This document shows, in pieces, positions 1 to 32,194 of a DNA stretch of 32,194 nt. The DNA is from an uncultured Pseudomonadota bacterium (GTDB taxonomy: Bacteria > Myxococcota_A > UBA796 > SXON01), in the NCBI GenBank assembly GCA_903959175.1, contig CAJBVW010000365.1, forward strand, positions 1 through 32,194, given 5' to 3'. The translations under genes were made by a program, and so were the position numbers. The notes below the pieces were generated by a model that did no database searches, was not told the origin of the DNA, and saw only the letters and a program-made list of their open reading frames with translations. Positions within the stretch are counted from its first letter, which is position 1. Each line of letters begins with the position of its first letter.

Positions 1-55
1 GCTCGGACTCCTGGCGCCGTCCCGCTTTGCGGTCCCGCGACCGTCGGGCCAGCGT

Positions 56-721
56 TTGAAACCCGCGCCGGCCATCGTCGCTATCCACGGCGTCCCGACC
101 TCGCCGGCGTTGTGGGGGCGCCTGTCGTTCGTCGTGACCGCCCCCGCGTTGGTAGGTCTCGCGACGGTCGCGCCGCGGGACGATTGGTCCTTGTCCAGCT
201 TCGTCGAGGAGATCCTGCCGCTGCTCTCCGCGGACACCGTGCTCGTCGGGCACGACCTCGGCGGCGTGGTCGCGGCGATGGCGTCGCTGCGCGTGCGGGT
301 GCGGCGGCTGGTGTTGAGCGGCACCGCGCTCGGGCCCTACTGGGCGCCGGTGCGGCTCACCGCGCGCGCGCCGCTGCATCGTTATTTCTACGATCGCTAC
401 GGCGGGACGCGGTTCCTGGAGGGCGGCGTGACCGGCGGCGGGGACGTGCGCGCGGCCTTCCCGCCGGTGCCGGAGCTCGCCGCGCGGATGCGCGCGATCG
501 CGCGTGAGATGCGGCCGCCGCCGGGGTTGGCGGCCGCCGTGCGGGGGAGGGGGGCCGTGTCGCTGGTCTGGGGCCGGGAGGATCGCTGGTACCCGCCGTG
601 GATCGCGCGCGCGCTGGCGCGCGGCACCGGCGCGGAGATCGCCTGGGTGGACGGCGGGCACCTCTGCATGTGGGAGAACCCCGAGGGCTACGCCGCCGCG
701 CTGCGGCCGCTGTTGGGCTGA
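56..721 (+). CDS. Small alpha/beta hydrolase with Asp nucleophile position
   Basis: Compact alpha/beta hydrolase-fold protein (221 residues from a TTG start). An oxyanion-type HGVP motif lies at residues 11-14. The nucleophile elbow is GHDLGG with Asp67 where esterases have Ser. A candidate acid sits in GREDRW (Asp176) and a C-terminal His in GGHLCMW (His202). In this fold an Asp nucleophile is the signature of epoxide hydrolases and haloalkane dehalogenases, so C-O or C-halogen hydrolysis is more likely than ester hydrolysis. The cap region between about 95 and 160 is short, and the protein is smaller than the usual 280-320 residues. The substrate cannot be told. The reading frame is open to the left edge of the window, so the true start could lie further upstream, but the fold normally begins a few residues before the HG motif, which fits TTG at 56. 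Confidence 0.75.
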   Translation: MKPAPAIVAIHGVPTSPALWGRLSFVVTAPALVGLATVAPRDDWSLSSFVEEILPLLSADTVLVGHDLGGVVAAMASLRVRVRRLVLSGTALGPYWAPVRLTARAPLHRYFYDRYGGTRFLEGGVTGGGDVRAAFPPVPELAARMRAIAREMRPPPGLAAAVRGRGAVSLVWGREDRWYPPWIARALARGTGAEIAWVDGGHLCMWENPEGYAAALRPLLG

Positions 722-788
722 ACGCCGGCCCCGCTACCGCGCCGGCGACTTGGCGGCCGTGGGTCCCGACGCCGCCGCCGGCCCGCGA

Positions 789-794
789 TAGGGT
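789..794 (+). promoter_or_regulatory. Candidate -10 element TAGGGT, leaderless start
   Basis: TAGGGT ends six bases before the GTG start of the radical SAM gene, and no purine-rich ribosome binding site lies between them. The spacing would put the transcription start on or next to the GTG. No convincing -35 box was seen. The same arrangement recurs before other genes in this window. Confidence 0.4.
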
Positions 795-800
795 GCCGGC

Positions 801-2519
801 GTGCCGCCGCGCGTCCTCGTCGTCTACGCAAACCCCGCCGTGACCGCCACGCCCGTCGCTCCCTATGGCGCGGAGCGCGTTGCGCATGCGTTCCGGATCG
901 CGGGGTGCGAGGCCCACGTCGTCTCGCCCTGGCTCGAGTGGAACGCCGGCAAGGCGCTCGACGCCGCGCTCGACACCGTGCGGCCCGACCTCGTCGGGTT
1001 CTCCGTCCGCAACGTGGACGACGCGCTCGTGGTCCGCTCGGCCGAGGGCGAGGGGGACCTCGACACCACCTTCTACCTGCCCGCGATCCGCCGCCTCGTG
1101 CGTCGGGTCCAGGCGCGAGGCATCCCCGTGCTCCTCGGCGGCGCGGCGCTGGCGACGATGCCCGAGGGCGTGATGCGCTACCTGCGCGTCCCCCACGCGA
1201 TCCTCGGGCCCGCGGACGATCTGGTGTGGCGCCTCGGCAGGGCGCTGGCGCAGGGGATGAGCTTTCCCGCTGCGCTACCGGAAGATCCCCGCGTCGTGAC
1301 GCTCGCGGTCGGCGCGCCCGCCGCCGTCACCGTGCCCGATCGTGCGCGTGGGGATGCCGACGCCTGGCGCCCGGTCCCGGGGCCGACACCGCGGCAACCC
1401 GATTGGCTCGCGCTCGCCCGCGCGCGCGGGGGCCGCGTGCCCGTCGCCGTCTCCGCCGGGTGCGACCGCCGCTGCCACTTCTGCGTCGAGGCGAGCTTCC
1501 TCGGCTGGAAGGTGCGCCCGCGCCCCGCCGAGGAGGTCGTGCACGAGATCACGCTCCTGCGCCGCGCCGGCGTGCGGAAGATCTGGCTCGCGGCCTCGGA
1601 GCTCAACACGCCCGACGCCCGGCACGCGACCAAGGTGCTGCGCGCCATCGCCGCGGCGAAGCTCGACGTGGACGTGACCGGCTTCCTCCAGCCCGCCCCG
1701 GTAGACGACGCGCTCCTCGACGCCTTCGTAGAGGTCGGGGTCGATCCCTCGAATCTTGCATGGGAATTCGGCCACCTCGACGACGCCCTCCTCCGCGCCG
1801 GCGCCGGCCCCGCCAACCGCGCCAGCCTCGACCGCCTCGTCGATCTGTACGTGCGCCGCGGCCACCGCGTCCTCGGCGGCTCCATCCTCTTCGGCGCCCA
1901 CCCCCTCGAGACCGACGCGAGCATCGACCGCGCCGTCGCGACCGCCCGCGTGTACGACACGGCGCTCCCCGGCGGCCTCGGCCTCGCCTACGCCGCGGGC
2001 GGCCGCGTCTACTCGGCGGCGCCGCTCGGCCGCTGGGTGCGGGACCACCTCCGCGAGGCGCGCCCGCACCTCTACGGCCGCGTCACCCGCGGCTTCGTGG
2101 CGCCGCTGGTCTTCTGCCGCCCGGGCTCTCCGCGCCAGCTCCTCGCGCGGCTCCAGGGCGCGCTCGCCGGCTGCAAGGGTCCGATCGCGCCGCTCAACGC
2201 GGAGGCCGCCGCGTCGCGCGGGGCACTTACCGCGGAGCGATGGATCAACCTGGCGATCCTCCGTGCAGCCGACGCCCCCGCCGGCGCCCCGGCGCCCGCC
2301 GCGGAGCGCGCCGCCCGCGCGGCCCTCCGCCATCAGCCCGCGCACCCCGAAGCGCTCAAGCAGCTCGGGCTGCTGCTCGCCAACCGTCGGGGAGACGCCG
2401 CGGGCGCGCTCGCCGTGTTCCGTCGCCTGGAGTCCGTCGTGACCGATCCCGCCCACGTCGCGGAGGTGCGCGGCGTCGTACGCGCGCTCGAGACCTCGCT
2501 CTCCGGAGGCCCGTCGTGA
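801..2519 (+). CDS. B12-binding-type radical SAM protein with C-terminal TPR-like tail
   Basis: Radical SAM enzyme of 572 residues. Residues 1-160 have the Rossmann-like layout of a cobalamin-binding domain (start RVLVVYANP, later DLVGFSV and VLLGGAAL). The [4Fe-4S] cluster motif is CDRRCHFC, with Cys221, Cys225 and Cys228 in CxxxCxxC spacing, followed by a TIM-barrel-like region to about 430. The last 90 residues look like one or two TPR-type helical hairpins (APAAERAARAALRHQPAHPE onwards). Such proteins usually methylate or rearrange unactivated carbons, but the substrate is unknown here. The canonical DxHxxG cobalamin motif is not obvious, so base-off B12 binding is uncertain. The stop codon overlaps the next gene by four bases (GTGA), so the two are probably translated together. 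The start is GTG with no Shine-Dalgarno. Confidence 0.85.
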   Translation: MPPRVLVVYANPAVTATPVAPYGAERVAHAFRIAGCEAHVVSPWLEWNAGKALDAALDTVRPDLVGFSVRNVDDALVVRSAEGEGDLDTTFYLPAIRRLVRRVQARGIPVLLGGAALATMPEGVMRYLRVPHAILGPADDLVWRLGRALAQGMSFPAALPEDPRVVTLAVGAPAAVTVPDRARGDADAWRPVPGPTPRQPDWLALARARGGRVPVAVSAGCDRRCHFCVEASFLGWKVRPRPAEEVVHEITLLRRAGVRKIWLAASELNTPDARHATKVLRAIAAAKLDVDVTGFLQPAPVDDALLDAFVEVGVDPSNLAWEFGHLDDALLRAGAGPANRASLDRLVDLYVRRGHRVLGGSILFGAHPLETDASIDRAVATARVYDTALPGGLGLAYAAGGRVYSAAPLGRWVRDHLREARPHLYGRVTRGFVAPLVFCRPGSPRQLLARLQGALAGCKGPIAPLNAEAAASRGALTAERWINLAILRAADAPAGAPAPAAERAARAALRHQPAHPEALKQLGLLLANRRGDAAGALAVFRRLESVVTDPAHVAEVRGVVRALETSLSGGPS

Positions 2520-3610
2520 CCCTCACCGTCAAGGTGCTCGACGGCGTCTCCCGCGTCCCAGCCGCCGACTGGGACGCGCTCGTAGGGGAGGGGAGCCCCT
2601 TCCTGGAGCACATCTTCCTCACGACGCTGGAGGACTCCCGCTCGGTCGGGGAGGGCACCGGCTGGCGCCCCTGCCCGGTCACCGTCTGGCGCGGCGACAA
2701 GCTGGTCGCGGCGGCGCCCGCCTACCTCAAGGGGCACTCCTACGGCGAGTTCGTGTACGACTGGCAATGGGCGGCGTTCGCCAAGCAGAACCGCATCCCG
2801 TACTACCCGAAGCTCATCGTGGGCGCGCCCTTCACGCCGGCAACCGGCGAGCGCCTCCTCGTCGCGCCGGGAGAGGACGAGAGCGTGCGCGCCGCGCTCC
2901 TCGGCGGGCTCCGCACCCTCGGGCAGCAGGCCTGCGGGCTCCACGTCCTCTTCCCCACGGCGGCCGAGGCCGAGTGGCTCGAGGCGCAGGGCGGGATGCT
3001 CCGCCTCCAGTGGCAATACCACTGGGAGAACAAGGGCTTCCGCACATTCGAGGACTACCTCGCGACCCTCCCGACCAAGCGCCGCACGAACGTCCGGAAG
3101 GAGCGTAAGTCGGTCACTGGCCTGCGCATCGTCGCAGCGGAGAACCCGGACCCGTCCGTGGGCCCGTGGATGTACGGGCTGTACCGGGACACGCACGTCC
3201 GTCACACCGGCGGCGAGGGCTACCTCGAGCCCGCCTTCTTCGAGCTCCTCTTCCAGCGCTGGGGCCATCGCCTCCACACCGTCATCGCGTACGACGGGGC
3301 CACGCCCATCGCCGGCACCCTCAACGTCCGCAAGGGCGACCGCCTGTATGGGCGGCATTGGGGCGCCGTCCGCGAGGTCCCGTTCCTGCACTTCGAGGTC
3401 GCGATCTACGCCGCGGTCGACTGGTGCATCGCCAACGATGTCGCGGTCTTCGAGCCCGGCCACGGCGGGGAGCACAAGCACGCGCGCGGCTTCGCGCCGC
3501 GGCTCACCACGTCGGTCCACTGGCTCACGGACCCCCGCCTGGACGCCGCCCTTCGCGACTTCTGCCAGCGTGAAGCCGAGGCCGTCCGCGCTGCCGTCGA
3601 TGAAGGTTGA
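2516..3610 (+). CDS. FemAB-like GNAT-fold acyltransferase (DUF482/PF04339 type)
   Basis: Protein of 364 residues from a GTG that overlaps the preceding stop codon (GTGA). It has the hallmarks of the COG3146/PF04339 'FemAB-like' family: an N-terminal region ending in an aromatic-rich stretch (YGEFVYDWQWAAFA), a central QWHWEN-like motif (here QWQYHWEN) and RTNVRKERK, and a C-terminal motif FEPGHGGEHKHARGF. These proteins are predicted tandem GNAT-fold N-acyltransferases related to peptidoglycan-bridge enzymes, and most have no proven substrate. The reading frame is open much further upstream, but that part is an out-of-frame shadow of the radical SAM gene; family length and the coupling overlap decide the start. 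The tight pairing suggests the product of one enzyme is handled by the other, which is an inference. Confidence 0.85.
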   Translation: MTLTVKVLDGVSRVPAADWDALVGEGSPFLEHIFLTTLEDSRSVGEGTGWRPCPVTVWRGDKLVAAAPAYLKGHSYGEFVYDWQWAAFAKQNRIPYYPKLIVGAPFTPATGERLLVAPGEDESVRAALLGGLRTLGQQACGLHVLFPTAAEAEWLEAQGGMLRLQWQYHWENKGFRTFEDYLATLPTKRRTNVRKERKSVTGLRIVAAENPDPSVGPWMYGLYRDTHVRHTGGEGYLEPAFFELLFQRWGHRLHTVIAYDGATPIAGTLNVRKGDRLYGRHWGAVREVPFLHFEVAIYAAVDWCIANDVAVFEPGHGGEHKHARGFAPRLTTSVHWLTDPRLDAALRDFCQREAEAVRAAVDEG

Positions 3611-3618
3611 CCCCGATC

Positions 3619-3648
3619 GGTACCCGCAGCCCCGCCGCGTGCGGTACC
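3619..3648 (+). other. Imperfect stem-loop in front of the pyr gene group
   Basis: GGTACCCGCA (3619-3628) and TGCGGTACC (3640-3648) can pair into a 9-base-pair stem with one bulged base and an 11-base loop. It fills most of the 48-base gap between the FemAB-like gene and the next gene. It has no U-tract, so it is not a classical terminator, and it does not resemble the known PyrR-binding hairpin. Its right arm contains the TACCAT proposed as a -10 element, so formation of the RNA hairpin would only matter in transcripts from upstream. Confidence 0.4.
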
Positions 3649-3650
3649 AT
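3645..3650 (+). promoter_or_regulatory. Candidate -10 element TACCAT, leaderless start
   Basis: TACCAT ends eight bases before the ATG of the small membrane-anchored gene and there is no ribosome binding site between. A TTGACC at 3607-3612 is 32 bases upstream, too far to be its -35. If real, this is the promoter of the pyrR-pyrB group. Confidence 0.35.
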
Positions 3651-3658
3651 CCCGGGCG

Positions 3659-4021
3659 ATGCGATTCCTCACGTATGTCTTGATCGTCGCGGCGCTCGCC
3701 GCGGGTGGCTGGGTGTGGTTCTTCGGCCCCTACTGGATCGACTCCTACAAGATGCAGGACGTCGCCGGCAGCGCCGTCCTCTCGTGGGCCGCGTTCGACG
3801 AGGGCAAGGGCAAGGCCGAGCTCGCCGCCGAGCTCAAGCGTAGGGAGATCCCCGACTACCTCACGCCTGACGCCTGCAGCTTCTACCTCGAGTCCGGCGG
3901 GGTCAAGGTCGTGGACTGCGCGTGGACGGTCGACGTGTACCTCCCCCTCGTCGACCAGGCGCGGCGGATCTCCTTCCAGGTGGTGAAGTCGGCCGGCACC
4001 GACGGGCGCCTGATCGAATGA
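3659..4021 (+). CDS. Small membrane-anchored protein, first gene of the pyr group
   Basis: A 120-residue protein with one N-terminal hydrophobic segment (about residues 4-22) and a short, mostly polar domain behind it, probably outside the cytoplasm. The domain has two cysteines (Cys73, Cys87) and ends in a beta-like stretch VDVYLPL...ISFQVVK. The layout (one helix, then about 90 residues ending in a hydrophobic strand) resembles DUF4845-type proteins, but the match is loose and no function can be given. The stop codon overlaps the pyrR start by four bases (ATGA), so it is co-translated with pyrR. That coupling is the only functional hint. Confidence 0.7.
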   Translation: MRFLTYVLIVAALAAGGWVWFFGPYWIDSYKMQDVAGSAVLSWAAFDEGKGKAELAAELKRREIPDYLTPDACSFYLESGGVKVVDCAWTVDVYLPLVDQARRISFQVVKSAGTDGRLIE

Positions 4022-4527
4022 ACCGGGTGCTCGACGGCGCGGGGCTCGCCGCGGCGGTGGACGCCGTCGCGGATCAGGTCATGACCGCCATGGCGCGCGT
4101 GCCCCGGTGGGCGCTCGTGGGGATCCGCGCGGGCGGCGTCCCCTTGGCCGATCGCATCGCCGACCAGGTGTTGGCGCGCACCGGTCACCGCCCCCTGCGC
4201 GGCGCGGTCGACATCACGCTCTACCGGGACGACCTCTACACCGGCCTCGAGAAGCCCGTCCTCGGCGACACCGACCTGCCGTTCGAGGTCAGCGGCTGCG
4301 GCATCGTGCTGGTGGACGACGTGTTGTTCACCGGGCGCACCGTGCGCGCCGCGATGGGAGAGGTGTGGGACTTCGGGCGGCCGGCGTTCATCCGCCTCGC
4401 CGTCCTCGTCGACCGCGGCCACCGCGAGCTCCCGATCGCGCCGGACTTCGTGGGGCTCACGATCGCGACGGGCCTCCACGACAAGGTCGTCGTGGACTGG
4501 GCGGGGCAGGAAGTGGGCATCCGATGA
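4018..4527 (+). CDS. pyrR: PyrR, bifunctional pyr regulator / uracil phosphoribosyltransferase
   Basis: A 169-residue type I phosphoribosyltransferase. The PRPP-binding loop VLVDDVLFTGRT (residues 97-108) with its two acidic residues is diagnostic. VDITLYRDDLY (64-74) and RRxRG-like DRGHRELPI (132-140) are typical of PyrR rather than other PRTases. The enzyme converts uracil and PRPP to UMP. In Bacillus it also binds pyr mRNA to promote termination when UMP is high. Here no attenuator leader with a PyrR-binding loop is visible between the genes, so an RNA role within this operon is not supported by the sequence. The start ATG overlaps the preceding stop, and the stop overlaps the pyrB start (ATGA). 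An upstream in-frame extension is rejected because it lies inside the previous gene. Confidence 0.93.
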   Translation: MNRVLDGAGLAAAVDAVADQVMTAMARVPRWALVGIRAGGVPLADRIADQVLARTGHRPLRGAVDITLYRDDLYTGLEKPVLGDTDLPFEVSGCGIVLVDDVLFTGRTVRAAMGEVWDFGRPAFIRLAVLVDRGHRELPIAPDFVGLTIATGLHDKVVVDWAGQEVGIR

Positions 4528-5462
4528 AGAAGAAGCGCAAGGATCTGCTCGGGCTCCGGGGCGTCGAGCGGGAGGAGATCGAGGAGATCCTCGCCACCGC
4601 GGAGCAGATGCGGGAGATCTCCAGGCGAAAGGTCAAGAAGGTGCCGACGCTCCGCGGCCGCACCGTCGTGACGCTCTTCTTCGAGAACTCGACCCGCACC
4701 CGCACCTCGTTCGACCTCGCCGCCAAGCGCCTCTCGGCGGACACCCTCAGCTTCTCGGTGAGCACGTCCTCGACCACCAAGGGCGAAACCCTCATGGACA
4801 CCGCGCGGACCATCTTCGCGATGTCGCCGGACGCCGTGGTCGTGCGGCACTCCTGCGCCGGGGCCCCGCACCTCCTCGCCCGTCACTTTCCGTGGACGGT
4901 CCTCAACGCGGGGGACGGCATCAACGAGCACCCCTCGCAGGCCCTCCTCGACATGCTCACGATGCGGGACCGCCTCGGCTCGCTCGAGGGCCGGAAGGTC
5001 GCGATCGTGGGGGACGTGCAGCACTCGCGCGTGGCGCGCTCCAACATCTTCGGCCTCACGACGATGGGCGCCAGCGTGCGCGTCGCCGGGCCCGGCACGA
5101 TGTGCCGCTCCGACCTCGCGGCGCTGCCCGTCGAGATCCGCCACACGGTGGACGACGTGGTGAAGGACGCCGACGTGATCATGATGCTCCGCATCCAGCG
5201 CGAGCGGCTCGGCCGCGCGGTGCTGCCGAGCGCACGCGAATACGCAGCCTTCTACGGTCTTGATCTGGAGCGGCTCTCCCGCGCGCGGCCGGACGTCGTC
5301 GTCATGCACCCCGGCCCGATCAACCGCGGTGTCGAGATCGCCGCGGACGTGGCGGACGGCCCCAACAGCGTGATCCTCGACCAGGTGACCAACGGCATCG
5401 CCGTGCGGATGGCCCTCCTCTTCCTCCTGCTCGGGAACGCTGAAGATGCCTCGCCTACTTGA
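4524..5462 (+). CDS. pyrB: Aspartate carbamoyltransferase catalytic subunit
   Basis: A 312-residue ATCase catalytic chain, the normal length for the family. It condenses carbamoyl phosphate with aspartate in the cytoplasm, the committed step of pyrimidine synthesis. The carbamoyl-phosphate site STRTR is at residues 56-60 inside FFENSTRTRTSF. The mobile-loop SSTTKGETL carries Lys86. The HPSQALLD motif is at 136-143, and the aspartate-domain motif MHPGPINRG is near residue 263. All key residues are present, so it should be active. No pyrI regulatory subunit follows; instead a dihydroorotase-like gene overlaps its end by 17 bases, as in bacteria with the PyrB-PyrC' dodecamer. The ATG overlaps the pyrR stop. 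Confidence 0.96.
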   Translation: MKKKRKDLLGLRGVEREEIEEILATAEQMREISRRKVKKVPTLRGRTVVTLFFENSTRTRTSFDLAAKRLSADTLSFSVSTSSTTKGETLMDTARTIFAMSPDAVVVRHSCAGAPHLLARHFPWTVLNAGDGINEHPSQALLDMLTMRDRLGSLEGRKVAIVGDVQHSRVARSNIFGLTTMGASVRVAGPGTMCRSDLAALPVEIRHTVDDVVKDADVIMMLRIQRERLGRAVLPSAREYAAFYGLDLERLSRARPDVVVMHPGPINRGVEIAADVADGPNSVILDQVTNGIAVRMALLFLLLGNAEDASPT

Positions 5463-6690
5463 CGTGACGGTGTTCGGCGAGCCCGCCCCGCGCGACGTCG
5501 TGGTGGGCGCGGACGACCACGCCATCGACGCGCGCGGCCTCGTCCTGCTCCCCAGCCTCGTCGACCTCGGCTGCGATCCCGGCTTCCCGGGCTTCCCCGC
5601 CCGCGAGGACCTCGGCTCGCTCGCCGCGGCCGCCCTCGCCGGTGGCTTCGGAGACCTGCTGGTCTCCCCCCTCGTCGATCCCGTCGTGGACACCCCCGAG
5701 CAGATGGCCTCGGCGGCGAGGCGCGGCCCCGGCGGCGTGCGTCTCTGGCCCGCGGGCGCCGTCACCCGCGGCCTCCTCGGCGAGGAGCTCGCCGAGATCG
5801 GGCTGATGGGGGCGGCTGGCGCCGCCGCGCTCTCCGACGGCGGGCGGCCCATCCGCGACACCGTCGTGCTCCGCAACGTCCTCGAATACGCGCGCGGCTT
5901 CGGCCTGCGCGTCCACCTCCGCCCGGCGGACGCCGACCTCGACGTCCTCGGCGTCCTGCACGAGAGCGGCGTCGCCGCCGAGCTCGGCATGCGCGGCAAC
6001 CCCGCCTCCGCCGAGGAGATCGGCATCGCGCGCATCGTCGCGCTCGTGCGCACCACCCGCGCGACCGTGCACCTCACCCGCATCGGAACGGCGCGGGGCG
6101 TCGCCGCGATCCGCGCCGCGCGCGCCGAGGGCCTGCCGTTCACCGCCTCCACCGCCGCGCGAAACCTGCTCCTCGACGAGACCGAGCACCACGCCCGTCC
6201 GTACGACACGCGCCTACGCCTCCACCCGCCGCTCCGCAGCCCCGCCGATCGCGCCGCGCTGCTCGCGGGCGTCCGGGACGGCACCCTCCTCCTCACCGCG
6301 GACCACGCCCCGCGCGCCCCCGAGGAGAAGGACCTCGAGTTCGAGCTGTCCACGCCGGGCTCCACCGGGTTGGAGACGGCCTTCGCCGCCGCCTTCACCG
6401 CGCTCGGCGGCGACCTCGCGACCCTCGTGCGCGCCTTCTGCGTGGGCCCACGGGCGCTCCTGCCCGAGCAGCCCGGCGGCTGTGTCCTCGTCGACCCCCT
6501 CGCGACCCCCCTCGTGGACGCCGCGCTGCACCGCTCGCGGGCCCGGAACGACGCGCTGGACGGCCACCGCCTGAGGGGCTTGGTGCGCGGCTGCTTCCCC
6601 GAAGCGTCGATCCCTTGGGCGGGCGTGTTAGTCTCCCGGGATGCAACGTCTCCCCATGACCCCGGTGGGCTACCAGAAGCTCCTGGCTGA
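5446..6690 (+). CDS. pyrC': Dihydroorotase-like protein, probably non-catalytic PyrC'
   Basis: A 414-residue amidohydrolase-fold protein aligned along its length with class I dihydroorotase: PSLVDLGCDPG, SDGG, NPPLRSPEDR-like HPPLRSPADRAALL, TADHAPRAPEEK, STGLETAF. The metal-binding HxH of the VDxHxHxREPG motif is replaced by Gly42-Cys43-Asp44. The usual TPHH is TAARN, and the His after DHAP is Arg290. His157, His209 and Asp286 remain. A protein without HxH cannot build the binuclear zinc site. In Pseudomonas such a PyrC' is a structural partner needed to assemble PyrB, and overlap with pyrB supports the same role. A catalytic dihydroorotase must then be encoded elsewhere. The gene's last 50 bases overlap the start of greA. 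Confidence 0.88.
   Translation: MPRLLDVTVFGEPAPRDVVVGADDHAIDARGLVLLPSLVDLGCDPGFPGFPAREDLGSLAAAALAGGFGDLLVSPLVDPVVDTPEQMASAARRGPGGVRLWPAGAVTRGLLGEELAEIGLMGAAGAAALSDGGRPIRDTVVLRNVLEYARGFGLRVHLRPADADLDVLGVLHESGVAAELGMRGNPASAEEIGIARIVALVRTTRATVHLTRIGTARGVAAIRAARAEGLPFTASTAARNLLLDETEHHARPYDTRLRLHPPLRSPADRAALLAGVRDGTLLLTADHAPRAPEEKDLEFELSTPGSTGLETAFAAAFTALGGDLATLVRAFCVGPRALLPEQPGGCVLVDPLATPLVDAALHRSRARNDALDGHRLRGLVRGCFPEASIPWAGVLVSRDATSPHDPGGLPEAPG
6629..6634 (+). promoter_or_regulatory. Candidate -10 element TAGTCT for greA, leaderless start
   Basis: TAGTCT ends six bases before the greA ATG and lies inside the end of the PyrC' gene. The six bases CCCGGG in between contain no Shine-Dalgarno. It would give greA its own supply of mRNA, independent of the pyr genes. 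Confidence 0.4.
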
Positions 6691-7117
6691 TTTCAAGCAC
6701 GTCCGTGAGGTCCTGCGCCCCCAGGTGGTCCGCGACATCGAAGAAGCGCGGGCCCACGGCGACATCAGCGAGAACTCCGAGTTCGAGGACGCGAAGGAAC
6801 GCCAGGCCCACCTCGACGGGCGCATGCGCGACATCGAGGCCCGGCTCTCCCTCGCCGACGTGATCGACATCACCACGGTCGAGGCCTCTGACCGCGTGAT
6901 CTTCGGCACCACGGTCGACCTCGAAGACACCGACACCGGCGAGTCCATCACCTACAAGTTCGTCGGCACCGAAGAGATGGACGTGAAGGCAGGCCTGATC
7001 TCCTTCTCGTCCCCCATCGGGCGCGCCCTCATCGGTCGCTCCGTCGGGGACGAAGTGCGCTTCGAGACCCCGAAGGGTACGCGCACGGTGGTGATCAACG
7101 CCGTTCACTACCGCTAA
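6641..7117 (+). CDS. greA: Transcription elongation factor GreA
   Basis: A 158-residue GreA, normal length. It rescues backtracked RNA polymerase by stimulating transcript cleavage through the secondary channel. The N-terminus RLPMTPVGYQKL is typical. The coiled-coil tip RAHGDISENSEFEDAKERQ (about residues 37-55) carries the acidic pair Asp41 and Glu44 that coordinates the catalytic magnesium. The C-terminal half (from about 80) is the FKBP-like domain ending FETPKGTRTVVI. ATG at 6641 is preferred over ATG at 6656 because family members start a few residues before the PMT motif. The start lies inside the end of the PyrC' gene. Only ten bases separate it from the RecG-like gene. Confidence 0.96.
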   Translation: MQRLPMTPVGYQKLLADFKHVREVLRPQVVRDIEEARAHGDISENSEFEDAKERQAHLDGRMRDIEARLSLADVIDITTVEASDRVIFGTTVDLEDTDTGESITYKFVGTEEMDVKAGLISFSSPIGRALIGRSVGDEVRFETPKGTRTVVINAVHYR

Positions 7118-7127
7118 GGATCCCCCC

Positions 7128-10070
7128 ATGACTGCTGCGTCCGTCCATGAGGCGCTCGCTGTCCTGGGTCGCACCGCCGGCTGGCTCGCGCGTGATGGCA
7201 ACGTTGCCCACGCCCGCTACGTCGAAGCGACCCTCGCCCGCTGGGCTGCCCCCCCTCCCGAGTCCCCGGAAGGCGACCTCACGGTCGGCTTCCAGGCCAT
7301 CCGTGACGTCATCGCCGGCTTCGACGCCGAGCCCGAGGACGAGCGGAGGTCCCGCGTCTCCCAGTTGCTCGCGCGCATCGAGTCGCTGCGAACCCACGCC
7401 GGCGCCGGCGAGGCCCCCTCGTGGGCGCCCCGCGCGGTCCTATTGCCCGCCGGGATCCTCGCGGATCTGCCGCCGAAGGCCCCGCCCCCGCCGCCGGTGG
7501 TCGAGCCCGTCTTCCCGGACGATGACAGCGGCGAGCCCGGTCGCGCCCCCGAGCGGCGCGAGGCCGACGAGCGCGGCGAGCGCCCGGAGCGCGCGGATCG
7601 ACCGGAGCGTGGCGAACGCCCCGAACGCCCCGAGCGTGGCGACCGCCCAGAGCGCGCCGAACGTGCCGAGCGCGGGGATCGCCCCGAACGTGCCGAGCGC
7701 GGGGAACGCGCCGACCGTGCCGAGAAGGGAGAACGTGGCGAGCGCCGCGAGCGTGGAGACCGGCGCGAGCGCGGGGAACGCGGGGATCAGCCCCGCCGCC
7801 GCTCGGACGAGGCCACGGCCGAGGGTGGTCGCCGCAACGGTCGGGACGATCGCGCCGCCGAAGGCGTGGTCGAGGCGCCCGTCGCCGCGCCCGAGCCGCC
7901 GAAGCCGCCGTCGCCGCCCCCCGAGCCGCGCACCTTCCCGCTCTTCCACCCGGAAGGTACGGGCGAGCCCGTCGAGGCCCTCGGCGGCATCGACGAGGCC
8001 GACCTGGCCGCGTACACCGCGGCCGACATCACCACCGTCGCCGACCTCCTCCTCCGCCCGCCCGTCGCCATCGAGCGCGCCGGCGAGCGCTGGGTCCCGG
8101 GCGTCGCGCCCGAGGGACCGGTCATCGTTCGCGGCACGGTCAAGACGCGCCTCACCCGGTTCACGGCGGGCGTCCGCCGGCATGAGGTCGTCCTCACCCA
8201 CGACAAGGGTGAGGTCTCCTGCCGCTGGCTCGGCGCCGTCCCGATCGAGGTCACCGCGCTCCGCGCCGGGGCCGAGGTCGGCTTCGCCGGCATGATCGAG
8301 ACCGACATGGACACCCCCGAGCCGGTGGAGGGCGTCGAGACCGTCGGCGCCGCCGTGCTCTACGAGGGCGAGCCCCTCGGGGTGGACGGCCGCGGCGGGG
8401 ACTGGTTCCCCCGCTACGAGGTGCCCGGCATCGACGAGACGCGGGTCCGCGCCGCCATGCGCGCCGCGCTGCGCAAGCACGCTGATACCCTCCAGGATCA
8501 CCTCCCGGCGGACGTGATCGAGCGCTTCCGCCTCCTGCCGCTCGCGCAGGCGCTGCGGGACGTGCACTTCCCGAGCAACGCGAGCCGGAAGGGCCGTTCG
8601 CGCCTCGGCTTCGACGAGCTCCTCCAGGTCCAGCTCGGCGTCGCCCTGCTGCGGGCGCGCGAGCGTCGGGAGCGCGGCGTGCCGAACCCCGTGAGCCACA
8701 CCCTCGTCGCGCAGGCGCACGGCATGGGCGGCTGGCAGTTCACGGACGAGCAGGAGCTCGCGTTCGATGACATCCGTCGCGATCTGCGCCGGCCCCAGCC
8801 GATGACGCGCCTCCTCCAGGGGGACGTCGGCGTCGGCAAGCACGCGGTCGTGCAGGCGGCGATGGTGCTCGTGGCCGAGGCCAAGCACCAGGCGCTCTTC
8901 CTCGCGCCCGACGCGCTCTCCGCGGAGCACCGCTACCTGTTCGCCGAGTCGTTCTACAAGGCCGTCGGCCTCGAGCCCATGCTCCTGACCGGCCCCCCGA
9001 CCCGCGCGCAGACTGAGCAGCTCAAGAAGGGCGAGATCCTCGTGATCTACGCAACGCACGCCCTCGCGAAGGACGTGCCCACCTTCCGCAAGCTCGGGCT
9101 CGTCGTGTTCGAGGAGCAGGGCACCTACGGCGCCGCGGACATCTCGCCGTTCGAGGTCCAGGGCCAACGCCCCGATCTGCTGGTCTTCACGCCGACCCCC
9201 GTGCCGAGCGCGCTCCTGCTGAACCTGTACGGCCAGCTCGCGCTCAGCGTCATCCAGAGCGGCGTCCAGCGCGGCGTCGACACCGCGTCCTTCGACACCG
9301 ACCACCGCGACGAGGCCTACCGGCTGGGCCGCGAGGCGATCGAGGCCGGGCAGCAGGTCATGATCGTGTTCCCCGTCATCCGGGGCCAGGATCTCCTCTC
9401 GCCGTCCGAGGCCCGTCGCCTGTCCGAGGTGCTCGCAACGGAGACCTTCCCCGGATCCCGCGTGGGTATCTTCAACGGCGGCATGTCGCGCGAGGAGCGC
9501 TTCCGCGCCTACGACGACTTCCAGCACCGTCGTACGGAGGTCCTGCTCTGCACGACCTACGTGGAGCACGGTCCGGTCGTCCCCAACGCGGCCGTGATGA
9601 TCGTCGAGCAGGCGCAGCAGTACGACCTCGTGCGGCTCCACCGGCTGCGTGGCCACATCGGAAACGGCTGGCGGCGCGGCCAGTGCCTCCTCGTCGTCGG
9701 GGACGATCCCCGCCCCGAGGCGCGCCACAACATCGATCTCCTCCTCAAGGAGACCGACGGCTACCGCATCGCCGAGCTCGACCTCCGGCACCGCGGCATG
9801 GAGGCCGCCCTGGGAGACCGCGCGGCGGACGCCCCCGACTTCGTCTGGGCCGACCCCGTCACCGAGCGTGACCTCATGGTGCGCACCCGCCAGGAGGCCG
9901 TACGCCTCCTCAACGTGGACCCCGGGCTCAAGCGGCGCGCCCACCGCCCGCTCCTGAACCTCGTCCGCGCGCGCTTCGGAGAGGACGCGGTCCCCGAGGG
10001 CGGCGCCCCTCCGGCCGCCGTCGTGGACGCCAAAGAGCGCGGCCGCCGTCGCCGTCGCCGCGGGAGGTAG
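7128..10070 (+). CDS. RecG-family protein with degenerate ATPase/helicase motifs and charged repeat
   Basis: A 980-residue protein with RecG architecture. After an N-terminal helical region (1-110) and a low-complexity insert (about 143-224) come a wedge/OB-like region (285-440) and two RecA-like domains (540-900). Active RecG has GDVGSGKT, DEQH, TATP and QLRGRVGRG. Here they read GDVGVGKH (Lys571, His572), EEQG (662-665), TPTP and RLRGHIGNG (both motif VI arginines lost at 843 and 846). Loss of the P-loop Thr, the Walker B Asp and the arginine fingers should abolish ATP hydrolysis, yet the frame is intact. It probably acts as a DNA-binding or scaffold pseudohelicase; this is inference. Start ATG is preceded by AAGGA at good distance. 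A poly-basic tail (RGRRRRRRGR) ends the protein. Confidence 0.85.
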   Translation: MTAASVHEALAVLGRTAGWLARDGNVAHARYVEATLARWAAPPPESPEGDLTVGFQAIRDVIAGFDAEPEDERRSRVSQLLARIESLRTHAGAGEAPSWAPRAVLLPAGILADLPPKAPPPPPVVEPVFPDDDSGEPGRAPERREADERGERPERADRPERGERPERPERGDRPERAERAERGDRPERAERGERADRAEKGERGERRERGDRRERGERGDQPRRRSDEATAEGGRRNGRDDRAAEGVVEAPVAAPEPPKPPSPPPEPRTFPLFHPEGTGEPVEALGGIDEADLAAYTAADITTVADLLLRPPVAIERAGERWVPGVAPEGPVIVRGTVKTRLTRFTAGVRRHEVVLTHDKGEVSCRWLGAVPIEVTALRAGAEVGFAGMIETDMDTPEPVEGVETVGAAVLYEGEPLGVDGRGGDWFPRYEVPGIDETRVRAAMRAALRKHADTLQDHLPADVIERFRLLPLAQALRDVHFPSNASRKGRSRLGFDELLQVQLGVALLRARERRERGVPNPVSHTLVAQAHGMGGWQFTDEQELAFDDIRRDLRRPQPMTRLLQGDVGVGKHAVVQAAMVLVAEAKHQALFLAPDALSAEHRYLFAESFYKAVGLEPMLLTGPPTRAQTEQLKKGEILVIYATHALAKDVPTFRKLGLVVFEEQGTYGAADISPFEVQGQRPDLLVFTPTPVPSALLLNLYGQLALSVIQSGVQRGVDTASFDTDHRDEAYRLGREAIEAGQQVMIVFPVIRGQDLLSPSEARRLSEVLATETFPGSRVGIFNGGMSREERFRAYDDFQHRRTEVLLCTTYVEHGPVVPNAAVMIVEQAQQYDLVRLHRLRGHIGNGWRRGQCLLVVGDDPRPEARHNIDLLLKETDGYRIAELDLRHRGMEAALGDRAADAPDFVWADPVTERDLMVRTRQEAVRLLNVDPGLKRRAHRPLLNLVRARFGEDAVPEGGAPPAAVVDAKERGRRRRRRGR
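7554..7800 (+). repeat. Low-complexity Arg/Glu/Asp/Gly repeat inside the RecG-like gene
   Basis: About 80 codons made of imperfect three-residue units of the types ERG, ERA, DRP and ERP (for example ERPERGDRPERAERAERG). The DNA shows repeated units such as GAGCGCGGGGA and CCCCGAACG with third-base variation, so it is a drifting tandem array and not a recent exact duplication. The peptide is highly charged, nearly neutral overall, and expected to be disordered. Confidence 0.85.
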
Positions 10071-10073
10071 GTC

Positions 10074-10502
10074 GTGCCGGTCGCGCAGCGGAGCATCGAG
10101 ATCGACGTACCGCCCGCCTCGTTGATGGGCGTGATCTGCGACTTCGCGGCCTATCCGCGCTTCCTCCCCGACATGGAGGAGGCGACGGTCCTGCGCGCCG
10201 AGCCCGATCGGTGGTCCGTGCGCTACGCCCTGCGCATCATCCGGCGGGTCGAGTACACGCTCGACCACGTCCGCGAGGGGGACACCCGCCTCCGCTGGCA
10301 GCTCGTCGAGGGCGCGTTCAAGTCCAACAGCGGCAGCTGGGAGCTCGAGCCGCTCGACGGCGGCACGCGCACCCGCGCGACCTACACGCTCGACATCGAT
10401 CTCGGCATGTTCGTCCCCGGTAGCGTGCTCAAGACCCTCCTCGAGCACAACCTCCCGGCGACCCTCGCCGCCTTCAAGCGGCGCGCCGAGCTCGGACACT
10501 AG
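10074..10502 (+). CDS. SRPBCC / START-like protein (RatA, COQ10 type)
   Basis: A 142-residue single-domain protein of the polyketide cyclase/START-like (SRPBCC) fold. The start VAQRSIEIDVPPASLMGVIC, then DFAAYPRFLPDMEEATVL and the C-terminal long helix (LKTLLEHNLPATLAAFKRRA) match the RatA/COQ10-like subgroup, in which a hydrophobic pocket binds a lipid or quinone. The strands between (WSVRYAL, RLRWQLVEG, SNSGSWELEPLD, TRATYTLDIDL) complete the grip. The ligand is unknown. The GTG start has a strong ribosome binding site (GGGAGG) inside the end of the RecG-like gene. The stop is directly followed by the GTG of the next gene, so the genes form one transcription unit. Confidence 0.85.
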   Translation: MPVAQRSIEIDVPPASLMGVICDFAAYPRFLPDMEEATVLRAEPDRWSVRYALRIIRRVEYTLDHVREGDTRLRWQLVEGAFKSNSGSWELEPLDGGTRTRATYTLDIDLGMFVPGSVLKTLLEHNLPATLAAFKRRAELGH

Positions 10503-10745
10503 GTGGGCGCCGTCCTCCTCGCGCTCCTGGCGTGCGGGATCCCCGATCCGCCCCGGCCTCCGGGGAGCGGCGGCACCGGCGGCACTGGCGACGACACCGC
10601 GGTGGATACCGCCGCCTGTCTGACGTGCGAGCTCGTCGACTGCGACGACGACTCCACCCCCGACGACATCACCTCCGAGGACGACTGCGCGGACGCCGCG
10701 GTGGACCAGGGCTGCGTAGAGTACACGTTCGACGACGAGTGTTGA
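10503..10745 (+). CDS. Small lipoprotein with Thr/Asp/Gly linker
   Basis: An 80-residue predicted lipoprotein. The short signal ends in a lipobox LLAC (Cys11), followed by a proline/glycine/threonine-rich linker (PPGSGGTGGTGDDTAVDTAA) and a short acidic domain with five cysteines, spaced as if for disulfides. The GTG start abuts the preceding stop codon. No family is recognised. It resembles many tiny lipoproteins of myxobacteria that carry the same DTG/DTA linker. Confidence 0.65.
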   Translation: MGAVLLALLACGIPDPPRPPGSGGTGGTGDDTAVDTAACLTCELVDCDDDSTPDDITSEDDCADAAVDQGCVEYTFDDEC

Positions 10746-10870
10746 GCGGTCGGTCGGGCGGGGGAGCGGCGGCGCCCCGATCCGTTGGCGGAGGGCCTCG
10801 CGCCAACTCGTGACCGACGGCGAGCGGGGCCGGTGGCATCTCAGTTCCCGAATACGGAGCTCGAGACCAC

Positions 10871-12040
10871 ATGATCTCCATCCTCTCGCTCGTGGCGTGC
10901 GTCGGGCTCGTCGACGCCCTCAACCCCTCGCACCCAGGCGACGACGAGCCGGGCTTCCCCACGGGGGACACCGCCATCGAGGACCAGAGCGACGCGCCCG
11001 GCGCCGGCTTTCCCTTCGCGGACGGTCAGGTGTTCGAGCTCTCGCTCACGCTCCCGCCGGCGTCCGTGGACGGGCTCGTCTTCGGGGGGGACTACGTCGC
11101 TGCCGAGCTGGAATTCGCGGGCTACGAAGCGGAGACCGGCGTGCGGCTCAAGGGGGCGAGCACCTTCGACACGCTCGATGGGAAGCCGTCGCTGAAGCTG
11201 AACTTCGGCGCCTTCACCCCGGGGGCCCGCTTCCTCGGCGTCGAGCGTCTCACGATGAACGCGATGAAGTTCGACCCCACCAAGCTCCGGGAGGCGGCCG
11301 CGTACCGGCTCTTCGAGCAGGTGGGGGTGCCCGCGTCGCAACACGGGTTTGCGCACCTCACGATCAACGGGGAGGACTACGGTCTCTACAGCCTCATCGA
11401 GACCCTCGACGAGAACTTCCTCGGGCGCGGCTATCCCGACGACTCGGACGGCAACCTCTACGACTCGACGTTCATCTTCGCCGACCTCACCGGCGCCGGG
11501 ATCGCGAACTTCGACCTCCAGGAGGGCGATCCCGCGACCGCCGGCGCGGACCTGCAGGCGTTGGTCGCCGACCTCGACGCGGGTGCCTTCGAGGAGGTGT
11601 TCGAGCGGCGCTTCGACGTGTCGACCACGCTCTCGTACCTCGCGGTGGACCTGGCAACGTCCAACTGGGACGGGTACTCGCGAAACACGAACAACTACCT
11701 ACTCTATCACGCGACTCTGACGGATCGGTGGTCGTTCGTTCCGTGGGGTCAGGACACCGCCTTCCGCGGCGGCGGCCCCGTCTACGGCGGCGTGAGAGCG
11801 CGCATCACCACCGCGTGCCTGGGGGACCCGGTGTGCCGGCCCGCGCTGGAGCAGCGCATCGGTGAGGTGCTGGCGATCTGGGAAGACCAGGATCTCCACG
11901 GCTGGACCCAGAGCGCCGCCGCCGACATCGGCACGGCGTGCGCAGCGGATCCGCGCAAGGAGGAGGACTGCGACTTCGAGGACATCCTCGAGGCGCTCCT
12001 GGACCGCCCGGGCGAGGTGCGGGCGGAGCTGGGGCTGTAG
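10871..12040 (+). CDS. CotH kinase-like lipoprotein
   Basis: A 389-residue CotH-type protein (PF08757). The signal ends in a lipobox LVAC (Cys10) and a linker with acidic/threonine residues follows. Family motifs are VRLKGASTFDTLDGKPSLKL, the helix region MNAMKFDPTKLREAAAYRLF, YGLYSLIETLDENFL, and the catalytic-type NWDGYSRNTNNYLLYH followed by WSFVPWGQDTAF. CotH proteins have an atypical kinase fold; Bacillus CotH phosphorylates spore coat proteins. The Lys, Glu and Asp positions used for ATP and metal are present by eye, so activity is possible. Being a lipoprotein, it would act outside the cytoplasm. GGAG stands 11 bases before the ATG. Confidence 0.85.
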   Translation: MISILSLVACVGLVDALNPSHPGDDEPGFPTGDTAIEDQSDAPGAGFPFADGQVFELSLTLPPASVDGLVFGGDYVAAELEFAGYEAETGVRLKGASTFDTLDGKPSLKLNFGAFTPGARFLGVERLTMNAMKFDPTKLREAAAYRLFEQVGVPASQHGFAHLTINGEDYGLYSLIETLDENFLGRGYPDDSDGNLYDSTFIFADLTGAGIANFDLQEGDPATAGADLQALVADLDAGAFEEVFERRFDVSTTLSYLAVDLATSNWDGYSRNTNNYLLYHATLTDRWSFVPWGQDTAFRGGGPVYGGVRARITTACLGDPVCRPALEQRIGEVLAIWEDQDLHGWTQSAAADIGTACAADPRKEEDCDFEDILEALLDRPGEVRAELGL

Positions 12041-12047
12041 GCCGCGC

Positions 12048-12419
12048 CTACTCCGTCGCCTGCTCGTAGCTCTGGCCCTCCCACCTCACGCGCGCGGTGG
12101 GCCGCTGGAAGGTGCCCTGCCGCGCCGCGCCGCCGGAGGAGGTGCCGACCAGCTCGTTGTCGACGCAGGTCACCGTGCCGCTCTCGGCCACGTCCGAGTA
12201 GGACCAGTCGTAGGTTTCGTCCCCGAACGAGAGCGTCCAGCGGCACAGCACGGGGCCGTCGGGGCCGAGGCCGCACTCCTGGTCCTCGAGCGAGCGGAAG
12301 GTCTCGCCCCAGAGGCCGGCGCCGCAGGTCGGGGTGCCGTCGTCGTCCCCGGAGTCCAGCGAGATGGCGCCCGCGCCGCAACCGGAGAGGGCGAACACGA
12401 GCGAGACGGAGCGGAACAT
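12048..12419 (-). CDS. Small lipoprotein of unknown function
   Basis: A 123-residue protein starting at ATG 12419. The signal peptide ends in LSGC (Cys14), a lipobox. The mature part has an acidic stretch (LDSGDDDGTPT) and several cysteines (CGAGLWG, ECGLG, LCRW, VTCVD), suggesting a small disulfide-bonded domain. Its frame is open ten residues further upstream, but those residues precede the signal peptide and are probably not translated. It runs convergently to the CotH-type gene with a seven-base gap. No homologue is recognised. Confidence 0.65.
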   Translation of the reverse strand: MFRSVSLVFALSGCGAGAISLDSGDDDGTPTCGAGLWGETFRSLEDQECGLGPDGPVLCRWTLSFGDETYDWSYSDVAESGTVTCVDNELVGTSSGGAARQGTFQRPTARVRWEGQSYEQATE

Positions 12420-12467
12420 GGCGGGCCGGGAAGGGGGCCAACGTAGCACCGGTGAGCGCGGGCCGGG

Positions 12468-14441
12468 TCAATCCCGGCCGGGCGGTACGGTGCCGCCGGG
12501 GTACACGCGACCGTCGACGACGGCGTCCCAGTACCAGAAGCGCGTCGGATCGGCGGGTATCCTGGGGTGTGCGAGTCCGTCCTCGCCCGCGGTCACGACG
12601 CGGGAGAGCAGCGGCGGACTGTCGCGCGTGTCGTCGAGGAAGAGGCGGACGTGCACCCGCGCGCCCTTCTCCGCGGGGACCACGAAGGCGAGCGTGTCGC
12701 CGTCGCGCACGCTGTCGGCGCGCAGGGCGGTACCCACGGTGAGCCGGAGCGCGCTCGCGAAGGTGCCGGGCGCGCCGGTGAACGGGGACGTGCCGCTGTC
12801 CGTCACGCGGATCCCGAGGAGGAAAGCGCCGAACTCGGTGGGGGTACCCGAGAGCGTTCCGTCGGCGTCGAAGCGCATCCCGGCGGGGAGAGCGCCCTCT
12901 TCGAGCGTCCAGGAGAGCGGCGGCGTACCGCCCCACGCCGCGAGCATCGTGCTGTAGGGGGCGCCGTACGTCGCGGCCGGCAGCTCCAGGACCGTGACGG
13001 CGAGGGCGCGGTGCTCGGTGAGGAGGCCGGCGAGGCCCGCGACGTCGGCGTCCGCGGGGGCGCGCGCGTGCAGGCTCTCCAGCTCGGCGGGATCGGCGGT
13101 GAGGTCGTACAGCTCGGTCTCGCCGCTCGCCCACACCGTGTACTTCCACCGCTCGGTCACGACGCTGGACCAGGCCGGATGGTTGCCGATGCTCGTCTCG
13201 AGGTAGACGTGGTCGCGCAGGGGGAGGGTGGGATCACGGAGCGCGGCGGTGAGGTCCGCGCCGTCGCCGACCGGGGGGAGGCCCGCGAGGGCCGCGACGG
13301 TGGCGGGGAGATCGAGGTTCATCGCGACGAGGCGGTCGTCCTCCCGCGGCGCGACGCCGGGGGCGCGCACGACGAAGGGCACGCGCACGGCCTCCTCGTA
13401 GGGGAGCCCCTTGTCGGAGAGCCGGTGCTCTCCGCGCAGCACGCCGTTGTCGCTGGTGAAGACGAAGGTGGCGCGGTCGAGGAGGCCGCGGGCCTCGAGC
13501 CCGTCGAGGAAGGCGCCCACGCCGCGGTCGAGCGACGCGAGGTTCTCCATCAGGCGCTTCGTGCTCGCGTCCCATGCGGCGATGTCGGCGTCGGCCGGGG
13601 CGCGCGCCTGGATCCACGGGGGCTTGTCGCTCACGTCCGCCTCGGCGAAGGAGGCGGGGCGCAAGCGGTCGGTCCAGGTGTCGAAGTCCTCCGCGGCGGC
13701 GGAGCCGAAGGTGTGCGGCGACTGCGGGGCGACGAGGAGGAAGGTCGGCTCGTCGGGGTGGGCGTCGAGGAAGGTGAGGGCCTCGTCGAAGAGCCAGCCC
13801 GTGAGGTGGGCGCCGCCGGTGTCCGTGCCGACGCCGGTGCTCGCGGCGTCCGGCGCGCTCGCCCCGCGGATGAGGAGGGAGTTGGTCGAGTCCCCGAGCC
13901 AGGACTGGGCGAGGAAGAGGTCCCACCCCGGCGGGACGTAGGGCGCGAACTCCTGGTAGCCGTTCAGGTACTTACCTAGGATCGCGGTGGTGAAGCCAGC
14001 TGCCTGCAGACGTGTGGCGAGCGTGTTCGTGTCCCGGAAGAGGCCCATGCCCCCGTTGGTGCCCTCGTTGGCGAGCACGCCGGTGTCCCGCGGGTAGAAG
14101 CCGCCGGAGAGCAGGCTCGCGCGGCTCGGGCAGCACAGGGGCGCGGTGGCGTACGCGCGGGTGAAGTGCGCGGCGTCGGGGAGGAGGCGCTCCTGGAGGA
14201 CCGGCATGGCCCAGAGGAGGTCCTCGCCGAGGTCGTCCGCGAGCACGACGATGACGAGCGGCGGGGCGGCCGGGGCCGTGTCGCCGGGGCCGGTGTCGGC
14301 GTACGTCGTGGCGTCGGCCGGGGCGCCGCTCTCCCCCGCGGTCAGCGGTGAGACGACGGCGGGCGCGGAGGTGTCCTCGCGCGGGGCCGCGCAGGCGAAG
14401 AGGAGGAGCAGCCAGCACCGCACGCGTGCCCGGTAACCCAA
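12468..14441 (-). CDS. Sulfatase lipoprotein with C-terminal putative Ig domain
   Basis: A 657-residue type I sulfatase exported as a lipoprotein (LLLLFAC, Cys17). A threonine/aspartate linker follows. The formylglycine motif is CCPSR (103-107), so Cys103 would be converted by an FGE enzyme, not seen in this window. Other marks: ADDLG (metal Asp69, Asp70), LGKYLNGYQ, PQSPHTF, TSDNGVLRGEH and ERWKYTVW. It would remove sulfate from an extracellular ester, possibly a glycan. About residues 490-560 look like a putative Ig (He_PIG-type) domain (PPLSWTLEEGALPAGM...LSGTPTEFG). The start is TTG; GTG at 14423 is an equally good alternative. Confidence 0.9.
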   Translation of the reverse strand: MGYRARVRCWLLLLFACAAPREDTSAPAVVSPLTAGESGAPADATTYADTGPGDTAPAAPPLVIVVLADDLGEDLLWAMPVLQERLLPDAAHFTRAYATAPLCCPSRASLLSGGFYPRDTGVLANEGTNGGMGLFRDTNTLATRLQAAGFTTAILGKYLNGYQEFAPYVPPGWDLFLAQSWLGDSTNSLLIRGASAPDAASTGVGTDTGGAHLTGWLFDEALTFLDAHPDEPTFLLVAPQSPHTFGSAAAEDFDTWTDRLRPASFAEADVSDKPPWIQARAPADADIAAWDASTKRLMENLASLDRGVGAFLDGLEARGLLDRATFVFTSDNGVLRGEHRLSDKGLPYEEAVRVPFVVRAPGVAPREDDRLVAMNLDLPATVAALAGLPPVGDGADLTAALRDPTLPLRDHVYLETSIGNHPAWSSVVTERWKYTVWASGETELYDLTADPAELESLHARAPADADVAGLAGLLTEHRALAVTVLELPAATYGAPYSTMLAAWGGTPPLSWTLEEGALPAGMRFDADGTLSGTPTEFGAFLLGIRVTDSGTSPFTGAPGTFASALRLTVGTALRADSVRDGDTLAFVVPAEKGARVHVRLFLDDTRDSPPLLSRVVTAGEDGLAHPRIPADPTRFWYWDAVVDGRVYPGGTVPPGRD

Positions 14442-14462
14442 GGCGGGCGCGGCGCATGGGCC

Positions 14463-15491
14463 TCAGCGCATCTCGAGCTCGCGCGCCGTCTGCCGCCGCG
14501 CGCCGTTCTCCGCGGCGTGGGTGCGGAGCTTGTCGAGCACGCCGCCGAGGGCCTCCGGCGTACGGTCGCCGGGGAGGACGCGGGCGAGCGAGAGGCCGGC
14601 GCGTGCCTCTTCGAGGTAGGCCAGGGCGTAATCCTGGAGGCTCTGGGTGCGCGCGCGCTCCAGCGCCATCGCCGCCCGGTGCTCCAGCAGGCGCTCGAGG
14701 TGCCCCGCCGTGCCCAGCCGCCGCTCCCGGATGAAGCTGTCCTCGTTGGGGACCTCCTCGCGCAGCGCGAACAGACGCGCGCCGACGCCGATGGGCTCGA
14801 TGCGGACGAGGTCCGTGTCGAGCGCCTGGAGCGTGAGGGCGAGCCGATAGACCCACGCCGCGACCTCGGAGAGGCCGGCGCGGGTCGCGCGATCCGGGGT
14901 CTGCCCGTCGAACGACTGGTCGAGCTGCCACGCGTGCATGGCCGCGGGCCGGTAGGGGGCGGCGAGGGTGATCTGGATGCGGCCCGGGGAGGGGATGCGC
15001 GTCGGGAGCGTCCAGTGTACGGCGCCCGGGAGGAGGGCCTGGGCGGTGCAGATGCCGACGACGACCCCGGCCCACAGCGCCGACGCGGCGCCGAGCCCGT
15101 CGCCGAAGCCGAGGCGGTCCCCGGTCCAGAGGCCGAGCCCCGCGCCCGCGATGCCCGCGAGCATGCTATCGATGCGCGCGAGCCCGTCCCCGGTGCCCAC
15201 GGCGAGGCCCGCGGAGGCGCCCGCGGCGATGGCCACGGGGAAGCCGAGCCCGGCGAGCAGGAGGGTGCTCGCGACGACGAACACGAGCACGAGCGGGAGC
15301 AGGTAGACGCGGGACGGGCGGCTCGCGACGACGCCCACGCCCGTGGCGATCGCGAGCGCGAGGGTGGGGTCGGCGTCGAGGCCGAAGACGGCGAGCCCGC
15401 CTGCGGTCAACGCCTGCGCGGAGGCCCACGCCGCCTGACGTCCGAGGAGCCGCCTCCCGTCGGCCGGGTCCAGCTCGAAGCGCGACCACAT
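14463..15491 (-). CDS. Multi-pass membrane protein of unknown function
   Basis: A 342-residue protein starting at ATG 15491 (WSRFELDPADGRR follows). Residues 20-160 contain about five hydrophobic segments, rich in Ala, Gly, Leu and Val, such as VYLLPLVLVFVVASTLLLAG. The C-terminal half is soluble and strongly helical (LERLLEHRAAMALERARTQS), possibly coiled coil. The larger frame reaches 15602 but overlaps the VWA gene and lacks a plausible start. It lies 13 bases downstream of the broken VWA gene on the same strand, so both were likely one operon. No family is recognised. Confidence 0.7.
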   Translation of the reverse strand: MWSRFELDPADGRRLLGRQAAWASAQALTAGGLAVFGLDADPTLALAIATGVGVVASRPSRVYLLPLVLVFVVASTLLLAGLGFPVAIAAGASAGLAVGTGDGLARIDSMLAGIAGAGLGLWTGDRLGFGDGLGAASALWAGVVVGICTAQALLPGAVHWTLPTRIPSPGRIQITLAAPYRPAAMHAWQLDQSFDGQTPDRATRAGLSEVAAWVYRLALTLQALDTDLVRIEPIGVGARLFALREEVPNEDSFIRERRLGTAGHLERLLEHRAAMALERARTQSLQDYALAYLEEARAGLSLARVLPGDRTPEALGGVLDKLRTHAAENGARRQTARELEMR

Positions 15492-15504
15492 CGTCGTTGC
15501 AGTG

Positions 15505-16436
15505 CTACCGGGAGAGCGCACGCGCGGCCTCGCTTGCGGCCTTCGCCGCGTAGGAGTTTCCCTCGGTGGAGCCGAGGGACTCGATGGCGTAGATGGCGTC
15601 ACGGTCGACGCGGAGCTCCGGGGCGTCCACCTCGGCGAGCGTCTCGGCGATCACCCCCGACGCGCTCCGCATCATGCCCTGCGCGGCCGCGGCGTCTCCG
15701 CGCCGCCAGGCGTCCGCGGACGCGCGGGAGTAGGCCCCGGCGCGGGCCCGCGTCGCCGCGACGGTGGCGGCCTCGTCGACGGAGGCGCGCACCTCGCCCG
15801 CGTCGGTGGTCACCCGGGCGGTGGCGCTCCCGTTCGCCGTACCTTCGGCCCCGCCGTCCACCGGCGTCCAGGTCAGGTCCGCGCGCGCGACCGTCCGATC
15901 TCCGAGGGTCTCCGCCGGGACGTCGACCGCGAGGACGATCTTGCGCGACTGCCCCGCGTAAAGGTCGCCCAGGTAGACCTCCGTCCCGTCCGGGCCCACC
16001 GCGACGTCCCAGCCGTAGACCTCGCGGATCGTCACGCTCTGCGCCGCGTGGACGCGGACCCGCGCCTGCCGCGCGAGCGTCTGCGTCGTCCGCTCGAGCT
16101 CCGCGGCGATCACGGTGGGCAGCTCCTCGGGGTTCCCCACAAAGCGGTAGGACCCGCCGCCGGCATCGGCCATGCCTTCGAGCAGGTTCTCGTTGAAGTC
16201 CCGGCCGAGCCCGATGGTGGAAACGCTCACGCTTCGCGATGAATAGCTCTGCGCCATCGCCGCGAAGGCCTCGGGGCGCGTCTCGCCGACGTTCGCTTCG
16301 CCGTCCGACACCACGATCACCTCGCGCGGCCCGTCGGCGGAGGCGGGCGCCGGAGCGGCGCGGTCAGCTCCGGCGCGAAGCGGGCGCCGAGCGCGGCGGC
16401 TGCGGCGAGGAGGAGGGTCAGTTGCCAGCGTTGCAC
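15505..16436 (-). pseudogene. Broken von Willebrand factor A domain protein
   Basis: Remains of an exported VWA protein. The 5' part starts at GTG 16436 with AGGAG six bases upstream and encodes a signal peptide (VQRWQLTLLLAAAAALGARF). Its frame ends at a stop at 16317. The rest of the gene continues in another frame from about 16345 (PREVIVVSDGEANVGETRPE, then STIGLGRDFNENLLEGMADA). A VWA domain begins with the metal-binding DxSxS; here the sequence enters at about the fourth strand, so the first 100 or so residues are absent. The downstream C-terminal region has no further lesion. GTG at 16320 could express a shorter fragment, but it would have no signal peptide. The cause is probably an internal deletion with frame change. 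Confidence 0.75.
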
Positions 16437-16501
16437 GCGCGCTCCTGGGCGTAGATACCGCGACAACGCCGGGCGGCCCGGGTTCCTTACGGCCGCTCTG
16501 C

Positions 16502-16507
16502 TATGGT
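16502..16507 (+). promoter_or_regulatory. Candidate -10 element TATGGT, leaderless start
   Basis: TATGGT ends seven bases before ATG 16515 and overlaps the alternative ATG at 16503. This favours 16515 as the real start. It lies in the 66-base divergent gap to the VWA gene. No clear -35 was seen. Confidence 0.4.
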
Positions 16508-16514
16508 GGCGGCG

Positions 16515-17417
16515 ATGACCCTCCTCCTGCTCCTCGCGTCCGCCGCCTTCGCGCGCGCCGACATCGCCGTGCTCGTCTCCGATCGCCTCGCCGTGTACGA
16601 CGCGCCCGTCGCGCGTTTCCGGGAGTCCGTCGGCCGCGCCGTCACGGTCTTCGAGATCGGCGGAGACCGCGCCCGCGCCGACTCCATCGTCAAGCAGCTC
16701 GCCGCCGACCCACCGCCGCTCATCTTCGCGGTCGGCGCGAAGGCCGCGTACGTCGCCGTCAACGACCTCCCCGCGATCCCCGTCGTCTACGCCATGGTGC
16801 TCGACCCCGGCCGCTACGGCATCGCCGGCACGCAGGTCACCGGCGTCTCGATGGAGGTCCCCGCCGAGGCCACGCTCTCCCAGTTCCAGCTCTTCGCGCC
16901 GAAGGTCAAGCACCTCGGCATCCTCCTCTCCGCCACGAACACCTCGCCCCAGGTGGCCGAAGCGCTCTCGGCCGCGCGCCGCCTCGGCTTCCAGACGACC
17001 GTGCAGCGCGTCACCAACGCCCGCGACCTGCGCGCCGCCTGGCTGCGCATGGCTGACGACGTCGACGGCGTGTGGCTCCTGCCCGACCCCGTGGTGATGG
17101 TCCCCGACTCGTTCCGCTGGCTCCGCAACGACGCCATGCGTCGCCGCGTGCCCATGCTCGCGAGCACCGAGAACCTCGTCCGCGCCGGGGCCCTCCTCTG
17201 CGTGGCCCCCGATCGCGACGTGGCCGGTCAGCAGGCGAGCGAGCTCGCGCGCCGCATCCTCGACACCGGCGACCTGCCCGGCACGATCGAGCCGCTCCCG
17301 CCCGCGACGATGCGCGTCGTGCTCAACCGCGACACCCTCGACTCCATCGGCCTCGAGGTCGACGAGCTGATGCTCGACTTCGCGGACGAGGTCGTGCGGG
17401 AGACCGAGGGGCGCTGA
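16515..17417 (+). CDS. ABC-transporter-type substrate-binding protein (PF04392 type)
   Basis: A 300-residue exported protein of the PF04392 (ABC_sub_bind) type. The signal peptide MTLLLLLASAAFARA precedes DIAVLVSDRLAVYD. Typical steps of the fold are DPPPLIFAVGAKAA, PVVYAMVLDPGRYG, VTGVSMEVPAEATLSQFQ, VKHLGILLS and DVDGVWLLPDPVV, then RVPMLASTENLVRAGALLCV. The usual partner genes, a permease and ATPase, are absent. In Gram-negatives these orphans often neighbour TonB receptors, as here (convergent). ATG 16515 is chosen because its signal peptide is compact and TATGGT stands before it; ATG 16503 would add four residues. The ligand is unknown. Confidence 0.85.
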   Translation: MTLLLLLASAAFARADIAVLVSDRLAVYDAPVARFRESVGRAVTVFEIGGDRARADSIVKQLAADPPPLIFAVGAKAAYVAVNDLPAIPVVYAMVLDPGRYGIAGTQVTGVSMEVPAEATLSQFQLFAPKVKHLGILLSATNTSPQVAEALSAARRLGFQTTVQRVTNARDLRAAWLRMADDVDGVWLLPDPVVMVPDSFRWLRNDAMRRRVPMLASTENLVRAGALLCVAPDRDVAGQQASELARRILDTGDLPGTIEPLPPATMRVVLNRDTLDSIGLEVDELMLDFADEVVRETEGR

Positions 17418-17465
17418 ACCCGGGCCCGAGCCGCGAGCGGCCCAGCGAAGCCGGCGTCCGACGAG

Positions 17466-19586
17466 CTAGAACGCGACCTCGACCCCCACCTGGATCGTGC
17501 GGCCCTCGCCCGCCGGATCGACCGTGTAGCGCGGCTCGTCGCCCGACATCTCGTTGGCGTCGTCGCGGTACAGCCAGGTGGTGTACTGGGTGTCGAGCAG
17601 GTTGTAGGCCGCCAGATCGACGCGCACGCGGCCGCCGAGGGCGTCCGTCGCGATGCCCGCGCCGAGCAGGGCGTAGGCGGGGGCGTCCTTCGCGCCGGCG
17701 TCCGGGCTCCACTCCGCGCGGGTGCGGGGGCCGATGACGTCGAGGAGGACGGAGGCGCGGAGGGCGTCGGCGAGGTGCCAGCCGACCCGCGCGTGCCCCA
17801 TGTGCATGGGGAACTCGTACTGCTGGAAGCCGGTGTCGCGGTCGACCGCGTAGGTCATGCTGTAGCTGCCGTCGAGGTCGAAGGCGCCGACGGTGAAGTT
17901 CGCCTCGGCCTCGCCGCCGAAGATGTCGGAGCCGCCGGTGTTGTCGTAGTAGTCGTCGCCCAGGACGGGGTCCGGCGTCGTGACCGTGACCTTGTTGATC
18001 TCGGACGCGATCGACGAGTAGAACGCCGCGGCGCGCAGCTTCACCGCGCGGGAGGGAGTGACCGAGAGCTCCGTCTCGAGCGTGTTGATCGACTCGGGGA
18101 GGAGATCGGGGTTGCCCGCAGTGAAGTCGTTGTGGCCCTCGTCGTCCGAGGAGACGGCCACCAGCCACTCGCGCGCGGTGGGGGCGCGGAAGGCGCGACC
18201 GTAGAGGACCTTGAGCACGACCTCGTCCGAGGGGAGCAGCAGGATGCCCGCGCGGGGGGAGGGGAAGGCGCCGTAGGTGCCGTGGTAGTCCACGCGCGCG
18301 CCCGCCGTGATCTCGAGGAAGGGCAGGGCGGTCCAGGTGTCCTGCGCGTAGGCGAACAGCCCCCAGAGCGTCGTGTCCTCGGGGGCCTCGTAGCGGCCGG
18401 TGATGCCGTCGTGCGCGAGGTCCTCGTAGTACACGTCCGCGATGCGCTCGACGAATTGGGCCTCGCCGCCCACGCCGCCGACGATGACGTGCGCGGGCAC
18501 GGGACGGGCCTCGACGTCCACGCCGAACGCGGCGGCCTGGGTGAGCTTGAAGGTCTCGACGAGGGTGGTGTCCCACTCGGTCGTGTACGTGGTGGTTCCG
18601 ACGTCATCGGTGGCGGCGGTGGTGACCGGATCGCCGAAGAACGCGTACTGGCCCGGATCGTCGGTGCGCCGCCACGAGACGCGCGGCGTGAGCGTGACCT
18701 TCGGGCCGAGGTGGAGCGCGTAGGACGCGGCGGCCTGCTGGTCGTGGTACTCGAGCCAGAAGTCGTCCTGGTTCATCAGGAGGACGTCGAAGGGATCGTC
18801 TTGCTCGTTGGTGTAGTAGGTGTGGCGGTAGTCGACGCCGTCCCACCGCAGCGAGAAGTCCCCGAGGGTGAGCTTCACGCCGGCGTTGATGGCGCGCTTC
18901 GGGTCGTCTCCGCTGACGTTGGTGCGGCCGCGCGGGCTGATGTCGAGGCCGTCGCCGTCGGCCTCGTAGTAGCGGGCGTAGGCGGTCAGGCCGCCCTCGG
19001 CGTCGCCGACCTCGAAGGGGTGCCCGACCACCGCCGACACGCCGCGGCGCGCCGTGGTGCCGCCGATCACGCGCACGAAGCCGCCGGAGAGCTCCTTGGG
19101 CGTGTAGGTCACGACGTTGATGACGCCGGAGAAGGCGTTCGTGCCGTAGATCGTGGAGCCTGGACCCTTGATGATCTCGATCTGACGCACGTTCTCGAGC
19201 GGCAGGTACTCGTCGATCCACGCGTGGGTGTAGACGCCGTCGTACCAGGGCACGCCGTCCACCAGCAGGAGGATCTTGTTGTCGTCCGCGCTGATGACAC
19301 CGCGGAACCACGCGATCTTCCGCGACTCCTTGGTGCTCGTGACGTACACGCCCGGCAGGGAGCGCAGGGCGTCCGAGAGGGTCCGGAAGCCGCGCTCGCG
19401 GATCTGGCGATCCGTGAGGACGGTGACGATCGCGGGGGCGTCGCGCACGGTCTGCGCATAGCGGTTGGCGATGGTGACGATCTGCTCGTCGAGCCGGTAG
19501 AGGTCGGCGTCGTCGGGCTCCGTGAACGGATCGACGACGGGCGCGCCGAGGGCGGCACCGGAGAGGGAGAGGACGAGCGGCAGCAC
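17466..19586 (-). CDS. TonB-dependent outer-membrane receptor
   Basis: A 706-residue outer-membrane receptor. A short signal (MLPLVLSLSGAALGA) precedes a plug domain: APAIVTVLTDRQIRERGFRT, LPGVYVTSTK, ILLLVDGVPWYDGV, VRQIEIIKGPGSTIYGTNAF (residues 40-150). A beta-barrel follows to the C-terminal aromatic-ended strand (VGVEVAF). The TonB box is not obvious. The size fits the siderophore/vitamin/heme family, but the ligand cannot be read. The GTG start has TACCCT six bases upstream, suggesting a leaderless mRNA, and the gene runs convergently to the binding-protein gene with 48 bases between. Confidence 0.93.
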   Translation of the reverse strand: MLPLVLSLSGAALGAPVVDPFTEPDDADLYRLDEQIVTIANRYAQTVRDAPAIVTVLTDRQIRERGFRTLSDALRSLPGVYVTSTKESRKIAWFRGVISADDNKILLLVDGVPWYDGVYTHAWIDEYLPLENVRQIEIIKGPGSTIYGTNAFSGVINVVTYTPKELSGGFVRVIGGTTARRGVSAVVGHPFEVGDAEGGLTAYARYYEADGDGLDISPRGRTNVSGDDPKRAINAGVKLTLGDFSLRWDGVDYRHTYYTNEQDDPFDVLLMNQDDFWLEYHDQQAAASYALHLGPKVTLTPRVSWRRTDDPGQYAFFGDPVTTAATDDVGTTTYTTEWDTTLVETFKLTQAAAFGVDVEARPVPAHVIVGGVGGEAQFVERIADVYYEDLAHDGITGRYEAPEDTTLWGLFAYAQDTWTALPFLEITAGARVDYHGTYGAFPSPRAGILLLPSDEVVLKVLYGRAFRAPTAREWLVAVSSDDEGHNDFTAGNPDLLPESINTLETELSVTPSRAVKLRAAAFYSSIASEINKVTVTTPDPVLGDDYYDNTGGSDIFGGEAEANFTVGAFDLDGSYSMTYAVDRDTGFQQYEFPMHMGHARVGWHLADALRASVLLDVIGPRTRAEWSPDAGAKDAPAYALLGAGIATDALGGRVRVDLAAYNLLDTQYTTWLYRDDANEMSGDEPRYTVDPAGEGRTIQVGVEVAF

Positions 19587-19592
19587 GGGGGG

Positions 19593-19598
19593 AGGGTA
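19593..19598 (-). promoter_or_regulatory. Candidate -10 element TACCCT for the TonB receptor
   Basis: On the minus strand TACCCT is followed by six cytosines and then the GTG start. No ribosome binding site is possible there, so leaderless translation is suggested. It lies in the 52-base divergent gap with the Kef-type gene. Confidence 0.4.
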
Positions 19599-19638
19599 CC
19601 ACGCGCCGGAGCGGCCCTCCGGTCGTAGAAGGAGGAGG

Positions 19639-21627
19639 GTGACGCCGTCGTTCCCCGCGGTCCTCTACGACCTCGCCATCATCTTCGCCGTCGCAGCCTC
19701 CATCGTGGCTGCGTTCGGTCGCGTGGGCCTGCCCTCCGTCGTCGGCCTCCTGACGGCGGGCGCAGTGATCGGCCCCACCGGGCTCGGGCTCGTGACCGAG
19801 CCGCACCGCATCGAGGGCATGGCGGAGCTCGGCGTGGTCGTCCTGCTCTTCGTGATCGGCACGGAGCTGTCCATCGCCCGGCTCCGCCAGATGGGCCGCG
19901 GCATGCTCCTGGGCGGCGGGCTCCAGGTAGGCGTCACTCTCGTCGTGACCGTGGCGTTGCTCCACCTCGGCGGGATGCCGGTGCGGCAGGGCATCTTCTG
20001 GGGCTACCTCGCGGCGCTCTCCAGCACAGCCATCGTCGTGCGCACCCTCGACGAGCGCGGCGAGAGCGACGCGCTCCACGGGCGCCTCGTCCTCGGGATC
20101 CTGCTGTTCCAGGACCTCTGCGTGGTCCCGATGATGATGTCGCTGCCGATGCTGGCCGCCGAGCGCATCGTGCCCGCCCAGCTGGTCTTCATGCTCGTGC
20201 GCTCGCTCGCGCTCGTCGGCGCCGCGTTCCTGCTCGCGCGCCGCGTGGTTCCGTGGGTGCTGGGCCACTTCGCGGCCTCCCGTCGGCGCGAGGTGTTCCT
20301 GCTCGCCGTCGTGGCCGTGGCCCTCCTCGTCGCGCTCGGCACCGCGTCCATGGGCCTCTCCCTCGCGCTCGGCGGCTTCCTCGCCGGGGTCATCCTCGCG
20401 GACACGCCCTTCGTCTACCAGGCCCAGAGCGAGCTGGTGCCCTTCCGCGACGCCTTCGCCAGCCTCTTTTTCGTCTCGATCGGCATGCTGCTCGACCCCG
20501 CCGCGATCGGCGCCGCCCCCGCGGTCGTGCTCGGCTGGTTCGGCGCGCTCGTCTTCGGGAAGCTCGTGATCACCGCGCTCGTGGCGCTGCTCCTCCGCTT
20601 CCCCGCGCGGGTGGCGCTCCGGGTCGGCTTCGCGCTCGCGCAGGTCGGCGAGTTCTCCTTCGCGCTCCTCCAGGCGGGGCAGGAGAACGGTCTCGTGGAG
20701 CCGGCGGCCGCGTCGCGCTTCCTCGCGGCGAGCGTGCTCACGATGCTTGTCACCCCCTTGCTCCTGGCGGCGGGCACACGCGCGGCGCACCTCCACGCCC
20801 TCCACCGCCCGCTCGATCGGCTCTTCGGTGTGCGCGAAGCACCGGAGCGGCGCGTGGAGCGCCTCCGCGACCACGTCATCGTCGCGGGGCTCGGCCTGGG
20901 CGGGCGCACCCTCCTGCGCGCTCTGGAGGTCGCCGGGATACCGCATGTGGCCCTCGACATCGACCTCGACAAGGTCCGCGCCGAGCGCGCCGCCGGGCGC
21001 CACGTCCGCTTCGGGGACGCCTCCAGCGCCGAGGTGCTCGCGCGCGCCGGGCAGGCGGGGCGCGCTTCGACCCTCGTGCTCCTCCTCTCGGACATCGACG
21101 CCATCCGCCGCGCCGCCGTCCTCGCCAAGCGCCGGTGGCCCCAGCTCCGCGTGCTCGCGCGCGTCCACCGCGCCAGCCCGATCGACGCGGACCTCGCGGA
21201 CCACGGCGTGGAGGTCGTGAGCGAGGAGTGGGAGACGGTGCTCGAGGTGGTGGAGCGCGTGGTGCGCCGGCGCCGGCGGGGGGCGGGGGAGGAGCGCCGC
21301 GCGTGGCCCGAGACGCGTTTCGCGGCCGGTGAACAGGCGGAGCTGCCCGACGTCGCGCTCGACCCGCTCGTGGTGCGCGCCGGCGATCGCCTCGCGGGAC
21401 GCACCCTCGCGGAGAGCCGCCTGCGCGAGCAGGGCGGCGCGGGGATCGTGGCGCTCTCGCGCGGCGCGCACGTCCAGACCGAGCCGGCCGGGCAGGTGCG
21501 CGTCGAGCCGGGGGACGTGGTGTTGCTGCTCGGCACGCACGCCGAGGTGGCCCGGGCGCGCGCCTGGATCCGGCGCGAGGAGGGGGCGGAGCCGCCCGCG
21601 CCGCCCCGGTCCGGCTCCACGCCTTGA
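19639..21627 (+). CDS. CPA2-family cation:proton antiporter with TrkA domains (Kef type)
   Basis: A 662-residue inner-membrane protein. Residues 8-390 are the Na/H-exchanger-like domain with about 12 hydrophobic helices; AALSSTAIVVRTLDE, GILLFQDLCVVPMMM and LAQVGEFSFALLQAG are hallmarks of KefB/KefC-type antiporters, with the transport Asp in FQDL. Residues 410-530 are a TrkA-N (RCK) Rossmann domain (HVIVAGLGLGGRTLL), which in relatives binds nucleotides or glutathione. Residues 565-645 are a TrkA-C domain. It likely exports potassium in exchange for protons. The start is GTG with GAAGGAGG upstream; a longer open frame runs back into the TonB gene region and is rejected. Confidence 0.9.
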   Translation: MTPSFPAVLYDLAIIFAVAASIVAAFGRVGLPSVVGLLTAGAVIGPTGLGLVTEPHRIEGMAELGVVVLLFVIGTELSIARLRQMGRGMLLGGGLQVGVTLVVTVALLHLGGMPVRQGIFWGYLAALSSTAIVVRTLDERGESDALHGRLVLGILLFQDLCVVPMMMSLPMLAAERIVPAQLVFMLVRSLALVGAAFLLARRVVPWVLGHFAASRRREVFLLAVVAVALLVALGTASMGLSLALGGFLAGVILADTPFVYQAQSELVPFRDAFASLFFVSIGMLLDPAAIGAAPAVVLGWFGALVFGKLVITALVALLLRFPARVALRVGFALAQVGEFSFALLQAGQENGLVEPAAASRFLAASVLTMLVTPLLLAAGTRAAHLHALHRPLDRLFGVREAPERRVERLRDHVIVAGLGLGGRTLLRALEVAGIPHVALDIDLDKVRAERAAGRHVRFGDASSAEVLARAGQAGRASTLVLLLSDIDAIRRAAVLAKRRWPQLRVLARVHRASPIDADLADHGVEVVSEEWETVLEVVERVVRRRRRGAGEERRAWPETRFAAGEQAELPDVALDPLVVRAGDRLAGRTLAESRLREQGGAGIVALSRGAHVQTEPAGQVRVEPGDVVLLLGTHAEVARARAWIRREEGAEPPAPPRSGSTP

Positions 21628-21946
21628 CCGCCGCGCGTCCCCGTGCGACATGAGACGTGCAGGTGCCCTTCTTCCGTCCAGGCAGAACGCGCACCCCGCC
21701 TTTTTTCACGCAGCTACCTCTCTCTCAATCCACCCCCCCTCTGGGCCGCCGCCTCCCCCACCTGCCGCATCTCGCGGCGGGGCGCCCCGAGCCGAAATGT
21801 GCTGGAGCAGCCACGACACGGATTCCATCCACGTCCCTGTGTACATCCCCCGGGCTCGACGCCCGTGCGGGCCGTGCGCTGGCTCCCCGAACGGTTCCGC
21901 GCCGCATTCATTTGCGTAGGGCCACGGCGGTCATCAGGAGACCGCT
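21628..21946 (+). other. 319-base leader without a gene in front of rng
   Basis: No plausible gene is seen on either strand. The stretch is pyrimidine-rich (T6 run at 21701-21706, CTCTCTCTC nearby, C-tracts) and has more A/T than its neighbours. Near 21852-21872 the segments GGGC, GCCC and GGGC could form two mutually exclusive short hairpins. The last bases contain AGGAG (21936-21940), the ribosome binding site of rng. It is probably a 5' untranslated region with promoter. RNase E genes of other bacteria control their own mRNA through such leaders, so the same may be true here, but it is not shown. Confidence 0.5.
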
Positions 21947-23479
21947 TTGCCCACCGAAATTCTCGTCAACACCACTGGAAAGGAAACCCGCGTCGCGCTG
22001 ATGGAGAACGGGCAGCTCGTCGAGCTGCACGTCGATCGCGGCACGGATCGCGGCTACGTCGGAAACGTCTACTACGGCAAGGTCGTGCGTGTCCTCCCGG
22101 GCATGCAGGCTGCTTTTGTCGACATCGGCCTCGAGCGCGCCGCGTTCCTCTACGTGGGCGACATCTTCCCCCAGCTCCTCGACCACAAGCACGGCGAGGA
22201 GACCGAGGAGACCGACGACCCCGACATGACCGTCGTGGAAGAGGGCCCCCCGCGCGAGTCCCCGAAGCCGGGGCAGCCCGCGATCCAGGACCTCCTCAAC
22301 GAGGGCCAGGAGATCGTCGTCCAGGTCGCGAAGGACCCCATCGGCACCAAGGGCGCGCGCGTCACGACGCACATCACGCTCCCCGGCCGCTACATGGTCT
22401 TCATGCCGACGGTCGATCACGTCGGCATCAGCCGCCGCATCGAGCGCGACAAGGACCGCCGCCGCCTGCGCGAATTCGTCGACAAGAACCGGCCGAAGGG
22501 CGCGGGCTTCATCGTTCGCACCATCTGCGCGAACCAGACGAACCAGACCCTCAAGCAGGACATGAACTACCTGCTCGCGACCTGGGACAAGATCCAGAGC
22601 GCGTCGAAGAACCGCCGCGCGCCCGCCCCCCTGCACATCGACCACGGGCTGGTCCTGCGCATGGTCCGCGACGCCTTCCACGACGACGTGGAGCGCATGG
22701 TCGTCGACAACCCGAAGCTCCACGAAGAGGTCTGCTCCTTCATGGAGGAGTTCAGCCCCGACCTGAAGGAGAAGGTCCACCACTACCGCGGCGCCGAGCC
22801 GATCTTCGACGCCTTCGGCGTCGAGACCGAGATCCAGCGCTCGCTCGGCCGCAAGGTGTGGCTCAAGTCCGGCGGCTACCTCGTCATCGACCAGACCGAG
22901 GCGCTCGTCAGCGTGGACGTGAACTCGGGCAAGTACGTCGGTCAGGCGTCGCTCGAGGAAACGACGCTCAAGGTCAACATGGAGGCGGTGAAGGAGGTCG
23001 TGTACCAGCTCCGGCTGCGGAACATCGGCGGCATCATCATCATCGACTTCATCGACATGGACAAGGAGCAGAACCGGGACAAGGTCTACCGGGCGCTCGA
23101 CGAGGAGCTCAAGAAGGATCGCGCGCGCACCAACGTGCTCAAGATCTCCGAGCTCGGCCTCGTCCAGATGACCCGCAAGCGCGTCCAGGAGGACGTGGTC
23201 CGCTACCTCTCCGAGACCTGCCCCACCTGCGAGGGTCGCGGCAGCGTGCGCTCCCGCCAGACCATCTGCTTCGAGATCTTCCGCGAGCTCATGCGCGAGG
23301 GCACCCGCTCGCTCGGCAAGGAGACGATGTACGTCAACGTGCACCCCTCCGTGGCCGACCTGCTCTACGGCGAGGAGTTCCCGATGATGGAGCTCTTCGA
23401 GGCCCGCCTCAACAAGCGCATCGTCGTGCGTGCCCTCCAGCACCTGCACCCCGAGCGCTACGAGGTCTACGCGCGCTGA
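21947..23479 (+). CDS. rng: Ribonuclease E/G family endoribonuclease
   Basis: A 510-residue RNase G-like enzyme for rRNA maturation and mRNA decay. TTG start with AGGAG six bases upstream. The N-terminal S1 domain (38-140) contains a charged insert (residues 80-112). The catalytic core has the magnesium ligands Asp324 (VSVDVNSG) and Asp367 (IIIIDFIDMD), 43 residues apart as in E. coli RNase E. The zinc-link motif CPTC is at 425-428. It lacks the long disordered C-terminus of RNase E, so it should not scaffold a degradosome in the E. coli manner. Its stop codon directly abuts the stop of the opposing gene (TGATCA). Confidence 0.95.
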   Translation: MPTEILVNTTGKETRVALMENGQLVELHVDRGTDRGYVGNVYYGKVVRVLPGMQAAFVDIGLERAAFLYVGDIFPQLLDHKHGEETEETDDPDMTVVEEGPPRESPKPGQPAIQDLLNEGQEIVVQVAKDPIGTKGARVTTHITLPGRYMVFMPTVDHVGISRRIERDKDRRRLREFVDKNRPKGAGFIVRTICANQTNQTLKQDMNYLLATWDKIQSASKNRRAPAPLHIDHGLVLRMVRDAFHDDVERMVVDNPKLHEEVCSFMEEFSPDLKEKVHHYRGAEPIFDAFGVETEIQRSLGRKVWLKSGGYLVIDQTEALVSVDVNSGKYVGQASLEETTLKVNMEAVKEVVYQLRLRNIGGIIIIDFIDMDKEQNRDKVYRALDEELKKDRARTNVLKISELGLVQMTRKRVQEDVVRYLSETCPTCEGRGSVRSRQTICFEIFRELMREGTRSLGKETMYVNVHPSVADLLYGEEFPMMELFEARLNKRIVVRALQHLHPERYEVYAR

Positions 23480-23773
23480 TCAGGCCGTCGGCGCCTCGGG
23501 CGTCGGCGCCGCCGTGACGGCGAATTGCAGCAGGCCGACGCGGTACAAGAGCCGCTCGGCCCCGTCCCTGAGCCACGCCCGCCAGATGGTGCGGCTCCAC
23601 GGGGCGCCGCCCGACCCGAACCCGTAGGAATCCGGGTCAAGGTGCACCGGCGGGACGAGATCCCGGGCGCGCCCGTCGTAGACGTGCAGGAAGAAGCCGC
23701 GGCGGTCGCGGTAGACGGCCAGGTCGTAGCGGCGGCCGCGGATCGACGCGACGTAGGACGCTGTGGGTGACAT
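23480..23773 (-). CDS. Small orphan protein
   Basis: A 97-residue protein from ATG 23773, with GAGGAGG six bases upstream, a very strong ribosome binding site. The sequence is compact and aromatic/arginine-rich (YVASIRGRRYDLAVYRDRRG, WSRTIWRAWLRDG), without signal peptide or membrane segment, and ends in an alanine/proline tail. The frame continues upstream, but the ribosome binding site marks the start. No family is recognised. It is convergent with rng, with the two stop codons adjoining. Confidence 0.65.
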   Translation of the reverse strand: MSPTASYVASIRGRRYDLAVYRDRRGFFLHVYDGRARDLVPPVHLDPDSYGFGSGGAPWSRTIWRAWLRDGAERLLYRVGLLQFAVTAAPTPEAPTA

Positions 23774-23960
23774 GGTGCGCCTCCTCTCTATAGAAGAGAG
23801 TATGTCCGAGGAACAACCTGTCGTGTGCTCTGTCGGGAACCGGCTTTGTTGGTCGACCGCTCGCGGGGGCGTGGCGCGCGCGGAGCCGGGGGGCGGTCGG
23901 AGGGGCTCTCGGAGGAGCAACGCCGGACCTTCCCCTTTGTCGTCCGCTCGGGAGCGCCGT

Positions 23961-24631
23961 TCAGCCGGCCCGGGAATTCACGCGCGCGCTCGCGACGATT
24001 TCGCCGGTCCCGTCGACCGCGGGGGCCGCGCCCAGCCCTGGGAGGGAGAGCCCCGCGTCGTTCAGGGCGTTCCAGGCCGCGGCTCCGCGTGTACCGCCGC
24101 GACGGTCGCCAGAGCGTGAGAGAGGGCGGCCTCGACCGCGGAAGGGGGGCATGGAGCGGGACGAGGAGCTCGACCCGCCGGGAGGTGCGCCGCTCCGGCG
24201 CCGAATAATTCTGCACGCGCGCCCGGGCGATCACGGAATTGGGAAAGGTGACGATGTCCCCGGAGAGGGTGCGAAGGTGGGTCGACCGCGAGGTAGGCGA
24301 GCACCAGCAATTCGACCGCGGTGACGGCGCTGCGGAGCCCGGGCAGCTCGAGCTCGCGCAACGCGAGGAGCGTATGCACCGCGACGAGCACGATGAGCGC
24401 CTTCGCGGGGAGGCGCATGCGTCCGAAGAGGAGATCGTCGAGCTGGGTGTTCGTCCGCGCCGCGACCCGCGCGAGGAGGTGGAGCGTCCACCCGTAGAGG
24501 ATCGCGCCGAGGAGCAGGATCCCCGCCGAGAACGTGAGCGCGCCGGGCCACGTCATCGGGAGGGTGAAGTGGGTCGCGAGCAGCGGGTAGAGGTGCTGGA
24601 ACAGGGCCGCTCCGAGGGGCGCGTAGCCTAC
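23961..24631 (-). pseudogene. Broken MscS-family mechanosensitive channel
   Basis: Four pieces of one MscS-type channel lie in order but in different frames. (A) 24631-24287: three membrane helices (LTFSAGILLLGAILYGWTLH, the ARTNTQLDDLLFG loop, ALIVLVAVHTLLAL, VELLVLAYLAV). (B) about 24285-24150: the beta domain THLRTLSGDIVTFPNSVIAR then VQNYSAPERRTSRRVELLV. (C) 24143-24076: AVEAALSHALATVAAVHAEP. (D) to stop at 23961: WNALNDAGLSLPGLG. Between A and B the pore-lining helix and upper beta domain (about 60-80 residues) are gone, with the join at GTCGAC 24281. B to C shifts frame at a G6 run (24144-24149). C to D lacks the C-terminal strand region. No start codon lies before piece A in frame; ATG 24556 is internal. 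The gene is dead. Confidence 0.8.
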
Positions 24632-24655
24632 CGGGCGCGCGGCCTGCGAGCAGGA

Positions 24656-24685
24656 TTGCGGGTGGGGCCGCGCCGGCTGTACCCT
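24656..24685 (+). promoter_or_regulatory. Promoter: TTGCGG-18-TACCCT
   Basis: A -35-like TTGCGG (24656-24661) and a -10-like TACCCT (24680-24685), 18 bases apart, stand before the lipoprotein gene. The start would be about 24692 and the mRNA would have a short leader with GGAG at 24696-24699. It overlaps the decayed 5' end of the MscS remnant. Confidence 0.4.
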
Positions 24686-24706
24686 GCGGCTCTCCGGAGC
24701 CTCGCC

Positions 24707-25915
24707 ATGCTGATCCTGTCGGTGATCGGCTGCGCGACGTCTCCCCCGACGCGCCCCGAGGGCGCCCCGCCCGACGCCGAGATCGAGGACACCTCGGTTC
24801 CGGACACGGCCGGCCCCGACGACACGGGGGCGACCGTGGAGGACACCGGGCCCGCCGACACAGGGAGCACGCCCGAGATCGCGCCGTGCGAGGGGTCGGA
24901 CGACCCCGAGCGGCCGATGGGCTTCCGTGACCTGCTCGCGCGCCTGGAGGTCGACGGCTGCCTCTCCGACGCCGATCAGGCCGCAGCCGTCGCCTTCGTG
25001 GACGGCTTCTTCGAGACGCAGGACGTGTGGTGCGACGCCGTCTACCGGCTCTCTTCTACGGACGGCCTCTTTTTCACGGGCACCCCCGAGCTCGTGCGAG
25101 AACACGCCAGCGTCGCGGACGTGGCGGTCACGGCGGAGGGCGCGCACGTCCTCGTCTACAACGACCTTCGCCCCGGCCTCTTCGCCGAGACGCTACGCGA
25201 CGACCCCGCGCGCTTCTGGCGCCAGGGGCTCATTGGCGTCGGCGGGGTCGGGATGTCGATCGACCGGGGGGAGGGGTTCACCGAGGCGGGGGTCGACCTC
25301 CATCTCCCGGGGCTCGCCCTCGTGGTCGACCCGGACCTGAGCGTGCGTCCGGCCGGCGACTACCGGCTCGTGACCTTCCGGGTCCCCGCGGCGGAGCTGG
25401 ACGGGGAACAATGGGACCCGCTCCAGACTGCCCCCCCGCACGACTACTACCGCGCCGTGTCGCCAGTCTTCGGCATGTTCTTCCCCGCCGCCCACGTGCT
25501 CGCCGCCACCACGGGCAACGCCGGCGGGGCCGATCCCACCGTGCTCGACGTGGAGGGCGGCGAGGTCCTCTTCCTCGGCGACTCCACGCGGCCCCTGGTC
25601 GGCTGGACGGCGCCGAACGGCCAGTACGGCGTCCCCGAGACTCCCCCCGACGTCTACGCGCCCATCCCCGCGTCCGCGCCCAACGCGGTGGTCGCCCCGG
25701 ACGGCTCCTACCGGCTCTACTACGTCGACAACCGCTCGGCGGGCATGGAGGTGGCCACGAGTGAGGACGGCAGGACCTGGACCCCGCTGGGGCTCGCCAC
25801 CAACGTCCCGGACGTACACTCCCCGTCCGTCGTCGTCGGCGCCCACGGGACGTGGTGGCTGTACTTCGGGCGGCGCGAAGAGACGTGCATGCTGGCGATT
25901 CACGACGCGGAATAG
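24707..25915 (+). CDS. Lipoprotein with DTG linker and beta-propeller-like domain
   Basis: A 402-residue lipoprotein (lipobox VIGC, Cys9). Residues 15-60 form a classic linker of DTS, DTA, DTG units (IEDTSVPDTAGPDDTG and more). The mature domain has repeated motifs typical of five-bladed propellers of the sialidase/GH43 type: APNAVVAPDGSYRLYYVD, MEVATSEDGRTWTPLG, VHSPSVVVGAHGTWWLYF. These match Asp-box-like sugar-binding blades, but catalytic residues cannot be assigned by eye, so a glycoside hydrolase role is only possible. The start is ATG with GGAG eight bases upstream; a longer open frame runs through the MscS remnant and is rejected. Confidence 0.8.
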   Translation: MLILSVIGCATSPPTRPEGAPPDAEIEDTSVPDTAGPDDTGATVEDTGPADTGSTPEIAPCEGSDDPERPMGFRDLLARLEVDGCLSDADQAAAVAFVDGFFETQDVWCDAVYRLSSTDGLFFTGTPELVREHASVADVAVTAEGAHVLVYNDLRPGLFAETLRDDPARFWRQGLIGVGGVGMSIDRGEGFTEAGVDLHLPGLALVVDPDLSVRPAGDYRLVTFRVPAAELDGEQWDPLQTAPPHDYYRAVSPVFGMFFPAAHVLAATTGNAGGADPTVLDVEGGEVLFLGDSTRPLVGWTAPNGQYGVPETPPDVYAPIPASAPNAVVAPDGSYRLYYVDNRSAGMEVATSEDGRTWTPLGLATNVPDVHSPSVVVGAHGTWWLYFGRREETCMLAIHDAE

Positions 25916-25924
25916 GGGCCTGAC

Positions 25925-25953
25925 CTGAACGGGCGGTCACGTATCGGTTAGCT
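25925..25953 (+). promoter_or_regulatory. Candidate promoter of recD2: CTGAAC-17-TTAGCT
   Basis: TTAGCT (25948-25953) ends seven bases before the recD2 ATG, with CTGAAC 17 bases upstream as a possible -35. A weak GAGG lies between, so a leaderless or very short leader is expected. Confidence 0.35.
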
Positions 25954-25960
25954 GTCGAGG

Positions 25961-28102
25961 ATGTCCGCCGAACGCCTCGAGGGCGAGCTCACCGGGTTCA
26001 GCTTCAAGTCCGGAGACGGCGGTTTTGCCGTCGGAAAGATCAAGATCCAGACCGGGGCGGAGGTGCTCGCGGTCGGCGCGATCGCGCACCTGTACGAGGG
26101 GCAGCGCGTCGTCGCGACCGGCCAGTGGGTGAACGACGGGCGCTTCGGTCGTCAGTTCAAGATCGAGTCCTGCCTCGTGGAGGAGCCCCGCACGCTCCGC
26201 GGCCTCGAACGCTACCTCTCGGCCGCGATCGACGGCGTGGGGCCGGAGCTGGCGCGCCGCATCGTAGAGACCTTCGGGCTCGATGCCCTGCAGGTGCTGG
26301 AGGACGAACAGGAGCGCCTCGCGGAGGTGCCCGGCATCGGCGACAAGACCCGCGAGAAGATCGCGGTCGGTTGGGCGGAGGACCGCACCGGGCGCGCCCT
26401 CGCCATCACGCTCAAGGGATTCGGGCTCGGGCCCGTGGCGTGCAAACGCATCGCGACGGAGTTCGGGAAGGACGCCCTCACCGTCGTCCAGCGCCGCCCC
26501 TACGACCTCGTGAAGATCAAGGGGATCGGCTTCGGCACGGCGGACCAGATCGCGCGCTCCAGCGGCGTCGCGAAGGAGGATCCCGCGCGGATCCAGGCCG
26601 CCGTCGGCTTCTGCCTGGAGGCGGCCGAGGACGACGGGAGCTGCTACCTCCCCGAGGCCGTGCTCCTGGAGCGCCTCGTCAAGCTCGACATCCCGCTGGA
26701 CGCCGCCCGCACCGAGCTCGACCGCATGGCCGGCTTCGGCCGCGTCGCTCGTCACGGCGCCCCCCTGGAGGAGCACCGCGCCATCTTCCGCCCCGAGGTC
26801 GAGCGGATGGAGGCCAAGGTGGCGCGATCCCTGGAGGATCGCCTGCGGGACGTCGCCGCAGCCCGCGCGGTGGACGTGTCCGCCGCCGAGGTCGCCTGCA
26901 AGCTCGAGCTCCACACCGCGCAGCGCGCCGCCGTCGAGCTCGCGCTGGCGAGCGGCGTCTCGGTCATCACTGGCGGCCCGGGCACCGGGAAGACCACCAT
27001 CCTCAAGGTGCTCCTCGCGGCGGGGCGCCAACGCAACGAGAAGTGGCTCTGCGCGGCCCCCACCGGCCGGGCGGCGCGGCGGCTCACGGAGTCGGGCGGG
27101 CAGGAGGCGAAGACCCTCCATCGCCTCCTCGAATTCTCCATGCAATCCATGAAGTTCACCCGCGATAGCTCGAAGCTGCTCGAAGCCGACGGCGTGCTGG
27201 TGGACGAGTCCTCCATGCTCGATCTGAAGCTCATGGCGGCCCTGCTCGACGCGCTCCCGGCGAAGTGCCGGCTGGTGCTCGTCGGCGACGTCGACCAGCT
27301 CCCGAGCGTCGGCGCGGGGCAGATCCTGCGGGACTGCATCGACAGCGGCGCGCTCCCCGTCGCGCGCCTCACCGAGGTGTACCGGCAGGCGAACGACAGC
27401 GGCATCGTCCGCAACGCGCACCGCGTCAACCACGGCGAGGTCCCGCTCTCCGGCGAGAAGGACGAGGCCGGGGAGGTGAAGGACTTCTTCGTCCTCACCC
27501 GCGAGGACGCGATGGACGCGCAGAACCTGCTCCTCCAGGTCATCCAACAGCGGTTGCCGAAGCTCGGCTTCGACCCGAAGCGGGACGTGCAGGTGCTCAC
27601 CCCCATGCACGGCGGCATCCTCGGCACCACCGCCCTGAACGAGCGCCTCCAGGCCGCGCTCAACCCCGACGGCGCCCCGCTCGTCCGCGGGAACCGCACC
27701 TGGCGCGTCGGCGACCGCGTGCTCCAGACCCGGAACGACTACGACAACGACATCTTCAACGGGGATGTCGGGAGCGTGCGCGCCGTCGAGTCGGGCGGGC
27801 TCGTCATCGACTTCGACGGGCGGGAGGTCACCCTCATCGGGGACAGCCTCGACGCCATCGAGCTCGCCTACGCCATCAGCATCCACAAGTCGCAGGGCAG
27901 CGAATACCCGGCGGTGATCGTCGCGATCCACAACAGCCACTTCGTCATGCTCCGGCGGAACCTGCTCTACACGGCCCTCACCCGCGCCAAGCGCTTCGCG
28001 TGCCTCGTGTCGAGCGCGCGCGCGGTGCGCACGGCGGTCGGTCGGGCCGGCGGAGACGAGCGCTACACGCGGCTGGCCGCGCGGTTGCGGGCGGGACGCT
28101 GA
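25961..28102 (+). CDS. recD2: RecD2 5'-3' DNA helicase (RecD-like)
   Basis: A 713-residue SF1B helicase. The N-terminal OB-like part is followed by helix-hairpin-helix repeats (residues 84-220; VPGIGDKTREKI, IKGIGFGTADQI). The ATPase has Walker A GGPGTGKTT (338-346), Q-motif-like LHTAQRAAVELA, motif Ia APTGRAARRL, DEAD-box-like VDESSM, motif III GDVDQLPSVGAG, VYRQ and motif VI YTALTRAKR. RecD2 unwinds 5'-3' in bacteria that need not have RecBCD and is linked to DNA repair and replication fork maintenance. All motifs are intact, in contrast to the RecG-like protein upstream. Confidence 0.95.
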   Translation: MSAERLEGELTGFSFKSGDGGFAVGKIKIQTGAEVLAVGAIAHLYEGQRVVATGQWVNDGRFGRQFKIESCLVEEPRTLRGLERYLSAAIDGVGPELARRIVETFGLDALQVLEDEQERLAEVPGIGDKTREKIAVGWAEDRTGRALAITLKGFGLGPVACKRIATEFGKDALTVVQRRPYDLVKIKGIGFGTADQIARSSGVAKEDPARIQAAVGFCLEAAEDDGSCYLPEAVLLERLVKLDIPLDAARTELDRMAGFGRVARHGAPLEEHRAIFRPEVERMEAKVARSLEDRLRDVAAARAVDVSAAEVACKLELHTAQRAAVELALASGVSVITGGPGTGKTTILKVLLAAGRQRNEKWLCAAPTGRAARRLTESGGQEAKTLHRLLEFSMQSMKFTRDSSKLLEADGVLVDESSMLDLKLMAALLDALPAKCRLVLVGDVDQLPSVGAGQILRDCIDSGALPVARLTEVYRQANDSGIVRNAHRVNHGEVPLSGEKDEAGEVKDFFVLTREDAMDAQNLLLQVIQQRLPKLGFDPKRDVQVLTPMHGGILGTTALNERLQAALNPDGAPLVRGNRTWRVGDRVLQTRNDYDNDIFNGDVGSVRAVESGGLVIDFDGREVTLIGDSLDAIELAYAISIHKSQGSEYPAVIVAIHNSHFVMLRRNLLYTALTRAKRFACLVSSARAVRTAVGRAGGDERYTRLAARLRAGR

Positions 28103-28128
28103 CGACCGGCGCCGCCTCGCGATAGAGT
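28099..28128 (+). promoter_or_regulatory. Candidate promoter: CTGACG-18-TAGAGT
   Basis: CTGACG (28099-28104) and TAGAGT (28123-28128) with an 18-base spacer stand before the phosphoesterase-like lipoprotein gene, and the -35 overlaps the recD2 stop. The mRNA would have a leader of about 26 bases containing CGGAGG, the ribosome binding site. Confidence 0.4.
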
Positions 28129-28161
28129 GCGCCCCCGCGCCCGCACTACCTCGGAGGCGAC

Positions 28162-29325
28162 GTGCTCTTCCTGCTCACCGGCTGCATCGGCCTGAACGCC
28201 ACGGCGATCCCCACCCAGGACATCTACGCCGACAACGGCGAGACCAAGGGCGGCCCGAGCCGCGTGGAGTTCGCGGTCGTGGGTGACGTTCGCCCGGCCA
28301 TCCCCGGCGAAGAGGCGCGCGGCCGCGTCGCGACGCCCGCCACCTCCGCCGCCGTCGCCAAGGACATCTCCGCCGCGGTCCAGGCGGACGACGCCTCCTT
28401 CGTCGTGCTCCTCGGCAACCTCGTCGCCACCTCCTCGACCGCCGAGTGGAAGGGCTTCGCGCGCGGCTGGTCGCAGGTCATCTCGGGCAGCGAGCTCCCC
28501 GAGGCCGGCGTGCAGCGCGTACGCGTGGTCCCGGTCGCGGGCGCCTCCGACCGCGCGGGGGACGACCGCCTCGTCGGCTTCGGCGCGGCGTTCCCGGGCG
28601 TGGGCGCGGACATCGGCTACAACCGCGTCGCGAGCTGGTACACGTTCGACGTGACCGCCGGCAAGGCCACCTGGCGCATGCTCATCCTCGACAGCGCGAA
28701 GGACACCCTCGGCTCCCGCTGGGACGAGCAGATGGCGTGGATCCCGAAGGCGCTCGAGGGCGACTACGACGGCCTGCTCGTCTTCATGCACAACCCGCTG
28801 TGGACGCTCGCGAAGGGCTCCACCCCGGACGAGGGCAAGGCCCCGAGCGAGCTGCTCGAGGCGGTCGACCAATCCACGAAGATCGGCGCGCTCAAGGCCG
28901 TGTTCTCGGGGAATGCCCACACGAACGAGGTCTACCTCCCCGGCGGCCGCTTCGGCGAGCTCTACGTCAACGCGGGCGGCGGCGGCGCCCCGGCCGACAC
29001 GGTGAAGCGCTGGGGCCGCGTCGGGCAGGAAGACCTCAAGATGGAGCCCATCTTCGACCTCGCCCTCGTCAAGGAGTTCGACCGCTGGATCGAGCCCCGC
29101 GGCATCTCCGAGGCCCTCCAGGAGAAGGCGAAGGCGTCCGGGAGCTGGTCCGGCTTCGACGCCGAGATCGACGCCGCCGCGATGCCCGTGCAGGGCTGGT
29201 GGAGCGTCGCGCTCGTCGGGGACGACATGCAGCTGACCTTCCGCATGGTCGGCGCGGACGGCGCGCTCAAGGACCTGTACACGATCAACTTCGACTCGAA
29301 GGAAGGGTGGAAGGCCGGGAAGTAG
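28162..29325 (+). CDS. Metallophosphoesterase-like lipoprotein lacking metal ligands
   Basis: A 387-residue lipoprotein (LLTGC, Cys8), GTG start with CGGAGG upstream. The strand order is that of calcineurin-like phosphoesterases. The usual motifs DxH, GDxxD, GNHD, H and GHxH read here GDVR (41-44), GNLVA (85-89), GASD (127-130), His210 in FMHNPLW and GNAH (250-253). At least four metal-binding residues are changed, so phosphoesterase activity is unlikely. Perhaps it binds a ligand or serves as an envelope structural protein. The GTG of the following glycosyltransferase gene lies inside its last 19 bases, so the two are coupled. Family assignment is by motif pattern and is moderate in certainty. 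Confidence 0.65.
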   Translation: MLFLLTGCIGLNATAIPTQDIYADNGETKGGPSRVEFAVVGDVRPAIPGEEARGRVATPATSAAVAKDISAAVQADDASFVVLLGNLVATSSTAEWKGFARGWSQVISGSELPEAGVQRVRVVPVAGASDRAGDDRLVGFGAAFPGVGADIGYNRVASWYTFDVTAGKATWRMLILDSAKDTLGSRWDEQMAWIPKALEGDYDGLLVFMHNPLWTLAKGSTPDEGKAPSELLEAVDQSTKIGALKAVFSGNAHTNEVYLPGGRFGELYVNAGGGGAPADTVKRWGRVGQEDLKMEPIFDLALVKEFDRWIEPRGISEALQEKAKASGSWSGFDAEIDAAAMPVQGWWSVALVGDDMQLTFRMVGADGALKDLYTINFDSKEGWKAGK

Positions 29326-30815
29326 CCCCCGCGCGGTCGCCCGCCGCCGCGGCGCTGCGGGCGATCCTGCTGGTGCTCCCGGCGGTCGCGCTCACGGTCC
29401 ACGCCGCGACCGTGCCCGTCGCGCGGATCGTGGGGCGCGTCCCCGACGACGCCCTGTTCTACCTCGTGATCGCGCGGCGCCTCCTCGCGGGCGAGGGCTT
29501 CACCTTCGACGGCGTGGCGCCCACCACGGGCTTCCACCCCGCGTGGCTCGCGCTCGTCACGGCGACCGCGCCCGTCGGCGACCCCACCGCGGGCTTCCGG
29601 GGCCTGATCCTGCTGCACGGGGCCGCGGTAGTCGCGAGCGTGCTGCTGCTCGACGGCGTGCTCCTGCGCGCCGGAGTGGGGCGGGGGCGCGCGGGCGTGA
29701 GCGCGACGGCGGCCGGGGCGTGGGCCGCGACCGCGTACGGCCTCGGGATGGAGACCGCGCTCGTAAGTGCGCTCGCGCTCGCGACGATCAGGCTGGGGCT
29801 CCGCCTGGAGCGCGGGGGGGAGGGCGGCCACCTCGGCGCCGCGGTCCTCGGCTTCGCGCTCGGGATCACGCGCGTGGACGCCGCACCGTTGCTCCTCGGC
29901 GCCGGCCGGCGCGCCCCGACGGCGCTCCTCGGCGGGGCGGCGGGCGTCGCGGCGACGCTCGCGTTCAACCGCGCGGTCGCGGGAGAGTGGGTGTCCACCG
30001 CGGCGGGCATCAAGGGGCTCGGGAGCGTCGTCGATCGCTTGGGCCGCCTGAACCCGGGCGCGATGTGGCGCCACCTGCCGGCCCCAGCGGTGGGCGCAAT
30101 CGTCGTGATCGTGCTTGCGTTGGTAGTCGGGCGGGCGCGGGTGCCGCGGCCAATGCTGCTCGCGGGGGCGGGCGCCGCGGCCTGGATTGCGGCCTCCTAC
30201 CTGTTCAACAACCTCGTCGGGCCCTGGTACCTGCTGCCGCCGACGTGGATCCTCGTGGCCTCGGCGGTCGTCGCGACCGGGTCGTGCTCCCGGCGCGTCG
30301 GTGCCGCGCTGACCGGGGTGCTCGTCGTGACGCTCCTGCGCACGGTCGCGCTGCCCGCGCCAGGGCTCCACGCCACGGTGGTGGACTTCGCGCGGGCGGT
30401 GAACGCCGCCACCCCGCCGGACGCGCGCGTCCTCGCCGAGGACTTCCCGGGTATCGTCGCGTGGTTCGGGGAGCGCACGGTGCTCCCGGGAGACGGCCTC
30501 GCCACCGAGGCGGGCTACCGCATCGCGCTCACGACGGGCACCGTGCTCGCGTGGTGGGAGGCGCGGGGCGCGACACACTACGCGGTGACCCGTCGGCGCG
30601 CGGCATGGTCGGAGGAGCGCCCGCTCGTCGACCGGATCGCGCCGCCGTTCCTGCCGGTGCCGCCGTCGCCGGTGCCGCTGGACGCGGAGCGCCGGAGGGT
30701 CGAGCGGGTCGATCCGGGGAGCGGGCGGTTGTTCGCGTTGTATCCGCTGGACGGGCAAGGGGACCCGGAAGCCGCGGCTCCGGGGCGTTACGGGGGCGGC
30801 GCCCCCGTCCCATGA
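29307..30815 (+). CDS. GT-C-type multi-pass membrane glycosyltransferase
   Basis: A 502-residue protein with about 10 hydrophobic segments. After the first helix comes the loop GRVPDDALFYLVIARRLLAG with Asp47 and Asp48, then FTFDGVAPTTGFHPAWLAL. This DDAxxYL...FDG...TTGFHPxW signature belongs to membrane GT-C transferases using polyprenyl-phosphate sugars (Dol-P-mannose-transferase-like). The last part (about residues 350-500) is soluble and lies outside the membrane. The enzyme probably adds a sugar to a lipid or glycan; donor and acceptor are unknown. GTG 29307 overlaps the upstream gene by 19 bases; GAAGG precedes it closely. The larger open frame further upstream is a shadow. Confidence 0.75.
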   Translation: MEGREVAPARSPAAAALRAILLVLPAVALTVHAATVPVARIVGRVPDDALFYLVIARRLLAGEGFTFDGVAPTTGFHPAWLALVTATAPVGDPTAGFRGLILLHGAAVVASVLLLDGVLLRAGVGRGRAGVSATAAGAWAATAYGLGMETALVSALALATIRLGLRLERGGEGGHLGAAVLGFALGITRVDAAPLLLGAGRRAPTALLGGAAGVAATLAFNRAVAGEWVSTAAGIKGLGSVVDRLGRLNPGAMWRHLPAPAVGAIVVIVLALVVGRARVPRPMLLAGAGAAAWIAASYLFNNLVGPWYLLPPTWILVASAVVATGSCSRRVGAALTGVLVVTLLRTVALPAPGLHATVVDFARAVNAATPPDARVLAEDFPGIVAWFGERTVLPGDGLATEAGYRIALTTGTVLAWWEARGATHYAVTRRRAAWSEERPLVDRIAPPFLPVPPSPVPLDAERRRVERVDPGSGRLFALYPLDGQGDPEAAAPGRYGGGAPVP

Positions 30816-30829
30816 AAAAAGGCTTGAAC

Positions 30830-32194
30830 CTACGCCTTCGTCGGCGTTCGCGGGCGGGGCGGCCCCTCGTCCGTCACCTCCTCGGCGGCGGCTTCGAGGG
30901 CCCTCGGTGCGGGCGCGAGGGTCTCGTCGACGTCCTCGGTGAGCGCGGTGGAGATCGCGGCGTCCACCCTGGCGAGATCGGCCTCGACCGCCGTGAGCTC
31001 GGCGGCGACCTTCTCCTGGCGGGCCCGGAGCGTGGCGTCGGTGGCGCCGGCCAGCTCGGCCTCGTTGGCGCGGAGGCTGTCGAGCCGGCCCTCAAGGCGC
31101 GCGATGTCGCCGCGGAGATCCGCGAGGACGATCTCCGGTAATTCGGCGGCGGCGACGCGCTGGCGGAGGGCCCGGAGGCGGGCCTCGGGCGCGGTGGCGG
31201 GGAGGGCGGCGCGGTCACGATCCTGAACGTTCATCCTCGCTTCCGCGACGGCGAACATGGCGCGCACGTTGACCGCCGCCATGTACACGAGGATGGCCGC
31301 GATGGCGCCGAAGGGGAGCATCAACCCCGAGACCAGGCCGATGATCACGGAGACGACCGCGATGAGGAGGTACTGGACGACGCGCGGCGCGGCGGTGGGG
31401 GCGATGCGGCCCCCCGGGACCCCGGCGGACTCGAGGCGTTGGAGGATGCGCCCGGCCTCGGCCTCGGTGGAGGTGAGCTCGACGCACCAGGTCCCGCCCT
31501 TCTGGGCAGCGCGGCGCACGGCGCCGGGGTCGGCCACGGAGCGGGCGGCGACGACGCGCAGGGCCGCCGGCGTGAGGCCGCGGAGGGGCACCAGGACGGC
31601 CCAGGGGAGCATCGGTGCGGACGCGAGGGCGCCGGTGGCGGGGAGGGGCGCGGGGGGCGCGGCGGTGGTCTTGATGGCGGTGCCGGGGCCCTTGACGGCG
31701 GGCACGACGGCGGCGACGGGGAGGGCGCCCTCGGGGAGCACGAAGGGCGCGGCGGGGAGGTCGGCCACGGCGGCGCGGCGCGCGGCGGGATCGGACGCGA
31801 GGAGGCCGGCGAGGACGGCGTCGGCGTCGGGGGCGACCCCGTGGTGCGAGGCGGGCGGGGTGGGCGCGGGGCCCGGCCAGGACCCGGTCACGGCGCGGTA
31901 GAGGGTGACGCCGAGGCCGTAGAGATCGGCGTCCGCGGTGGCGCTCCCCTCCGGGGCGCGGTGGCGGGGCACGCGGGCGACGCTCTCGGCGCGCGGCACG
32001 CCCGAGGGCGCGAGGCGGACGACATCGGCGGCGTCCACCACGAGGTCGTCGTCTCCGAGCTCTCCTCCACCGGCGCCACCGGCCGCGAGGATCGCGGGGG
32101 CGAGCCACCCGGCGAGGGCCACGGCGTCGGCGGGGGAGAGGCGGGCGCCCTCGAGGGTGCCGCGCGTGGCGGGGCGTACGCGGACGGGGATGCC
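30830..32194 (-). CDS. Kinase-like (pseudokinase) membrane protein, partial at right edge
   Basis: The 3' part of a gene that continues beyond the right edge (no start needed inside the window). The first visible residues match the C-lobe of a Hanks-type kinase: LSPADAVALAGWLAPAILAA, then RHRAPEG (Ala80, Pro81, Glu82 counted from the edge) and ADADLYGLGVTLYRAVTG. The catalytic loop and DFG motif are not there: the corresponding segment reads GELGDDDLVVDAADVVRLAP and APSG. Thus it is probably a pseudokinase. After a proline-rich linker come two membrane helices (VVQYLLIAVVSVIIGLVSGL and FGAIAAILVYMAAVN), then a coiled-coil rich in Glu, Arg and Ala. It may be an envelope scaffold or signal protein. 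It runs convergently to the glycosyltransferase gene with 14 bases between, without terminator. Confidence 0.7.
   Translation of the reverse strand, partial: GIPVRVRPATRGTLEGARLSPADAVALAGWLAPAILAAGGAGGGELGDDDLVVDAADVVRLAPSGVPRAESVARVPRHRAPEGSATADADLYGLGVTLYRAVTGSWPGPAPTPPASHHGVAPDADAVLAGLLASDPAARRAAVADLPAAPFVLPEGALPVAAVVPAVKGPGTAIKTTAAPPAPLPATGALASAPMLPWAVLVPLRGLTPAALRVVAARSVADPGAVRRAAQKGGTWCVELTSTEAEAGRILQRLESAGVPGGRIAPTAAPRVVQYLLIAVVSVIIGLVSGLMLPFGAIAAILVYMAAVNVRAMFAVAEARMNVQDRDRAALPATAPEARLRALRQRVAAAELPEIVLADLRGDIARLEGRLDSLRANEAELAGATDATLRARQEKVAAELTAVEADLARVDAAISTALTEDVDETLAPAPRALEAAAEEVTDEGPPRPRTPTKA

Follow-up and report, generated by a model that had tools for sequence, protein, structure and literature searches.

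The window analysed here, a stretch of 32,194 nucleotides from an uncultured bacterium, carries at positions 7128-10070 a gene that is RecG by profile and by genomic position, and whose ATPase and translocation motifs are degenerate. The comparison draws on 46 degenerate copies, referred to below as the degenerate clade, and on a canonical set of 39 RecGs from elsewhere in the same phylum; "order" denotes the order of the source organism, searched in 44 genomes from six families, with 22 genomes in its own family. The features of the locus, in window coordinates, are as follows.

3922..6690, + strand: pyrR, pyrB and a pyrC-like gene, a conserved context that flanks canonical recG in relatives too
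6641..7117, + strand: greA, ending 10 bp before the pseudo-RecG ATG, with the tip D-x-x-E residues retained (GDISENSEF)
7128..10070, + strand: pseudo-RecG gene, ATG at 7128, TAG at 10068-10070, 980 aa, no internal stop
7128..7472, + strand: N-terminal helical region by alignment, residues 1-115, recognisable order-wide
7473..7934, + strand: charged low-complexity linker, residues 116-269, RPERxERGER-type repeats, length and sequence varying between genera
7965..8402, + strand: wedge/OB-fold domain by alignment, residues 280-425, diverged, W367 (Tm W203) retained
8229..8231, + strand: L368 at the fork-capping Phe position (Tm F204), Phe in 39/39 canonical copies versus 3/46 of the degenerate clade
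8415..9842, + strand: full-length two-lobed SF2 motor fold, residues 430-905, from PDB 1gm5 and profile A2 matches
8820..8843, + strand: motif I by motif reading, GDVGVGKH (canonical GDVGSGKT)
9111..9122, + strand: motif II by motif reading, EEQG (canonical DEQH)
9189..9200, + strand: motif III by motif reading, TPTP (canonical [ST]ATP)
9633..9635, + strand: R836, clade-specific, Arg in 46/46 of the clade and Gln in 38/39 canonical copies
9651..9668, + strand: motif VI by motif reading, GHIGNG (canonical GRVGRG)
9783..9836, + strand: degenerate TRG (translocation) motif region, RGMEA for RGPGE, Q899 to A, G901 to D
10041..10067, + strand: poly-Arg C-terminal tail GRRRRRRGR, residues 972-980, common to the whole order

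The NCBIfam RecG model NF008168 matches residues 32-952 of the window protein (E 1.9e-127), the protein matches T. maritima RecG (PDB 1gm5) with E 4e-76, and profile A2, built from the degenerate clade, matches the same structure over positions 2-490 of 491 (E 2.9e-136), scoring 457.9 bits against it versus 241.7 bits against Mfd, so that RecG is the closer of the two. All curated RecG equivalog cut-offs are nonetheless unmet, the protein falling far under that of NF008168 (426.6 bits, cut-off 718) and under that of TIGR00643 (323.9 bits, cut-off 659.4), and Pfam yields no more than a weak Helicase_C match and a RecG domain 3 below threshold. The charged repeat itself lies at about residues 140-225, within a linker that joins the N-terminal helices to the wedge; this linker is common in family f1 and varies strongly in length and sequence. 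The motor of the window protein, with a net charge of -5, is not basic. An AlphaFold model, for which only three near-identical sequences could be aligned, reached pLDDT 36 and pTM 0.27 and is unusable as structural evidence. Downstream lies a gene for a polyketide cyclase/START-like protein (10074-10502, GTG start), and the end of the poly-Arg tail with the stop codon (GGG AGG TAG, within 10062-10076) supplies a Shine-Dalgarno-like GGGAGG ahead of that GTG.

The gene order pyrR-pyrB-pyrC-greA-recG is identical in two class-level relatives with a fully canonical RecG (G049 and G053), and the window gene is therefore recG at its ancestral locus, altered where it stood; this synteny with canonical recG in outgroups rules out an origin as an acquired paralogue. 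In 41/41 degenerate copies with enough upstream sequence, the gene immediately before recG, in the same orientation, is greA, mostly across a gap of 10-60 bp, and the pairing persists in family f3 even though the pyr genes are not nearby (two loci read). Adjacency to greA is also found at 17 of 34 testable canonical recG loci. The pairing thus predates the loss of the motor and ties RecG to GreA generally, without proving a new role, and because it is ancestral it is only weak evidence for a function in transcription. In the same neighbourhood, the pyrC-like gene (5446-6690) reads DLGCDPG where a dihydroorotase has its metal-binding HxH; the HxH is lost in f1g5 and f2 too, and class relatives with canonical RecG retain DLH.HLREPG. 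This gene also looks like a pseudoenzyme, an inference that rests on its sequence only. Inactive dihydroorotase-like partners of aspartate carbamoyltransferase exist in other bacteria.

The residues at issue in the window protein are K571 and H572 in motif I, E662, E663, Q664 and G665 in motif II, T688, P689, T690 and P691 in motif III, and H843 and N846 in motif VI. At the positions changed in the window, the canonical RecGs of the phylum read T572, D662, A689, R843 and R846, each in 39/39 copies; in the degenerate clade T572 is found in 0/46 and R843 in 1/46. Further changes in the window protein affect motif Ia (T to D; the change is to an acidic D or E in 44/45 degenerate copies), motif III at R694, motif V at D817, Q836 and Q839 ahead of motif VI, the wedge Phe, and the TRG motif, whose columns 892, 899 and 901 are lost (canonical RGPGE...Q.G). 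The ATPase signature, comprising the Walker A GKT, the DEx[HQ] box and the motif VI arginines, is accordingly unmet in the window protein and in the clade. Three key residues, K571 (the Walker lysine), E663 (of catalytic type) and R841, are retained in the window protein and across much of the clade (35/46, 35/46 and 41/46, respectively), and T809 and E813 are nearly invariant there. Since the window protein retains K571 and E663, it may still bind nucleotide or even hydrolyse it slowly, and we do not exclude this. In the wedge, Tm F204 is the Phe that stacks on a base at the fork, and the Trp beside it is a partly buried structural residue (PMC7889586); the Trp is kept in 41/46 degenerate copies. 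Because the motifs and the wedge Phe are lost, yet profile A2 matches 1gm5 over the whole motor, we infer from sequence alone that motor function and canonical fork capping have both been abandoned and the fold retained. A separate pocket of E. coli RecG, R467/R474/R614, binds the C-terminal tip of SSB (PMC10164576). The R467 and R614 columns are unconserved in the degenerate and canonical phylum sets alike, and the alignment placement of R474 is uncertain; as the pocket residues are unconserved in either class, we draw no inference on SSB docking.

An earlier sequence-only reading had described an intact 980-codon frame at 7128-10070 with GKH, EEQG, TPTP and GHIGNG at these residues, a charged repeat, a poly-Arg tail and a position behind greA. 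All of this held, coordinates and length exactly. Its statement that every motif is altered in its key residues held only in part, as K571, E663 and R841 remain, and more positions are altered than it listed.

No second, canonical recG is present in the source genome (95% complete, 611 contigs), where a search with the RecG model gave two strong matches, Mfd (C257) and the gene described here. Above the model cut-off, RecG was found in 0/22 genomes of the family and 0/44 of the order. Scoring below a cut-off proves little by itself, as several of the phylum's canonical RecGs fail that of TIGR00643 too, and we therefore read the motifs directly: all copies recovered from the order, in every family, have broken motifs, and 39/39 phylum RecGs outside it, the most divergent included, carry GDVGxGKT, DEQ[HQ], ATPIP and RGR[VI]GR. 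The manner of breakage varies among the lineages of the order. Two congeners (L001 and L002) have motifs identical to those of the window protein, genus g3 reads ADAGAGAH in motif I with the Walker Lys gone, genus g6 reads EQSG in motif II with the catalytic Glu changed to Gln, and family f3, whose divergent copies are also retrieved by profile A2, reads GSTDAGVD or APSETQQM in motif I, several of its members being without the Lys. A single member of the order, G014, yielded no copy in the profile A2 search; pyrB is missing there too, which suggests a likely assembly gap at the locus. Within the class, canonical RecG occurs only in other families (f8 and f9), and it is widespread in the phylum.

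RecG has been described as nearly ubiquitous (PMC1193525). It went undetected in many other families of this phylum, among them families with single-contig genomes, in which only Mfd was found. Eleven such RecG-less genomes (G166, G204, G136, G200, G057, G080, G168, G071, G122, G114 and G052) were inspected at the pyr locus (L155-L165), and no RecG was present there. Since recG is missing entirely from many other families, its motor appears dispensable in the phylum; the order of the window kept the body without the motor. Elsewhere, in family f28, the remains of a recG gene contain an in-frame stop (L153, G158:C3:34000-37000), and loss of RecG is apparently ongoing there. The class also holds a second degenerate RecG, in family f7 (G048; L073, L167), with an ORF of about 1540 aa and a long acidic insert; the G048 copy lies behind greA, has no poly-Arg tail, and may represent either an independent conversion or a sister of the window clade. 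Among the other repair genes considered, RuvB was found in 32/34 genomes of the order, PriA scored over its cut-off in 29/34, and the Mfd motor motifs are intact in all 20 f1 genomes examined. Because these three look normal, the loss among RuvB, PriA, Mfd and RecG is specific to RecG.

A protein without its motor could simply be decaying, and the selection data speak against this. With dN/dS estimated by NG86 over the C-terminal 700 codons of close pairs, three congener pairs give 0.16, 0.16 and 0.15, g3, which has no Walker Lys, gives 0.09-0.14, and g6 gives 0.05-0.18; most close pairs fall at 0.05-0.2, and distant pairs and some f3 and f5 pairs are higher, at 0.2-0.55. Unless a contig or locus end truncates them, all copies have long intact frames of about 800-1000 aa, and this holds down to about 30% core identity. 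In a tree built with the motif columns excluded, 37 degenerate rows lie on one side of a single branch with SH-aLRT 99 and a long stem of 0.62; the f7 copies are placed as sister to this clade with weaker support, and branch-length attraction is possible. The clade has lost 30 near-invariant canonical RecG columns and retained 39, and eleven columns are conserved solely within it, R836 in 46/46 copies being one example; R801/R802, D683, D595 and D797 are also among its clade-only positions. The ATPase and translocation residues were thus lost once, in the common ancestor of the order, and the protein has been under purifying selection since. Given the low dN/dS, the one origin and the clade-only conserved columns, the degenerate RecG is very probably a protein under constraints of its own rather than a decaying one, and it meets the criterion for a helicase-derived pseudoenzyme, namely clade-wide catalytic loss in a frame under purifying selection.

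The common ancestor of the order also gained a poly-Arg C-terminus. At least six Arg or Lys within the last 12 residues are found in 42/43 complete degenerate C-termini versus 0/37 canonical ones, and the lone exception (L053) has its basic run slightly further in. Because the codons are mixed (CGC, CGT, CGG, AAG, AGG and CGA) and Lys substitutes for Arg, the tail does not derive from codon slippage, and it is the charge that is conserved. Its presence across the order favours a charge-based binding role; that the ligand would be nucleic acid is inferred from the charge alone.

These results bear on the interpretive claims of the sequence-only reading. It had proposed that selection keeps a RecG-shaped protein unable to hydrolyse ATP, and pointed to homologues, a second canonical recG and dN/dS as informative. 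This part held, with the absence of ATPase inferred from the missing signature: homologues with the same changes exist, identical in two congeners and degenerate in all families of the order, no canonical recG was found in the source genome or the 44 order genomes, and dN/dS within the genus, at 0.15-0.16, is not near 1. Simple recent decay, which it named as the alternative, failed, since the changes are order-wide. Its suggestion of a scaffold that binds DNA or RNA and is linked with transcription by way of greA finds only partial support: the tail favours charge-based binding, the adjacency to greA does not by itself support a transcription link, being present at half of the testable canonical loci (17/34), and the wedge no longer has its junction-binding Phe, which makes classical fork binding less likely.

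We posit that the window protein is a selected pseudo-translocase, which we regard as very likely even though its inactivity is inferred from its sequence. In the mechanism we envisage, productive ATP hydrolysis and movement on DNA would no longer occur, and the dead motor and wedge body would dock a protein partner or nucleic acid by way of the new conserved positions (R836, R801/R802, D683, D595 and others). The disordered polybasic tail would tether the protein either to an acidic partner or to nucleic acid, be it DNA or nascent RNA; the protein would probably be co-expressed with GreA from a greA-recG operon, and its site of action would perhaps be the interface of replication, repair and stalled transcription. 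That it serves as a nucleic-acid- or transcription-linked scaffold acting through its tail is a proposal for which the case is evenly balanced, and the transcription step, which rests on gene order, is the weakest part of the mechanism. Taken as a whole, a converted RecG acting as a non-catalytic scaffold is the explanation we favour by a modest margin, with no biochemistry behind it and its function unproven. A bolder reading is possible though rather unlikely, in which a single conversion at the base of the order turned a fork-reversal motor into a non-catalytic, poly-Arg-tailed factor that would work with GreA on stalled transcription or on replication-transcription conflicts.

Two rivals are unlikely without being excluded. 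In the first, the protein would act, along with GreA, as a decoy or regulator for Mfd: an inactive paralogue of its motor that, where RNA polymerase has stalled, either competes with Mfd or modulates it. Homology between the motors of RecG and Mfd (profile A2 versus Mfd, E 1e-70), an Mfd whose motifs are intact in each of the 20 genomes checked, and the survival of the greA pairing in f3, where the pyr genes have moved away, speak for it; against this, direct evidence of interaction is absent, and the RNA polymerase-contacting domain of Mfd is not found in the pseudo-RecG. In the second, the protein would be a reader of branched DNA, the wedge recognising forks, D-loops or R-loops and the dead motor clamping them so as to shield the junction or recruit PriA or RuvAB. 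The retained wedge domain with its buried Trp and the intact PriA and RuvB of the order speak for it, but the stacking Phe is lost in 43/46 copies and the motif Ia Thr is almost always acidic, so that canonical junction and duplex contacts would weaken.

An active RecG, in which a non-standard site hydrolyses ATP and forks are still remodelled, is very unlikely. In its favour are the frequent retention of K571, E663 and R841, the near-invariance of T809 and E813, and the fact that this is the sole RecG found in these genomes. Against it stands the joint loss of the Mg-binding Thr and Asp, both motif VI arginines (843 and 846), the wedge Phe and the TRG motif; the Lys is missing from g3 and from several members of f3, g6 has Gln for Glu, and constraint is unrelaxed in g3 and g6. 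Decay, in which recG is dispensable and the copies are pseudogenes still in frame, finds some support in the complete absence of recG from many other families of the phylum and in the broken remnant of G158, but is all but excluded by the long intact frames, a dN/dS well below 1, the deep single origin, and the clade-specific residues and tail. A sequencing error or contaminant contig is ruled out, as two independent congener genomes share the motifs and the locus, and Mfd reads normally there.

The converted RecG we favour resembles the RecG fork-reversal translocases of SF2 (T. maritima 1gm5 and E. coli-type 9wm0) in having N-terminal helices, wedge and two motor lobes in the same order, in its full-length profile match and in occupying the same genomic locus as in relatives; it differs in its degenerate ATPase and translocation motifs, the missing wedge Phe, and the added charged linker and poly-Arg C-terminus. 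With the transcription-repair coupling factor Mfd it shares a homologous motor and TRG region, whereas Mfd's own motifs are intact in these genomes and the window protein has a wedge in place of the Mfd domains. Inactive-helicase scaffolds are familiar from RecC, AddB and the C-terminal cassette of Brr2, the last described as an inactive helicase module (PMC8220420). Like these, the window protein would have a helicase fold that is retained for a structural or regulatory purpose after catalysis has gone; unlike them, derived as they are from other helicase families and placed within known multi-subunit machines, it would have arisen by conversion of the single-copy RecG itself. In the literature searched, which mostly excluded subscription papers, neither a RecG pseudohelicase or pseudoenzyme nor RecG in connection with Myxococcota is named.

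How far the roles of RecG depend on its motor has so far been hard to separate. This order separates the body of RecG from its motor: many lineages of the phylum dropped recG, and one retained a motorless body with a polybasic tail. The automated annotation "RecG helicase" would mislead for this clade. The order makes it possible to test directly what RecG does without its motor and whether the greA-recG pairing has a functional basis, and the bolder reading, if true, would mean that a repair enzyme found almost everywhere had given rise to a new functional class.
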